Below, in pieces: positions 1 through 64,000 of a stretch of 64,000 nt of DNA. Origin of the DNA: Synechococcus sp. PCC 7502 (GTDB taxonomy: Bacteria > Cyanobacteriota > Cyanobacteriia > Pseudanabaenales > Pseudanabaenaceae); NCBI RefSeq assembly GCF_000317085.1, contig NC_019702.1:1952394-2016393 (forward strand), read 5' to 3'. The first letter of the stretch is position 1, and each line of letters begins with the position of its first letter. The translations under genes were made by a program, and so were the position numbers. The notes below the pieces were generated by a model, which was not told the DNA's origin, ran no database searches, and worked only from the letters and a program-made list of their open reading frames with translations.

Positions 1-633
1 GGTAGTTCTGCTACAGCAATTGTCGGGGGCATTGTCGGGGGCAATTTGTTGGCAGGTTCACCCTGTACCCAACGGCAGCTTTTAGACTTAGCGATCGCCA
101 TAGAAGGACATCCTGATAATGTGGCTGCGGCAATGTTGGGGGGATGTCAGTTATCGGCAACAAGATTAGATGGTAGTTGGGAGATTTGTGCTATTGCTTG
201 GCATCCAGAGGTGGCGATCGCTGTGGCAATTCCCAATTTTGAACTATCGACATCCGAGGCTAGAGCCGTTTTACCTCAAACAGTACCCATGGCTGATGCG
301 ATTTTTAATGCTTCCCATTTAGCTTTTCTAACTCAAGCCTTAACTAAGGGTAATCCCCAGTGGTTACAGACTGCGCTACAGGATCGCCTCCATCAGCCCT
401 ATCGCGAAAGTTTAATTGTGGGCTTAAAAGAGGTTGAAAAAGCAGCGATCGCCTTTGGAGCTTACGGCATGGTAGTTAGTGGGGCAGGACCAACCCTATT
501 GGCAATTGGTCATCCGCGTAATATTGAAGGAATTGCAAATGGCATGGTTAAAGCTTGGCAATCAGTAAATATTGTAGCCACCAAAAAAGTGTTATCCATT
601 GCCACCAGTGGCACTACTTGTACTGTAAATTAG
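1..633 (+). CDS. thrB: Homoserine kinase, 5'-truncated by the window
   Basis: Phosphorylates L-homoserine to O-phosphohomoserine with ATP in threonine biosynthesis; cytoplasmic GHMP-family kinase. The frame is open from base 1 and reads GSSATAIVGG, the end of the GHMP glycine/serine-rich ATP loop, so roughly the first hundred residues lie outside the window. Further support is GHPDNVAAAMLGG shortly after and the C-terminal GHMP motif VVSGAGPTLLAI. The TTG at 46 is only an internal codon, not a start. The stop is followed about 60 bp later by a small membrane protein gene on the same strand. Confidence 0.93.
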   Translation, partial: GSSATAIVGGIVGGNLLAGSPCTQRQLLDLAIAIEGHPDNVAAAMLGGCQLSATRLDGSWEICAIAWHPEVAIAVAIPNFELSTSEARAVLPQTVPMADAIFNASHLAFLTQALTKGNPQWLQTALQDRLHQPYRESLIVGLKEVEKAAIAFGAYGMVVSGAGPTLLAIGHPRNIEGIANGMVKAWQSVNIVATKKVLSIATSGTTCTVN

Positions 634-689
634 CTGTAAATTAATAGTCCTGAGTTAAAATCTAATTAACAACACTTCATAAATTATCT

Positions 690-941
690 ATGACCAAGCT
701 CCAGTTCCTTCTGGTTACAAGTCTGATCACCTCTGTTATATTACTGTTGGCTGGTAATCGAGACACTAATACCATTTTCCCCATTGCGATCGTGATTGCA
801 CTTTCTAGTCTTGCCAATCGCTATATCTCTGAAAATCTTTGGGATAAGGTAGCTGTATGGGCAAATAATGTTACAGGTCGAAAAATTTTTCGGACAAAGC
901 TAAAACGACTACCTCCTTCAAAATCTAGGCGGCTACGTTAA
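690..941 (+). CDS. Small two-helix membrane protein, unknown function
   Basis: An 83-residue protein that I do not recognise. Residues about 4-22 and 29-45 form two hydrophobic segments separated by a short polar turn (GNRDTNT). The C-terminal 25 residues are strongly basic (KLKRLPPSKSRRLR), so a membrane hairpin with a cytoplasmic basic tail is likely. It follows thrB by 56 bp and converges on fur, whose stop is 12 bp away. A HIP1-like GCGATCG lies within the gene. Composition and the clean membrane pattern suggest a real gene, but no function is offered. Confidence 0.6.
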   Translation: MTKLQFLLVTSLITSVILLLAGNRDTNTIFPIAIVIALSSLANRYISENLWDKVAVWANNVTGRKIFRTKLKRLPPSKSRRLR

Positions 942-953
942 AAGATATATAAA

Positions 954-1415
954 TTAAAAAATGGAGCGCTGCCCTTCGGGGCTAATCCCAATAATAGTTA
1001 GCTGACAGTCTAAAACCTTATAGCCATACTTTTCGGCAACTTTTTGGCTGATTTCTAAGATTTTGTCGTTCTTAAACTCAATTACAGCATTAGTCTTAAC
1101 ACAGACGAGGTGATGATGGTGATGGGGACGAGGTTGATTGATTTCATAATGCTTATGATCCTCAGTAAGTTCTAGTTCCCGCAAAATTCCCATCCTTGCC
1201 ATCATTTTGACAGTACGGTAAATCGTCGAGAGGCTAATATCTTCTCCTTGGTCTTTGAGACGATTATATAGATCTTCTGCACTTAGATGTTGTCCTTCAG
1301 GTAGGTTTTTAAATGTATTTAAGATTACTTCTCGTTGTGGAGTCATTCGCCAACCTTTAGCATTAAGTTCAGCCCTAAGAATTTCAGGAGTGTAATCTGT
1401 GGTGGCAGAAGTCAT
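954..1415 (-). CDS. fur: Fur-family transcriptional regulator lacking both CxxC motifs
   Basis: Ferric-uptake-regulator family repressor of 153 residues. Seen in order: winged-helix DNA-binding part with GWRMTPQREVIL and SAEDLYNRL, the recognition-helix region SLSTIYRTVKMMARMGILREL, the metal-binding HKHYEINQP and HHHHH stretches, and the dimerisation domain. The reading frame is open upstream to 1553, but that extension overlaps the glnA 3' end and its terminator and has no family resemblance, so ATG at 1413-1415 (MTSATTDY) is taken as the start. Compared with the cyanobacterial FurA pattern, the first CxxC has become CVKT and the second (CPKC) has become SPEG. Only the first Cys and the LDCQL Cys remain. 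It lies downstream of glnA on the same strand, separated by a strong terminator. Confidence 0.88.
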   Translation of the reverse strand: MTSATTDYTPEILRAELNAKGWRMTPQREVILNTFKNLPEGQHLSAEDLYNRLKDQGEDISLSTIYRTVKMMARMGILRELELTEDHKHYEINQPRPHHHHHLVCVKTNAVIEFKNDKILEISQKVAEKYGYKVLDCQLTIIGISPEGQRSIF

Positions 1416-1472
1416 ACCGTTCTCAATAACAAGTTCTTCTTGATAATAGCTGATTTTTTCTTGTTTTGGCAC

Positions 1473-1509
1473 AAAAAAACCGCCCATTGAGATAGCTAAA
1501 AAGGCGGCT
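1473..1509 (-). terminator. Rho-independent terminator after glnA
   Basis: On the minus strand, AGCCGCC (1509-1503) can pair with GGCGGTT (1484-1478) across an 18-base loop, including one G-U pair. The run of T that follows (1479-1473) completes an intrinsic terminator. It lies between the glnA stop and the chosen fur start, which argues for separate transcription of fur and against the long N-terminal extension of that frame. Confidence 0.7.
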
Positions 1510-1546
1510 AAAAAATATAATTCTGAAATTTTTAATTCCTTAACTT

Positions 1547-2965
1547 TTAACAATCATAATAAAGAGCGAATTCATAGGGATGGGGACGAATACTCATACC
1601 TACTGCTTCACTCCGTTTATAAGAAATCCAGTTCTGGATGAAGTCCTCAGTAAATACGCCACCTGCTAGTAAAAACTCGTGATCATCTTCTAAGTTAGAT
1701 AGAGCTTCACTCAATGAGCCAGGAGTTGAAGGAATCTTGGCTAGTTCTTCAGGTGATAGTTCATAAATATCCACATCCAGAGAATTACCAGGATCAATTT
1801 GATTCTTGATTCCATCAATTCCAGCTAGGAGCATAGCCGAAAATGCTAAGTATGGATTACTGGTAGCATCGGGGCATCGGAATTCTAAACGCTTGGCTTT
1901 AGGGTTGGTTCCTGATAGGGGTATCCGAATGGAAGCCGAACGATTACCTTGGGAATACGCAAGGTTCACTGGTGCCTCAAAGCCCGGAACCAGACGTTTG
2001 TAAGAATTAGTTGTAGGGTTGGTGATGGCTAATAGAGCGGGTGCATGTTTTAGCAGTCCTCCAATGTAATGGAGAGCCATTTGACTAAGATTAGCGTAAC
2101 CATCTCCCCAGAAAAGTGGGTTGCCACCTTGCCAAATTGATTGGTGAGTATGCATTCCAGAACCGTTATCACCAAATAGAGGCTTAGGCATAAAAGTTAC
2201 AGTTTTGTTGTATCTTTTAGCTACATTTTTAATGACATATTTATAGGTCATTAGATAGTCTGCTGCCTGAATCATACTGGCAAATCGGAAGCCGAGTTCT
2301 GCTTGCCCCCCTGTTGCCACTTCGTGGTGGTGTTTTTCAATGGGAACACCGCATTTTGCCATAGTTAGCAACATTTCTGTGCGAATGTCTTGAAAAGAAT
2401 CCGATGGGGAAACAGGAAAATAACCTTGTTTGCCTCGAATTTTATGACCGAGATTACCGCCAGGTTCTTGTCTACCAGTATTCCATGAACCTTCGCTAGA
2501 TTCTACTTCATAGTAACCAGAGTTAATAGTTTGGTCATAGGTGACGCTATCAAACATAAAAAATTCTGCCTCAGGACCAAAATAGGCAGTATCACCAATG
2601 CCAGTACTAGAGAGATAGTCTAGGGCTTTTTTGGCAATGTTACGGGGGCAGCGATTGTAGTCTGCTCCAGTACGAGGTTCTTTGATACTACAAATCATGC
2701 TGAGAGTTGGTTCTTCCATAAATGGATCAATCCATGCTGTTGTAGGATCGGGAACCATCGCCATATCAGATTCGTTGATAGCTTTCCAGCCACGAATACT
2801 AGAACCATCGAAGGGAACTCCATCGGTGAAAGAGCTTTCATCAATTTGGTTATAGTAAAAAGAACAATGCTGCCATGTACCTGGCATATCAATAAATTTG
2901 AGATCAATAATCTTAATGTCTTGCTCTTGAATTAATGTCAAGACTTCTTGGGGAGTCTGAGCCAT
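1547..2965 (-). CDS. glnA: Glutamine synthetase type I
   Basis: Condenses glutamate and ammonia to glutamine with ATP; entry enzyme of the GS-GOGAT cycle. The 472-residue length is that of dodecameric GSI. Seen: the N-terminal beta-grasp domain with MPGTWQH and DGSSIRGW; catalytic motifs [37 protein letters not shown] and NRSASIRIP; and a C-terminal [12 protein letters not shown]. The IYELSPEE segment sits where the enterobacterial adenylylated Tyr lies. Known cyanobacterial GSI is instead controlled by small inactivating proteins, none of which is in the window. SD-like AAGGAA precedes ATG. Transcription is predicted from an NtcA-activated promoter just upstream. Confidence 0.98.
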
Positions 2966-3003
2966 GCTATTTCCTTGGAATGATTGGTTAATTACCAGTC
3001 TTC

Positions 3004-3045
3004 ATAGTATGGAGGATAAATTAAGGTTTTTGTATTTGTTTATAC
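3004..3045 (-). promoter_or_regulatory. NtcA-dependent class II promoter of glnA
   Basis: The perfect NtcA palindrome GTA-N8-TAC is at 3032-3045 (GTATAAACAAATAC on the minus strand). Exactly 22 bases downstream is TACTAT (3009-3004), which fits the TAN3T -10 box. This is the textbook arrangement of NtcA-activated cyanobacterial nitrogen promoters, with the activator site in place of a -35 box. The predicted start site is near 2997, giving a leader of only about 30 bases, too short for a glutamine riboswitch. Confidence 0.9.
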
Positions 3046-3235
3046 AATTTTATCTAAGGAGGAGGATACTTAAAGTTTAAAGACTATGTAATTTCGGCTT
3101 AAATCATTGCTATTACTGCATATCAATTTTTATGGATTGCTTAAAATTTATGAAAAGATTTATCAAAACTAGCTAAATTGCAAGAAGATTGATCAAAATT
3201 AAAAAATAATAAACACAAAGATGCACCACCTTAGC

Positions 3236-3406
3236 AGTTGCAGTGAGTTTATAATAGGTAGTCTTCAGAATGTCATCTTCAGCAAAGAAAATCTCTTTTT
3301 GTACCAAAATATTGCCAGTATCGATTCCATAATCTACACAATGAATTCTTACGCCTTTCCGGGTATTTTCCAAGAAGCTCCACAAGCTTGGATTTGCTCC
3401 TCTATT
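3236..3406 (-). pseudogene. Remnant of a formyltransferase-like gene
   Basis: In one minus-strand frame the DNA reads NRGANPSLWSFLENTRKGVR, then IHCVDYGIDTGNILVQKEIF, then DILKTTYYKL. This matches the core of methionyl-tRNA-formyltransferase-like sugar N-formyltransferases, including the GIDTG substrate loop. Resemblance begins abruptly after a stop codon at 3409-3407 and fades after YYKL, so only about 57 residues of a gene normally over 200 residues remain. The upstream half would lie where an IS1-like element now sits, which suggests truncation by that insertion or by a deletion beside it. Confidence 0.6.
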
Positions 3407-3448
3407 TTAAGGTATAAATTATATATTATATATGTATATTAATTATCT

Positions 3449-4173
3449 GGTGTTGCATAATGAAGAATGGGTTCAAGCAAGAGAGATGCAATGTCCAAAG
3501 TGTGGGTCTGAACAAATACGCAAAAATGGAATTAAGCAAGGCAAGCGATGCTGCACATTTGTAGCTGAATGTGGTCGCCAGTTTACAAATCCCACAGAAC
3601 AAACAAAAGCATACCCAGAAACTACAAAACAAACATGCCTGAAGATGTATCTCAATGGGATAGGGGTATTGAAAGAGTTATGGGAGTACATCACACCACA
3701 GTAATTAATTGGGTTAGACAAAAAGGAGAAAAGTTACCCGATTCTATCACTCCTGAAAACTTGCCAGATGTCGGTGAATTAGATGAACTTGAAACTTTTG
3801 TTGGTTTAAAAAAACAAGATCTGGCTATGGACAGCAGTAGACCATTTTTGTAAAGGTATCCTTGCATTGACAGTAGGTGATCGCAGTGCTAAAACTTTTG
3901 AGCCATTATGGGCAATCGTGGCAGCATGGCAATGTTATTTCTACGTCACTGATGGTTGGACTGTATATCCAAGTTTTATCCCTAACGGCGATCAAATTAT
4001 TCGCAAGATGTACATGACCAGAGTTGAGGGTGAAAATTCTCGGCTACGCCACTATCTTGCAAGATTGCATCGTAAAACCTTCTGTTATTCTAAGTCTTTG
4101 GATATGTTGCGTTACTGCTGATTCACTATCTTAATGACCCTTCTATCTGATTCATATTTTTGTCTGCAACGCC
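3449..4173 (+). mobile_element. Degenerate IS1-family insertion sequence
   Basis: Imperfect terminal inverted repeats are visible: GGTGTTGCA at 3449-3457 and TGCAACGCC at 4165-4173. The 725-bp length fits cyanobacterial IS1-like elements. The transposase inside is broken in at least three places. I found no clear 8-10 bp target duplication, consistent with an old insertion or later rearrangement. The element separates a formyltransferase remnant from the antiporter gene region. Confidence 0.65.
3487..4150 (+). pseudogene. IS1-family transposase, frameshifted pseudogene
   Basis: The first segment (from 3487) begins with a zinc ribbon, CPKCGSEQIRKNG then ECGRQF, up to MYLNGIG. The frame then shifts near 3665 to GIERVMGVHHTTVINWVRQ, the helix-turn-helix. 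A second shift near 3815 leads to KIWLWTAVDHFCKGILALTV, then WAIVAAWQCYFYVTDGW and VEGENSRLRHYLARLHRKT. A third shift near 4115 gives LIHYLNDPSI and a stop at 4150. Together these cover a complete IS1/InsAB-type protein with several small deletions, so no functional transposase can be made. Confidence 0.75.
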
Positions 4174-4176
4174 CAT

Positions 4177-4230
4177 ATTTAGTTGCACAATACTTTATAT
4201 ATGCAACTAAATTGTACGTATAAAGTATTG
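4177..4230. repeat. Two interlocked inverted repeats
   Basis: ATTTAGTTGCA (4177-4187) is complementary to TGCAACTAAAT (4202-4212). CAATACTTTATA (4188-4199) is complementary to TATAAAGTATTG (4219-4230). The order A-B-A'-B', with A and B directly adjacent, means the two stems cannot nest and would form an H-type pseudoknot in RNA or mutually exclusive hairpins. The block sits between the right end of the dead IS1-like element and the 3' end of the antiporter gene, so it could act in transcript 3'-end formation or be the scar of another small mobile element. Confidence 0.7.
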
Positions 4231-4251
4231 ACTTGATCTGTTAATAAATAG

Positions 4252-6381
4252 CTAACTAATTCTTGCTTCAATTTTACGGAAACCACTGAGAAAGTCCTGT
4301 AAACCTGAAGTTTCACCGAACTTACGCACAATTAAAATCGAAGCCTGACATTTCAATGCCAACTCATCGCCGTAGATGCCTAAGGTCTGACGTTCTTGCC
4401 CTTCAAGGGTAATTCCCGTAATTGTTAGATCAAAATTGCTACAGGCAGATACTACTTCATTAATATCAGCTTCAGTCTCAGAGTTAGTAACCACAATGCG
4501 ATCGCCTAAGGATTGAGGTAGTTGAGCCAAAATTGTCGAGATTTGTGTATCTAAACTAGGATTAATCACCATAATTTCCATACTGGCATGGCTAAGGTTG
4601 CCAAGAATTCTGATTCCCAGTTCCAAAGCTAGATCATCGTGAATATCTCCACCATAGGGAACAAGTAAACTGTGCAAATTGCCGCGATCGCTATCTAAAA
4701 ATACAGCTATATCTACTGGGGCTGTGCGTAATATTTCTCCAACTTTACCGCCCAAACGATTATTACTAAATACAGGTTTATGCCAACCCATCACAATTAA
4801 ATTCATATCTGCGGCAACTTTTACGGTTTCCAGTGCCACATCTTGGCAAATTTGCGCTATAGGATTTAAATACTGGCGAATTGAAGGAGGTTCAATCGTA
4901 GAAATCACCTGAGTCAGGTGATCACGGCGCAGTCGTAGATTATTCTCGGTTTCCGTGGGCATATTTTGGAATAAGTTATCAGCATCAACCTGTACCAAAC
5001 TAAAAGGATAAACCCTATGATTTTTTTGTTGAGGATGTAAAGCGATCGCTGTGGCAATGGCAATTAAGCCTCTTTCGGTATTAGGATTTGTTACAGGCAC
5101 TAAAACCTGATAGTTAGGGTCAATATTTAATTCTTGCGCTAATTCATCACCTAATTCATCAATATGAGGCTTGCTATGGATAAAGTCTAAGAGGGGTGAA
5201 GTCATAAAAGTTGTAACCAAAGCCATAATCACCAACATCGTGAATAACACAGGTGAAATCACTTTTAAGTTCAAGCCAATATTCAAGACAATTAGTTCTG
5301 TTAATCCCCTAGTATTCATTAACCAGCCCAAAATCGTAGCCTCATGTTTGGGAACTTGACACATCCGAGCAGCCACATAGGTCCCAAAGAATTTCCCCGC
5401 GATCGCCACTACTAAAATCAACCCACAGATTAGCCATAGTTGCGGAGTATTCAATAAACCAATTTGTGTTCGCAGCCCGCTATAGGCAAAGAAAATGGGC
5501 AGGAGAAAAATTAGGACAAACTCTTCGGTTTTTAAAGATAACTCATGCATTAAACCTTCGTTTTTAGGCATAATCACTCCCAGTAAAAATGCGCCAAAAA
5601 TTAAGTGAATCCCAATCAATTCCGTAATTAGGGCGGAAATTAAAACCCCCATATAAATTACTGCTAATAACGACTGACTGATCCGCTTAGTCCGTTCATA
5701 GTGAGCATCTAATCGGGATAAAAACTTTCTGCCAACGGTCAGCATCAAGGTAATATAAGCCACAGCCAAAACAATCGTGGAAATGGCACCCGTTACCGTA
5801 TTTGTTGTCGCCACAGCGATCGCCATCGCCAATAGGCACCAGGCTGTAACATCATCAACTGCTGCACAGGTTAGAGCCAAATTACCAAGGGGAGTATTCT
5901 GAAGATTTTTCTCGGTAATAATTCTTGCCAATACAGGAAAAGCCGTAATCGACATTGCCGATCCCATAAATAGACAAAAAGCTGCAAAGTTTACCCCAGA
6001 TTCAGAGAGTAAAGGATATAAAAATACTGAAAGCAAACTACCCAGTAAAAATGGCAACAAAATACTGAAGTTGGATATGAGCACAGCAACTTTACCTTGT
6101 CCCCTCAAATACTTAGGATTTAACTCCAAGCCAATTAAGAACATGAAAAAAATTAAGCCTACTTGTGCCAAAACATTCAAAAATGGAATTGAAGATGTAG
6201 GAAATAGCCAACTCTCAACTTTAGGATTAATTAATCCCAATAATGAAGGCCCTAATAAAATTCCTGCCACGATCTCGCCAATGACCAAGGGCTGCTTGAT
6301 CAGCCTAAATCCTAGCCCTACCAATCGCGAAAGCCCAATAATGATCAGAATTTCAAAGAGAACTAATACCACTGCTTCCAT
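4252..6381 (-). CDS. CPA2-family cation:proton antiporter with USP-like tail
   Basis: Predicted monovalent cation/proton antiporter of 709 residues. Residues 1 to about 395 are highly hydrophobic, with 11-13 predicted helices, a GEIVAGILLGPSLLG entry motif, and an unwound-helix CAAVDDVTAWCLLA motif holding the paired acidic residues typical of CPA2 exchangers. Residues about 430-700 form a soluble region with two universal-stress-protein-like halves (YQVLVPVTNP, DMNLIVMGWHKP, then LHSLLVPYGG). This architecture resembles the cyanobacterial NhaS5/NapA-like proteins. No KTN/TrkA-N domain is seen. It starts 50 bp after the pyk stop on the same strand, so the two may be cotranscribed. Confidence 0.88.
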   Translation of the reverse strand: MEAVVLVLFEILIIIGLSRLVGLGFRLIKQPLVIGEIVAGILLGPSLLGLINPKVESWLFPTSSIPFLNVLAQVGLIFFMFLIGLELNPKYLRGQGKVAVLISNFSILLPFLLGSLLSVFLYPLLSESGVNFAAFCLFMGSAMSITAFPVLARIITEKNLQNTPLGNLALTCAAVDDVTAWCLLAMAIAVATTNTVTGAISTIVLAVAYITLMLTVGRKFLSRLDAHYERTKRISQSLLAVIYMGVLISALITELIGIHLIFGAFLLGVIMPKNEGLMHELSLKTEEFVLIFLLPIFFAYSGLRTQIGLLNTPQLWLICGLILVVAIAGKFFGTYVAARMCQVPKHEATILGWLMNTRGLTELIVLNIGLNLKVISPVLFTMLVIMALVTTFMTSPLLDFIHSKPHIDELGDELAQELNIDPNYQVLVPVTNPNTERGLIAIATAIALHPQQKNHRVYPFSLVQVDADNLFQNMPTETENNLRLRRDHLTQVISTIEPPSIRQYLNPIAQICQDVALETVKVAADMNLIVMGWHKPVFSNNRLGGKVGEILRTAPVDIAVFLDSDRGNLHSLLVPYGGDIHDDLALELGIRILGNLSHASMEIMVINPSLDTQISTILAQLPQSLGDRIVVTNSETEADINEVVSACSNFDLTITGITLEGQERQTLGIYGDELALKCQASILIVRKFGETSGLQDFLSGFRKIEARIS

Positions 6382-6431
6382 CGCAAGAATTTAGTAAAGA
6401 TTATGAAATAGTAGGGCTGTTTTAGTCTTCC

Positions 6432-8198
6432 CTAACCCACATCCTCAACCAGACGAGACCCTGAATACACCACACCCTTTTTAATATCAACAGTTAAGGG
6501 TTCCCCATCTCTAATTTTGTGGGTGGCATCCTTAACACCAATCAAGATGGGAATTCCTAACTTGCGACCTATGACCACGGCATGGGAGTCCAAACTAGAA
6601 ACCTCTGTGATTATTGCCGAAGCTTTACGAATGACTTCAATATAATCTGAGGTAGTTGCCTCAACCACGAGAATTTCACCCAGATTAAAATCCTTAACAT
6701 CTAGGTAATTATGAGCTACCCTAGCCCGACCCGTAGCAAGACCAGAGCCAACCCCTAAGCCTCTACCCACAACCGCGGATACAAACTCAACTTTAATTAA
6801 GTCCGTTGACCCAGATACCCCTTGGAGCGTACCAGCAGTCATAACCACTAGATCGCCCGCCCTTACCAATTGCTGTTCCTGTGCCAAATTTAAAGCAGCC
6901 TCAAAGTTCTGCCTTGCGGAGGGTAAAGATAACACCATAAGCGGATGCACACCCCAAACCAGTTGTAACTGTCTCGCCACATCAACCTGAGAGGTAATTG
7001 CTAAAATGGGAATGGGTGGACGAAATTTACTAACGTTGCGGGCTGTGGCTCCAGATTTGGTTAAGGTTAAAATTGCTGATGCCTCTAATTGGCTAGCAAT
7101 ATGGCTTACAGCCTGGCTAATGGCATTCGGTACGGACTTACCAAAGGTTTCAATAGAAGTAAACTTAAATTCTCGTTCAGTTCGCACCGCAATCCTTGCC
7201 ATAGTTTCCACAGCTTGAATGGGGTAATTACCTGTGGCAGTTTCGTTAGAGAGCATAACCGCATCGGTACCATCGATAATGGCATTGGCAACATCAGAGA
7301 TTTCCGCACGGGTGGGACGAGGATTGTTATACATGCTATCTAGCATTTGAGTGGCGGTGATTACGGGAATACCTAAGAGATTGGCGGTTTTGATCAGACG
7401 TTTTTGCAAAATCGGCACATCCTCGGCAGGCACCTCCACCCCCAAATCACCCCTAGCTACCATTACGCCATCACAGACTGCCAAAATTTCCTGCATCTGG
7501 GCGATCGCCTCATGTTTTTCGATCTTGGCAATGACTTTGACATTTCTACCACTTTTAGCAATTAAATCTTTTAACTCCAAAACATCCTCTGGGCTACAGA
7601 CAAAGCTTAATGCTACCCAATCCACACCCTCTGCTAAGCCAAAAGTTAGGTCAGCCCGATCTTTATCGGTCATAGCTTTTACAGACAGATGAACATTGGG
7701 AAAATTTACCCCTTTATTATTGGATAAGACCCCAGGAATCACGACCGAACAGCGTAGCTCTCCCGCTTCGGGATCAACTTCATCTACTTTGAGTTCGACT
7801 TTACCATCATCTAATAAAATTACCGCCCCCACGGGAACTTCCTGTGCCAAATTATCGTAGGTAACTGAGCTAATCGTTTGAGTACCAGGAATAATGCGGT
7901 TAGTCAGGATGAATTTATCACCTTTTTTGAGAGTAATCGAGCCATCGGCAAACTTTCCCAACCGAATTTTAGGTCCTTGCAGGTCTTGAAGAATAGCAAC
8001 GGGTTGATTTAGCTCTACCGAAACCTGGCGGATATTACAGATACTACGGTGATGATCGGCATGGCTACCGTGGGAAAAGTTAAGCCTTAGTGTGGTTGCC
8101 CCCGCTTCAATTAAGGCACGAATCATTTCAGGGCTACTGGTAGCAGGTCCAATAGTAGCAACAATTTTAGTACGGCGGATTTGTTCTTTGGCTAGCAT
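6432..8198 (-). CDS. pyk: Pyruvate kinase (long form with PEP-utiliser-like domain)
   Basis: Converts phosphoenolpyruvate and ADP to pyruvate and ATP at the end of glycolysis. Seen: RRTKIVATIGPATSS at the N terminus, LRLNFSHGSHADH, DLQGPKIRLG, VIAKIEKHEAI with the catalytic Lys, VMVARGDLGVEVP, and the C-terminal alpha/beta domain to about residue 470. At 588 residues it is about 110 longer than the short form. The extra C-terminal part carries ATTSDYIEVIRKASAIITEV and SSLDSHAVVIGRKLGIPILI, the PEP-utilising mobile domain seen in Pyk2-type cyanobacterial enzymes and in Bacillus. The swivelling His is retained within DSHAV. Confidence 0.95.
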   Translation of the reverse strand: MLAKEQIRRTKIVATIGPATSSPEMIRALIEAGATTLRLNFSHGSHADHHRSICNIRQVSVELNQPVAILQDLQGPKIRLGKFADGSITLKKGDKFILTNRIIPGTQTISSVTYDNLAQEVPVGAVILLDDGKVELKVDEVDPEAGELRCSVVIPGVLSNNKGVNFPNVHLSVKAMTDKDRADLTFGLAEGVDWVALSFVCSPEDVLELKDLIAKSGRNVKVIAKIEKHEAIAQMQEILAVCDGVMVARGDLGVEVPAEDVPILQKRLIKTANLLGIPVITATQMLDSMYNNPRPTRAEISDVANAIIDGTDAVMLSNETATGNYPIQAVETMARIAVRTEREFKFTSIETFGKSVPNAISQAVSHIASQLEASAILTLTKSGATARNVSKFRPPIPILAITSQVDVARQLQLVWGVHPLMVLSLPSARQNFEAALNLAQEQQLVRAGDLVVMTAGTLQGVSGSTDLIKVEFVSAVVGRGLGVGSGLATGRARVAHNYLDVKDFNLGEILVVEATTSDYIEVIRKASAIITEVSSLDSHAVVIGRKLGIPILIGVKDATHKIRDGEPLTVDIKKGVVYSGSRLVEDVG

Positions 8199-8318
8199 GT
8201 AGATATTACGTGGTTGTTAAGACTAAGGGCTTATTCTTCAATGATTAAACATAGCAAGAAATGTTTGCTAATTACTTTATTAATTCTGATTTTAGGTAGC
8301 TAAAGTAACTATAATTCC

Positions 8319-11099
8319 CTAAGCCGCAGCCAAGGGTAAAATCAAACGACTGAGAATGCGGTTGTCTTCTAGTTTATATAGGGATAAATCCCCTCCAGCT
8401 TCGTGCATCAGGCTTTGACAAATTGCTAAATGTAATCCTGGCGGTTGATCTAATACTGAAGGAGCCAGAACATCAGGAGATCGTCCCTCATGCATTTCCA
8501 TTAATAAGCTTGGATCGATTTCGCCATTATCTGTAATTGAAACTTCTAGCGATCGCTCATCAATTTGACGACACCATATATCTACCCTCCCCCCAACTGC
8601 CGACCGTCCACAGGCAAACAGCAGTAATTCATGGATAATCATTTCAATTTTGGCAATGTCTCCAGCAATCACCACACTAGCTTGATTATGCACCTGTGAC
8701 CACATTTGGCGTTGTTTAATAATGGCATCTACCCGTTCCAGTGACCGCTTTAAAAGACCAGCTAAAGGCGCAGTTTCATAGTTGGGGCGTAACCGCCATT
8801 GTTCTTTACGGATAATTTGGGGAAGGGGAGATAAAGAGGCTTGTAGTTGCTTAAGAGAATGTTGGAGGCGCAAATTACCAACGGCATCAGCGCCATCGGT
8901 GCGGGTTTCCAGTTCTAGGAGTCTTTGTACTCCACTTCCAACGGAGCGATAAATATCCTCAATCCGCCTTTGTTTGTACCAATTTAGTCGCTCTAGTTCG
9001 GTGCGCTGGTGCTGTAAAGTTTCAACAATTACTAGGTGTCGCCGTGACCATGCCAACTGATTGGTAAGCATACTATAAGCCTGTAATTGCCGATCTAGCC
9101 ATCTACGTCCGGGTTTATCTGCTACCAACAGCATACCCGTGGGCTGATGTTCAGGGGTAGTGCGGAGGGCGATCGCCAAGATTTGACCAATACCACGAGC
9201 ATTTAACCACTGTAGGGTTGGAGGCAAGAGATCATGAACGGATAAGGGCAAAATTCCATCGGTCTGAATTGTCCACTGCACTAGGGGATCGCTTTCTATG
9301 GGTAGTAGGGTTTCATTAATATTTAAGCGAAAATCCTCATGACTGGCAAAACTAGCAGCGATTTGCCCTCCGATTCGTCCAGGTAGCCAAGTGATTAGAA
9401 CTGATAAGGGAGCCTGCATGACCTGAGCCAATAACTGAGCGGCGGCGGGATGGAGCTTTTCTAAGGTATTCGCCTGTTGTAAAGTCACTAGCCCAAACTG
9501 GACGGCTTGGTGGAGTTTTTGGCGATCGTCGGCTTGTCTTTGTATATAACCTTGATGGAGGATTAATCCCACTTGCTGGGCAACGGCTTGGACAATTTCC
9601 CGTTCTGGTTTTGACCAAGTGCGTGCTGACTCATGCCCCACAGCCAAAATACTCTCAAGGGGTTTACCTAAAGCGGTGTTACTAAGTAAGAGCGATCGCA
9701 CCTCCATGTCCATTAAAGTAGATCGCCAAGACACAAATCTGTAGTCAGTTTCAAAGTTCTCAATCGAAATTGTTTCCGATGACTGCTCCATCATGTGCCA
9801 ATCTACGGCTGATAGCTCCGCAAAAGCCTTGGGCATTGGTCTTCGGTTTTTAGGATGATGCTGAAAATAAACTTCAAAGCTACCCGTATCTTTATTGTGT
9901 AAAACTACCCAAAATCTTTCGGCACTTAAGCGTTGACACAACTGTTCCGCTGCCATTTGCAAAGACTCTTGCCAGTCAGCATCCGTATAAATTGCCTTCG
10001 CAATCCCCGACGTTAACACCTGATCAGAGGCAATGCGTTGTACCATCGACTCCATCTCTTCCAAGGGTGCTGTTAGGGCAATTAATTGAGACGCGCCTTT
10101 AAGATAATTTTTTTCAATGTCTGTCCACAATCTTGGTTCATCGTTTTCAATACTAATAAAACCAATTAATTCAGTTTGAAAAATAATTGGAGCGGCAATC
10201 AACGACTCTGCCCCAAACTGCTCCATTACTCTGGTACTGATGTCGCCTTTAGTCATGTTGCGAGCATCTACGACCACCACCAATTGATCCTTAACCAGAG
10301 CCTTGTATAAATCGGGAGCTTCTTGCACAGTGATGCCTGCTGTATTTTCGTTGCGGTTACCAGCAGCTAGGTTTTTTTGTTTATTAACAGTACGCCGCCA
10401 AAAATATTGATGTTCCCGCTCAAACCAATACACATGGGTACGAGACGGCATAATAAAGTTATGGGTTTTTTGGACAACTTCCTCTAGTCTTTCATTGAGA
10501 CTGTGGAGCGATCGCAATTTATCTAGTAGGGAAAGAATTGGCTCATCTGGACGTTTAACCTGTTGATAATGTACATCTGACTCAAGACGTGACAGAGTGG
10601 AACCAAGGGTACCTAATAATATTGATAGGCGGGCTCTCTCTTCTGTACGAGAAGAAACATTCCATAGCCTAGAACCTAATAAAACTAGTCCACAGGAAAC
10701 ATCTTTGTGATAAATCGGAAATAGCAGGGTACCTTGAATATCAAACTTAATCGCTAATTTTTGCCATTCCCCACTACGTTTCTCCTGTCTTAAATCAGTA
10801 ATAGGGATCGCTTTTTTCATGACTATAACTTGATCCAGTAAGTCACCGGGTTCAAGCACAAATCTTTCTTTTAAAAACTTAATTTCCCCTGCGGGGGTAA
10901 CTCCACCCTTACCCACAAGTCGATGATTGGAGCGATCATAGAGGGCAATCCAAATTAGCTGATGATCAAATGTATCTTTTATATAGTCAAGAGTTGTGGC
11001 AATCAGGGCATCCACATTATCTTCCTCTCGAAGACTTCTGAGTACCCGTCCCAAGTTTATAAGCTGCTGATCCCAGGCACTGGATCCAATTTGAGTCAT
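8319..11099 (-). CDS. Multi-GAF sensor protein with degenerate histidine-kinase ATPase domain
   Basis: A 926-residue soluble signalling protein. Four GAF-like regions are discernible at about residues 30-165, 195-350, 375-520 and 540-690 (for example LIAAPIIFQTELIGFISIEN in the second). A helical linker with EIVQA and RRIEDIYRSVGSG-type helices follows, then an HATPase-like region at about 790-926. In that region the N box reads HELLLFACGRS, with Phe where the Mg-binding Asn is expected. The G1 box DNGEID lacks the second Gly, while GLHLAICQSL resembles the G2 box. I see no H-box histidine with the usual HE/DLRTPL surroundings. It may bind ligands or partners rather than autophosphorylate. 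No bilin-binding Cys is evident. Confidence 0.75.
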   Translation of the reverse strand: MTQIGSSAWDQQLINLGRVLRSLREEDNVDALIATTLDYIKDTFDHQLIWIALYDRSNHRLVGKGGVTPAGEIKFLKERFVLEPGDLLDQVIVMKKAIPITDLRQEKRSGEWQKLAIKFDIQGTLLFPIYHKDVSCGLVLLGSRLWNVSSRTEERARLSILLGTLGSTLSRLESDVHYQQVKRPDEPILSLLDKLRSLHSLNERLEEVVQKTHNFIMPSRTHVYWFEREHQYFWRRTVNKQKNLAAGNRNENTAGITVQEAPDLYKALVKDQLVVVVDARNMTKGDISTRVMEQFGAESLIAAPIIFQTELIGFISIENDEPRLWTDIEKNYLKGASQLIALTAPLEEMESMVQRIASDQVLTSGIAKAIYTDADWQESLQMAAEQLCQRLSAERFWVVLHNKDTGSFEVYFQHHPKNRRPMPKAFAELSAVDWHMMEQSSETISIENFETDYRFVSWRSTLMDMEVRSLLLSNTALGKPLESILAVGHESARTWSKPEREIVQAVAQQVGLILHQGYIQRQADDRQKLHQAVQFGLVTLQQANTLEKLHPAAAQLLAQVMQAPLSVLITWLPGRIGGQIAASFASHEDFRLNINETLLPIESDPLVQWTIQTDGILPLSVHDLLPPTLQWLNARGIGQILAIALRTTPEHQPTGMLLVADKPGRRWLDRQLQAYSMLTNQLAWSRRHLVIVETLQHQRTELERLNWYKQRRIEDIYRSVGSGVQRLLELETRTDGADAVGNLRLQHSLKQLQASLSPLPQIIRKEQWRLRPNYETAPLAGLLKRSLERVDAIIKQRQMWSQVHNQASVVIAGDIAKIEMIIHELLLFACGRSAVGGRVDIWCRQIDERSLEVSITDNGEIDPSLLMEMHEGRSPDVLAPSVLDQPPGLHLAICQSLMHEAGGDLSLYKLEDNRILSRLILPLAAA

Positions 11100-11499
11100 A
11101 TAATTATGCCCTAAACTCTTCTACATGGCAGACAGTTCAATTTCCAGACTTTAGACCTTATTTAAACTAACTAAAAAATCAGCTTAAGATAAAAATGTAG
11201 ACTGTACTTAATACATACTAAAACACATACAGGCTGATAATGCTATAAGCCATCAACATAACTCTATTTTTTATCTGTTTTTGAGCTAAGTTTGATCTAA
11301 GGTGTGACGACATGGGTAAGAAATTAGGTGAATTGGACAATGATGCATCAAATATATGTGGTGAGTTTTTTGGGCAAGTGTTAATGAACTAAGTTGACAT
11401 CATCAAGACTGGATGTAACATTGGTTTAGTCTCTACAGCATTTCTTAGTAACTTTCAAAATTGAATTCCCAAATAAATCGCTAAACTCACGCTAAATCC
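11100..11499. other. 400-bp gene-free region between divergent genes
   Basis: This AT-rich stretch separates the divergently transcribed GAF protein and sugar-binding protein genes and must carry both promoters. I see no coding pattern, tRNA or strong hairpin. A GTA-N9-TAC sequence near 11209 is one base too long for an NtcA site. Confidence 0.5.
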
Positions 11500-12765
11500 A
11501 TGATGTGGTCACGTCGCCAAATTATTCAAACCCTACCCCTATTCTGCTTAGGAGCCTGTGTCAGCACCCAGACTAGTCAAGTTACACCATCGGGTAAAAC
11601 CAAGATTATATTTTGGACAATGCAGTTAAAGCCAACTTTTAATGACTACATGGCAGCATTAATTAGTGAATTTGGCAAAGTCAACCCTAATGCTGAAGTG
11701 GAATGGGTGGATGTACCTTGGGCGGATATGGAGCAGAAAATTTTAAGTGCGATCGCCTCTGGCACTGCTCCCGATGTTGCTAACCTTAACCCTCAATTTG
11801 CTACCAAGTTAGCAGAAAAAAATGCCCTTGTGGATATGCAAACTGCCATTCCTACTCAAGCTCAGGCTTTATATTTCCCAAATATTTGGAAGGCTAATCA
11901 ATTAGGTGCTATTACCTTTGGACTACCTTGGTATGTCTCAACGGACGTAACTATCTATAATCGTGATTTATTTACTAAGGCGGGTTTAACCCAACCTCCC
12001 CAAACCTATGCCCAACTGGTGATTGCTGCCCAACAGATCAAAGCTAAAACGGGGAAATATGCCTTTATGCTGACTATGGATGGGACTCAGGTACTAGAAT
12101 CGATGGTACAAATGGGGATGGAATTACTCACTCCCGATCGCAAAGCAGGATTTAATACCGATGTAGGCAAAAGTGCCTTTAAGTATTGGGTAAATCTGTT
12201 TGAGCAGAAATTAATTCCCCGTGAAGTTTTAACGGAAGGACATCGAAAGGCGATCGAGCTATATCAGGCAGGAGAGTTGGCAGTTTTAATTACTGGTCCA
12301 CAATTTTTAAAGCTAGTTGCGGAAAATGCTCCAAATATTGCCAAGGTTTCCGATGTGGCTGTGCAAATTTCTGGGGATACAGGCAAAAAAAGCGCGGCGG
12401 TCATGAATGTAGTGGTGCCAAAAAGTTCTCAATCTCAGGATTTAGCATTAAAGTTTGCCACATTTTTAACTAATGATGCTAATCAACTTAGTTTTTCTAA
12501 GGTTGAAAACTCTCTACCTTCGACAATTCAAGCGGCGGCTGATCCTTACTTCTCCCAATTACCCAAGGATTCATCACCATTTACCAAAGCTCGCATTATT
12601 AGCGCATCTCAATTAAAACAATCAGAAGTATTAATTCCCCCTGTTAAAAATTTAGAGAATCTGCGTAAAATTATTTATGAAGAATTACAGTTAGCTATGC
12701 TAAAACAAAAAAGTAGTGATGAAGCGATCGCCACGGCAGCAGAACGTTGGGATCAGCTAGTCTAG
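11500..12765 (+). CDS. Sugar ABC transporter substrate-binding lipoprotein (family 1)
   Basis: Periplasmic solute-binding protein of 421 residues. The N terminus has SRR, a hydrophobic stretch and the lipobox LGAC (Cys about residue 20), so it is probably a lipoprotein; the twin Arg could allow Tat export. The mature part shows the family-1 pattern KIIFWTMQLKPTFNDYMAAL, then EVEWVDVPWADMEQKILSAI, then APDVANLNPQF, typical of MalE/UgpB-like proteins for sugars or glycerol phosphates. A second ATG one codon later is an equally good start. No permease or ATPase gene is nearby, so its transporter partners must be encoded elsewhere. Confidence 0.87.
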   Translation: MMWSRRQIIQTLPLFCLGACVSTQTSQVTPSGKTKIIFWTMQLKPTFNDYMAALISEFGKVNPNAEVEWVDVPWADMEQKILSAIASGTAPDVANLNPQFATKLAEKNALVDMQTAIPTQAQALYFPNIWKANQLGAITFGLPWYVSTDVTIYNRDLFTKAGLTQPPQTYAQLVIAAQQIKAKTGKYAFMLTMDGTQVLESMVQMGMELLTPDRKAGFNTDVGKSAFKYWVNLFEQKLIPREVLTEGHRKAIELYQAGELAVLITGPQFLKLVAENAPNIAKVSDVAVQISGDTGKKSAAVMNVVVPKSSQSQDLALKFATFLTNDANQLSFSKVENSLPSTIQAAADPYFSQLPKDSSPFTKARIISASQLKQSEVLIPPVKNLENLRKIIYEELQLAMLKQKSSDEAIATAAERWDQLV

Positions 12766-12866
12766 ATTTATTATGTTATATATTATTTAGTTCACCAAGT
12801 CTTAACAGGTCTTAACTAGTATTGGCAAAAGGATAAACTTAAAATGCGGCTATAGAGGTAAAAACG

Positions 12867-13721
12867 GTGTTCAAGCAAATACGATTATTCAAGATTAACC
12901 GAGGGCTTTATACTCATAAAGTAACCGATCACTATGCTGTTCTAGGGCTACCTTTAACAACAACTGACAGCGAGACCTTTCGTAATAAGTATTTGCAATT
13001 AGCTAAGCAGCTCCATCCCGATTTAGCTCCACCTAACTCTCCTGATACTGAAATTGCTGAGAAGTATTTGGCAAAACTAGTTAATCCCGCCTATAAAGTC
13101 TTGTATAGCGATCGCGATCGCAAAGAACACCTTGCTACCCTAAGATTGCTAGGACAGAGACTCAAACTTAAAGGAGAGCAGCCTGAACTGCACTGTGAAC
13201 TTGCCAAAAAGTTACTGAAATATTCCCATGAACAAACCTACGTTAAATATTTTGAGGAAATTGCCAGCCGTCAGTATGAGTCTTTAGACCAAGTTTTAGA
13301 TCGGATTGCGGATTTGAGTGAACTTAACTTGGTGTATGTAATGACTCAAGAATTAAGCTTTATAGATGATTATGTGAATATACCTCAACCTGAACCCGAA
13401 GCACCTAAGGTCTCACCCGCCTATCGTAATTTGCAGCTAGCAGAGTTATTTATTAGTAAACGGCAGTGGGCAGAGGCATTGAAAGAGCTAAAAAATGGGG
13501 AAAAGCTTGATCCCAATAATGCTAACCTCCAAGCTCAGCTAGGCTTTGTGTATATGAATCAAAATATTACGCTCATGGCTAAAAATAGCTTCCAGAAAGC
13601 CTTAAAACTTGATCCCAAGGAACCAACTGCCCTCAAATACATAAAGCAAGTTTCTGGCACTACTCAGCCTGCAAAAAAAGATGAAAAAAAGGGTGGATTC
13701 TTTGGTTGGGGGAAAAAATAA
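12867..13721 (+). CDS. DnaJ-domain protein with C-terminal TPR repeats
   Basis: A 284-residue co-chaperone-like protein. Residues about 21-90 form a J domain: HYAVLGLPLTTTDSETFRNK, the HPD signature in KQLHPDLAP, then NPAYKVLYSDRDRKEHL. The C-terminal half has two TPR-like repeats, LQLAELFISKRQWAEALKEL and AQLGFVYMNQNITLMAKNSF, then LKLDPKEPTALKY. The extreme C terminus is Lys-rich and ends GFFGWGKK. It should stimulate a DnaK partner, with the TPRs giving client or membrane specificity. GTG at 12867 is preceded by a GAGG Shine-Dalgarno 8 bases upstream. Confidence 0.85.
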   Translation: MFKQIRLFKINRGLYTHKVTDHYAVLGLPLTTTDSETFRNKYLQLAKQLHPDLAPPNSPDTEIAEKYLAKLVNPAYKVLYSDRDRKEHLATLRLLGQRLKLKGEQPELHCELAKKLLKYSHEQTYVKYFEEIASRQYESLDQVLDRIADLSELNLVYVMTQELSFIDDYVNIPQPEPEAPKVSPAYRNLQLAELFISKRQWAEALKELKNGEKLDPNNANLQAQLGFVYMNQNITLMAKNSFQKALKLDPKEPTALKYIKQVSGTTQPAKKDEKKGGFFGWGKK

Positions 13722-13730
13722 TTAATTAGC

Positions 13731-13997
13731 TTAACCTCTAAACTTTAATGTAACTTCGCAAATATAGCCATATTGCTTTATGATAGATAGTAATTGAAAG
13801 GGAGTAGCTACTAGCACAAAAGCTAGACCACTTGGATCAACATACTGGCGATCGCCTGGTTCAAGTGACAAGTTTAATTTCTCAAGACTTGGCAGCGAGA
13901 CTTTCACTGAGTTCCACACCTGATGTGGGCTTGGTGAGGTCTTGGTTATCTCTTCAAGCTCAGTCAGGAGTTTTTGAAAACCTGAAGGAGTTTGCAA
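13731..13997 (-). CDS. Small conserved-looking protein, function unknown
   Basis: An 88-residue frame running opposite to the DnaJ-TPR gene and ending 9 bp from it. The core GDRQYVDPSGLAFVLVATPF and the end IIKQYGYICEVTLKFRG have the hydrophobic alternation of a small folded protein and resemble a cyanobacterial family as I remember it, though I cannot name it. The TTG at 13997 is used only because it is the longest start; a GTG near 13922 is possible. The alternative reading of this DNA, as an N-terminal extension of mnx on the plus strand, looks like a shadow. Confidence 0.5.
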   Translation of the reverse strand: MQTPSGFQKLLTELEEITKTSPSPHQVWNSVKVSLPSLEKLNLSLEPGDRQYVDPSGLAFVLVATPFQLLSIIKQYGYICEVTLKFRG

Positions 13998-13999
13998 GG

Positions 14000-14662
14000 G
14001 TGTTAACAGCTTTCACAGCAAGTTTATTACTAATCACTATTTCTGAATTGGGTGATAAAACTTTTTTTATTGCCGTGATTTTGGCTATGCGCCATCCCCG
14101 TCGGACGGTGTTTTCCGCAGTGCTGGCAGCGCTTGCTTTGATGACCGTACTTTCGGTTTTATTGGGACAGGTCTTAACACTTTTTCCTAAACTATACGTT
14201 CACTATGCCGAGATCGCCTTATTTGTGATTGTTGGCGTAAAGTTACTTTATGATGCCACACAGATGACAGCGCAAGCGGAGCAGGAAGTAATCCAAGAAG
14301 CGGAAGAGGTGGTGGATATTCAAGATTCTCCTAAATCGGTAGCTACAATTCCTATCTTTGGTAGGTTTTTGGGTAATATTTTAGCCCGCTATACTTGGTT
14401 AGGTGTTTGGGCGCAGGCGTTTGTGATGACATTTATTGGTGAATGGGGCGATCGCACCCAAGTAAGCACGATCGCTTTAGCCGCCGCATATAATCCGTTT
14501 TTTGTTACCTTTGGTGCCATTTTAGGACATGCCATTTGTACAGCGATCGCTGTAATTGGAGGTGGTTTAATAGCTGGCAGAATTTCGGAACGAGTAATTA
14601 CAGGAGTTGGAGGCATACTATTTTTAATTTTTGGGGCGATCACCTATTTACAGGGAGTTTAG
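14000..14662 (+). CDS. mnx: GDT1/TMEM165-family manganese exporter (Mnx-like)
   Basis: UPF0016 membrane transporter. In Synechocystis the single homologue Mnx moves manganese from cytoplasm into the thylakoid lumen. Both hallmark motifs are present, ELGDKT in the first repeat and EWGDRT in the second, each in a three-helix unit. The acidic linker between them (QAEQEVIQEAEEVVDIQ) is typical. GTG at 14000 (VLTAFTASLLLITISELGDK) is chosen because it begins where the family begins and has AAGGAG nine bases upstream. The frame is open back to 13832, but those 56 residues look non-coding. The protein has 220 residues. It ends 39 bp before the CruA/CruP gene. Confidence 0.88.
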   Translation: MLTAFTASLLLITISELGDKTFFIAVILAMRHPRRTVFSAVLAALALMTVLSVLLGQVLTLFPKLYVHYAEIALFVIVGVKLLYDATQMTAQAEQEVIQEAEEVVDIQDSPKSVATIPIFGRFLGNILARYTWLGVWAQAFVMTFIGEWGDRTQVSTIALAAAYNPFFVTFGAILGHAICTAIAVIGGGLIAGRISERVITGVGGILFLIFGAITYLQGV

Positions 14663-14701
14663 TATGTTAGATTTTGCTAACAAGGCAATATTTTCTGATT
14701 C

Positions 14702-16711
14702 ATGCAGCAGCTAATTTATTTAGAAATTCCTAATCCTGGTACTAATTCTGTTAAGAAATGGCTTCAATCTAGCTTTATTCCCCTATCTGGCAACAAGGTC
14801 TTAACTCCTGATGGGTTTTTAATTGCATCTGGTGATGCTGAGGTATGCGTATTTGTCTGGTCTTTACAGCGCACTACTTACCTGAAGGCTTTTCGCTGGA
14901 CAGAGGCAGCTTTAGCAGATGAACAGAACATTCTTAAAGACCTTACCAATCGAATTCGCCTAGCATTTCCGTCTCAATATCCTGCACCGAGGGCAGCGAT
15001 CGCCCAAGAATTAGCTAATGGGGTATCAATTTTTACCGCTTTAGAGTCAGACTATCCCCTCACGGTGAAATATTTTCAGAAACTCCCCAATGGAGAATAC
15101 GATCTAAATCGGGTGTACTGGTGGGAAAAGCGGTGGCGAGATAGTGTCTGTAATCCCCAAAAGCCGAATCAGGTGATTTTCCGTAATACTGAATCCAACT
15201 CAGTTCAAGAGCCTGAATATGACTTGATCTATATTGGTGGGGCATTAGGCATAATTCACGCCACAATGATGGCAAAACTGGGCTATAAAGTCTGCTTGAT
15301 CGAACGCCTGCCCTTTGGGCGCATGAATCGGGAATGGAATATCTCTAGGGCTGAGTTTCAAGGGTTGGTAGATTTTGGACTATTTACCCAAGCGGAATTT
15401 GAAAGCATTATTCTGAGGGAATATGTGGATGGGTTTAATAAGTTTTTTGATGGTAATAATCCTAGTAATGCTAAAGCGGCAGTATTGCATACACCCACGG
15501 TTCTAAATGTGGCGATCGCTTCTGAAAAATTACTAAAAATTTGTGGGGACAAGTTAAAAGAATTTGGCGGTAAGATTTTTGAGCAAACAGAATTTGATCA
15601 AGCTGTAGTTAGTAATTCTGGGGTTACAGTTAAAGCTCATAATTTGCTCACCCAAGCAAGCTTGGAACTTACAGGACGGTTACTCATTGATGCTATGGGT
15701 TCTGCCAGTGCGATCGCCCAACAGATTAATAACGGCAGAGCGTTTGATAGTGTGTGTCCCACCGTAGGCGCAGTGCTGGAGGGCATAGACCCCAGTGTAT
15801 GGGATCAAAAATATGGCGATGTCCTCTTCAGTCATGGGGATATTTCCCGTGGGCGGCAACTAATTTGGGAGTTATTTCCCGGTGCTAATAATGAAATTGC
15901 CATTTATCTATTTCACTATCATCAGGTCAATCCTGCAAACCCCGGCTCATTGTTGGAAATGTATGAGGATTTCTTTGCTATTCTGCCTGAATATCGGCGG
16001 TGTGATATGGAGCAGCTAGTTTGGAAAAAGGCAACTTTTGGGTATATCCCCGGACATTTTAGTCTTGGTGCCAATGCCCGACAGGTATCTTTTGATCGGC
16101 TATTAGCGATCGGGGACGCTGCCTCTTTGCAATCTCCATTGGTATTTACAGGATTTGGGTCTCTAGTCCGCAATCTGCCCCGTTTAACCGATTTACTGGA
16201 TACTGCCCTTAAGCATGATCTACTGTCCGCCGATCAGTTGCAGCATATTACCGCCTATCAAAGTAACGTAGCCGTGACATGGTTATTTTCTAAGGGCATG
16301 ATGGTACCTACGGGTAGAAATTTACCCCCAGAGCGAATTAACTCCATGCTCAATTCATTTTTTGGAGTAATGGCAGATCAAGAAGGTAGTGTGAGCGATC
16401 GCTTTATTAAAGATCGATTAGGCTGGGGTATGTTTAATCGCTTGGCAATAATTGCTGCTTTTAAAAATCCTAAAATTATCACTTGGATTTGGGATATGGC
16501 AGGAGCGCAGGATATGGCAAGGTGGTTAGTTAGCTACTTTTGGTTCACTATTGATGCTCTGATGCACTTTTTGCTGGCTAAATCGCTGCCTAAATATCTC
16601 AGTCAAAATCAAGGATGGCTAGAGTCCAAATATCCTAAACTTTGGCTTAAGTTGCTCAGTTGGAGCTATGGCATTAACTATTCCATTGGCAATCCCACAA
16701 TCAAATCTTAG
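14702..16711 (+). CDS. CruA/CruP-family flavin-dependent carotenoid protein
   Basis: A 669-residue FAD-dependent protein. After about 170 N-terminal residues of unknown fold comes YDLIYIGGALGIIHATMMAK, a modified dinucleotide-binding fold, then LIERLPFGRMNREWNISRAE. The NREWNIS stretch is the signature by which I recognise the CruA/CruP family of lycopene cyclases and paralogues. LLAIGDAASLQSPLVFTGFG is the second FAD contact. CruA cyclises lycopene; CruP is a related plastid and cyanobacterial protein of unclear reaction. I cannot decide between them without alignment. A small PCP_red-domain gene follows 66 bp downstream. Confidence 0.82.
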   Translation: MQQLIYLEIPNPGTNSVKKWLQSSFIPLSGNKVLTPDGFLIASGDAEVCVFVWSLQRTTYLKAFRWTEAALADEQNILKDLTNRIRLAFPSQYPAPRAAIAQELANGVSIFTALESDYPLTVKYFQKLPNGEYDLNRVYWWEKRWRDSVCNPQKPNQVIFRNTESNSVQEPEYDLIYIGGALGIIHATMMAKLGYKVCLIERLPFGRMNREWNISRAEFQGLVDFGLFTQAEFESIILREYVDGFNKFFDGNNPSNAKAAVLHTPTVLNVAIASEKLLKICGDKLKEFGGKIFEQTEFDQAVVSNSGVTVKAHNLLTQASLELTGRLLIDAMGSASAIAQQINNGRAFDSVCPTVGAVLEGIDPSVWDQKYGDVLFSHGDISRGRQLIWELFPGANNEIAIYLFHYHQVNPANPGSLLEMYEDFFAILPEYRRCDMEQLVWKKATFGYIPGHFSLGANARQVSFDRLLAIGDAASLQSPLVFTGFGSLVRNLPRLTDLLDTALKHDLLSADQLQHITAYQSNVAVTWLFSKGMMVPTGRNLPPERINSMLNSFFGVMADQEGSVSDRFIKDRLGWGMFNRLAIIAAFKNPKIITWIWDMAGAQDMARWLVSYFWFTIDALMHFLLAKSLPKYLSQNQGWLESKYPKLWLKLLSWSYGINYSIGNPTIKS

Positions 16712-16777
16712 AATCGACTCAGCATCTGTTAGTTTTTTATTTTAGGTTTTTATTTCTATCAGCAAATTAAGTAAATT

Positions 16778-16963
16778 ATGAGTGAAGCAGTAACTTGGTC
16801 AACAGAGGCAGAAGCTAAATTACAAGAAGTTCCCTTTTGGGGCAGATTTTTGGTGCGAAGGGAAGTGGAAAAATTTGCGCGAGGCTTGAATAAAAATGAA
16901 GTATCAATAGATGTATATAATCTGGCAAATCAAAAATGGCAGCGAGAAAAACCTAAGGATTAG
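16778..16963 (+). CDS. Small PCP_red-domain protein
   Basis: A 61-residue protein that is almost entirely a PCP_red domain, the module found at the C terminus of the BchB/ChlB subunit of light-independent protochlorophyllide reductase. The pattern seen is WSTEAEAKLQEVPFWGRFLV, then RREVEKFARGLNKNEVSIDV. Free-standing copies are common in cyanobacteria, with no established role that I know. It lies close behind the carotenoid flavoprotein gene on the same strand and converges with the YaaW-like gene (29 bp between stops). Confidence 0.75.
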   Translation: MSEAVTWSTEAEAKLQEVPFWGRFLVRREVEKFARGLNKNEVSIDVYNLANQKWQREKPKD

Positions 16964-16991
16964 GACTCTGGTACTTTCGTTAATTTACAGT

Positions 16992-17867
16992 CTAAATATC
17001 TCGCAATAAACGAATTTGTGCCAAGGTAAAAATTACGGGAATAATTCGCGCATAATTGGTAGCGATCGCCCGCCAGCCTAAATCCGCAAAAAATACCCCC
17101 CATAAAGCGGGAGTAATAAAAGAAAAAGCAGTTCTAGCTACAGCATACTTAGCCGCAGTTGATGCCATTCCATACTTGGCAATATTAGTCGAGATATAAA
17201 CCTGTAATTTATTAGCGATCGCTGTACCACCTAATTTAATCGCCTCTTGACCCACTTGATAGGTTGCTAAATGAATGGCAAATTGTCTAGCTAGAAAACT
17301 CATCACGGCTGGTTGAATCACTGTACTAAGAGCGATCGCCCCCGAACCCTTAAGTACTAACCCTAGGGGATCATTATGGAGGTGCTTAGGCAAACTTTTT
17401 TGTAAATCTGACTCTGTTAAAGCTAACTGCATAGAATCATTTAAGCGTTTACGTTCCCGAGGTGATAGCTTCTGCCAAGACTTTTGAATTAACCCCAGAA
17501 ACAACTCTGCTTCAATTTCTGCCACAGTTTGAGACTTAGAATAGGTAACAGCTAAGTGCTGACACACCATCTCTAGGACTTGACGGTAGCTAACTTGGTT
17601 AGTTTTACCTTTTAAGACCGTAAGCCCGTCAGCCGCTAAGAACTTAAACCTCTTGGCGATCGCCTCAATTAAATCTAGCCTATCTCTACTTTTGAGCTCA
17701 TTTACCTTGGGCGTAGCCACATAATCAAGGGGATTAAACTTGCGCCTGAATAAAATATCCGCACAGTAATGCAGTTCCTCGTCTGTTGCTAACTCTAAAG
17801 CCTCAGTTAACTCATCCATAGATATACCCAATATACCTGTGGGGAAATACATCCCCCTTGCCAACAC
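16992..17867 (-). CDS. YaaW/UPF0174-like protein
   Basis: A 291-residue protein resembling the YaaW family of unknown function. Seen: MDELTEALELATDEELHYCA near the N terminus, a middle part with SYRQVLEMVCQHLAVTYSKS, and WQKLSPRERKRLND. A hydrophobic, Ala-rich C-terminal half (about residues 180-285) could insert in membranes. The frame opens at GTG 17867, whose G is also the last base of the preceding stop (TAGTG), suggesting translational coupling. The family pattern begins at Met17 (17819), so that start is also plausible. Confidence 0.65.
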   Translation of the reverse strand: MLARGMYFPTGILGISMDELTEALELATDEELHYCADILFRRKFNPLDYVATPKVNELKSRDRLDLIEAIAKRFKFLAADGLTVLKGKTNQVSYRQVLEMVCQHLAVTYSKSQTVAEIEAELFLGLIQKSWQKLSPRERKRLNDSMQLALTESDLQKSLPKHLHNDPLGLVLKGSGAIALSTVIQPAVMSFLARQFAIHLATYQVGQEAIKLGGTAIANKLQVYISTNIAKYGMASTAAKYAVARTAFSFITPALWGVFFADLGWRAIATNYARIIPVIFTLAQIRLLRDI

Positions 17868-18724
17868 TACTTTTTCGTTGCCACAATTACTAAAATTACA
17901 AGTAGTAATACCACAGCTACACCAACTCCTCCTAAAATCAGAGAAATCAGAGATTGCTGCTTGCGTTCTAGGTTTCTAATTTTTTGACGATGTTCGTTAT
18001 CGATCGCCTGCTGTTCTTGTCTTAATTCTTGGGTAACACGATTAATAATCTGCTGCACATCCCCACTAACCAATGCCACCGCCGATTGTCCCAATTCAGG
18101 TTGAACCCCAGTAACCAAGTTATTAACTGCTTGTAGTCGTTCTTGGATCAGTGTTAGCTTCTCATCGATATGACGAGCCTCCGATTGCAGTTGGGCAAAT
18201 TGGTAACTTTGTGCCTTAACCTCTTCAAGGGTACTTAATAGGGTTTTATGCTCTTTTTGTAAAGCTTCCAAGGCATCTAGCCCACCCAACTCACCAACGG
18301 TACTACCGACAACACTAGCAATTTGCTCAATATCCGCTTGCACCTCAACTACTTCATAAGCTTTGCGCTCTGTATGCAGGGTTAACTGGGAGACCAATTT
18401 AGTATCCTTCTGAAATTGTGCTACCGAACCTTCTACAGACTTAAACTCTGCTTCTAAGGTTTGCAGTCTTTCTTCAATTTGCGGATTCAAGTCAGAACCT
18501 ACTGATGCCTTAGCATCTTCTAGCTTCTGTTGTAGAGCATTAATAGTTTCCTGTCCGCCAATCTCTTGCACAGCAGCTAAAATCGCCTCACGATGTTGGG
18601 AAACCTCTGCTTCAACTTGCAGCGATCGCGCCAGAATCTCCTCAGTTTTATTAATGCCACTGGCAATTGTTTCTAAGAGTTCTTGCAGTTTTTCTGTACT
18701 ATCTGAATTTATAGGTTCTGTCAC
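17867..18724 (-). CDS. Coiled-coil protein with C-terminal membrane anchor
   Basis: A 285-residue protein that I cannot place in a named family. Residues about 5-255 are rich in Glu, Gln and Leu with heptad spacing and lack Pro, so they should form long coiled coils. Residues about 258-282 (SLILGGVGVAVVLLLVILVI) form one transmembrane helix ending in a short KK tail. A tail-anchored cytoplasmic rod is the simplest model. It overlaps the YaaW-like gene by one base (TAGTG), so the two are probably produced together and may form a membrane-associated complex. Confidence 0.7.
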   Translation of the reverse strand: MTEPINSDSTEKLQELLETIASGINKTEEILARSLQVEAEVSQHREAILAAVQEIGGQETINALQQKLEDAKASVGSDLNPQIEERLQTLEAEFKSVEGSVAQFQKDTKLVSQLTLHTERKAYEVVEVQADIEQIASVVGSTVGELGGLDALEALQKEHKTLLSTLEEVKAQSYQFAQLQSEARHIDEKLTLIQERLQAVNNLVTGVQPELGQSAVALVSGDVQQIINRVTQELRQEQQAIDNEHRQKIRNLERKQQSLISLILGGVGVAVVLLLVILVIVATKK

Positions 18725-18937
18725 TGACTAATCTCCACATTCAACAAAGTTTGCAACCCGAAGCACGAATGGCATAATACCAAATCTTGCCTAGTAATTT
18801 AGCGCATATATCCCTCAATTAGCTAGACCTTTTACACTTAGAGTCATAATTTTTATAATTACTCCACAGAGAATTCATAACATCAACTTATTTTTACCAA
18901 CCAAATCACAGTAAATAATACGACTGCGTAATTAATA

Positions 18938-18955
18938 TTTACATTTTGTTACAAA
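18938..18955 (+). promoter_or_regulatory. HLR1 element (RpaB-binding site) upstream of hli
   Basis: TTTACATT, two bases, then GTTACAAA: two direct 8-mers matching the cyanobacterial high-light regulatory element HLR1 bound by the response regulator RpaB. It lies just upstream of a TAATAT (18961-18966) that could serve as -10 box and about 40 bp before the hli start, so RpaB would overlap the -35 region and repress in low light. The spacing and half-sites are seen directly; the regulation is inferred. Confidence 0.8.
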
Positions 18956-18993
18956 TACTGTAATATTTTAGATGTGTATAAACGGTAAAAAAT

Positions 18994-19293
18994 ATGACTA
19001 CGAACAAAATTAATTTTGCAAATACCAATGTCAATCCAACTGGTCAAGGCGTATTTGGATTTAGCAATTTTGCCGAGCTTTGGAATGGTCGCATGGCAAT
19101 GATCGGATTTGTGGCAGCTTTAGCAGGGGAAGTAACCACAGGGAAAGGTATTTTAGGGCAAATTGGCATTAATACTAGCGGTGGTGATGTTCTTGTTGCT
19201 CTTTTTCTCGCAGGATTCACAGCCGCAGCAATTATTGGTTATTACGCCGTCAAACTCAGTAATGTTCAAGCCATAGCCTCTGAAAATAGCTAG
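18994..19293 (+). CDS. High-light-inducible chlorophyll a/b-binding-like protein
   Basis: A 99-residue HLIP/SCP-type thylakoid protein thought to bind chlorophyll and carotenoid and protect photosystem assembly under excess light. The chlorophyll-binding helix FAELWNGRMAMIGFVAALAG is complete, with the ExxNGRxAMxGF motif. A second hydrophobic segment (VLVALFLAGFTAAAIIGYYA) follows, so this is a longer, two-helix-like member. An HLR1 element precedes it and a strong terminator follows, so it is a monocistronic stress gene. Confidence 0.93.
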   Translation: MTTNKINFANTNVNPTGQGVFGFSNFAELWNGRMAMIGFVAALAGEVTTGKGILGQIGINTSGGDVLVALFLAGFTAAAIIGYYAVKLSNVQAIASENS

Positions 19294-19319
19294 ATTTTAG
19301 CCCCGTTGAAAACTCAAAG

Positions 19320-19363
19320 CCTCTCTGTGCCAAAGCTAAAGCTGTACTAAAGAGAGGTTTTTT
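19320..19363 (+). terminator. Rho-independent terminator of hli
   Basis: CCTCTCT (19320-19326) pairs with AGAGAGG (19351-19357), followed immediately by six T. Flanking A and T runs lengthen the stem. It ends the hli transcript before the pirin gene. Confidence 0.85.
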
Positions 19364-19426
19364 ATTTTTCTATTCTTTCTCGATACGGTTTAGAATTGAA
19401 TATAAGTGATTTTGAGGGTAGATATT

Positions 19427-20125
19427 GTGCTTACACTGCGAAAATCCGAAGAAAGAGGATTTGCTAATCATGGCTGGTTAAAGAGTTACCATACTTTCTC
19501 TTTTGCTAACTATTACGATCCTGCTCATATCGCATTTCGGTCTTTAAGGGTAATTAATGAAGACTTTATTCAGCAGGGAATGGGATTTGGTACCCACTCG
19601 CACAAAGATATGGAAATCATTACCTATGTGCTAGAAGGTGCCTTAGAGCATAAAGATAGCATGGGTAATAGTTCGGTAATTTATCCCGGTGAAGTACAGA
19701 GATTAAGTGCTGGTAAAGGCATTACTCACAGCGAGTATAACCATTCTCAAACTGAACTTGCTCACATTTTGCAAATCTGGATTCTACCCGATCGCAATGG
19801 GATCGAACCTAGCTATGAACAAAAAACCTTTACCACCGAGGAAAAGCAGGATCAATTAAGACTAGTCGTTTCCAAAGATGGTCGAGACAACTCAGTTACA
19901 GCACAACAGGATTTAAATATCTATGCCACAGTCTTGAGTCCCAATTCTAAAATTGCCTATACAGTTCCCGAAAATCGCTATGGCTGGCTGCATATTGCTA
20001 GGGGTAAAGTCAGTATTAACGATCTGCTTTTGAGTGCAGGGGATGCCGTAGCAGTAGAAACTCCTCAAACCCTAAATATAGTTGCTGAAGCCGAAGCCGA
20101 AGTCTTAATTTTTGATTTAGCGTAA
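19427..20125 (+). CDS. Pirin-family (YhhW-like) bicupin
   Basis: Metal-binding double-cupin protein of 232 residues; the E. coli homologue YhhW acts on quercetin. Seen: the family start LTLRKSEERGFANHGWLKSY followed by HTFSFANYYDP, and the metal-site region GFGTHSHKDMEIITYVLEGA with its His residues, then GEVQRLSAGKGITHSEYN. The frame is open from 19406, but GTG at 19427 is taken because family members begin there and GAGGG lies eight bases upstream. The in vivo substrate is unknown. Confidence 0.87.
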   Translation: MLTLRKSEERGFANHGWLKSYHTFSFANYYDPAHIAFRSLRVINEDFIQQGMGFGTHSHKDMEIITYVLEGALEHKDSMGNSSVIYPGEVQRLSAGKGITHSEYNHSQTELAHILQIWILPDRNGIEPSYEQKTFTTEEKQDQLRLVVSKDGRDNSVTAQQDLNIYATVLSPNSKIAYTVPENRYGWLHIARGKVSINDLLLSAGDAVAVETPQTLNIVAEAEAEVLIFDLA

Positions 20126-20150
20126 GGAATTTGCTTATTGAATTCAAATT

Positions 20151-21329
20151 TTATTCATTAGTATCTGTGACTCTCCAACTAAGTTTAAGATTAATCCAAA
20201 AGTTCCAGACTGTTACTACGGCGATCGCCAGTAAGTTAGCTGCTAGATAATGAATATGCAGAATATTAAAAAATAAATTTAGTAACAGCACATTTAGCCC
20301 CAGTCCAATTAAGCAGACAATATTAAACTTGATAAATCGCTTAGCCTTAAACTTCCATGCAGTTTGGCGTGAGCTTAAGTCTTTAAATGTCCAAGCGTCA
20401 TTCCACAAGAAATTATTAATAATTGCCACTTCTCCAGCCATAAATTTACTTCTGGTCAGTCCCCATCCTAAAGAAGATGGATCATGCAACAGGTACAGCA
20501 CTGCCATATCCACAAATACGCCGCTAAAACCCACCAAACCAAATTGGAGAAATCGCCTAAACTCGCCTAGAGAAAAACGTAACCGTAATAGGTGGCTAAT
20601 ATATTCTAGGTATTGCTTCCAGGTTACTTTGCTTGTGCCTTCCTGCCGTTCTTGGAATACATAACCCACCTCCGTAACTTTAGAAATGTCTCCTCGTGCT
20701 AGCACCTCAATTAAAATTTTGTAACCAATGGGACTGAGTTGGCGATCGCAAACTGAATGCCGCCGCACCACAAAATATCCACTCATGGGGTCTGAGACTC
20801 GACCAATGACTCCGGGTAAAATTACTAAACCCAATAACTGCGCTCCCCGTGACAAAAATCTCCGTACCAAGCTCCAATTGCTCACTCCGCCTGTATCAAC
20901 ATGACGACTGGCAACAGCCAAATCCGCACCACTTTTGATCGCATCTAGTAATTTTATTAATCGTTCTGGGGGATGTTGAAGATCGCCATCAATTACTCCC
21001 AAAACTTGCCCTTGGGCATTTTGCCAACCTCGAATTACAGCCGTAGATAGACCTCTTTCACCGATCCGCCGTAAAACCTGAAGTTGGGGATAATCACTGG
21101 TCAAAGCTTCAGCCACTTCCCATGTGCGATCGGGACTGTCATCATCTACTACTATTAGCTCGTAATTATTGGGCAAAAATTTATCTAGTAACTCTGTTAA
21201 AACTGGTACTAGGTCTTTAATATTCTGAGATTCATTAAAAGTAGGAATTACTAAAGAAAAGTAGAGCGATCGCCCATTCACATTGGATGAATTAGGAATT
21301 AGTAAAGAGGAGGATAGATTACTGGACAT
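20151..21329 (-). CDS. Polyprenol-phosphate glycosyltransferase (GT2) fused to GtrA domain
   Basis: A 392-residue membrane protein. Residues about 20-240 are a family-2 glycosyltransferase of the dolichol/polyprenol-phosphate mannosyltransferase (DPM1-like) type: SLVIPTFNESQNIKDLVPVL, VVDDDSPDRTWEVAE, GVIDGDLQHPPE, then ASRHVDTGG and SDPMSGYFVVRR. Residues about 260-385 contain four hydrophobic helices of the GtrA/DPMS_TM type (FLQFGLVGFSGVFVDMAVLY). It probably loads a sugar onto a polyprenol phosphate for cell-envelope glycans. ATG at 21329 is chosen over the upstream TTG. A broken acetyltransferase lies just upstream. Confidence 0.87.
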   Translation of the reverse strand: MSSNLSSSLLIPNSSNVNGRSLYFSLVIPTFNESQNIKDLVPVLTELLDKFLPNNYELIVVDDDSPDRTWEVAEALTSDYPQLQVLRRIGERGLSTAVIRGWQNAQGQVLGVIDGDLQHPPERLIKLLDAIKSGADLAVASRHVDTGGVSNWSLVRRFLSRGAQLLGLVILPGVIGRVSDPMSGYFVVRRHSVCDRQLSPIGYKILIEVLARGDISKVTEVGYVFQERQEGTSKVTWKQYLEYISHLLRLRFSLGEFRRFLQFGLVGFSGVFVDMAVLYLLHDPSSLGWGLTRSKFMAGEVAIINNFLWNDAWTFKDLSSRQTAWKFKAKRFIKFNIVCLIGLGLNVLLLNLFFNILHIHYLAANLLAIAVVTVWNFWINLKLSWRVTDTNE

Positions 21330-21439
21330 GGGAGGGTGATTTTTATTGCAGAGCAACCGCCATACGACATTAACTTATTTTTAGACTGGATTGCCTTGAC
21401 TAGAATTAATTTTGGTTCAACAAACTTGTTCTACTACTT

Positions 21440-22068
21440 CTACTCACAATTTATCAGAGCCTCAATATCTACAGAGACGATCTTATCCAAATTGCGTGTA
21501 ATCTTTGCGATCTCCCAATTCCACCAAGCTATTTCAAGTAGCGATTGGATTACTTGATCATCAAAGCGTTGACGGATACACCTAGCTGGATTACCACCAA
21601 AAATCGTATAAGGTGGAATATTACTTGCTACTACTGATTTTGCTGCAATGATTGCTCCATCTCCTACCTGTACTCCTGTCATGATTACTGATTCATAACC
21701 CATCCACACATCGTTCCCAATGACTGTATTACCTCTGTATGGTAGGTCTTCAGACTGAGGCTCAACTTTTTCCCAACCGTTACCAAAAATCTGAAACGGA
21801 TAGGTCGAGAATTTGCCCCATTCATAATGAACTTTATGCTTCTTGCCAAAGCGCAAAATTTTCCAATGATTAACTGATCGCCAACAAATGGGAAGTGGTA
21901 TAGGACGTTACGCTCAAAATCTTCCGAGTCTTCTGGGTCATCGTAATAGGTGTAATCACCAATAATGATATTGGGATTCGATACAGTGTTCTGAATGAAG
22001 CAGATTTGCGGAAATCCCTTCATAGGATGTTTATCTTTCGGATTAGCTCCGTACAAAATATTTTCCAA
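21440..22068 (-). pseudogene. Vat/XAT-type hexapeptide acetyltransferase, frameshifted
   Basis: Two overlapping minus-strand frames together spell one xenobiotic-acetyltransferase-like protein. The first part (22068 to about 21835) has MENILYGANPKDKHPMKGFP, IIGDYTYYDDP and IGKFCALARSIKFIMNGAN. The second (from about 21815) has FSTYPFQIFGNGWEKV, then hexapeptide repeats VIGNDVWMGYESVIMTGVQV and the end WWNWEIAKITRN. The family normally has about six residues between the NGAN and FSTYPF parts, so a short deletion of roughly 16-17 bases around 21825 has shifted the frame. Such enzymes acetylate streptogramin or chloramphenicol-like compounds or cell-wall sugars. It is inactive unless the frame is corrected. 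Confidence 0.75.
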
Positions 22069-22652
22069 ATTTTAGAAATACCTTAATTCTCACTAACAAC
22101 CCAAATTTACTGCTTCAAGCTGTAATCCAAAGTACTATAACTAAAAATTTAGCCCAAATCAAAAAACACTTAAAATTTCAGCTAATAGATGATAGTATTA
22201 AATACAGCTTGTTGTTTTTGTTACATAAAAAGTGAATAAAAAGATTATCACAGTTTCTTGTGGCTGGCATCTAGACATCAAGTTAGATGAAAAAAGACAG
22301 TCTGATCCTGCTCTATCTTGGGATGACACCTGCGAAGGACCCAGTATGGTCTGATCGACCTGATAACTATAAGGGTTGTTTTACAAAAAAGTTTTAAACA
22401 AAACTACAACGCAACCTTGGTCGATCGCTTCTTGAGATAGAAGAAAAGCTAAAGCTAAATATTTTTCCAAATCCCAAATCGAATAATCTGTAATTGCACT
22501 TGATTAGGTTACTAGTTTTTCGATGCAGTTACTAGGCAGTTAATGATTTTATCGTTTCTGTCGTTATAGATTTATGCCGATTTTGTGCCGACTGGATGTA
22601 ATTATCTCCAGCAATTATCCCCCAAAATTTACCAACCAACAGGAAAATAACC
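22069..22652. other. Gene-poor region with two unexplained 40-codon frames
   Basis: This AT-rich stretch lies between the broken acetyltransferase and the deoxyhypusine-synthase-like gene. A plus-strand frame at 22232-22354 (GTG start) contains VSCGWHLDIKLDE and SWDDTCEGPSMV. A minus-strand frame at 22381-22503 without a start contains WDLEKYLALAFLLSQEAIDQ. Both have protein-like composition and could be gene remnants; I recognise neither. The promoter of the downstream gene must also be here. No RNA gene was recognised. Confidence 0.35.
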
Positions 22653-23693
22653 ATGAAACGTGAACAATTACTGAACGAAACCGTAGAGCATATTGATATT
22701 AAAGCTTTTGATGTCGTGGGCTTAGTCGATGCCATGGGACAAACTGCTTTTCAAGGTAGAAATCTTGGTCGTGCGGCTCGTATTTATGACACCATGATCG
22801 CTGATCCAGACTGTGCCATTATTTTATGTCTTGCTGGTTCATTGTTTAGCGCAGGCTTAAAGGGTGTGGTCTATGATCTAATCGCTAATAATATGGTTGA
22901 TGCGATCGTCTCCACTGGTGCCAATATTGTCGATCAAGATTTCTTTGAGGCACTAGGTTTCCGCCACTATGTAGGCGATCCTTTAGCTGATGATACCGTA
23001 CTCAGAGAGGCACATGTTGATCGCATTTATGATACCTACATTGATGAAGATCAGTTGCGGGTTTGTGATATGACGATCGCCGAAATTGCTGCGGCTTTAC
23101 CCCCTCGTCCCCATTCTTCCCGTGAATTTATCCATGCTATGGGTGCATACTTAGATTCGAATGCTCGTAATCGTCACTCTGTAGTACTTGCTGCCTATCA
23201 AAATCAAGTTCCAATTTTTGTGCCAGCATTCAGTGATTGCTCCGCAGGCTTTGGCTTAGTTCACCACCAGTGGTATTCCCCTGAATCTCATCTAACCATT
23301 GATTCTGTTAAAGACTTCCGTGAATTAACTCAGTGCAAGTTGGCTTCTGCTCACACTGGTTTGTTTATGATTGGAGGCGGCGTACCTAAAAACTTTGCCC
23401 AAGATACCGTTGTGGCGGCGGAATTGCTCGGCTTTGAAACTGCTATGCACAAATATGCGGTTCAAGTCACTGTTGCGGATGAACGGGATGGTGCCTTGTC
23501 TGGCTCTACCTTACGAGAAGCTCATTCTTGGGGGAAAGTAGATATTGCCACGGAGCAAATGGTATTTTCTGAAGCCACCTTAGCAATGCCTTTAATTGCT
23601 GGGTATGCCTACGGTAAAGGTAACTGGCGTGAACGTTCTCCTCGTAACTTTGCAAAATTATTCCAGCAACCTCAAGTCCTTGCTGTGGTGTAG
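22653..23693 (+). CDS. Deoxyhypusine synthase-family protein
   Basis: A 346-residue NAD-dependent aminobutyl-transferase family enzyme. Seen: CAIILCLAGSLFSAGLKGVV and DAIVSTGANIVDQDFFEALG for NAD binding, HRHYVGD-like residues, and the catalytic Lys in MIGGGVPKNFAQD, followed by SGSTLREAHSWGKV. Eukaryotic and archaeal homologues modify eIF5A. Bacteria lack eIF5A, and bacterial members are thought to make polyamines such as homospermidine or related products, so polyamine metabolism is the likely role here. The start has GGAAAATAACC upstream. A bidirectional terminator follows. Confidence 0.88.
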   Translation: MKREQLLNETVEHIDIKAFDVVGLVDAMGQTAFQGRNLGRAARIYDTMIADPDCAIILCLAGSLFSAGLKGVVYDLIANNMVDAIVSTGANIVDQDFFEALGFRHYVGDPLADDTVLREAHVDRIYDTYIDEDQLRVCDMTIAEIAAALPPRPHSSREFIHAMGAYLDSNARNRHSVVLAAYQNQVPIFVPAFSDCSAGFGLVHHQWYSPESHLTIDSVKDFRELTQCKLASAHTGLFMIGGGVPKNFAQDTVVAAELLGFETAMHKYAVQVTVADERDGALSGSTLREAHSWGKVDIATEQMVFSEATLAMPLIAGYAYGKGNWRERSPRNFAKLFQQPQVLAVV

Positions 23694-23712
23694 TTAAGCT
23701 TAGTTTTATTCC

Positions 23713-23749
23713 TAGGAGCTAAATGCTATTTTTCTGCCCTTGGCTCCTA
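23713..23749. terminator. Stem-loop between convergent genes
   Basis: TAGGAGC (23713-23719) pairs with GCTCCTA (23743-23749) across a 23-base loop. It sits between the stop of the deoxyhypusine-synthase-like gene and the stop codon of the opposing MFS gene, overlapping the latter, so it can serve both strands. The T run is imperfect on both sides. Confidence 0.5.
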
Positions 23750-25006
23750 ATTAATATCTTTTGCTAGAGCTTTCCGTGTGATCGACCATGACCATAGCCC
23801 TAAACCTAAAACGATCGCGCTACAAATAAACATTACCAACTGTAGTCCTTTCACCTCTCCAAGTGCTGAAATAGAAGCATCTAGGGTGACAGCAGCGATC
23901 GCTAGGGGTAGGCTAACAGCAATATTTTCCGCATTATTCAGGAGTCCGAATACTTTTCCACGCATATTTTCTGGTGTATATTTTTGAATCACGGTGAGCA
24001 TTGGCACTCCTACCAGTGAGCCGTTAAATCCGAGAATGACCGCTAAAATTAACGCCAACCACAGGTCTTTAACTAGGGCAAAAAAAATCAGCATTAATGC
24101 CATCCCAATGAAGCCCACTAAAGGTAAGGGTCGGTGAGCAAAGCGATCGCCAAAATGCCCTAAAATTAAAGCCCCGATCGCTAAACCAACTCCAGCAGCA
24201 GCTAACAGAAAGCCAAAATCCGTACGGTTGTTAGTAATAATTTCACTGAGGTTAATGGATAGCTTCAGCATTGCGGCAAACACGCCATAGAAAATGACTA
24301 ACTGCAAAATCGCACCGCTAATTAGGGGATTGTGACGCAGATACTTTAACCCATCTTTCAGGTCTTGCCACACATTATGTAAATGGTCACGTTTGGGAAT
24401 GACTTCATTTTTAGGCAGAAAAAATAATACTAATCCTGCCATGAGATACATCCCTCCCACCAAAAGCTCCTGACCAAACCTAATCCCTGCAAACAGGTGT
24501 AATAAGGGAGAGCCAATGGCAAAACCGATAATCATTGCGCCCATCATCGTTAAGGTAAACAGGGCATTAGCAGACATTAAACAGGACTCTGGTACCAACA
24601 ATGGAATGGCGGACTGCTCTGCGGGTGCAAATAATTGGGTAAAGATGGAAATGATAAAAGTTACGGTTAACAGTAAAATCAACATCTTGGGCAGAAAGGG
24701 AATGATTAACACCAAAAGTCCGCGCAAAATATTGCAGACAATCATGACCATGCGCTTAGGATATAAATCAACGTAAATACCCGCAATGGAACCGAATAGG
24801 ATTGCTGGCACCGTTGAAGCAATCATAATCATGGACTCACGACTATTAACTGGTACCGAGTAGCTAACGTAAGCCTCGGAAGTAGCGATCGCAATTAAGA
24901 GAATTAATAAAACCTTATCCGCCAACTGAGAAATTAACTGCGCCGACCATAGATATAAAAACTGGCGATCGCCCAGCAACTGCAAAAATCCATTATTAGA
25001 AATCAT
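23747..25006 (-). CDS. Major facilitator superfamily transporter
   Basis: A 419-residue membrane protein with about 12 predicted helices. The N-terminal pattern FLYLWSAQLISQLADKVLLI and GSIAGIYVDLYPKRMVMIVC (MFS motif A between helices 2 and 3) resembles the MFS_3/EntS-LplT group of drug, siderophore or lysophospholipid exporters. The second half carries the repeat-related GHFGDRFAHRPLPLVGF. The substrate cannot be told from sequence. It lies 71 bp downstream of ftsW on the same strand, so the two may share a transcript. Confidence 0.85.
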   Translation of the reverse strand: MISNNGFLQLLGDRQFLYLWSAQLISQLADKVLLILLIAIATSEAYVSYSVPVNSRESMIMIASTVPAILFGSIAGIYVDLYPKRMVMIVCNILRGLLVLIIPFLPKMLILLLTVTFIISIFTQLFAPAEQSAIPLLVPESCLMSANALFTLTMMGAMIIGFAIGSPLLHLFAGIRFGQELLVGGMYLMAGLVLFFLPKNEVIPKRDHLHNVWQDLKDGLKYLRHNPLISGAILQLVIFYGVFAAMLKLSINLSEIITNNRTDFGFLLAAAGVGLAIGALILGHFGDRFAHRPLPLVGFIGMALMLIFFALVKDLWLALILAVILGFNGSLVGVPMLTVIQKYTPENMRGKVFGLLNNAENIAVSLPLAIAAVTLDASISALGEVKGLQLVMFICSAIVLGLGLWSWSITRKALAKDIN

Positions 25007-25077
25007 ATTTCAGAGATCGAGGATTCACGGACTTAGCACCAGAATTTGTCATGTTACCTAAAATTACCAAAATTAAC

Positions 25078-26271
25078 CTACTTAACCGCCGAAAGCTGTC
25101 GTTTTTTCTTCCTCGATTCTAACTCAGGCGATACCCTCGGACGCAAAAGCACAATCTGAGACATCTCTCGTCCACAGCGAATTAATAGTCCTGCTACAAA
25201 TAAATTAGAAATCATAGAACTGCCACCGTAGGTCATAAATGGAAACGGCAGCCCCGTAGTTGGTAAAACTCCTGTAGCTACACCAATATTAATAAATGAT
25301 TGCCCGACCAATAAAAATGTCGTTCCTATGGCAACTAGTCTAATGGTGGGATTTTGGCACTTCAAAGCCACCAGTGTGCCTAATGTGGCATACACAATCA
25401 ACATGAGGATTAACAGCACACAGCCAACCAAGCCAAATTCTTCTGCAAAGATCGCAAAGATAAAATCCGTATATTGAAATGGTAAAAACAGCTTTTGCCG
25501 TGACATCCCAAACCCAGTTCCCCAAATACTACCCGAACCAATTGCCATCAAACTTTGAGTTAACTGAAAACCATCGCCCTGCTGTGACTGCCAGGGGTCT
25601 AAAAAAGATAAAACTCGCCGCCGTTGATAGTCTTTAAAACTGACGCTGAGGGTTGCCACCATAACCCCCAAACCCATAGTGCCTAATAGCTGTCCCGTTG
25701 GGAAATTAGCAGCAAGGGCAATAATCCAGAGCGTAATTCCACACAGAGCCGTCATACTCAAGTTTGGTTGCAGCAGAATCCCTGCCAAAGTCATCGCAAA
25801 TACTCCCAGCCAAGCCACCTTAGCTTTAGTTGTAACTTGGTGCCATTGGGAAAATAATTGAGCAGCCTTGAGTACTAAAAACGGCTTAATTAATTCTGAC
25901 GGCTGAATTGTCGATTCTCCTAGAGCCAGCCAACGGGTAGAACCATTACCAGTTGCACCAATGCCACTAATATGGGTAGCAAATAAGAGGACTAGACCAA
26001 TACCTAAGCCCAGATTTACGAGGCGGAATGTAATTTTTAAGGGTAAATGAATTACCACATTAAATGCCACTAGACCAATGGCTCCCCACAGTAGCTGCAT
26101 CTTAAAGAAGCGGGTAGGATCACCGTTATTGACAATATCGGAATAGGCATAGGACGCCGAAAATAGCATTGCTAAACCAATAAATAGCCAAATGAAGGTT
26201 AACCAGCGCAACAGGCGAGCCTCGATCGCCCAATCATGGACAGATTTATCAAAAAAGGGAAATAAACGCAC
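25078..26271 (-). CDS. ftsW: Cell-division lipid II glycosyltransferase FtsW (SEDS family)
   Basis: A polytopic SEDS protein of 397 residues that polymerises septal peptidoglycan with a cognate PBP. About ten membrane helices are visible. Family motifs include WLALGESTIQPSELIKPFLV, with the KPF stretch, FLDPWQSQQGDGFQLTQSLM, and AIGSGSIWGTGFGMSRQKLF in the large periplasmic loop, then FAIFAEEFGLVG and GLPFPFMTYGGSSMISNLFV. Length and loop sequence favour FtsW over RodA. An MFS gene follows on the same strand. Confidence 0.92.
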   Translation of the reverse strand: MRLFPFFDKSVHDWAIEARLLRWLTFIWLFIGLAMLFSASYAYSDIVNNGDPTRFFKMQLLWGAIGLVAFNVVIHLPLKITFRLVNLGLGIGLVLLFATHISGIGATGNGSTRWLALGESTIQPSELIKPFLVLKAAQLFSQWHQVTTKAKVAWLGVFAMTLAGILLQPNLSMTALCGITLWIIALAANFPTGQLLGTMGLGVMVATLSVSFKDYQRRRVLSFLDPWQSQQGDGFQLTQSLMAIGSGSIWGTGFGMSRQKLFLPFQYTDFIFAIFAEEFGLVGCVLLILMLIVYATLGTLVALKCQNPTIRLVAIGTTFLLVGQSFINIGVATGVLPTTGLPFPFMTYGGSSMISNLFVAGLLIRCGREMSQIVLLRPRVSPELESRKKKRQLSAVK

Positions 26272-26429
26272 GGCAAACTAAATAAAGATAGCTATAGCTT
26301 TGGGATTGTTGGCGAATTTGTCAAGGGATTATCTAAAGTTTCTATGTAAATAGCTGAAGAATTATGTTGACAACTTCCTTGTTCCAATTGTTTGGGTTAT
26401 GTTTGTATAATCAATCACTTATATCATAG

Positions 26430-27497
26430 ATGTCTTACCCCATAGACGTAAACATCCGCACCGAAAATTCTATGCCTAAACCATCAGAAATTTCTAACTT
26501 GGTAATTATTGGCTCCGGTCCTGCTGGATATACAGCGGCAATTTATGCAGGACGCGCCCGCCTTAATCCCATAGTTTTTGAAGGTTTGAAGATGGGCTTA
26601 CCAGGTGGACAGTTAATGACTACCACAGGTATAGAGAACTTCCCTGGATTTCCCACGGGGATTATGGGACCAGAGCTGATGCGTTTAATGAAAGCCCAAG
26701 CTCAAAACTCTGGAGCAAGACTATGGATGGAAGATGTGATCTCCGTGGATTTTAAGCAGCGTCCATTTACGGTACGATCGGCTGAACGAGAAACTTTAGC
26801 CCACAGTATCATTATTGCGACAGGTGCCACTGCCCAACGCTTACATTTACCCAGTGAAGACCAATTTTGGAATAAAGGGATTTCCGCCTGTGCGATTTGT
26901 GATGGGGGGATTCCCAGATTCAAGGATGTGGAATTGGCAGTGGTTGGTGGTGGAGATACGGCAGCCGAGGAGTCAATTTTTTTAACTAAGTATGCTTCTA
27001 AGGTGCATTTATTAGTGCGAAGCGATCGCCTCAGAGCCAGTAAAGTTATGCAGGAAAGAGTACTTAACCATCCTAAAATTCAAGTGCATTGGCAAACCGT
27101 ACCCACCGATGTTTATGGCAATGACTGGGTTCAAGGCTTAAAACTTAAAAATACTGTTAGTAGTGTGGAGCAAGATTTAACAGTGGGTGGATTATTTTAT
27201 GCGATCGGGCATAAACCCAATACAGCCCTATTTATTGATGCGATCGAGCTTGATCCTACTGGTTATATTGTCACCAAGGGTAAATCTACGGCTACTAATG
27301 TTGAAGGAGTCTATGCTTGTGGAGATGTGCAGGATCATGAATATCGTCAAGCAATTTCTGCCGCAGGAACTGGCTGTATGGCAGCTTTAGAAGCAGAACG
27401 TTGGCTTTCTGGCACAGGCTTACTGCAAGAGTTTCTACCAGTATCCACACCCGAAGAAACCATAGAAAATGATGTTATTGAATTTAGTTTAGGATGA
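26430..27497 (+). CDS. trxB: NADPH-dependent thioredoxin reductase-type flavoprotein (NTR)
   Basis: Flavoprotein of 355 residues that passes electrons from NADPH through FAD and a CxxC pair to thioredoxin. Seen: FAD site [37 protein letters not shown], redox motif CAIC (Cys154, Cys157) followed by DGG, NADPH fold [12 protein letters not shown], and the C-terminal [24 protein letters not shown] and the linker resemble the reductase half of plant and cyanobacterial NTRC, but there is no thioredoxin domain. The usual HRRxxxR phosphate-binding motif reads VRSDRLR, losing one Arg. A start at Met15 (26472) is also possible. TATAAT at 26406-26411 is a likely -10 box. Confidence 0.88.
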
Positions 27498-27549
27498 CTG
27501 AGCCTAATTATTTTTCGGGCAGCGTAAATTGCAACTTTGATTGATTTTC

Positions 27550-30549
27550 TCAATGATTTATTTCGTTAAATGTGATCGCAAAGGTTTTAATTTCAAAAGG
27601 TGTAAAAGTACAACTAAATTGAGCCTGATTGTGAGAGATTTCCGATAACGGATGTTCCAACAAATCACACTCACATACAGATTGGATTGATTTAGCAAAA
27701 GTAATAGATTCATTAACAGTTTCTCCGCAGGATTCATAAAATCTCACGATCCAATTCAACCCGATTTTAGATCGCAAGTCAGATTGCTTAAAGGCAGAGA
27801 GAATAATATTACTTGAGGTGTTTTTGATAAAACTAGATATATGAAAAGAGTTATTTTGAATCACTAAAGGATTATTTAATTCATAGCCCAATTGATGAAT
27901 CTTAGCAGCTTGAATATTGCCTTGATGGGGAACTAACCTATAGATAAATTCATGAACTCCTCGATCAGAATTGGGACAGGGAAAATTAGGACTACGCAAT
28001 AAAGATAACCTGATTTGATTGTGCTTAGCATCATAGCCATACTTACAATTATTTAATAGACTTAATCCAACGCCATCCGTACTTATATCTCCCCAAAAAT
28101 GAGCAGGAACCTCAAATTTAGTCTTATCTTTTGTACTGCGGGCGATCGCTCCCATTGGAATATGATAGGTGGCAAAATCAGAGCTAAAACTTAATGGAAT
28201 AGTTGCCTTGACTAAAATATGTTCTTCTTGCCAATCCACCCAATTTCTAATCGTAATATAGGGATTAAAGGCATCCAATTGAATTTCTTGAATAAACGTA
28301 GAATTTTGAAATTTCTTAATAATTTGCCAAGATACCCTAAGATTTCCCGATTCATAGATACTGATTGCTTCAAATTTTAGTCCACTTAATTTTTTATCCT
28401 CATAATTAGGATCAATATTCCACGCATCCCAATACTGTCCTTTATCTTCAAAAAATTCCAATTCACAGTTATTACTTAAAAGATTATTATTAAACCTCTT
28501 ATCATAAATCTGAGATATTTCACCTGTTTTAATATCTAAATCAACTTTAATATATTTGTTTTCGATAGTTGAGTTTGTAATTACTAAATCAGGATTGATA
28601 GTTTGACTAGAACCATCATCTTTAACTAACCTAAACTGAGAACTTCCTAATCCTTCTATATCATTACAGTTAAATATCAGTCCATTTTTAGTTTTTTGTG
28701 TCAATAATAAATCTAAGTTATTATGCTGTTGAATCAAGTAATTATCTGAGCTATCGATTTTTATTTCTATAATTTCACTTCTTACCCAATTACAAAAATT
28801 CCAAATATACAAATCATCATTTTGATTAACCACTTTTGAAATATTAAAAAATTCATTACTTATATTATTAACTTGACCCCAAGTTTGATTGGCATCTATA
28901 AATACTTCATGGATAGAAGTTCCGGGTAAAATATCATGAAATTGATTAAGTAATAAACCTTTCCATGCCTGATCTAATTTAAGTTTAGGGTATTTTTTAT
29001 TTTTAACTAAAGTAGCGATCGCTAAATATTTCTCTAGATTACCTAATAAAATTTCTGATTGGCGACATTGCAGTTTTTGATCAGATTTTGAAGTATATGT
29101 ACCACGATGAAATTCTAAATATAACTCATCATGCCAAGTGGGAATATCAGGATTAGATTGCTTTAACTGCTCAATAAAATCACTAAATTTAGTAGGAATT
29201 AATTTGTAGAATAACTCAGACTCAGACCATTCTCGCCCAAGATTTAACATATCCGCAGTTGGTCCACCACCATGATCTCCAACCCCATAAAGCCAAAGAT
29301 GATCTTTAATATGATGTTTAGCTTCAATATTAGTTGCATAATTAGCGATCGCCACAGGCTCAATGCCTAAACCCAATTCATTACAAAAATAAGTAAAAAT
29401 TTTACTACCATCCAATCCCTGCCACCAAAATACTTGATGCGGAAATTTATTAGTATCATTCCATGTTAATTTTTGGGTAATAAAAGCTGCAAATCCACTT
29501 TTTAGTAATATTTGGGGAAGCTGAAAATTAAAACCAAAAGTATCGGGTAAGAAGGCAATTTTTACATCTTGATTAAATTTATCCAAAAAATATTGTTTGC
29601 CATAAATAATCTGTCGGATTAAAGATTCTCCGCTAGGTAAATTACAATCTGGTTCAACCCACATTCCACCTGTCAGTTCCCATTGATTCTTCCGAACATG
29701 ATCTTGAATTTGGATAAATAATTCTGGATATTCTTGTTCGATCCATTCATAAAATAAGGCTGTAGTTTGATTAAAAATCAATTCTGGATAATGTTTTTGC
29801 AAATCTATAACCGAATTAAATGTGCGGTTTATAACTTCTTTAGTTTCTGCGATCGCCCACAACCAAGCCACATCAATATGAGCATTTCCTAGAATATAAA
29901 TTTTTCGATCTTGAAAGAACTTTGATAATAATTTAACTAGTGATCTCCTAATATTTGCTAGCTGATTAAATATCTGATTATTGATTACACTTGAAAAAAT
30001 TAACTCTAATTCTGATACTATTTGATCTAACTCGAGTTCATACTCAGTAAGTAATGGCAGGTACGCAGAAATTACCCCTAATTCTTCCGATAACTTATAG
30101 GGATCACAGGGTTGATGCGGATATGAAATCACTAGCTCCGACTTCTGTAAGGCTCCTCGATCATGTTTTGGGCTAATTAACCTAATTTCCAGCTTAAAGT
30201 TTTGATCTTCTTGGACATTTTCTGCAAGTAAAAGTCGGCATTTTTGATCAAATAAATCCCCTTCTTGAACCTTAGCTCCATTAATAAATATTTCTACTAA
30301 GGATGCCCACCATATTAGTTTTAATCTGATCGTTGTTCCTGTTATATCTAAATTATTGAAATATTTAGGAACTCTCCATGTTTGGGTTAAATGAATTACA
30401 GCATCACTTTGTTTGAAAATCAGGCTATCTTTTTCACCTATAGGAACTACTTCCTCCCTTAGGTCTTGATGCCAGTTACCAATTAAATTAATCTTTGATA
30501 ATTCCTCAAGCTGACTAATAAGCTTCCCCAGTCTTATGAAAATACTCAC
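27550..30549 (-). CDS. Glycoside hydrolase family 38 alpha-mannosidase
   Basis: A 999-residue retaining alpha-mannosidase. After an N-terminal beta domain (about 1-215) comes the GH38 catalytic domain: GNAHIDVAWLWAIAETKEVI with the zinc-binding His and Asp, then GGMWVEPDCNLPSGESLIRQ, FLPDTFGFNFQLPQIL with the expected nucleophile Asp, and WLYGVGDHGGGPTADML. The middle (NQFHDILPGTSI) and C-terminal beta domains follow. No signal peptide is present, so cytosolic breakdown of mannose-containing glycans or storage oligosaccharides is likely. It begins 5 bp after the PHP gene and is almost certainly in the same operon. Confidence 0.92.
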   Translation of the reverse strand: MSIFIRLGKLISQLEELSKINLIGNWHQDLREEVVPIGEKDSLIFKQSDAVIHLTQTWRVPKYFNNLDITGTTIRLKLIWWASLVEIFINGAKVQEGDLFDQKCRLLLAENVQEDQNFKLEIRLISPKHDRGALQKSELVISYPHQPCDPYKLSEELGVISAYLPLLTEYELELDQIVSELELIFSSVINNQIFNQLANIRRSLVKLLSKFFQDRKIYILGNAHIDVAWLWAIAETKEVINRTFNSVIDLQKHYPELIFNQTTALFYEWIEQEYPELFIQIQDHVRKNQWELTGGMWVEPDCNLPSGESLIRQIIYGKQYFLDKFNQDVKIAFLPDTFGFNFQLPQILLKSGFAAFITQKLTWNDTNKFPHQVFWWQGLDGSKIFTYFCNELGLGIEPVAIANYATNIEAKHHIKDHLWLYGVGDHGGGPTADMLNLGREWSESELFYKLIPTKFSDFIEQLKQSNPDIPTWHDELYLEFHRGTYTSKSDQKLQCRQSEILLGNLEKYLAIATLVKNKKYPKLKLDQAWKGLLLNQFHDILPGTSIHEVFIDANQTWGQVNNISNEFFNISKVVNQNDDLYIWNFCNWVRSEIIEIKIDSSDNYLIQQHNNLDLLLTQKTKNGLIFNCNDIEGLGSSQFRLVKDDGSSQTINPDLVITNSTIENKYIKVDLDIKTGEISQIYDKRFNNNLLSNNCELEFFEDKGQYWDAWNIDPNYEDKKLSGLKFEAISIYESGNLRVSWQIIKKFQNSTFIQEIQLDAFNPYITIRNWVDWQEEHILVKATIPLSFSSDFATYHIPMGAIARSTKDKTKFEVPAHFWGDISTDGVGLSLLNNCKYGYDAKHNQIRLSLLRSPNFPCPNSDRGVHEFIYRLVPHQGNIQAAKIHQLGYELNNPLVIQNNSFHISSFIKNTSSNIILSAFKQSDLRSKIGLNWIVRFYESCGETVNESITFAKSIQSVCECDLLEHPLSEISHNQAQFSCTFTPFEIKTFAITFNEINH

Positions 30550-30554
30550 GGTAA

Positions 30555-31244
30555 TTACAGCCTAGTAGCAATACTAAAACCGTGGGAATCGGTGCCGCAG
30601 GTGTGGAGAAGTTCGTAGCGATCGCCTAATTGTTTAACCTGTTGAGTTTGACGTACACTAGGCTTCCAAGGCATAGAGTTGGTATAGCAATAGTAGGTCT
30701 CAATCCCGTCAATCCCCAAAGCTGCGGCGGCAGGAACTAATTCTTCAGGCGACCGGCGATACCGAGCAGGATGTGCCAAAACCGCAATTCCTCCAGCATT
30801 ATGAATGGAATTAATCACACTTTTTGCCTGATAATCAATACCTGCGGTGGTTTTACCTTGTAAATATGGCTCAATAAAAGGATGAGTTGGATCAAAGCCA
30901 TAGCCTAATATATGCACTTCAGTAAATAGTAAACTGGCGTTAATCTCAATGCCAATATGGAGGTGAGGGAGTTTAGAATTAAGGCTATAACTATGGTTTT
31001 GCTGCAAGATTTGGTGGGCTTGGTAATATCCGTCTACGGTGTGGTGATCGGTAATGGCAATATGGGCAAGATTTAGGTTAATTGCCTGATTCACAACTTC
31101 ATGGGGCTGCATCTGTCCATCGGAGAAAACCGTATGCAGATGAAAATTTAACAAACTAGGACAGCTATGGGCATGTACTGTACCAAAAATTTGTCTAAGC
31201 TTAGTTGCTGTGAGTTGTGGGGATAAGCGAGTTTGACTTATCAT
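30555..31244 (-). CDS. PHP-domain metal-dependent phosphoesterase
   Basis: A 229-residue TIM-barrel-like PHP protein. Metal-binding motifs are complete: FHLHTVFSDGQM (motif 1), AHIAITDHHTVDG (motif 2), HIGIEINASLLFTEVHILGY (motif 3), IAVLAHPARYR and CGTDSHG. Free-standing members act as 3'-5' exonucleases on short oligonucleotides (Trp/YciV type) or other phosphatases. It precedes the alpha-mannosidase by 5 bp, an unusual pairing that hints at dephosphorylation of a sugar phosphate or simple cotranscription. The first ATG is used. Confidence 0.87.
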   Translation of the reverse strand: MISQTRLSPQLTATKLRQIFGTVHAHSCPSLLNFHLHTVFSDGQMQPHEVVNQAINLNLAHIAITDHHTVDGYYQAHQILQQNHSYSLNSKLPHLHIGIEINASLLFTEVHILGYGFDPTHPFIEPYLQGKTTAGIDYQAKSVINSIHNAGGIAVLAHPARYRRSPEELVPAAAALGIDGIETYYCYTNSMPWKPSVRQTQQVKQLGDRYELLHTCGTDSHGFSIATRL

Positions 31245-31467
31245 AAAAAGCCCTGGTGACTGTCAATATATTAACTTATCTTAACTTAGTTAGAGTGTAA
31301 ATTAAGGAAATTAATGGTAACAAGTATTAAATGTCCTGATATGTACTATCCACTATTTAGTCCTAATGTTAGACCAAAAGGGGCTGGCTAAGGGTTCTCC
31401 AATAAAAATTCCCTGCCCAGGTTGTTCTACACTTTTAAAAGTTCAGAGGTGATAAAGTGAGGTAAAA

Positions 31468-32145
31468 ATGAGTCTGTTGCCAAATCTCTCACCCCTATGG
31501 ATTTCTCTCAAGGTGTCTGTGATTGCTACAGTTATTACCTTTTGCCTTGGTGTTGGGGCAGGGTATGGCATGTTTTATTATCGAGGACGAGGGCGATCGC
31601 TAATTAATTCTCTATTCCTAATTCCTTTAGTCTTACCGCCTACGGTTGTGGGATTTATTTTACTTTTGCTATTGGGAAAAAATGGAGTGATCGGGCAACT
31701 AATTTCGCGCTTAGCTATCCAAATTGTTTTTACTTGGTATGGAGCCGTCCTTGCTGCGATCGTGATTGCCTTTCCGTTAATGTACCGAGCATCCCTTGGT
31801 GCCTTTCAGCAGATTGATCCGCTATTACTTGATGCTGCCAGAGTTGAGGGAGCTTCTGAGCTAGAAGTTTTTAGCTATATCGCCTTTCCCTTGGCACTGC
31901 CGGGGATATTATCGGGAACGGTGTTGGCATTTACCCGAGCTTTAGGAGAATTTGGGGCAACTCTGATGCTAGCAGGCAATATTCCCGAACAAACCCAAAC
32001 CATGCCTATGGCAATTTACTTTGCTGTCGAAGCGGGAGAATTTAAAGAAGGAGGTTTTTGGGTAGCTTTAATTCTGTGTATTTCATTGACTGCGGTTTTT
32101 ACCCTTGATTACTTAAATCCAAAATCTAATTCCTATCAAAATTAA
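31468..32145 (+). CDS. modB: Molybdate ABC transporter permease
   Basis: A 225-residue inner-membrane permease of the molybdate/tungstate uptake system. Five to six hydrophobic helices are seen. LNSLFLIPLVLPPTVVGFIL and YRASLGAFQQIDPLLLDAAR then VEGASELEVFSYIAFPLALP form the cytoplasmic EAA loop that contacts the ATPase. RALGEFGATLMLAGNIPEQT is characteristic of ModB. GAGG lies upstream of the ATG. Many cyanobacteria fuse ModB to the ATPase ModC, but here the frame stops after the permease, and neither modA nor modC is nearby. Confidence 0.9.
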   Translation: MSLLPNLSPLWISLKVSVIATVITFCLGVGAGYGMFYYRGRGRSLINSLFLIPLVLPPTVVGFILLLLLGKNGVIGQLISRLAIQIVFTWYGAVLAAIVIAFPLMYRASLGAFQQIDPLLLDAARVEGASELEVFSYIAFPLALPGILSGTVLAFTRALGEFGATLMLAGNIPEQTQTMPMAIYFAVEAGEFKEGGFWVALILCISLTAVFTLDYLNPKSNSYQN

Positions 32146-32221
32146 ATCAATGTGGTTTTAGAATGAAGCTACTAAATCTTTAGTCCCAACTTCATTTCCA
32201 TTTTGGCTTCGAGTATTAACA

Positions 32222-32500
32222 ATGATTAAAATTATTGACCACACTCGTTATAACACCGATACAGCCGTAGTAGTGGCTGTATATACACCTAAACTAGTCT
32301 TAGATAAAACTTCTCAAACTTTGTACGTCACGGCAAAAGGGGCATGGTTTTTAGTAGAGAGAGGTAGAGATGTATTCCTGAAAGAACAAACCTCTACCTT
32401 AACGGTAATGACATCGGATCAAGCCTATGGTTGGCTAGAATCCCATGACTGTATAGATGCGATCGATAGGTATTTTTCAGAACGTATTCAGGATGCCTAG
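32222..32500 (+). CDS. Small protein of unknown function
   Basis: A 92-residue protein. The pattern MIKIIDHTRYNTDTAVVVAV, then TLYVTAKGAWFLVERGRDV and TSDQAYGWLES recalls a small widespread family that starts with INGKRYDTETA and is often found on mobile elements in other bacteria, but I have no name or function for it. It has no membrane segment or signal peptide. It follows modB by 76 bp on the same strand and converges on the cyclophilin gene, 18 bp away. Confidence 0.6.
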   Translation: MIKIIDHTRYNTDTAVVVAVYTPKLVLDKTSQTLYVTAKGAWFLVERGRDVFLKEQTSTLTVMTSDQAYGWLESHDCIDAIDRYFSERIQDA

Positions 32501-32518
32501 GAGCATTAATGAACTGAG

Positions 32519-33649
32519 TTAGGCAGCAGGCTGAACCAAATTTTCCGCCCCTTCAATAATTTTGGCTGAAATAATTTTATCGCCCAGTTTAAGCTTTCTC
32601 AGGACTTCAGTTCCATCCTTGAGATAACCAAATGCCGCATAATTGCCATCAATGAGGTTTAAGCCTGCTGGGGTTAAGTCCGATTCAAATAAGTACAAGA
32701 AAAACTGAGAAGAACCACCGTTTACATCTTCGGCGGGATGTGCCATCGCGATCGTACCAAATGCAGAAAAAGGTAATACTGGAAGTGTCCGAGCTAAGCC
32801 AAGATCACTGAGGGTAAATCCATAGAATGGGACTTCTTTGTCAGGAATTTTAACCTCCATAGGAACAGTCCGCACTTTGCCAGTATTTGGATCAATAAAT
32901 CCATCGGCGGCACCGGGTGGGTCACCTGCTTGGAGGAAATAATCATCATCGGCACGATTAAAGCTGAGTCCGTCATAAAATCCTCTTTGCACTAGATCGG
33001 CAAACTGCCCAGCATTTACGGGGGCATTATAGCCATCCAAAACTATGGTGATCGTACCTTTGGAGGTTTCCAGTTCTACGGTGGCTCTACCTTTCAGTTG
33101 AGGGAGATGGGCGTATGCCTCTGGGACTGTGAAGGGAAATTGGGTGACCATCAGCGCTTCAAGATTACCGACATATTCCAAAGCTTGCTCAACTAGGGGT
33201 TTAACTTTATTCCGCTCTTTGTTGGTGATCGCTTCTTCAAGGGGAGTCAGAGCATCATTTAGCTTTTTCAGGTTTTCCAGTCCTGCGGCTTGATCGGTCA
33301 CATTTGCCAGTAATTTCTGTTGATCCTGAGCCAAAATAGTTTTAACTCGCTTTAAGTCCTTAGCAATGCTATTCCACCGTTTGAGATTGGCTTGGCGAGG
33401 TTGTGCCTCTAGGGTAGTTTGAACTTCACGGATTAACTCATTTTTGATCGGTAAGGCATTGCGTAAAAGAATTCTGGAGTCTTTGATGGCACTATTAGCA
33501 GGCAGTTTTGCTTCTACAGGCTGAGGGCTGATGGTAATAAAAATTGTGATGATCAAGGCGATCGCCACCCATAGCTGAAAAACCCTATGCCCAAATCTAT
33601 GGGAAAAACTATTTGATTGGTAACTGGGATTTAAGTATTTGATTAGCAT
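32519..33649 (-). CDS. CYP38/TLP40-like cyclophilin with PsbQ-like domain
   Basis: A 376-residue predicted periplasmic or thylakoid-lumen protein. The N terminus has a signal segment (WVAIALIITIFITISPQPVEA), followed by an all-helical region (about 50-190) like the PsbQ-like module of plant CYP38/TLP40, which helps assemble and maintain photosystem II. The C-terminal cyclophilin domain (about 195-370) starts ATVELETSKGTITIVLDGYN and contains NAGQFADLVQRGFYDGLSFN. The active-site stretch reads FNRADDDYFLQAGDP, so some isomerase residues differ from active cyclophilins, as in CYP38, which lacks measurable isomerase activity. Confidence 0.88.
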   Translation of the reverse strand: MLIKYLNPSYQSNSFSHRFGHRVFQLWVAIALIITIFITISPQPVEAKLPANSAIKDSRILLRNALPIKNELIREVQTTLEAQPRQANLKRWNSIAKDLKRVKTILAQDQQKLLANVTDQAAGLENLKKLNDALTPLEEAITNKERNKVKPLVEQALEYVGNLEALMVTQFPFTVPEAYAHLPQLKGRATVELETSKGTITIVLDGYNAPVNAGQFADLVQRGFYDGLSFNRADDDYFLQAGDPPGAADGFIDPNTGKVRTVPMEVKIPDKEVPFYGFTLSDLGLARTLPVLPFSAFGTIAMAHPAEDVNGGSSQFFLYLFESDLTPAGLNLIDGNYAAFGYLKDGTEVLRKLKLGDKIISAKIIEGAENLVQPAA

Positions 33650-33765
33650 TCTAAAAATTAGGTTGAAAATTATATGAACTAGATATTTAATTAAATGTTT
33701 AATATTGTCGCTAAATTTACTCTTTACTTAAAATGCTATGGCTGAAGTGGTGCGATCGCAAGTAA

Positions 33766-35148
33766 TTAAGCCACAATCACATCCCGAATTCGTAAACTAG
33801 GGGAGCCACAGCCCACTGCTAAACCATTCTGCCCACCTTTACCACAACCACCAGATTCATCCCAAAAAAAATCATTGGCGATCGCTTCAATATCTCCTAG
33901 GGTTTGAAAGACATTTCCCGATAGGGTGACATCTCGGACAGGCTCTGCAATCTTACCATTCCGAATCATCCACGCCTCCCCTGCGGTAAACGTAAACATT
34001 TCACCGTTGGTCATACCTCCCTGCCAATTTTTGGCATAGACTCCTACGGGAATATCATTAAATAAATCTACCACTGGGGTCATGCCTCTGCCAATCCAAG
34101 TATTTGTCATCCGCACAATGGGCGCATAGTGATAATCTAAGCACCGTGCATTTCCCGTAGGTGCCTCTCCTAATTTCCCTGCGGTTTCACGAGAATGGAG
34201 CCGACCGACTAAAACCCCATCTTTAATTAACTGGGTAGTTGTGGCAGGTACGCCTTCATCATCATAAAAATAGCTACCTCGATGTCCCAAAATCGATGCC
34301 CCATCAAAAATCTGTAAATCCTCTGTGCCGAACCGCCGTCCCAGTGCCATAACTTCTAACAGATCGGGATTTTCATAGATCATATCCGCCTCAGATAAAT
34401 GCCCAAATGCTTCATGCACAAACAACCCTGCTAGCACTGGATCGATGACTACGGTATAAGTGTCACCCTGCACCACGGGTAAGTCCAACGCCGATACTGC
34501 CCGGCTAGCAGCCGATTTTACTTGAGTATCTAGTCCTTCTAAATCTGTAAAAGCCAATCTTGATCCGACGGTTTCTCTGGCAGTTTGTACTACATCCCCT
34601 TTTCTAGCGGTTGCCCCAAAGCGCATTTCTAAGTCACTCCATGCCTGTTCAATTAAAGTGCCTTCGGAGTTAGCAATAATTACAGTTTGAGTGCTGTCGT
34701 TGTAGCTGACTGAGTTACTGACAATTTGATCGGATTGCGATCGCAAAATTTCATCATAGTGAAAACATAGATCACGTTTTTGTGCCAAAGTTGCTTGAAT
34801 GGGAATTATCAAGGACTTTTGATCCCTAACTGGTGCCAAAGGTGCCAAATTATTTTCATCATTACCCACCCATCGTGCCGCAGCGATCGCCTCTTGAACT
34901 CTTAACTCTAGGGTATCTAATTTATTAAAACTGCTTAATCCCCAACCACCACGATGATATGCCCTGACCTGTCCACCCACAGATACACCTGTACTCAGAG
35001 TCTCAACTTTCCCACTCCGCAACAAAATCTCTGTACCTTCCATTGACTCAAGGCGGATTGCCAAAAAATCCACCTGAGATTTATATTTTTGGATCAGTGC
35101 CTCAATGACATCGGGTACCCATTTCTGATTGAAGTTAGAATTCACCAT
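33766..35148 (-). CDS. tldD: Metalloprotease TldD
   Basis: A 460-residue subunit of the TldD-TldE (PmbA) heterodimeric protease, which degrades unfolded peptides and matures some ribosomal peptides. The zinc-binding HExxxH-type motif is present in GLFVHEAFGHLSEAD, with the family motifs YDDEGVPATTTQLIKDGVLV and GNARCLDYHYAPIVRMTNTW. The C-terminal MTNGEMFTFTAGEAWMIRNG is well conserved. The partner gene pmbA/tldE is not in the window. Start ATG at 35148 is the first and agrees with family length. Confidence 0.93.
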   Translation of the reverse strand: MVNSNFNQKWVPDVIEALIQKYKSQVDFLAIRLESMEGTEILLRSGKVETLSTGVSVGGQVRAYHRGGWGLSSFNKLDTLELRVQEAIAAARWVGNDENNLAPLAPVRDQKSLIIPIQATLAQKRDLCFHYDEILRSQSDQIVSNSVSYNDSTQTVIIANSEGTLIEQAWSDLEMRFGATARKGDVVQTARETVGSRLAFTDLEGLDTQVKSAASRAVSALDLPVVQGDTYTVVIDPVLAGLFVHEAFGHLSEADMIYENPDLLEVMALGRRFGTEDLQIFDGASILGHRGSYFYDDEGVPATTTQLIKDGVLVGRLHSRETAGKLGEAPTGNARCLDYHYAPIVRMTNTWIGRGMTPVVDLFNDIPVGVYAKNWQGGMTNGEMFTFTAGEAWMIRNGKIAEPVRDVTLSGNVFQTLGDIEAIANDFFWDESGGCGKGGQNGLAVGCGSPSLRIRDVIVA

Positions 35149-35372
35149 GATTACTAAAATATTTAATCGTTTTTACATCCTAGACTGCAAAGCGAATTTT
35201 AGATATACTGAAAGACCTGAAAAATTTAACCGTTCTTCAACTTGATCTGGCTTTTAATCTGGCTGTTAAGATCAAAAGTTAAGGTTGCGTCAAGGTTCTC
35301 AAAGGTTCTAGGGTCTAAAATACTCAAAATTCAAAATTTTCGCTCTATAAGAAAAACAAAAAGGACAAATCC

Positions 35373-35837
35373 ATGGCAAAAAGTGATGTGCAAGTAATGC
35401 TAACTAAAGATGTGGTCAAATTAGGAAAATTAGGCGACCTAGTTAATGTTGCTCCCGGCTATGCTCAAAACTACCTACTACCTAACGGCTTGGCTGTGCG
35501 TGCTACCGCAGGGATCAATAAGGAAGTAGAAAGACGCAAAGAAAAGGAGCGCCAACGTTTAATTGCCATTCGTCAAGAAGCAGAAGGACGTAAAGCTACC
35601 CTAAGTTCAATTGGGACTTTAATCGTGAAAAAAGCCGTAGGTGACAATAAGTCTTCAATTTTTGGTAGCGTTACAGATCGAGAAGTAGCTCAGCTAATTT
35701 TGGCAAAATCCACCCTTGAAATCGATCGCCGTGAAATCACCGTACCCGACATCAAGCAAGTTGGTACTTATGATGTTGAGATCAAGCTCCATGCTGAGGT
35801 TACTGCCACTGTTAAAGTTCAAGTTGTCCCTGAATAG
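35373..35837 (+). CDS. rplI: 50S ribosomal protein L9
   Basis: A 154-residue large-subunit protein. The N-terminal globular domain, VQVMLTKDVVKLGKLGDLVN then VAPGYAQNYLLPNGLAV, is followed by the long connecting helix (residues about 45-75, rich in Lys, Glu and Arg) and the C-terminal rRNA-binding domain with DNKSSIFGSVTDREVAQLIL. Length fits the family. It is isolated here, without rpsF, rpsR or dnaB. Confidence 0.96.
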   Translation: MAKSDVQVMLTKDVVKLGKLGDLVNVAPGYAQNYLLPNGLAVRATAGINKEVERRKEKERQRLIAIRQEAEGRKATLSSIGTLIVKKAVGDNKSSIFGSVTDREVAQLILAKSTLEIDRREITVPDIKQVGTYDVEIKLHAEVTATVKVQVVPE

Positions 35838-35859
35838 TTAAAGTAATCTAAAAATAGAA

Positions 35860-35880
35860 GGGGTCGGAGGGCAACACCCC
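35860..35880 (+). terminator. Possible terminator of rplI
   Basis: GGGGT (35860-35864) can pair with ACCCC (35876-35880). T-rich sequence follows only after about a dozen bases, so this is a weak candidate. Confidence 0.35.
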
Positions 35881-35955
35881 ACAATGGGTTTTAGTTTTTC
35901 TGCTCTCAAAAAGTTTTTACTTTTCTTTGACCTACCTACTTACTTAAGAGGCTGA

Positions 35956-36450
35956 TTAGGAATTACCACTAGATTTTTCGACAAAATCCGAGGGTGCAAT
36001 ATCTTCTAAAAATTCACGAAATGCGCGTCGCTCTGCTTCATCAGCTGCCTGATCCACGGGGATAGATGCTTCAACCACTACTTCTTCCATGACCCAAATC
36101 GGACAGCCTGCTCTTAGGGCAATGGCGATCGCATCACTGGGACGAGCATCAATTTCCTTTTTGACCTCACCTACTTTTACCGTCAAGATGGCATAGAAGG
36201 TGCTATTTTTCAGGGAGTGGATCACCACTCTCTCTAGTTTTGCGGACAAAGCCCCAAATAGGCTAACGAATAAATCATGGGTCATAGGACGAGCAGAGGA
36301 CTTAGGATCAAGAGCCATAACAATCGCTTTTGCCTCAGATTCACCAATCCAAATTGGTAATGCGCGACGTTGGGTACCATCTCGTAGTAAAACAATAGGG
36401 TTATGACTGACAGCATCAACGGCAATTCCTGCCACCTTCATTTCAATCAT
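35956..36450 (-). CDS. Bifunctional nuclease-domain (BFN) protein
   Basis: A 164-residue protein of the DUF151/bifunctional nuclease family. Seen: MIEMKVAGIAVDAVSHNPIV, then LRDGTQRRALPIWIGESEAK and ARPMTHDLFVSLFGAL, with the acidic cluster KEIDARPSDAIAIALRAGCP. Plant and bacterial relatives have been reported as RNase/DNase or as stress-related proteins. The frame is open to 36489, but ATG at 36450 is chosen because family proteins begin there and GAGAGG lies about ten bases upstream. The C-terminal tail is acidic and Ser-rich. Confidence 0.87.
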   Translation of the reverse strand: MIEMKVAGIAVDAVSHNPIVLLRDGTQRRALPIWIGESEAKAIVMALDPKSSARPMTHDLFVSLFGALSAKLERVVIHSLKNSTFYAILTVKVGEVKKEIDARPSDAIAIALRAGCPIWVMEEVVVEASIPVDQAADEAERRAFREFLEDIAPSDFVEKSSGNS

Positions 36451-36543
36451 TTTGAACAAGCCTCTCGAAATACCTGAACACAGAGTCAATTATACTTCTA
36501 AACTTAGGTTTCAAACTTGAAGGTACTATGAATTAGTCGCAAT

Positions 36544-36564
36544 TTCAAATTCAAAAAATTTGAA
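36544..36564. repeat. Short perfect inverted repeat in a divergent promoter region
   Basis: TTCAAATT (36544-36551) and AATTTGAA (36557-36564) are separated by five bases. They lie in the 266-bp space between the divergent BFN and DUF4079-like genes, so an operator is possible. AT-rich chance occurrence is also possible. Confidence 0.35.
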
Positions 36565-36716
36565 GTTCATTCTTATATTTTCACAACTTTGGCACATTTA
36601 CTCGTAGAGGTAATCACCTAGAAGTATCACGGCAGAATTATATACCAAAGCTTAAAATTTAGTCACAAAACTTAAATCCATAGATTAAAATAATCTTAAA
36701 ATTTGACCATATAGCT

Positions 36717-37217
36717 ATGAACATTGAAATTCCTACTTTTTTAAAACCCTTAGTTACATTTGCCCATCCTCTCTTAATGTTTCTCACCCTAGCTTTAGCC
36801 CTCTATGCAGGTTATTTAGGACTTCAGGTTAGAAAAATTCGTACTGCTAAAGGTGATGAAAAAAAGACTCTGCAAGAAGAAGCAGGTGGAACCCTTAAAG
36901 CTATTAAAGATAAACACTATATCAGTGGTTCACTTTTACTGGTTGGACTGGTTATGGGGAGTATTGGGGGAATGGCAGTAACTTTTATAAATAATAATAA
37001 GTTATTTGTTGGTCCTCACTTAATTGCGGGCTTGGGAGTAGCGGGTTTAGCAGCCCTATCAGCATCCTTAGCTCCCTTGATGCAACAGGGTAAAGATTGG
37101 GCAAGATATACTCATATTAGTATCAATACTCTGTTAGTCGGAATTTTTGCATGGCAAGCAGTCACAGGGTTTGAAATTGTTCAAAAGCTCCTAAGTCAAT
37201 TGGCAAAAGCAGCTTAA
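36717..37217 (+). CDS. DUF4079-type membrane protein
   Basis: A 166-residue membrane protein with about four helices. It resembles the DUF4079 family of cyanobacteria and plastids as I recall it, which has a cytochrome-b561-like helix bundle. Histidines sit in or near helices (FAHPLLMFLTLALALYAGYL, DKHYISGS, GPHLIAGLG, YTHISINTL), so haem binding is conceivable but not shown. A charged loop KIRTAKGDEKKTLQEEAGGT lies after helix 1. It is transcribed alone. Confidence 0.7.
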   Translation: MNIEIPTFLKPLVTFAHPLLMFLTLALALYAGYLGLQVRKIRTAKGDEKKTLQEEAGGTLKAIKDKHYISGSLLLVGLVMGSIGGMAVTFINNNKLFVGPHLIAGLGVAGLAALSASLAPLMQQGKDWARYTHISINTLLVGIFAWQAVTGFEIVQKLLSQLAKAA

Positions 37218-37235
37218 TATAACTTGATTAAGAAC

Positions 37236-37436
37236 TTAATTAGGATCGGGTAACTTATCTAGGCAACTAGATTTAGCAGCTTCTAGGAAAGTTTGAATGC
37301 TCTCCACTAGGTTCAAGTGTCCACAGTGCGGGCAACTCATTTCAGAGCCAACTTGGGGTTTGATGTCAGCAATACTCCACCATTGATCACAGCGATCGCA
37401 TCGAAAATGATATAAGAACTCTAAGGATACTTTCAT
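37236..37436 (-). CDS. Small zinc-ribbon protein, unknown function
   Basis: A 66-residue protein with two CxxC pairs, FRCDRCDQWWSIADIKP and MSCPHCGHLNLVE, which should form one zinc ribbon. I know of no assigned role. It converges on the DUF4079-like gene, with stops 18 bp apart. A HIP1 site lies inside the coding sequence. Confidence 0.65.
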   Translation of the reverse strand: MKVSLEFLYHFRCDRCDQWWSIADIKPQVGSEMSCPHCGHLNLVESIQTFLEAAKSSCLDKLPDPN

Positions 37437-37573
37437 GCTTGCTTGAATTTACACTTATGTAATTGTCATTCATGTATAAGTGTAATTGTATAGATGTAAT
37501 TGGGTGATAATTAAAAGTAAGTTATCAGTTTAAAATGCTACAGCCTATTTGATGAATAAGAGATATGTTGGGC

Positions 37574-37598
37574 GCCCCACGCAGGGGCGGAACCCCTG
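37574..37598. repeat. GC-rich overlapping hairpins in an AT-rich spacer
   Basis: GCCCC (37574-37578) pairs with GGGGC (37584-37588). Alternatively CAGGGG (37582-37587) pairs with CCCCTG (37593-37598). The two hairpins share the central G run and are mutually exclusive. The block stands out from the AT-rich surroundings and looks like a small repetitive extragenic element. No second copy was noticed in the window. Confidence 0.5.
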
Positions 37599-37712
37599 TA
37601 TCCCGAAACCCATAAAACACAGTAATCATATCCCTTACCCCTTTTCCTATTGATAACCGATCAGCTAAACCAAAAAGAGAAAGCTAAACAGAGAAATTAG
37701 ACACAAAGATTA

Positions 37713-38963
37713 ATGAATGCCATCGCCTTTTCTTTTTTCTCTGATCTTTTATTAGTAGCAGCACTGGGTTTTTTAGGTAGCTTTGGTCACTGTGCGGGGA
37801 TGTGTAGCCCGATCGCCCTAGCATTTTCCCTAAATCAGCAAGGTGTCAGTCAGTCAAGGATTGCCGCATTAACTTTTCATCTCTGGCTCAATGTGGGCAG
37901 GTTATTAAGTTATGCCATTATTGGTGGCTGCATTGGCGCAATTGCTCAGGTATTAGTAGTAGGTGGTCAATTAGCGGGGCTTGATAGTTCGGTTAGAAGG
38001 GGCATAGCGATCGCTACGGGGATAATTCTGATTTTATTTGGACTATCACAGCTAAATTTTAAGTTGGGTTTTAAGTTTTTAAAGTTCAATCTTTTAGGTT
38101 TAATAAAACCGCTAAAAAAGTGGCGTATCCATGACCTGATGGTAAATCTTATGGTCAAGTTTCCGCAAAATCCTTTGTGTTTAGGGTTTACTTGGGGATT
38201 AATGCCCTGTGGATTTCTATATGCGGCTCAAATTAAGGCGGCAGAGGCTTCTAGCTTTGGGGCAGGAGCAGCAATAATGTTGGCATTTGGGATCGGAACT
38301 TTACCCGTAATGGTGGGTGTGGGGGTATTTAGTTCACAACTTAGTAGCGATCGCCGAGGTCAACTGTCTCGATTAGGGGGCTGGCTTACGGTAGCGATTG
38401 GGGTAATTACGGTCTTGCGAACTGGTGATACGATGGTGGACTATAGTGGTCACGGGGCTTTGATCTTGATGAGTTTGGCTCTAATTGCTCGTCCGATTAA
38501 AAAACTCTGGGATTTTCTCTATCAGTACCGCCGAGGGTTAGGAGTGGGAGCATTTGCCCTTGCTTTAATTCACACTCTACACATGATTGATCATAGTTGG
38601 GGTTGGAATCCTCGCGCTGTTCTATTTATGCTACCTCCCCATCAAGCTGGAATTTGGTCTGGAGTCTTTGCCCTTTGTTTAATTGCACCTGCGGCTATGA
38701 CTAGCTTTGAAGGAGCTGTGCAATATTTAGGTGCTTACTGGAGACCAATTCATTTATTAACTTTGCCAGCTTTTATCTTTACGGGCATTCACATTGTGTT
38801 AATTGGTTCCCATTATTTGGGGAAATTAACTTGGGGGCTAGATGCAATCATTCGAGTACTGTTGCTTTTGATGTTGATCATAATAGTTTTGGCAGTGCGA
38901 TCGCCTTGGGTTTGGCAGCTATGCCATTTATCAGATTTGTATAACCCTGTACCCAGAAAATGA
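37713..38963 (+). CDS. TauE/UreH-like membrane domain fused to ferric-reductase-like domain
   Basis: A 416-residue membrane protein with two parts. Residues about 1-230 match the UreH_2/DsbD-like domain of sulfite-exporter TauE/SafE-annotated proteins: ALGFLGSFGHCAGMCSPIAL with the conserved HCxxMC, then WGLMPCGFLYAAQIKAAEAS with a second PCG. Such domains are linked to metal or thiol transfer. Residues about 245-400 carry His-containing helices (ALALIHTLHMIDHSWGW, WRPIHLLTLPAFIFTGIHIV) like the haem-binding helices of ferric-reductase/cytochrome-b-type membrane domains. A combined role in metal handling or electron transfer across the membrane is inferred. Confidence 0.75.
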   Translation: MNAIAFSFFSDLLLVAALGFLGSFGHCAGMCSPIALAFSLNQQGVSQSRIAALTFHLWLNVGRLLSYAIIGGCIGAIAQVLVVGGQLAGLDSSVRRGIAIATGIILILFGLSQLNFKLGFKFLKFNLLGLIKPLKKWRIHDLMVNLMVKFPQNPLCLGFTWGLMPCGFLYAAQIKAAEASSFGAGAAIMLAFGIGTLPVMVGVGVFSSQLSSDRRGQLSRLGGWLTVAIGVITVLRTGDTMVDYSGHGALILMSLALIARPIKKLWDFLYQYRRGLGVGAFALALIHTLHMIDHSWGWNPRAVLFMLPPHQAGIWSGVFALCLIAPAAMTSFEGAVQYLGAYWRPIHLLTLPAFIFTGIHIVLIGSHYLGKLTWGLDAIIRVLLLLMLIIIVLAVRSPWVWQLCHLSDLYNPVPRK

Positions 38964-39012
38964 GCATGATTTTAGAGATGCACTTCTTTCCCACTTTAAA
39001 TGTCAATGCAAC

Positions 39013-39543
39013 TTATTTCAAACGATCTTGAATTTTGGCTAGTGCTGCTTTAGCACATCCTTCATCAATCAACCCATTGGGAGCGCCACTCACCCCGATC
39101 GCCCCAATTGCAACATCTCCAACTCTAATAGTTACACCCCCGATCGCATAGGTAACATTAGGTAATTGAGTTGGTGGTACTGTGGATGGAGGATTTTTAG
39201 CTAGTCTTTCACTAACTTCCTTGGTGCCACTTTCTTTGAGTGCCAAGGTCAGGGAAGCAGCGGAATAGGCTTTATAGTAGGCGTTATTCAAAGAGTGAAC
39301 TGGTGCGCCATCGCCTCGTAACAGTGCTTGTTGAACTCCATCAAGATCGGCAACTACAGCTACTACTTTGTAACCCCTCTGCTGACAGATTGCAACTGAT
39401 TCTCCCACAAGTTCATTAGCTAGTGCTGCTGACAGTTTCGGCATATTGATTATGCCTTGAGCCTGAACGCTGATTATGGAAGTGTTAAAGACAACCACAA
39501 AGGTAAAGGCAATAGCTTGTAATCTAAACGCAACTCCTGACAT
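39013..39543 (-). CDS. Secreted GlcG/HbpS-like (DUF336) protein
   Basis: A 176-residue exported protein. A signal peptide is visible (AIAFTFVVVFNTSIISVQAQ, probable cleavage after AQA). The mature domain fits GlcG/HbpS: LANELVGESVAICQQRGYKV, VVADLDGVQQALLRGDGAPV, NAYYKAYSAASL, and the Gly-rich end GDVAIGAIGVSGAPNGLIDE. HbpS binds haem in Streptomyces; GlcG function is unknown. Divergent from proS. Confidence 0.82.
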   Translation of the reverse strand: MSGVAFRLQAIAFTFVVVFNTSIISVQAQGIINMPKLSAALANELVGESVAICQQRGYKVVAVVADLDGVQQALLRGDGAPVHSLNNAYYKAYSAASLTLALKESGTKEVSERLAKNPPSTVPPTQLPNVTYAIGGVTIRVGDVAIGAIGVSGAPNGLIDEGCAKAALAKIQDRLK

Positions 39544-39714
39544 TAGCTTTCTCCCGTTGATTTACTGCTCTCAGAATAAAGGAAAAACCTATGTTCTAGT
39601 AGGAGTATTCATATTTTGTATATATTCTGAAGTTAAACTTTATTTTTCTAAGGGTAAGCCCGTTCAGCTAAGATTATATCTACCAAATTAAGACCAAATT
39701 AAGGTTGCTTGTCC

Positions 39715-41745
39715 ATGCGTCTATCGAAAATGTTATGGGTGACTCTGCGTGAAGACCCCACCGAAGCTGAAATTAAAAGCCATAAACTCCTATTACGGGC
39801 AGGATATATTCGCCGTATTACCAGTGGAGTCTATGCTTATATGCCTTTAATGTGGCGGGTATTGCAAAAAATTTCACGGATTGTCAGAGAAGAAATGGAC
39901 GCAGCAGGCGCACAGGAATGCTTACTACCTCAAATTCAACCTGCGGAGCTATGGCAAGAATCTGGGCGGTGGGAAACCTACACAAAGGCTGAAGGCATTA
40001 TGTTTTCCCTAACCGATCGCACTAATCGAGAATTAGGCTTAGGTCCAACCCATGAGGAAGTTATTACGGCGATCGCCCGTGAGACAATTCGTTCCTATCG
40101 GCAGTTACCCTTAAATCTGTATCAGTTACAAACTAAATTTCGAGATGAAATTCGCCCTAGATTTGGCTTAATGCGGGGTCGGGAATTTATTATGAAGGAT
40201 GCCTATTCTTTTCATAGTTCTGAAGTATCCCTAAAGGAAACATATCGGGCAATGGATCAAGCCTATCGTAATATCTTTAATCGCTGTGGTCTAAAGTTTC
40301 GGGCTGTGGATGCTGATTCGGGAGCGATCGGCGGTTCTGGTTCCCAAGAGTTTATGGTACTGGCAGAAGCAGGCGAGGACGATGTTCTCTTTACTGAAGA
40401 CGGGAAATATGCAGCAAATATGGAAAAAGCCATATCTCTTCCTGCGGATTTAGTGCCTTCAACCTTTACGGAATATCAAAAACTTCTGACTCCTAATACC
40501 GAAACGATCGCCAAGCTTGCCGAAGTTCTCAAATGCTCTGCTACTCAGATTCTCAAAAATGTCCTATACGAAGTTACCTACGATAGTGGCATTACAGTTT
40601 TAGTATTAGTAAGCATTCGTGGTGATCAAGAAGTGAATGAAGTAAAGCTGCAAAATGAATTAGTTAAGTTAGCAGGGAACTATGAAGGTAAAGCACTTCT
40701 GGCTCTAAAGGTTCCCGATCCTGAATCACAAAAAGTATGGAGTTCTCAATCTTTGCCTTTGGGTTATATACCTCCAAATCTAGATGATTCGTATATTCTA
40801 GACCCTAGATACATTTCTCATGATGAGCTAGAAAAGCTAATACCTTCAACTAGTTATGAATACAATAAAAGTATAGCAAACCATTTTTATGATCCTGATA
40901 AACAAGGATATGATCTAGTTCGAATGATTTCTCGTTTTGAAGGGAATATCATCAATGATTCTCTTAATAAAGAAAAAACAGAAGAATTTCCAAACCGCTT
41001 GAAAGCCTTTAAAGATACTAGAAGTAAGATTAAGGTACATCCTCAGTTTCTGCGTTTAGTCGATCGCACTGCGGTGGAGTTAAAGAATTTTGTCACGGGT
41101 GGAGATGAAGCTAACTACCATGTGGTTGGGGCGAATTGGGGTAAAGAATTTCAATTGCCAAAGCTGATAGTGGATGTGAGAAAAGCAAAGGCTGGCGATC
41201 GCTCTATTCACGATCCTAGTCAAATTCTCCAAACTGCTAGAGGAATCGAAGTTGGGCATATTTTCCAATTGGGAACGAAATACTCTAAAGCGATGGGAGC
41301 AACTTTTACCAATGAGAATGGCGAAGAACTACCATTAATTATGGGCTGTTATGGACTAGGTGTATCCCGTTTAGCACAGGCGGCAGTGGAACAATCCCAT
41401 GATAAAGATGGCATAATTTGGAATGTGGCGATCGCTCCCTATCATGTTATTATCTCGGTTCCTAATGTCAATGATCCTGCCCAAATTGAAGTGGGAGAGA
41501 AGTTACTAAGGGAACTAAATCAAGCGGGGATTGAAACTATCCTAGATGATCGTGATGAAAGGGCGGGACTAAAGTTTAAAGATGCCGATCTTGTCGGTAT
41601 TCCCTATCGTATTGTGACGGGGCGGAGTCTGGCTGAAGGCAAAGTGGAAGTAGTAAATCGTGCCACAAAAGAAGCAAAAAATATTGCGATCGATCAAGTG
41701 GTAGATACTTTATCAGCGATCGTTTTCTCTACATCTAGGGAATAG
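39715..41745 (+). CDS. proS: Prolyl-tRNA synthetase with an unusual insertion
   Basis: Charges tRNA-Pro; class II, bacterial type with an editing (INS) domain. Seen: [20 protein letters not shown], motif 1-2 region [28 protein letters not shown], motif 2 [20 protein letters not shown], motif 3 [20 protein letters not shown], and the C-terminal anticodon-binding domain. ATG at 39715 gives 676 residues, about 75 more than usual. The excess is an in-frame segment at residues about 362-440 (40798-41034), placed inside the YbaK-like editing domain between [12 protein letters not shown] and [20 protein letters not shown]. The surrounding domain is otherwise complete. Confidence 0.95.
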
Positions 41746-41782
41746 AGAATTTTAGAATAGAGATAAAATTCAATAAATGGTG

Positions 41783-43315
41783 CTAGATAGGAATAGTATG
41801 GATAAATTTTAGAGAAGATTCACGAATTGCTTCTTTCTCAGATTGAGACTTCTTATCATAGGTACTAACCATTAGCGAAACCCGTCCATTCTCTGCAAAG
41901 CTCTCACGGTGCTGATCGATAAAGTGCCAATATAAATAATTAAATGGGCAGGCTTTATCCCCAGTTTTTGATTTGACATCATATTTGCATTGAGAGCAGC
42001 AATTGCTCATTTTATTGATATAGTTGCCGCCCGCCACATAAGGTTTTGACGCTAAAATTCCGCCATCGGCAAAGGTAGACATCCCCAAGACATTCGGAAG
42101 TTCCACCCATTCATAGGCATCAACATAGGCAAGCCAAAACCATCGATTAAGCTGACGGGGATCGGTATTTGTGAGATTACTAAAATTACTCAAAATCATT
42201 AATCTCTGAATGTGATGGGAATAGCCATAATTGATAACATTACCGATCGCATCCTTTAGGCACAGTAAATCAGTCTGAGCATCCCAATAAAGTTGAGGCA
42301 AATTATTGGTAAATCTAAAATAGTTACTTTCGCGAGCCTCTGGCATCTTGGCTTCATAGTAGATTCGTATATATTCTCGCCAACCCAGAATTTGGCGGAC
42401 AAAACCTTCAACGGAATTTAGGGGAGCAAGATTTTGGTGATAAGCAGCGATCGCCATTTCACAGAGTTCTTGGGGCAGAAGTAAACCGTTGTTGAGATAA
42501 ATTGATAAAACTGAATGAAATAGAAATGGTTCCTCAGTTTTAATCGCGTCTTCGTAGGCTCCAAAATTTGCCAACCGAGTTTCGATGAATAATTTCGCTA
42601 GTTCTAACGCGCGATCGCGCGTTACGGCATAATTAAACTTATCCAGTCTACCAAAAGCATTTGGCAAATAATTTTGAACAAATTCAATTACTTCCTGTGT
42701 AATTGCATCAGGCTCAATTTCAGGGATTGTTGGAATAGAAAGATTTTTGGGTAAAGACTTACGATTTTCTTTGTCATAGTTCCAATTACCGCCAATCGGT
42801 TTACCATCTTCCATCAAGTAATTAGTTTGCTTGCGAAGCTCTCTATAAAAAGTTTCTAAGCGATATCCTTTTTTGATTTTTGATTTAAATTTTTCCGTAT
42901 TTGCTATAAAAAAATTATTAGGGATTACATTAATCCGATCTCCAAATTGTTTGTTTAGTTCCGCCATTTGCGATCTTGTATCCCATTCTGAGGGAAGCAT
43001 ATAGGTTAAGTTTATATGTGGATATTGATCCAAAAAATCAGCGATCGCTTTGGCATAGGATCCTTCCGTAGATAAATTTAGGACTGGAAATCCCAGTTGT
43101 TGACAGGCGATCGCAAAGTGTCTTTGAGCGCTGAGAATATAAACTAATTTTTGCTTATGATGGGGAATTGCCGTGGCATAGCTCAGGGATTCGACAAAGA
43201 TTAGTAATGGCTTTTGGTCAAGCAGTTCTTGAGGAAACACCGCTAGATTTAGCTGGTCATAGAGAATAAATATGGCGCGATCGCATTGAGAAGAGATATT
43301 GGGGGCGCTCTGCAT
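41783..43315 (-). CDS. FeS-type cryptochrome/photolyase (PhrB-like)
   Basis: A 510-residue flavoprotein of the FeS-BCP/prokaryotic (6-4) photolyase group, repairing UV lesions or sensing blue light. An N-terminal Rossmann domain (FILYDQLNLAVFPQELLDQK) is followed by a helical FAD domain with VEGFVRQILGWREYIRIYYE and YGYSHHIQRLMILSNFSNLT, and WFWLAYVDAYEWVELPNVLG. Cys residues expected to hold the [4Fe-4S] cluster are visible in NCCSQCKYDV and KACPFNYLYWHF. It is preceded on the same strand by the HDAC-like gene, 88 bp away. Confidence 0.88.
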   Translation of the reverse strand: MQSAPNISSQCDRAIFILYDQLNLAVFPQELLDQKPLLIFVESLSYATAIPHHKQKLVYILSAQRHFAIACQQLGFPVLNLSTEGSYAKAIADFLDQYPHINLTYMLPSEWDTRSQMAELNKQFGDRINVIPNNFFIANTEKFKSKIKKGYRLETFYRELRKQTNYLMEDGKPIGGNWNYDKENRKSLPKNLSIPTIPEIEPDAITQEVIEFVQNYLPNAFGRLDKFNYAVTRDRALELAKLFIETRLANFGAYEDAIKTEEPFLFHSVLSIYLNNGLLLPQELCEMAIAAYHQNLAPLNSVEGFVRQILGWREYIRIYYEAKMPEARESNYFRFTNNLPQLYWDAQTDLLCLKDAIGNVINYGYSHHIQRLMILSNFSNLTNTDPRQLNRWFWLAYVDAYEWVELPNVLGMSTFADGGILASKPYVAGGNYINKMSNCCSQCKYDVKSKTGDKACPFNYLYWHFIDQHRESFAENGRVSLMVSTYDKKSQSEKEAIRESSLKFIHTIPI

Positions 43316-43403
43316 ATTTTTAGTTCTTCTTCACTTACTTTGATTTGTATACCTCTGCTTTAAGCTTTGCCTATACACTTATACCATTCGTCGTCTATAC
43401 TCC

Positions 43404-44321
43404 TCAATTATCTAAAATCTTCTCCACCACTGCCACCACTGACTGAGATAAACTCTGAAACTCATAGCCCCCTTCTAAACCCAATAAAATCCGAGAAGTT
43501 ACACCTAGGCATAATTCTGTAAATACGCCATAGTCTTGGGGCTGTAGATTCATACTGGCAAGGGGGTCTGCAGAGTTGGCATCAAAGCCAGCACTAATAA
43601 TTAGTAAATCGGGCTTAAAATCCTGTAAAAATGGAATCACTCTTTGGGTAAAAACAGGTAAATAGGTAGCGATCGCACTTTCAGAAGGTAAAGGCAGATT
43701 CAAAATATTTTCATGTCCGCCCCGTTCCGCTTGCCACCCTGTACCCGGGTAAAAAGGAGCTTGATGGATCGAAATATAGGCAATTTGGGGTTGATTCCAC
43801 ACAATATCTTGGGTACCATTACCATGATGCACATCCCAATCTAGGATAGCTACTCGTTCGACTCCGTACTGTTCTAGGGCATAATTAGCTGCGATCGCCC
43901 CATTGTTAAAAATACAAAATCCCATACCTGAGTCTCGAACTGCGTGGTGTCCGGGGGGGCGGGAAAGGATAAATACAGGCTTATCACTTTTTAGGACTTG
44001 ATCTACCCCATCTAGCCAAGCACTTACCGCTAATTGGGCAACTTGATAACTGTTTTGAGAAAGTACGGTGTCCGCATCTAGCATCCCATGACCTTGGGCA
44101 GATATGGCTTTAACTTGATCAATATACTTGGAGCTATGACACTTTTCGATCTCGGTTCTCAGCTTTTGTAAGTCACGGATTTGGGGTTGTTGCCATTGCA
44201 GGCGATCGCTCCAAGGTTGGGTTTTTAAGGCAGTAGTGATTGCGGTTAAGCGTTCAGGTTTTTCGGGATGAAATGCCCCTGTTAAATGCTCTAAAAATTC
44301 GTCACTGTAGATAATTTGCAT
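43404..44321 (-). CDS. Histone-deacetylase-family protein
   Basis: A zinc-dependent amidohydrolase of the HDAC/AcuC/acetylpolyamine amidohydrolase superfamily, 305 residues from ATG 44321 (an in-frame ATG at 44339 is also possible). Catalytic features are intact: RPPGHHAVRDSGMGFCIFNN with the His pair, AILDWDVHHGNGTQDI with the metal-binding Asp and His, ISAGFDANSADPL with another metal Asp, and LEGGYEFQSLS near the end. The natural substrate could be acetylated polyamines or acetyl-lysine. It starts 11-29 bp after the hybrid kinase gene, so the two are probably in one operon. Confidence 0.9.
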   Translation of the reverse strand: MQIIYSDEFLEHLTGAFHPEKPERLTAITTALKTQPWSDRLQWQQPQIRDLQKLRTEIEKCHSSKYIDQVKAISAQGHGMLDADTVLSQNSYQVAQLAVSAWLDGVDQVLKSDKPVFILSRPPGHHAVRDSGMGFCIFNNGAIAANYALEQYGVERVAILDWDVHHGNGTQDIVWNQPQIAYISIHQAPFYPGTGWQAERGGHENILNLPLPSESAIATYLPVFTQRVIPFLQDFKPDLLIISAGFDANSADPLASMNLQPQDYGVFTELCLGVTSRILLGLEGGYEFQSLSQSVVAVVEKILDN

Positions 44322-44350
44322 ATTTTTAATCAATTGCATCGAATAAATTA

Positions 44351-47056
44351 CTAAGTAAATTGCTGCATAAATTTAACCAGTGCCTGTTCTTGGTAGGTCT
44401 TAGCCAATTGCCGTAACTGCTGGGCAAAATCCGCAAATTCTGGTTCTAATATATCAGCTTGTTTAATCAACTCCCGCAGATTCCCACGGCGTAGCAGTTC
44501 CCGTAGGTGATTCAGCACATCAGCCGCAGGAGGGACTATTACTTTAGAACTTAGGATGGTTGCAGCAGGAGTATCAGCATAAATCCATTCCACATGGAGA
44601 TAAATCTGAAGTAAATATAGGAGTTCCTCCGCTTGCACAGGTTTAGTCAAGAAATAATCAGCTCCAACATTAATGCTTTGTTGTTGATCGGACTCAAACA
44701 CACTGGCAGAAGAGGCAATGATGGGGATATTTAGCCGTCTCCGTTTTAATTGTCTAATTAGCTCAAACCCATCCATAATCGGCATTAATAGATCGGTAAT
44801 CACAAGGGCAGGGTTAAGATTCTCTACCTGAGTTAATCCCTCTTCCCCATTAGTTGCTTCAAACACCTCAAAGCTCAGTGGTTCCAAAAGATTGTGAATG
44901 ATGATCCGATTATCAGCAATATCGTCAACAACTAAAATTTTGTATCCTTTTTGCTTACAGCCAACTATAACCAACGGCTCTAATGCCGAGTCTGCCCATT
45001 CCGTTGACAGTGGCATCTCCAAATCCAAAGTAAAACTGCTGCCAGCTCCCAATGTACTGTTTACCTGCAATTGACTACCCATAACCTGGACAATTTTTTG
45101 ACTAATTGCCAATCCTAGCCCCGTACCTTCCGTCATTTTTTGGCGATCGCCCACCTGTTCAAAGGGTAAAAATATCCTACCGATTTGGGTTTCACTCATG
45201 CCAATCCCCGTATCTGCAACTTGAAACCGCAGTTTACATACTCCCCCAGCAATTCCTAGACAATCTACCTTTAAGCCCACCGCACCGCGATCAGTAAATT
45301 TAATGGCATTACCCAACAGATTAATTAATACTTGGCGCAGTCTTTTTTCATCTGCATAAACTCCCTTAGGCAGTTGCGGTGAGAGTTCATACTTAAACTC
45401 TAAGCCCTTCTGCTCAGCCCGAATTTGACAAATTTCCCTTACACCTTGCAAAAAGCCATGAAAATCAAAATGGTTAGGCGAGAGTTCCATACCCCGAGCT
45501 TCAATTTTAGACAAATCCAAAATGTCATTAATCAAGGTCAGTAGATGATTTCCACATTTATAAATAATTCCTGCCCCGTTTAGTTCCTTCGCATTAAGAT
45601 TGGGCGATCGCAGCAAAATTTGAGCATACCCCAGAATGCCATTGAGAGGAGTTCTCAGTTCGTGACTCATATTAGCAAGAAATTCACTTTTGGCTCTATT
45701 TGCCGTATTAGCCGCATCTTGATTTGCCTCTGCCAATTCCTTGAGAATAGTTAACTCTATCGTACGATCCTCAACCCTTGCTTCTAATTCTTCATTACTG
45801 GATTGCAACTCTGTAAAAGATGATCGCAGCCGATCTGCCATAGTATTAAAGGATTCTGCCAATGTATCTAATTCATCTATGCCACTTAACTTGACGGTTT
45901 GATCTAAATTCCCTTCAGCGATCGCCCTTGTAACATCATTTAACTTGCGAATAGGAATAGTCAACCAATAGGCAGTAACCACCCCAAAGCCGATGGATAA
46001 TACCAAAGCACCTAAACACAGCAAAAATGTGTCACTGGTATAGGCACCAATACTACTAATAAAATCCGACTCTGGTGCCACCACCACAATCAGCCAATCC
46101 AAACCATATTGATCTTGCCAAGGCTTGATTTGCATAAAATGTCTTTGCTCATTTATGGTTATTTGTAGTTCTTGCAGTTGCTGAATATCTTTCAGAGCCG
46201 AACTACTAAGATATTTTCTGCCCACTGTCTGAATTAATGGATCACTACTTTCGGCGGCGGGAATTCTTTGTGCCTTACCATTCACTAAACGTAGGGGGAT
46301 ACCACGGGAACTAGCAACTAATAAGCCTGATCGCTCCACAATAAAAGCTGAACCTGATTCACTGATCTTTAAGCCCTTGAGGTATTCACTAAACTGAGTC
46401 AAGACATAGTCCGTACCAATTACGCCGATTAAATTAGCATTAGGATCATAAATGGGATAGCTTGCGGAAATTGATAGTACGTCTGGCTTATCATTCCACG
46501 CATAAATTTTGCTCCAGATGGGATGTTTGGCGGCGATCGCATCACTAAACCATGATTCCAGAAATATACTAGTATCTGATTCAGAGCTAATTAAATGTAA
46601 CCGCCGTCCTTGAGGATCAATAGTGTAGGTGTTGTACTTTCCTCCCGTATTTTTAGAAACTTCATGCAGTATTAAAGTGCCATTGTCTAAGCGTTCTACT
46701 CCGATATAGTCACCATTAAGCGTACCAAAATTGTTATAGCTGATATTAAATATCTGCATTTGCTGGAAAAATACCTGTCCCACCTGCTCAAAATTATCTA
46801 AGCGTAAGCTCCCCGCATTAATGGCACCAAGATTAAGCTGATTAACTTGATGGGGAACCTTTAAATAATCATCTAAACTCCGACTAATGCGATCGCTAGC
46901 ATCTAACCGTAACTGCTTAGCAGCTTTATTGACTGCCGCCTGCCCATAACTTAGAGATAACCAACCTGTAACGGCGATCGCCACTGCCACTTGGATCACA
47001 AACGGCAATGCCAACATATTTTGTAGAGAAATGCGCTTTGATAACTTTGGAGCCAT
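44351..47056 (-). CDS. Membrane hybrid histidine kinase (Cache-HAMP-HisKA-HATPase-REC)
   Basis: A 901-residue two-component sensor. One membrane helix near residues 18-38 and one near 345-368 flank a Cache-like sensory domain ([20 protein letters not shown]). HAMP follows ([15 protein letters not shown]), then coiled coil and the H box [20 protein letters not shown]. The ATPase has N box [17 protein letters not shown]1 DTGIGMSE and G2 [15 protein letters not shown]. The receiver domain [20 protein letters not shown] has acceptor Asp in [12 protein letters not shown] and the Lys in FLTKPVQ. A C-terminal 70-residue helical segment might be a degenerate Hpt-like module. All catalytic residues look intact. 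The ligand is unknown. Confidence 0.93.
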
Positions 47057-47150
47057 CTACAAACTGCCCATCTAAACAGCTAGAGGCATGATATTACTTT
47101 TGGGGTCAAAGACTCTGTATTCTAAGCATCACCAGTAAGTTTATTCGTGT

Positions 47151-47441
47151 TTATTTTCGATTCTTCCAATATCCAACTTCTCTACTACAATGCATCACAG
47201 CTAAGATGAGAATGTAGTCTTGTTCAATTGTGTAAAGAATTCCATAGGGAAACTTTTGTGCCATGCACCGTCGAATATCTTCATCAATTGCAGCATAGCG
47301 TTCAGGTGATTCTTTAATCCGAAAAATTGCATCTTCGATCACATTGATAAATCTCTGGGCGATCTCAGTTCTCTGCTGGGAGTAATACTGAACTGCATCA
47401 GAATATTCTGCTAGTGCTTCAGGGTGAAATACATACTTCAT
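47151..47441 (-). CDS. ParE/RelE-type toxin
   Basis: A 96-residue toxin of the ParE/RelE fold. Seen: VFHPEALAEYSDAVQYYSQQ, RTEIAQRFINVIEDAIFRIK, ERYAAIDEDIRRCMAQKFPY, then GILYTIEQDYILILAVMHC. Such proteins inhibit gyrase (ParE) or cleave mRNA at ribosomes (RelE). The sequence pattern is nearer ParE, without proof. Its start overlaps the antitoxin stop by one base (TAATG), the usual arrangement for this class. Confidence 0.88.
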   Translation of the reverse strand: MKYVFHPEALAEYSDAVQYYSQQRTEIAQRFINVIEDAIFRIKESPERYAAIDEDIRRCMAQKFPYGILYTIEQDYILILAVMHCSREVGYWKNRK

Positions 47442-47668
47442 TACGCAAGTAACTGTCTTACCTGAGCTAGTGCATCTTCCCCCACAACAGCCTGAACAAG
47501 ACCATCCCGAACTTGATCACGTCTTTTTTTTGCTTCAGTAGTCCATGTTGCTTGAATAGTTGGATCAACATCAAATTCTAAGCTTTCAACTAATTTTTCT
47601 GCTATTAGTCCTCTGGAAATGCTAGGAAGAGATAATAATTCTTCTGTTAGTAGCTCGATTGATCTCAT
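47441..47668 (-). CDS. Antitoxin of addiction-module type
   Basis: A 75-residue antitoxin resembling the addiction-module component family that accompanies ParE/RelE toxins: LLSLPSISRGLIAEKLVESL followed by an acidic, Trp-containing stretch and a flexible C-terminal helix. ATG at 47668 (MRSIELL) is preferred to the TTG four codons upstream because GAGGAA lies just before it. It would bind and neutralise the toxin and repress the pair. Located between the kinase gene and purL. Confidence 0.85.
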   Translation of the reverse strand: MRSIELLTEELLSLPSISRGLIAEKLVESLEFDVDPTIQATWTTEAKKRRDQVRDGLVQAVVGEDALAQVRQLLA

Positions 47669-47880
47669 AAATTTCCTCAAAGTAATGAGCCTTTGGTTAT
47701 GTAGTCTAGCAAAAACAAGTTTAATATCTGCAACATTGCCATTTCACAAAAAATTAATTAGCGATCTCCTCCCTAAAACCCAAAACAGCATGGTTGTCTC
47801 GACAAAAAAACTATAAACAGCTATTGCCTCTCCAATATCGGGATAAGATCAATATTACAAGTCAAAAATTTTTCCTAACT

Positions 47881-50280
47881 ATGACCGCCGATTCCCAAAT
47901 ACTAAGATTTTCCCCTGCTCAAATTAAAGCTGAAGGTTTAACCCTTGATGAATACCAAATGATTTGCGATCGCCTCGGTCGAGAACCCAACAGGGCAGAA
48001 TTAGGAATGTTTGGGGTGATGTGGTCAGAGCATTGCTGCTATAAAAATTCCCGTCCTTTACTGAAACAATTTCCGACTACAGGTGAAAGAATTCTCGTGG
48101 GACCTGGGGAAAATGCAGGCGTAGTCAAGATTAGTGATGACATTGCCGTTTGTTTTAAGATTGAAAGCCATAATCGCCCTTCTGCCGTCGAACCCTATCA
48201 AGGTGCAACCACTGGTGTTGGTGGGATTTTGCGCGATATTTTTACGATGGGTGCCAGACCTGTTGCTATTTTAAATTCCCTCAGATTTGGGGAGCTAACC
48301 GATCCGTGGGTACGCAGCCGAGTGCGAGGCATTGTCAGTGGCATCGCTGGCTATGGTAACTGTACGGGTGTACCTACCATTGGCGGGGAAGTCTATTTTG
48401 ATTCTGCCTATAACCGTAATCCTTTAGTCAATGCTATGGCGATAGGGATTCTGGAAACTAAGGAAATTGTCAAGTCTGGGGCAGCAGGAATTGGTAATCC
48501 AGTTTTATATGTTGGCTCTACAACGGGCAGAGATGGGATTAAGGGGGCAAGTTTTGCTAGTGCCGAATTATCCGATAAATCCCAAAGCGATCGCCCCGCC
48601 GTCCAAGTCGGTGATCCATTTTTAGGGAAATTACTAATTGAAGCTTGTTTAGAAGCATTTAAAACAGGGGCAGTGGTCGCAGCACAGGACATGGGCGCAG
48701 CAGGTTTAACTTGTTCTACTTCAGAAATGGCAGCCAAAGGTGGTGTGGGTGTGATTTTGGATTTAGATAAAGTGCCAGCACGGGAACAGGGGATGACTGC
48801 CTATGAGTATTTATTGTCCGAGTCCCAAGAACGGATGCTATTTGTAGCACAAACTGGTAGGGAAGCAGAATTAATCGAAATCTTTCATCGCTGGGGACTT
48901 CATGCTGTGGTGGCAGGAGAAATCATCTCGGAGCCAATTGTCAGAATTTTACACAAAGGCGAAATAGTCGTGGATTTACCCGCCTCTGCCCTTGCCGACA
49001 ATACACCGCTTTATCATCGAGAATTAGCCCCAACTCCAGAATATGCAAAACAAGCTTGGGAATGGAACGAGAACGATTATAGCCGTTGGGTAATTGCTAC
49101 TGGGGAAGGATTATCACTTATTGATTGGCAACTTAAGTATTTAGCTAAACTAGGCAGCGATCCTACCGATCTGAGTCAAAATGAAATTTTATTAAAGTTG
49201 TTAGCCAGTCCTGCGATCGCCTCTAAAGCATGGGTTTATAAACAATACGATCATCAAGTGCAAAATAATACCATCCTGTTACCCGGTCATGGAGATGCGG
49301 CAGTAATTCGGTTAAGAGCGCAAGATTTTGGCGTGGGTGAGGCTAATTTAAATCCAGAATTACCAACTATCGGTTTAGCTGCCACAGTGGATTGTAATGC
49401 CCGCTATGTCTATTTAGACCCCTACGAAGGGGCAAAGTTGGCAGTAGCCGAAGCTGCGAGAAATCTCTCCTGTGTGGGCGCAGAACCGTTGGCAGTCACT
49501 GATAATTTAAACTTTGGTAGTCCCGAAACAGCGATCGGTTATTGGCAATTGCATGAAGCCTGTCGGGGAATTGCTGAGGCTTGTCGAGAATTATCTACCC
49601 CTGTGACCGGGGGCAATGTTTCCCTGTATAACGAAACTATTAATTCTGAGGGTAAATCCCAACCTATTTATCCCACTCCTGTAATTGGGATGGTGGGCAT
49701 TGTGAATGACATTACAAAAATCTGTGGACAGGGCTGGCAAAGTGTTGGGGATGTGATTTATCTAATTGGGAGCGATCGCACAACTTTAGGTGCATCAGAA
49801 TATTTGGCTGTAATTCATAATCAAGTTACGGGCAGACCTCAACCTCTGGATTACAACTTAGAACGAAAAGTTCAGCAAGTATGTCGCTATGGTATTAATC
49901 AAGGCTGGATCAAATCTGCCCATGATTGCGCTGAGGGAGGTTTGGCAATAGCGATCGCCGAATCTTCAATTACAACAAATCTCTCGGCTCAAGTTAATTT
50001 AAAAAATCTTAGAGCAGATGGTGATCCCGTAACATCTTGGGATAATTTATTATTTGGCGAAGGATCAAGTCGGATTGTTGTATCTGTTTCTGAGAGCGAT
50101 CGCCTAGCATGGGAATCATATTTACAAACAGAGCTATTTGGTAATTACTGGGAACTGGGCTGTGTGCAAGATGCAACGCAAAATCTGGAAATTGCCATTA
50201 ATGATCAAACTGTGATTAACTTGGCTCTGGCAGAACTAGCTGATCCCTACAATAATGCTATTTCTCAATGGTTTGCCTAG
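47881..50280 (+). CDS. purL: Phosphoribosylformylglycinamidine synthase II
   Basis: Converts FGAR to FGAM with ATP and glutamine-derived ammonia in purine synthesis; small-type PurL that works with PurQ and PurS. 799 residues from ATG 47881 ([20 protein letters not shown]). The frame is open to 47794, but the extra 29 residues are not family-like. Seen: [67 protein letters not shown], and in the second half [20 protein letters not shown] and [12 protein letters not shown]. The accessory island begins right after its stop. Confidence 0.95.
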
Positions 50281-50285
50281 GATTT

Positions 50286-50402
50286 ACTCATATTGATGGT
50301 TCTTTAGGTCGTCTAGCCAAGGAGGAAGATTTGCTCTGGCAAGGTGGTGTTGATGAGGCGATTGTCTTACTTTTCAGGTTGTATAGTAGGGTGGTGATCT
50401 AG
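50286..50402 (+). pseudogene. Transposase scrap (ISKra4-like)
   Basis: One frame reads LGRLAKEEDLLWQGGVDEAI and stops at 50402. This matches an internal segment of ISKra4-type cyanobacterial transposases as I remember them. Only about 30 residues are recognisable, with no ends or rest of the element. It marks past mobile-element activity directly after purL. Confidence 0.4.
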
Positions 50403-50441
50403 GAGTAGTGAAATGCGTCAAATTATTGCAAGGCGTGCATT

Positions 50442-50561
50442 ATGGTCGTGAATAAAGGCGAAATTGAAGAAATTAATATCACTGAAAATATTTGTACCAA
50501 TCCTCAACAGGATTACACCCGCAAGCTCATTAATGCTATTCCTAAAGTTCAGTTTGCTTAG
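50442..50561 (+). pseudogene. C-terminal remnant of a peptide ABC transporter ATPase
   Basis: The frame reads MVVNKGEIEEINITENICTN, then PQQDYTRKLINAIPKVQFA and a stop. This is the tail of DppF/OppF/NikE-like ATPases (consensus like GEIVEIG, EEIF, NPQHPYT, LLNAIP). The whole nucleotide-binding part is missing. A diverged second copy of the same tail lies at 53662-53712, on the other side of the ATPase-nuclease island. Confidence 0.6.
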
Positions 50562-50699
50562 ATTAAGAGTATTTGCTACTTTATAATTACTTTTTATAGC
50601 TCCAAAATCATTGGTGTGTGTAAACAATTAGTTTGCCAAAGCCATGATAAATTGCACCAATGAATTAGTTCGGGCAAAATTGCTACTGAATATACAATA

Positions 50700-52085
50700 A
50701 TGAAAATTAAAGTCAAAAATCTTGGTACTTTAGAACAAGCTGAATTTATTCTGGGTGACCTAACAATTATTTGTGGCTGTAACAATACTGGAAAAACTTA
50801 CGCCACTTATGCACTTTTTGGCTTCTTATTTACTTGGAGTAAGCTGTTTTTGATAAAAATTGATGATAAAAAGATCGAAGAACTACTTAGCGATGGGGTA
50901 ATTCGTCTTGATCTACAAGAATATGTTAATCAAGTGGATCATATAGTGACTCAAGGTTGTATAGCATACACCCAAGAATTACCAAAGATTTTTGCAGCAT
51001 CGACTGAAAGATTTAGAGAATCAAAATTTCAAGTAGAATTAGATAGCCAAAATATAGTTTTATCTAAAAGATTTAAGTCGGAAATTGGCTCTGGTGAGGT
51101 ATCCTTTTTTTCGATCACCAAAAGTGAAGAAAGTACAGAATTGGTTGTCACTTTATTGGTTGAAAAAGAGAAGGTAAAAATTCCCGTTAAAATCATTGAG
51201 CGTATTATTACTGATGCTCTTAAAGAGATCATTTTCGATCCGCTTTTCCCTCGCCCTTTCATCGCTAGTAGTGAACGTACTGGTGCAGCCATTTTTCGGA
51301 AAGACTTAAATTTTGACCGTAATCGATTGATTGAAGAAATAAGCCAAGCTGGACAAAATATTGATCGAATTGAATTACTACTTAAAGATTATGGAGATTA
51401 TGCCCTGCCCATAAAAACAAATGTAGATTTTATTCGGCAACTTGAAAGCATTGTTAAAAAAAGTAGTTTTATTGCTGATAAGTATCCCGATGTACTAGCA
51501 GATTTTGCGGATATTATAGGAGGGGAGTACGCTGTAACTCGCAATGATGAGTTGTATTATCAGCCGAAAGGTAGACGAATTAAGCTTTCTATGGATGAAA
51601 GTTCTAGTGCAGTACGTTCTCTTTTAGATATCGGGTTCTACTTAAGACACGAGGCTCAACTCGGTGATTTACTAATAATAGATGAACCAGAATTGAATTT
51701 GCATCCCGAAAATCAGCGTCGTGTTGCAAGACTTTTTGCCCGATTAGTTAACCTCGGAATTAAGGTTTTTATGACAACGCACAGTGATTACATTATTAAA
51801 GAACTAAATACGCTGATTATGCTCAATCATGAAAAACCTCACCTCAAGAGAATTGCGAAACAGGAAGGTTATCGTCAAGAGGAACTGATTTCTACTGAAA
51901 ATATCAAAGTTTATATTGCGGAAGTAGCAGATATAAAACTAGAAGGTAAAAAAAGAAAAACTAAATGCCAAACTTTAACTGCAGCGGATATAGATCCAGA
52001 ATTTGGCATTGAAGCTCGTAGTTTTGATACCACCATTGAGACAATGAATCGCATTCAGGAAGCAATTGTTTGGGGTCAAGATTAA
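50700..52085 (+). CDS. OLD/RecF-like AAA ATPase of a putative two-gene defence module
   Basis: A 461-residue P-loop ATPase of the AAA_15/AAA_21 (overcoming-lysogenisation, SMC/RecF-like) type. Walker A is GCNNTGKT at residues 26-33. A long, divergent middle region (about 60-290) probably forms coiled coil and dimerisation parts. A signature-like KLSMDESSSAVRSLLDI precedes Walker B LLIIDEPELNLHPENQRRVA (about 324-342) and the H-loop TTHSDYI (about 359-365). The C-terminal 90 residues contain no TOPRIM motif, so the nuclease is expected in trans. Its TAA overlaps the next ATG (TAATG). No clear Shine-Dalgarno. The gene is AT-rich and lacks HIP1 octamers. Confidence 0.85.
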   Translation: MKIKVKNLGTLEQAEFILGDLTIICGCNNTGKTYATYALFGFLFTWSKLFLIKIDDKKIEELLSDGVIRLDLQEYVNQVDHIVTQGCIAYTQELPKIFAASTERFRESKFQVELDSQNIVLSKRFKSEIGSGEVSFFSITKSEESTELVVTLLVEKEKVKIPVKIIERIITDALKEIIFDPLFPRPFIASSERTGAAIFRKDLNFDRNRLIEEISQAGQNIDRIELLLKDYGDYALPIKTNVDFIRQLESIVKKSSFIADKYPDVLADFADIIGGEYAVTRNDELYYQPKGRRIKLSMDESSSAVRSLLDIGFYLRHEAQLGDLLIIDEPELNLHPENQRRVARLFARLVNLGIKVFMTTHSDYIIKELNTLIMLNHEKPHLKRIAKQEGYRQEELISTENIKVYIAEVADIKLEGKKRKTKCQTLTAADIDPEFGIEARSFDTTIETMNRIQEAIVWGQD

Positions 52086-52519
52086 TGTCTGATATTGCTA
52101 TCTTCCAAGAGCTGATCAAGGAAATTGCTCTAGTTCCATTAACTGATAATAAAGTTGTTCTCAAAGAACCTGAACTTTCTGATTGCTTTGTTACAATTCA
52201 TGGAATGCCCGATGAAGATGAAGTTATTATCATTAAAGCAGATACATTTAAGTCACCAGATTCAGTCTTTAAAGGGGAGCATGGTGAATGTAAACGTGCT
52301 GATTTCATTATTGTGGCTGATACTAACACTAAAAAGGTGATTATTTGTGTGGAGCTGAAAAAAACAAAAAATGACGAAAAGTCCATTATTAAGCAATTGA
52401 TTGGAGCTAAATGTTTTGTTCTATACTGCCAAGAAATTGGCAAGTCATTTTGGAGGCAACCTAACTTTCTAAGAGATTATCAATATCGTTTTGTGAGTAT
52501 TAACCATATAGAGCCTGTT

Positions 52520-53104
52520 TCATATCTCATGAGTAGCAATTCTTTTTAGCATCAAACGAATAAAGCAAAGATTGAGTTTAGCTGTAGCATTAACGAGAGT
52601 TCTCTCAAAGTTCTTAACTAAGATTTTGCATCTTTCAACCCAAGCATTTGACCTTTCAATTACCCACCTTGTCGGCACAACTACAAACCCAGACAGACCT
52701 TTTTCTGCCTTCTGTTGCTTTGATACCTTAGGAGAAATTTCAAACCTAATCTTAGTCATAATCTCAGGATATATCTTCTCTAGTTCTTGGATCAGTTTCT
52801 CGATATGATAACCACTATCCAGCAATATCGTAGTTAGCGTAATGTCATCTGGTTTCGATTTGAAGTAATCAATGTTAATCGTTAACATCTCAATCAGTCC
52901 TTGGTCATCTGATACATTTGCTCTTGTTAAATAGGTAAAGAAAGGAAATCCCAGAGTGTCAACGGCTAAATGTCTTTTGATCCCGTTAGTTGCTTTGTAG
53001 GAGCAGAAGCCCTTGGATTCTATACTTGCATTACAAGTATTTTTCACTGCTTGTGAGTCAATGATGATTAAAGTTGTCCATTTTGATTTTTTTTGACTGT
53101 TCAC
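52520..53104 (-). CDS. IS5-family transposase, OrfB (DDE catalytic part)
   Basis: A 194-residue frame overlapping OrfA by 47 bp. The DDE residues are visible: Asp in LIIIDSQAVKNT, Asp in TILLDSGYHIEK, and Glu in TRWVIERSNAWVERCK. It is probably made as an OrfAB fusion by frameshifting on the A8 run near 53085. Nothing looks broken, so the element could still be mobile. Confidence 0.88.
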   Translation of the reverse strand: MNSQKKSKWTTLIIIDSQAVKNTCNASIESKGFCSYKATNGIKRHLAVDTLGFPFFTYLTRANVSDDQGLIEMLTINIDYFKSKPDDITLTTILLDSGYHIEKLIQELEKIYPEIMTKIRFEISPKVSKQQKAEKGLSGFVVVPTRWVIERSNAWVERCKILVKNFERTLVNATAKLNLCFIRLMLKRIATHEI

Positions 53105-53369
53105 GGGCTGTTGAATGCAAGGTTTCCATAATCGCAGTAAATGTACCTGTATCTTTCCACTCCTTGTAGTATCGATAGACTGTAGAGAATGGTGGTAAGT
53201 CTCGGGGCATATCTCGCCAATTACAACCGTTTTTGAGTTGGTAGAGTATGCCGTCTAAAATTTGTCTTTTTGTCCAAGTTGGCGGTCTAGTTTGCTTTTT
53301 CTTTGGGAGCAATGGTTCTATAATTTCCCATTCTTTATCTGTTAGGCTACTTGAGTATGGATTTAGCAT
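53058..53369 (-). CDS. IS5-family transposase, OrfA
   Basis: A 103-residue N-terminal transposase part: LTDKEWEIIEPLLPKKKQTR, RQILDGILYQLKNGCNWRDM, then PPFSTVYRYYKEWKDTGTF, the usual DNA-binding and early catalytic segment. Near its end a run of eight A provides a slippery site where a programmed frameshift would join it to OrfB. The frame continues only a few residues past that site. Confidence 0.88.
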   Translation of the reverse strand: MLNPYSSSLTDKEWEIIEPLLPKKKQTRPPTWTKRQILDGILYQLKNGCNWRDMPRDLPPFSTVYRYYKEWKDTGTFTAIMETLHSTAREQSKKIKMDNFNHH

Positions 53370-53661
53370 TTTCTAAGTATCATACATCTTGCTCATAATA
53401 GATATGAAACAGGCTCTATAAGTATTGCTAAAACAAAGACGCGTATTGAACGTTTTGCTGGACTTCATGATCGTCCAGATCGAATGTTGAAAATCAGTTC
53501 TCCCCATCATCTTGAATTTAATCATTTGGCTGGTCGGAGTCAATAGTTGAAATTTTTAAGATGTTGCAATATAGCTTGATATTTCATAAAGCAATTAGCC
53601 ATTCTGGGAATATCAAATTTTAGTTTGGTCCAATAACAAAAAATCTGTGGAATGATTAAGA

Positions 53662-53712
53662 GGACTATACCCGTAGGTTCATTAATGCAATTCCTAAAGT
53701 TCGGTTTGCTTA
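53662..53712 (+). pseudogene. Second remnant of a peptide ABC ATPase tail
   Basis: After an in-frame stop, the DNA reads EDYTRRFINAIPKVRFA and a stop, nearly the same as the DYTRKLINAIPKVQFA tail at 50512-50561. Upstream similarity is weak and broken. The two copies differ at several bases, so they are diverged paralogous scraps rather than a fresh duplication. They bracket the ATPase-nuclease-IS block. Confidence 0.5.
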
Positions 53713-53782
53713 GGTTCTGCTGCTCAGTACAGGAGAAAAAGATTAGTGTCAAATAGTGTACGATTATAATTTTGCTTGCAGC

Positions 53783-56700
53783 CTATGCACTGAAATAACG
53801 GGCTTCAGGGTGATAGGCAACCAAAGCCGTAGTCGATTGTTCAGGGTGCAGTTGCTCGCTTTCATCCATAGTTAAACCTATCCGTTTAGCATCGAGTAAG
53901 TCTAGAAGTTTGTACTGATCCTGCATATTTGGACAGGCGGGATAGCCAAAACTATAGCGAGAACCTCGGTATCTCTGTGCCAAAATATCCCGAATATTAT
54001 TGGGTTCTTCGGCACTAAAGCCTAATTCCGTTCTTATACGAGCATGAGTCCACTCGGCAACTGCTTCTGCCATCTGCACAGCTAAACCATTAAAGTACAA
54101 ATAATCAGTATATTGATTTGCTTGAAATAGTGATTGAGCAAAGTCCGTAGCAATTTGTCCCACCGTCACCGCTTGCAAGGGCATTACATCCATAATTCCT
54201 GATTCTTTAGGAGCATAAAAATCAGCAATACATAATCTACGGAGCGATCGCTGGCGTGGGAACTTAAATGAACTTATAACTTGAGTATGATCTTCGGGAT
54301 TATAGATAATTACTTCATTCTCCACCGCCTGCACGGGAAAATATCCATACACACTAACTGGCTCTAATAAATTCTCTTCGAGGATGCGCTTTTTCCAATA
54401 ATTCAAGACAGGATAGGCTTTTTCTGCTAGGAAGGCATCATATTCTTCACGGGATTGTTCTTTTGGTTTGCGGAATTGCCATTGACCAGCGATGAGAGCT
54501 TGGAGGTCTAAATAGGCAAATAAATCTTCTAAAGGAATATTGTTAATAATTTGCGTTCCCCAGAAGGGCGGAATAACCCTAGGAATATCGGCAGAGATAG
54601 TTTCAGAGCGAGTAGTATCTTCCCCTTCAGGAATATCGACTGCTGAGATTTCTACTTCTTCTTTCGCTTCTGACTTCTTTGGCATCTTGAACATATTGTT
54701 AATGTCAGATTTGCCATTGAGAAATCCTGTATAATCATCCCATTCTCCTGCCAATTTAGCAGGCATATAGGCATCCATAAAATTCAAATCAGAGAAAGCA
54801 TCTCGACCATAAACCACCTTCCCGTTGTAGGCATTTTGGCAGTCTTCGTGGACAAATTTAGGAGTGAGGGCAGCACCACCCAAAATTACAGGAACGCTAA
54901 TCCCCCGTTTATTAAATTCCGTAAGGTTCTCCTTCATGAACGCTGTAGATTTGACTAATAGCCCACTCATAGCGATGCAGTCAGCTTTATGTTCTTCGTA
55001 TGCCTGAATGATATTCTCAACGGATTGTTTAATGCCGATATTGACAACCTTATAACCATTATTGGAAAGGATAATATCTACTAGGTTTTTACCAATATCA
55101 TGGACATCACCTTTAACTGTGGCAATCAGGAATACCCCCTTATTAGAGCCTTCCACCTTATCCATAAACTGCTCTAGGTATGCCACTGCTGATTTCATGG
55201 TTTCCGCCGATTGCAGCACAAAGGGAAGTTGCATTTGTCCCGAACCAAATAATTCTCCCACCACTTTCATCCCATCTAGGAGTAAATTATTGATAATATC
55301 TAACGGAGCATAGGTGTTTAGGGCGATAGCCAAATTCTGTTCTAATCCTAGTCGTTCGCCATCAATAATATGTCTTTTTAACTTCTCTTCAATAGGTAAA
55401 TTATCGTCTTGGGATTTATCCCTTTTAGTGGTTACGCCTTCAAATAATTTAGTAAATTCTCCTAGGGGATCGTAGGTGCAAATATCTCCTTCAAACTTGC
55501 GTTCATCGTAAACTAGTTGTCTTGCTACTTCCAGTTCCTTGGGATCGATGCGATTAAGGGGAAGAATCTTACTGGCATTGACGATCGCTGAGTCCATTCC
55601 CGCCTTTTGCGCCTCATGGAGAAATACCGAGTTTAAAACAATCCGAGAAGCTGAATTCAGTCCAAAGGAAATATTAGAAACTCCTAAAATAATATGGCAA
55701 TCGGGCATAGCCGCTTTAATCCGACGGTTAGCTTCAATGGTTTCCGCCGCATTTCTCCGATCTTCGGCGATTCCTGTGGAAATAGGTAGAGCCAGGGTAT
55801 CAAAAAAGATTTCCTGTGGAGCTAGTCCATACTCTTTTGTTGCTTGTTTGTAAGCTCTTTGGGCAATTGTAAATTTCTTGTCTGCCGTTCGTGCCATGCC
55901 CTCTTCATCAATGGTACCAATGATTACTCCCGCCCCGTATGTTTTTGCTAATTCTAAAACCTTACAAAATCTGGGTTCTCCATCTTCATAGTTAGTGGAA
56001 TTAAGTAAGCACTTGCCCCCTGCTAACTTTAAGCCCGCTTCCATTTTTTCCCATTCGGTGGAATCCAGCATTAAGGGAATCGTGACATTGGTAACTAGGC
56101 GAGAAACCAGTTCGTGCATATCCCGCACCCCATCCCGTCCCACATAATCAACGTTGACATCAAGAATATGGGCACCTTCTTTAACCTGCGATCGCCCTAA
56201 AGCCACTAACCCATCCCAATCTTCAGCATTTAATAAATCTCGGCATTTTTTAGAACCACTAGCATTCAAGCGTTCCCCAATAATTAAAAAGGAATTATCC
56301 TGAGTATAGGGTTGAGAGCTATAAATAGAAGCAGCAGATGGAGTTATTTGAGGCGATCGCACCTTGGGCTTTAATTCATTTGCTAGTTCAGCTAAGGCTT
56401 GAATATGTTCAGGACGAGTACCGCAACAGCCACCAATTACCTGTACCCCTAAATCTTGAACAAAATAGCTAAGATGTGCTTTGAGGTCTTCAGGCGTAAG
56501 TTTATAAAATGCCTTACCCCCCACATTTTCAGGTAAGCCCGCATTAGGCACACAGGACACTACAAATTTAGAATGCTCTGATAAATATTTAATGTGATCG
56601 GTCATCTTATCGGGACCAGTGGCACAGTTTAAGCCCAGAATATCAATGTTGTATGGTTCTAAAATAGTTGTAACCGCATTGATCTCAGTTCCTACCAGCA

Positions 56701-57307
56701 TTGTGCCCTGCACTTCCATCGTTACCGATACCATAAGTGGCAGTCTAATCCCCCGTTTTTGGAATACCTCCTCGATCGCATTTAGGGTAACTTTAATTTG
56801 CAGAATATCCTGACAGGTTTCCACTAGTAATAAATCCACACCACCATCAATTAAGCCCTCCACCTGCTCGATAAAAGACTGCTTCATTGTGTCAAAATCT
56901 ATGTGCAGTAGAGTTGGCAGTTTGGTAGTTGGACCAATGGAACCTGCCACAAATCTAGGTTTCTCAGGGGTAGAAAATTCTTGAGTTAGGGATTTTGCTA
57001 ATTCTGCGGCTTTTTTACTGAGTTCATAGGCGCGATCGCCCAAATCATATTCCCCTAAAACAATAGAAGTACCACCAAAAGTATCGGTTTCGATTACATC
57101 GGCACCCGCAGCTAGAAAATCTCGATGTACCTTTGCCACTGCCTCTGGCTTAGTAATTACCAAATATTCATTGCATCCTTCATACTCTGCTCCACCAAAG
57201 TCCTCAGCAGTCAAGTTTTGTAACTGCAAATTAGTTCCCATAGCTCCATCTAGCACAATTACAGGGCGATCGCTGCTATGAAGACGTTCTAGGAAAAGAC
57301 TTTGCAT
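53783..57307 (-). CDS. metH: Cobalamin-dependent methionine synthase
   Basis: Transfers a methyl group from methyltetrahydrofolate to homocysteine through methylcobalamin; 1174 residues in four modules. Homocysteine domain (1-330) has zinc Cys in GLNCATGP and [13 protein letters not shown]. Folate domain (about 345-610) has [20 protein letters not shown] and [15 protein letters not shown]. The cobalamin domain (about 650-890) has the lower-ligand motif [10 protein letters not shown] and [15 protein letters not shown]. The C-terminal activation domain has [18 protein letters not shown] and [15 protein letters not shown]. No B12 or SAM riboswitch was recognised upstream. cobN, needed for B12 synthesis, lies 3 kb away. 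Confidence 0.97.
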
Positions 57308-57568
57308 ATCGAACAGAATTAACGATTGGATTTCACATTATTTTAACTACTTTTAACAGGTTTTAGGAGCAAAAAACTATACTAACGTCTCAACTCAATC
57401 ACTTTATGCAATTTACTGACTATATGCCAACCATAAGCTTAGGCAGTCTGAACACTAAGAAATCCACCACTCAACCTTAAAAAGAGTTTTACTTTTATAG
57501 AACTCAGACTTTTCTATCATGGCTTTGAATTAGTAAAGTTAAATTGGCTATTTCAATGTGATGGAGAA

Positions 57569-58054
57569 CTAGAGTTGATCATCAGGTTTGGCAAATCTTC
57601 TTTCTCTGCGTTCCCGCCAATTACCTCTGGCTTCGCTGGCAGCTTTGGATAATTGCGATCGCTGTTGGGGCGTTAATATTTCTCGTATTGCTAACATCTG
57701 CTCAAAACGTCTTTGCTCATTTTGCCTACGCAGGTTTTGGATTTGATTAAATTTTTGGGTTAGGACTTCCCTCGTAGCAGTTCCATCCATCATGCCTCTT
57801 AATTCCCGTTCCTTTTCTCTTAGTTCTTCCATTGCAGTTCTTCGAGATTCCTTTCCTTTTTGTAAGATCGATTCAATTTGCTGTTTTTGGCTATCAGAAA
57901 GGTTAAGAGCTTTGAGAACACTGGCAGGAGGAGGAGAAGGATTATCGGCAATTTGGGAATTAGCGGGTAAAGTGGGGATCATGGCAATAGCGATCGCTCC
58001 ACTGCACATTCCACTACAAATTAGAGATAAAAAACTAGATTTCTTGGTTTTCAT
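57569..58054 (-). CDS. CpxP/Spy-like (LTxxQ) periplasmic stress protein
   Basis: A 161-residue exported protein: signal peptide LICSGMCSGAIAIAMIPTLP ending near ANS, then a helical mature part with LNLSDSQKQQIESILQKGKE and the LTPQQRSQL motif typical of Spy/CpxP and metal-responsive LTxxQ proteins. It is rich in Arg, Glu and Gln. It is the last gene of an operon with the ECF sigma and anti-sigma genes, 61 bp after the latter, so it is probably a target of, or feedback element for, envelope-stress signalling. Confidence 0.8.
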   Translation of the reverse strand: MKTKKSSFLSLICSGMCSGAIAIAMIPTLPANSQIADNPSPPPASVLKALNLSDSQKQQIESILQKGKESRRTAMEELREKERELRGMMDGTATREVLTQKFNQIQNLRRQNEQRRFEQMLAIREILTPQQRSQLSKAASEARGNWRERRERRFAKPDDQL

Positions 58055-58115
58055 AATTTAGGTTCACAATTCAGAAGGTTAATAAATTTGGAAAATATTT
58101 GAGGAATAGCTAAAA

Positions 58116-58487
58116 CTAATAGTTAGAATAGTTGGCACTGCTGAGGAGAGAGTAGTTAGTGGTAAATTCCTCTCCCGCAATGCTCCAGTTACTGACTAGA
58201 GACTTTTCTGTTTTGAGGCTGTCATTTTCATTCAAAGCCGTTTGCAGAGGTCGAGACTGATTAAATATTACTAGCCCTAATGTGGCGATTATTGTTGCAC
58301 CCAATATTCCTAGCTTTTTATGATTAATCTCAGGTCTAGTGATCCCCATTGTAGAAACTTGCTTCATGATGCTTAACTGTAAATTGCTAGAAGCGGGAGG
58401 AGCGATCGGCTGATTTTGCTTAATAAACCTAACTAGATCACGATCTTGATCTTGATTAAAGTCTTCATTAAAATTGGGATTATTCAT
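58116..58487 (-). CDS. Putative anti-sigma factor with single membrane helix
   Basis: A 123-residue protein. The N-terminal cytoplasmic part (RDLVRFIKQNQPIAPPASSN, then LQLSIMKQV) resembles short cyanobacterial anti-sigma proteins. One membrane helix follows at about 61-77 (LGILGATIIATLGLVIFN), then a Ser/Asn-rich extracytoplasmic tail. There is no zinc-binding HxxxCxxC motif. Its ATG overlaps the sigma factor stop by four bases (ATGA), so the two are made together, and it is expected to hold the sigma factor at the membrane. Confidence 0.7.
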   Translation of the reverse strand: MNNPNFNEDFNQDQDRDLVRFIKQNQPIAPPASSNLQLSIMKQVSTMGITRPEINHKKLGILGATIIATLGLVIFNQSRPLQTALNENDSLKTEKSLVSNWSIAGEEFTTNYSLLSSANYSNY

Positions 58488-59086
58488 ACTTCAACTCCTT
58501 GGGATTCTAAAAATTTGCGTAACGCACCACGGGCATGAAACAGGCGAGACTTTACTGTGCCTATGGGAATATTTATAATTTCGGCGATTTCCTTTTGGGA
58601 AAGCTCTTCTAAATCATGCATTACCACAACGGTACGATGTTCTAAGCTCAAACTCGCTAAACCTTTCTGGACTAAGTCTCGATAATGCATATTGCTCAGT
58701 TCCGAGGTTTTATCAACAAGCGATAAATGTATATCTGCCAGTTGGTTAAGGTCTTCTACCTCAACATTACGAGAGCGGCTTACGGCATAACTGCGGCGGC
58801 GATCGCAAGCTACATTCCAAGTAATCCGATATAACCATGTGGAAAACTGGGCAGTTTGTCTAAACTTGGCTAACCCTTTCCAAGCTCGAATAAAGACTTC
58901 TTGAACCAAATCATCTAGTCCATCATTGCCACACAACTGATATAAGGTTGACCTAACTTTTTGTTGATGCCTTTGATATAGCTGACTAAAGATGTGGGTA
59001 TGTCCCTGTAAGCAGAGTCTTACAAGGTAATTATCTGACTCAGGTTGATTTTCTAGGGCTATTTTAGATGAAACCACACTAACCAT
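58484..59086 (-). CDS. ECF-family RNA polymerase sigma factor
   Basis: A 200-residue sigma factor of the ECF/SigG-like type. Region 2 spans about 24-95 (IFSQLYQRHQQKVRSTLYQL, DDLVQEVFIRAWKGLAKFRQ, FSTWLYRITWNVACDRRR). Region 4 spans about 135-195 (LASLSLEHRTVVVMHDLEEL, then SQKEIAEIINIPIGTVKSRL and FHARGALRKFL). The order sigma, membrane anti-sigma, periplasmic CpxP-like protein suggests an extracytoplasmic-stress circuit. Autoregulation is probable, but I did not identify a -35/-10 pair with confidence. Confidence 0.92.
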   Translation of the reverse strand: MVSVVSSKIALENQPESDNYLVRLCLQGHTHIFSQLYQRHQQKVRSTLYQLCGNDGLDDLVQEVFIRAWKGLAKFRQTAQFSTWLYRITWNVACDRRRSYAVSRSRNVEVEDLNQLADIHLSLVDKTSELSNMHYRDLVQKGLASLSLEHRTVVVMHDLEELSQKEIAEIINIPIGTVKSRLFHARGALRKFLESQGVEV

Positions 59087-59262
59087 TGATTCATAAATTT
59101 AGAGCGAGTTTTTTACATCGAACTTAATTACTAAGACTAGGTGCTTGATTATTTGGTTCAAATTTTTTTAACAGATAACCATCTATTTTTGCCCCCTTTG
59201 TTCTTGAAAACTGCAATAATCCCCCATGTAAGTGTAAATTGAGATCAATCTATAAAATTTTT

Positions 59263-59892
59263 ATGAATTATCTGTACTTGCATGGTTTTGCTTCTAGTCC
59301 TAAATCGGGGAAAGCAATATTTCTCCAAGAAAAATTTGCCCAAATCGGACTAGCTCTAAATGTGCCAGACTTAAATCTAGGTAATTTTACTGAGGCTACT
59401 TTAACCAAGCAATTAGACTTTTTACAAACTGAATACGGAAAAGCTCCTCTAGTAGTAATTGGTTCCAGTTTGGGTGGATATTTAGCATTACAAATGGCGA
59501 TCGCTAATCCCAAAGTTGAAAAATTAATATTACTGGCACCCGCTTTTAAGTTTAGTCAGTGTTTAGAACGGGACTTAGGAGCAGATGCGATCACACAATG
59601 GCAAACCATAGGTACCAGAGAAATTTATCACTATGGCTTGAATCAACCTTTAGCCCTGAAGTACGAATTTTTAACCGATGCTCAAACCTACCTACCAAAA
59701 TCCTTAGATCGAGAATTACCAATTTATATAATTCATGGCGATAAGGACACAGTTGTCTTACCAGAACTAAGCCAAGAATTTGCGGCTAATCATCCCTACG
59801 CTACCCTTGAAATTGTCGAAAGCGATCATAGCCTTGGGAATGTGGTTGATTTAATTTGGGAAAGAACAAAGGCTTTTTTAGAATTAGCTTAA
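59263..59892 (+). CDS. YqiA/YcfP-family alpha/beta hydrolase
   Basis: A 209-residue esterase-like protein. The family start MNYLYLHGFASSPKSGKAIF is followed by the nucleophile elbow VVIGSSLGGYLALQMA (GxSxGG), an Asp in YIIHGDKDTVVLPEL, and the catalytic His in VESDHSLGNV. Substrates of this family are poorly known; YqiA is an esterase. ATG at 59263 is used instead of TTG 59239 because the fold begins directly at MNYLYLHGF. It converges with the MEKHLA protein gene, 2 bp between stops. Confidence 0.87.
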   Translation: MNYLYLHGFASSPKSGKAIFLQEKFAQIGLALNVPDLNLGNFTEATLTKQLDFLQTEYGKAPLVVIGSSLGGYLALQMAIANPKVEKLILLAPAFKFSQCLERDLGADAITQWQTIGTREIYHYGLNQPLALKYEFLTDAQTYLPKSLDRELPIYIIHGDKDTVVLPELSQEFAANHPYATLEIVESDHSLGNVVDLIWERTKAFLELA

Positions 59893-59894
59893 AA

Positions 59895-60362
59895 CTAGAG
59901 AAAATCCCATTGATCACAAATTGCGGCTTGTCCATAATACACACCTTGAGCATCAATCAGATTCCAAACGATCGCATTTTGCAGGAGAAATCTTTTACCA
60001 CTTTTAGAAATTCTGACTCCACTATAGTTATTGATGTAACCTTGCTCAGATACTGTTTTTAATAAAAGCGATCGCTCTTCTTGTAATATCGGTTCCGCAG
60101 ATTGACGAGATGGTAACTTTGTAAGCTCTTGCCAAGTCATTTCAAATAGGTGTAAAGCAGTTTGATTCCCGTAATTAAAGATTGGATCAGGAGCAGTATT
60201 GTGGGAAAGCAGCATAAATGGGGCATAGAAAATACTTTTTGCTAAATCTTGATCAGAAATTGCAGCAGAAAAAAATTCTTTCCCTATAAGTCGCTTAAAA
60301 CTAAGCCTCAAAAGCTCTACATGATCAGTTAAGTAGTAATTATCTGAACTTGGTTCACCCAT
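59895..60362 (-). CDS. MEKHLA (PAS-like) domain protein
   Basis: A 155-residue single-domain protein like the MEKHLA domain found at the end of plant HD-ZIP III factors and as free proteins in cyanobacteria. Seen: HVELLRLSFKRLIGKEFFSA, PIFNYGNQTALHLFEMTWQE, LTKLPSRQSAEP, and the end GRRFLLQNA-like stretch with WNLIDAQGVYYGQAA. It probably binds a small ligand in a PAS-like pocket. ATG at 60362 (MGEPSSDNYY) is chosen; the longer frame to 60437 adds a low-complexity Lys-rich start. Possible redox or light signalling, unproven. Confidence 0.82.
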   Translation of the reverse strand: MGEPSSDNYYLTDHVELLRLSFKRLIGKEFFSAAISDQDLAKSIFYAPFMLLSHNTAPDPIFNYGNQTALHLFEMTWQELTKLPSRQSAEPILQEERSLLLKTVSEQGYINNYSGVRISKSGKRFLLQNAIVWNLIDAQGVYYGQAAICDQWDFL

Positions 60363-60560
60363 TTTGCTTATTTCTTTCTTAATTTTTTTCTTAATCTTAA
60401 AATGGAATCCGACTAATTTTGTCAATCCATTCTTCACTGTCCTATGGATTTAGCAGATACAACCCTAGTTTTAACAGTAGAAAAGATAGGCGATCGCTAA
60501 TTATTTATATGCCCCTAGTTTTGATTCTGTGCGATTATAACGAATATCATGAATTAAATA

Positions 60561-63500
60561 ATGCACCGTCTCGCTACTATTCCCCAAAACGGGCAGAACA
60601 ATAATACTCAGCCCGATAATGTCATCTTTGTAGAGCAACAACCTGCTCCCATTGTGATTATCACTGCGGCAGATACGGATATTCAGACCCTAGCGGCGGT
60701 TATTGATAATTTTCCAGAGGGTTTTCCAGAGATCAGAGTTGTAAATTTACTACAACTGCAACAGCAAATTGTCATAGATACTTATGCTGATGAGGTTTTA
60801 GCCAAGGCAGAGATTATTATTTTACGGTTAATTGGGGGACAATCCTACTGGAGCTATGGTTTAGAAGTTGTAAAAGCTGTGGTTGAGCAGACAGGTGCGA
60901 GTTTATTTATCTTACCGGGGGATGAGCGTCCCGATCCAGTCTTGACCAGCCATTCTACGGTGAACATGCGATCGCTAAATTTAGTTTGGCAATATTTCAT
61001 AGAAGCGGGCGTTATTAACTATTGGAATTTATTAAAATATCTCGCTACGGAATTTCTGAACTTATCCTTTGCCTATGATTTTCCTCAACCAGTGGCTAGG
61101 GTGGGAATATTTGGTGATTATGTTAGGGCGAATAAGGGGAGAGATGTGGGAATTTTATTCTATCGTTCTCATTATTTGGCTGGAAATACCAAAGCGATCG
61201 CCTGTTTGTGTGAGGCATTAGTTAAGAAGAACTTGAATCCTTTTCCGATTTATGTCTCTTCTCTCAAGGAACCTGATGTTCAAGCCGACTTACTGCAATA
61301 TTTTGAGGGCATTGATTTAATCTTAAATACCACCAGCTTTTCCCTTGCTAGCTTAGAAACCGATAGTCCCAAAGTTGATCTATGGCAAAGTTTGAATGTG
61401 CCAGTATTTCAGGTGATTTTTAGTGGCAGTGGACGGGAAACATGGGCAACGGGAACTCAGGGATTAACCCCAAGGGATATGGCAATGAATGTGGCTCTGC
61501 CTGAGGTGGATGGCAGAATTATTACCAGAGCAGTATCTTTTAAGATAGGACAGAATCAAAATTCGATATTACAAACCGAAGTTGTGGTTTATGAACCTGA
61601 GCCATCACGGATTAACTTTGTTACTGAGTTATCGCAAAAATGGATAGAGCTAAAATCTACTCCGATTTCAAGTAAGAAGATTGCTTTGATCCTTGCCAAT
61701 TATCCCAATCGAGATGGCAGACTTGCTAATGGTGTGGGCTTAGATACGCCAGCTAGCTGTGTAGAAATTCTGAAAACATTAAAAGTTCATGGTTACAGCA
61801 CGGGAGAAATTCCTCAAAGTGGTGAAGAACTGATTAAATTATTAACATCAGGCAAAACCAATGATCAAGAGGCATCTAGCCTTCGTCCCATCTATCAATC
61901 TTTATCTTCTGAAGATTATCGAATCTATTTTAATACCTTACCTGAGCCAGTGAGATCGGGAATTTTGACTCGGTGGGGTTCCGACTTTCCCAAGGATTTC
62001 GTAATTTCTGGCATCCAATTCGGCAATATTTTTGTGGGCATTCAACCGTCACGGGGATATGACCTTGATCCAACCTTGAACTATCATGCGCCCGATTTGG
62101 AACCAACCCATAATTATGTAGCTTTTTATTATTGGATTAGATCAAGATTTCAAGCGATCGCTCACATTGGCAAACATGGAAACCTAGAGTGGCTACCGGG
62201 TAAAAGTATTGCCCTGTCAGAAAATTGCTATCCCGAAGCAGTATTCGGCGCAATGCCTCATTTTTATCCGTTTATTGTTAATGATCCGGGGGAAGGTTCT
62301 CAGGCTAAGCGGCGATCGCAGGCAGTAATTATCGATCATTTAACTCCACCCATGACTCGGGCAGAATTGTATGGAGGTTTGCAGAAATTAGAATGTTTAA
62401 TTGATGAATATTACGAAGCAGAAACCCTTGATCCCTCAAGGCTAGGCATGATTAAGGAACGATTGATTGCCATGATCAAACAGGAAAATCTGCATTATGA
62501 GTTGGGAATTTCTAGTGATCGCCTTGAGGATTCCCTTAATAGTATTCTCACAACTACCGATGGCTATCTCTGTGAATTAAAAGAGGCACAGATTCGAGAT
62601 GGTTTACATGTTTTTGGGCAATGTCCCCAAGGTTTGCAGATACGAGATTTAATTATCGCTATAGCTCGAAATCCTACGCCTAATCGCATGGGTTTAACTA
62701 GGGCGATCGCTCTCGATTGGCAATTGGATTTTGATCCTTTAACTGCTGATTTAGCTGCGAATTTAGATAAATTAACTTCTAATTCTTCTCATCCCAAATT
62801 ACAAAACTGTCGAATTGTGGGAAATGCGGTAGAAGCGATCGAAACCTATGCGGCTCAGCTAGTTGATAATATCCTTACCACAGGTTCTATATGTGATAAT
62901 AGTTCTGAAATTACTAAGGAATTAACCTGGATTAGCGATCGCCTGCTGCCAGCATTACAAAATACTAGCCAAGAAATCGCAAATTTATTAAGGGCATTAA
63001 ACGGAGAATATATTGCCAGTGGAGCATCGGGCGCACCCACCAGAGGTAGACCAGAGGTATTACCCACAGGACGCAACTTCTATTCCGTTGATATTCGTGC
63101 CATTCCCACCGAAACCGCATGGGATATTGGACGCAAAGCTGCGGATCAAGTAATTGAGGCTTATACCCAAGAACATGGCGAATATCCGCAATCCATTGGC
63201 TTATCGATTTGGGGAACTTCGACAATGCGGACTGGTGGAGATGACCTAGCAGAGGCTTTAGCACTATTGGGAGTTCAACCTGTGTGGGATGGAGTATCAC
63301 GGCGGGTGATAGATTTTGAGATTTTACCTTTATCCATTCTCGATCGCCCTAGAGTAGATGTAACTTTGCGAATTTCTGGCTTTTTTCGGGATGCTTTTCC
63401 TAATTTAATTGATTTATTTGATCGGGCTGTGCAGGCGATCGCTAATCTTGATGAATCTGCTTACGACAATCCCATCGCTGCAAAATTTCAAGTGGAAACG

Positions 63501-64000
63501 ACACAATGGCAAAAGTCTGGGTTAACCATTGAAGAAGCTCAGGAGCGATCGCTCTATCGAATTTTTGGGTCCAAACCTAGTGCCTACGGAGCAGGATTAC
63601 AAGGACTAATTGAGTCACAAAATTGGGAAACTGATGCTGATTTAGCCCGTGCCTATATTAACTGGAGTGCTTACGCTTATACGTGCAAATCCGCAGGAAA
63701 ATCTGCCCCTGAAGCATTTAACCAAAGACTAGAAAACATCCAAATTGTCCTCCAAAATCAAGATAATCGAGAACACGATCTCCTAGATTCCGATGACTAC
63801 TATCAATTTCAAGGTGGGATGACCACAGCCGTTAAAACTTTAAAAGGTACTAATCCGTCTATCTATTTTGGTGATAATTCTCGAATGGAACAGCCTAAAG
63901 TGCGAAACCTTAGCAGTGAAATTGCCCGTGTCTATCGCAGTCGGGTCGTTAACCCTAAATGGATTACTGGAGTCATGCGTCATGGCTATAAGGGAGCCTT
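60561..64000 (+). CDS. cobN: Cobaltochelatase subunit CobN-like, 3'-truncated by the window
   Basis: Large subunit that inserts cobalt into the corrin ring, related to the magnesium chelatase H subunit; B12 biosynthesis. ATG at 60561 (MHRLATIPQNGQNNNTQPDN) opens a frame with no stop to the window end, about 1146 codons of roughly 1250 expected. Seen: ILRLIGGQSYWSYGLEVVKA near the N terminus, HIGKHGNLEWLPGKSIALSE, GASGAPTRGRPEVLPTGRNF, YSVDIRAIPTETAWDIGRKA and RISGFFRDAFPNLIDLFDRA, all typical of CobN. No cobalamin riboswitch was seen in the 123-bp leader region. CobN versus a second ChlH copy is decided by the GRNFYSVD region. Confidence 0.93.
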   Translation, partial: MHRLATIPQNGQNNNTQPDNVIFVEQQPAPIVIITAADTDIQTLAAVIDNFPEGFPEIRVVNLLQLQQQIVIDTYADEVLAKAEIIILRLIGGQSYWSYGLEVVKAVVEQTGASLFILPGDERPDPVLTSHSTVNMRSLNLVWQYFIEAGVINYWNLLKYLATEFLNLSFAYDFPQPVARVGIFGDYVRANKGRDVGILFYRSHYLAGNTKAIACLCEALVKKNLNPFPIYVSSLKEPDVQADLLQYFEGIDLILNTTSFSLASLETDSPKVDLWQSLNVPVFQVIFSGSGRETWATGTQGLTPRDMAMNVALPEVDGRIITRAVSFKIGQNQNSILQTEVVVYEPEPSRINFVTELSQKWIELKSTPISSKKIALILANYPNRDGRLANGVGLDTPASCVEILKTLKVHGYSTGEIPQSGEELIKLLTSGKTNDQEASSLRPIYQSLSSEDYRIYFNTLPEPVRSGILTRWGSDFPKDFVISGIQFGNIFVGIQPSRGYDLDPTLNYHAPDLEPTHNYVAFYYWIRSRFQAIAHIGKHGNLEWLPGKSIALSENCYPEAVFGAMPHFYPFIVNDPGEGSQAKRRSQAVIIDHLTPPMTRAELYGGLQKLECLIDEYYEAETLDPSRLGMIKERLIAMIKQENLHYELGISSDRLEDSLNSILTTTDGYLCELKEAQIRDGLHVFGQCPQGLQIRDLIIAIARNPTPNRMGLTRAIALDWQLDFDPLTADLAANLDKLTSNSSHPKLQNCRIVGNAVEAIETYAAQLVDNILTTGSICDNSSEITKELTWISDRLLPALQNTSQEIANLLRALNGEYIASGASGAPTRGRPEVLPTGRNFYSVDIRAIPTETAWDIGRKAADQVIEAYTQEHGEYPQSIGLSIWGTSTMRTGGDDLAEALALLGVQPVWDGVSRRVIDFEILPLSILDRPRVDVTLRISGFFRDAFPNLIDLFDRAVQAIANLDESAYDNPIAAKFQVETTQWQKSGLTIEEAQERSLYRIFGSKPSAYGAGLQGLIESQNWETDADLARAYINWSAYAYTCKSAGKSAPEAFNQRLENIQIVLQNQDNREHDLLDSDDYYQFQGGMTTAVKTLKGTNPSIYFGDNSRMEQPKVRNLSSEIARVYRSRVVNPKWITGVMRHGYKGA

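Follow-up and report, generated by a model that had tools for sequence, protein, structure and literature searches.

The window, a stretch of 64,000 nucleotides from the genome of Synechococcus sp. PCC 7502, carries on its minus strand a furA gene whose product lacks both CxxC pairs of canonical cyanobacterial FurA. The gene, the codons concerned and a putative operator are located as follows.

954–1415, minus strand: furA, encoding 153 residues with two cysteines only (translation and Pfam FUR match).
1101–1103, minus strand: codon of C105, the counterpart of Anabaena C101; kept, C in 46 of 46 orthologues.
1092–1094, minus strand: codon of T108 at the place of canonical C104, where the first CxxC is lost; T in 46 of 46.
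1005–1007, minus strand: codon of C137, the counterpart of Anabaena C133; kept, C in 46 of 46 orthologues.
972–983, minus strand: codons of SPEG at the place of canonical C141-x-x-C144, where the second CxxC is lost; S-P-E-G in 46 of 46, with varying synonymous codons.
1419–1447, minus strand: putative FurA operator just before the start codon, made up of half-site ATTATCAAGAA (1437–1447) and inverted half-site TTATTGAGAAC (1419–1429), by sequence match.

The start codon of furA is the ATG at 1415 (minus strand), and it is this ATG that the operator immediately precedes, as against the start of a longer, TTG-started frame in the ORF list that reaches 1553. The product matched Pfam FUR with an E-value of 3.7e-41 (140.5 bits, cut-off 23.1), which places it in the Fur superfamily with its winged-helix and dimerisation domains. 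It was 64–69% identical to 18 canonical cyanobacterial FurA rows, 50% identical to a nineteenth (L047) and 23–27% identical to the Zur-like and PerR-like proteins of its own genome. By identity it belongs with cyanobacterial FurA, Zur and PerR being more distant. Between glnA, which ends at 1547, and furA lies a GC stem with a T-run (1473–1510); it resembles a glnA terminator by eye, and the terminator scan did not call it. Given this terminator-like stem, furA is probably transcribed from a promoter of its own. At the end of furA, the scan called no terminator. The conserved-neighbourhood test gave a glnA match in 1 of 47 loci, some of which were short. At 3432–4121 of the window, overlapping short plus-strand ORFs have, by eye, the look of a broken insertion-sequence transposase.

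In the alignment, residues 105–108 (CVKT) and 145–148 (SPEG) are in register with the canonical CxxC and CPxC. The preliminary description had read CVKT and SPEG in place of the CxxC pairs and had stressed that both pairs were lost together; translation and alignment confirm the replacement and the joint loss. In the numbering of Anabaena FurA (C101, C104, C133, C141, C144), the window protein reads C, T, C, S, G, with C105 and C137 as its sole cysteines. The same state was present in all 46 orthologues, window gene included, from three genome families (37 from f1, 8 from f5 and 1 from f28). A sequencing error at these codons had been named there as an objection to the reading. Because the 46 orthologues, 45 of them from other genomes, agree at the five cysteine positions, a sequencing or assembly error is for all practical purposes excluded. 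The preliminary description had also set its reading against the case that the CxxC pairs are absent throughout the FurA of this lineage, and such an absence is what the 46 orthologues display.

Across these orthologues, two synonymous codons were in use for each Cys, Ser and Glu, three for Thr and Gly, and four for Pro. Fixed residues with varying synonymous codons point to purifying selection, both at the replaced residues and at the two kept cysteines. Since 74 of 153 positions were invariant in 41 orthologues, invariance of a single site is not rare in FurA. Among 152 canonical rows, Cys was found at C141 and C144 in every row and at C133 in 147; these rows were picked by their first CxxC, so that the 100% there is given by construction, which does not hold for the 100% at C141 and C144. 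The second CxxC was strict in 126 rows and had a longer, CPEA-type spacing in 26. The genes read came from a fetched part of the 288 class genomes with a hit. We dropped the truncated rows L178 and L187, the split second-type gene of G035 (L123) and a row with a filler region (L268), and the second copies L122, L124 and L288 were counted apart from the orthologues. The SPEG codons contain a GC hairpin, GCCCTTCGGGGC. A dispersed or mobile repeat was considered as the source of the SPEG tail and rejected, because the hairpin is present only once in the genome.

At 3,583,735 bp in 3 contigs, the genome is 99.93% complete; our search threshold brought out three Fur-family genes in it, and of these only the window gene is a FurA. 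L002 and L003, the products of the remaining two, each keep two CxxC pairs. The closest solved chain of L002 was 7ne9 (E 3.8e-30), whose title names a zinc sensor from a marine cyanobacterium, followed by M. tuberculosis FurB; that of L003 was B. subtilis PerR. On the strength of these chains we regard L002 as Zur-like and L003 as PerR-like. NCBIfam named neither paralogue: no model scored above its cut-off, and for L002 a Bacillus Fur model came first and Zur sixth. G005 likewise keeps two CxxC pairs in both its Zur-like and its PerR-like protein, as G006 does in its PerR-like protein, which indicates that the loss is peculiar to FurA. The idea that the gene is a paralogue with a changed role, and that the genome has a canonical FurA at another locus, fares badly against these results, since a nearly complete genome yielded only a Zur-like and a PerR-like protein besides the window gene; we consider it very improbable. 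A fourth Fur-family protein of G005 (L127:116-718) has no CxxC pair and in this differs from the Zur-like and the PerR-like protein encoded there.

The AlphaFold model of the window FurA had a mean pLDDT of 83 and a short helix at residues 146–150. Its closest solved fold was P. aeruginosa Fur (1mzb; Z 15.8, rmsd 2.4, 133 aligned residues), and other Fur structures, including MgFur (4rb1, Z 15.0), came within Z 1 of the best. In a gap-free stretch, C93, C96, H125 and C133 of E. coli Fur (8j6w) align with C105, T108, C137 and S145, the E. coli positions being counted from the ligand numbers in PMC11910503. One of the four structural zinc-site cysteines is left in the window FurA, and with both CxxC pairs gone together the Cys4 zinc site cannot form. 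Table 2 of that paper does not list a Cys4 site for PaFur, VcFur, MgFur or RlMur, which means that stable Fur proteins without it are known; the window FurA is like these four in the absence of the site and has a fold like those of PaFur and MgFur.

PMC11910503 gives two metal sites for E. coli Fur, H33, E81, H88 and H90, and H87, D89, E108 and H125. Its introduction calls the second site regulatory, and its own results and table 2 assign that role to the first kind. The S2 hinge site is treated as regulatory in PMC5940780. Here, the first-kind (hinge) site is taken as regulatory, after those results, table 2 and PMC5940780. The first set corresponds to H43, E91, H100 and H102 of the window FurA, which were invariant in 29 aligned proteins chosen from the fetched loci. 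In the second set, a histidine is matched solely at H87 (H99), and H101, L120 and C137 occupy the other positions. C137 may stand in for the metal-binding histidine that is H125 in E. coli.

The putative operator is spaced as ATTATCAAGAA-7 nt-TTATTGAGAAC and is close enough to the Anabaena FurA box published in PMC4005646, AAATAAATTCTCAATAAAT, to pass as a FurA box by sequence match. We counted half-sites within 80 bp of the start and took the expectation from shuffles. The perfect half-site ATT(A/C)TCAATAA was found at 33 of 44 C-T type furA genes, the second copies L122, L124 and L288 included (0.05 expected), and at 24 of 154 canonical furA genes; with at most one mismatch, the canonical count was 88 of 154 (1.3 expected). 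When two mismatches were allowed per half, the inverted half-site pair was present at 36 of 43 C-T type genes (L122 and L124 included) against 0 of 43 control stretches further upstream, and at 27 of 56 canonical genes against 0 of 56; one C-T type and 98 canonical genes had upstream DNA too short for this count. Judged by sequence, the operator is kept across the cysteine change, and we infer from this that DNA specificity and self-control were kept as well. The operator was absent at L086, the closest orthologue, from the same-genus genome G006, and present at L124, the second copy of G006. Genome-wide, the half-site ATTMTCAAKAA had 39 matches, compared with 18 for the reversed control. Our look at a regulon covered 33 loci, namely 30 of the 39 sites and three more (one repeat and two among the other 9), which amounts to 32 of 39 sites. 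The rough ORF caller placed many sites inside genes, wrongly for the furA site (L363), so some sites may be missed. There was no clear iron gene among 10 chosen neighbours of intergenic half-sites, and we claim no regulon beyond furA.

A Fur match was obtained in all 38 genomes of the order, and 37 had FurA at 77% identity or above; the one without was G035, which is 83% complete. The tail pattern (Asp-Cys, five residues on Gly, then Ser-Pro-Glu-Gly) occurred in 47 of 388 class genomes: 37 of 38 in f1, the family of the window, 8 of 8 in f5, 1 of 1 in f28 and 1 of 1 in f20. The reversed pattern, our control, occurred in 0 of 388. We take f5 and f28 to be probably Thermostichales and relatives, and the bearer lineage is presumably Pseudanabaenales together with Thermostichales and Synechococcus PCC 7336. 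A literature search, which reached subscription papers in small part, returned no paper on a FurA without both CxxC pairs in Pseudanabaena or Thermostichus. Fur proteins without a zinc site are already known in Proteobacteria, and the lineage-wide FurA is a variant of that kind.

Several genomes showed further variants. G034 has a shorter, diverged second FurA-like gene (L122) with CAQT and without the SPEG tail. The G035 gene L123 matches the window FurA at about 52% identity and is split over two frames. In the second FurA of G006 (L124 / L018), a same-genus genome that is possibly a mixed bin, C133 is replaced by Tyr and C101 is the sole one of the five cysteines remaining. G057 and G129 (93-99% completeness) gave no FurA match at thresholds of 1e-28 and 1e-18.

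In a FurA tree built without the cysteine columns and the tail, one branch parted the canonical from the C-T-C-S-G proteins (84/73; 87% of bootstrap trees), in a tree that is weak owing to a short alignment and long branches. In this gene tree, the inner root of which is uncertain, canonical FurA from the Gloeobacter side joined the remaining canonical proteins and stood away from the SPEG type. For the genomes themselves, 16S was returned by 9 of 30 and rpoB was used in its place; the rpoB tree held 27 of the 30, since G046, G053 and G140 were left out as short or long-branched. In it, f5 with f28, and f1, were each a supported group outside the Gloeobacter side, their mutual order being a fork left open by the tree. 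A single clade of bearers was not rejected (p-AU 0.434).

Outside f1, f5 and f28, the pattern was found in one genome only, G056 of f20, which carries a canonical FurA (L186) and a complete, diverged second gene (L288) with T and S-P-E-G. L288 lies at 239–763 on the minus strand and has an insert before its His-rich stretch. The presence of both genes in G056, and the position of the Gloeobacter-side FurA in the gene tree, would agree with the SPEG type being a second subfamily, which by an early furA duplication or a sideways move replaced the canonical gene. We regard this origin as somewhat unlikely, because the pattern lies outside the three families in only 1 of 388 genomes, L288 is a long branch of unsure position in the FurA tree, and one in-place change with a later transfer to G056 fits the data as well. 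Since one genome was sampled in the order of G056, duplication with loss and transfer both fit.

The meaning of the kept cysteines can be approached from Anabaena FurA, as described in PMC13421787 and PMC8229018. There, reduced C101 binds metal, and its redox state gates metal and DNA binding. The active form is bridged between C104 and C133, and C101-C104 or C101-C101 bonds inactivate it. Heme is bound by C141, and thioredoxin reduces the C141-C144 bond. PMC8229018 describes this FurA as zinc-free even with its CxxC pairs. The window FurA is like Anabaena sp. PCC 7120 FurA in its orthologous family, a similar operator half-site, the cysteines at C101 and C133, and the His/Glu ligands of the hinge site. 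It differs by T, S and G for C104, C141 and C144, and by this can form none of the published intramolecular disulfides and no C141-heme link; the two CxxC motifs, to which disulfide-reductase activity belongs in the Anabaena-type redox FurA, and the heme ligand are gone. By homology, without C141 and C144 there would be no heme ligand and no thioredoxin-reducible C141-C144 bond. By analogy, the heme input, the thioredoxin input and each of the three intramolecular bonds would lose a partner.

The preliminary description had suggested, as one possibility, a regulator insensitive to thiol redox state. On that view, the protein would be an iron-dependent repressor released from thiol redox control, and its two cysteines would either do nothing or serve solely to bind metal. 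Such a protein would be at home among the Proteobacterial Furs without a Cys4 site (PMC11910503, table 2), and with no CxxC left, the C104-C133, C101-C104 and C141-C144 bonds of Anabaena cannot form. In 35 Pelagibacter-type Fur rows, the residue at C101 is D or N, that at C133 is H, and that at 104 is T (31) or S (4), and the Thr fits a filler role in Furs without a Cys4 site. The Pelagibacter-type Furs and RlMur (5fd6) have no Cys at C101 and His at C133; the window FurA has Cys at both. However, all 46 orthologues have retained C133 and C101, which is the redox gate in Anabaena, though the three other cysteines changed. Insensitivity to thiol redox state is in our view unlikely, and it does not follow from the loss of the pairs, given the role of the kept C101 in Anabaena. 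The reason for the conservation of C101 may nevertheless lie solely in metal binding or packing.

We favor as the probable explanation that the window gene is the single orthologous FurA of its genome, an iron-dependent, self-regulating repressor that has lost the CxxC relay and kept C101 and C133. As a dimeric winged-helix repressor, it would bind Fe2+ (or Mn2+) at the His/Glu hinge site and, when metal-loaded, repress furA itself along with iron-uptake genes. C104, C141 and C144 would have given way to T, S and G in an ancestor of the lineage, which would abolish the zinc-type Cys4 site, the Cys-Pro ligand for heme and the dithiols of the CxxC pairs that thioredoxin reduces in Anabaena. The most likely mode of action would be a reduced switch, in which C101 stays an oxidisable thiol beside the regulatory metal. 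Without the CxxC relay, C101 could be silenced by sulfenylation, by a C101-C101 dimer bond or by a C101-C133 bond. A broader reading, which we put forward tentatively, is that an early-branching lineage runs its iron regulator on a C101 and C133 switch with the thioredoxin and heme inputs removed and, if the duplication holds, that two FurA subfamilies descend from the base of the non-Gloeobacter cyanobacteria, with both present in one genome.

The published redox, heme and thioredoxin models of FurA are based on Anabaena and on engineered cysteine mutants. A lineage living without C104, C141 and C144 suggests that FurA can do without the CxxC relay and the heme ligand and that its core consists of C101 and C133. 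The window FurA is a natural protein for testing which cysteines the switch needs, and it cautions against transferring the Anabaena FurA model to all cyanobacteria. The CPEA-type canonical FurA (26 of the 152 canonical rows) likewise has no strict second CxxC; it differs from the window FurA in keeping the first CxxC and C141 and in a longer tail with a further cysteine. On the side of the thioredoxin system, an unusual thioredoxin reductase, an NTR1 that falls within the NTRC group, is reported in PMC9025218 for Synechococcus PCC 7502 and for Pseudanabaena; Pseudanabaena is reported there to be without TrxB and TrxC as well.
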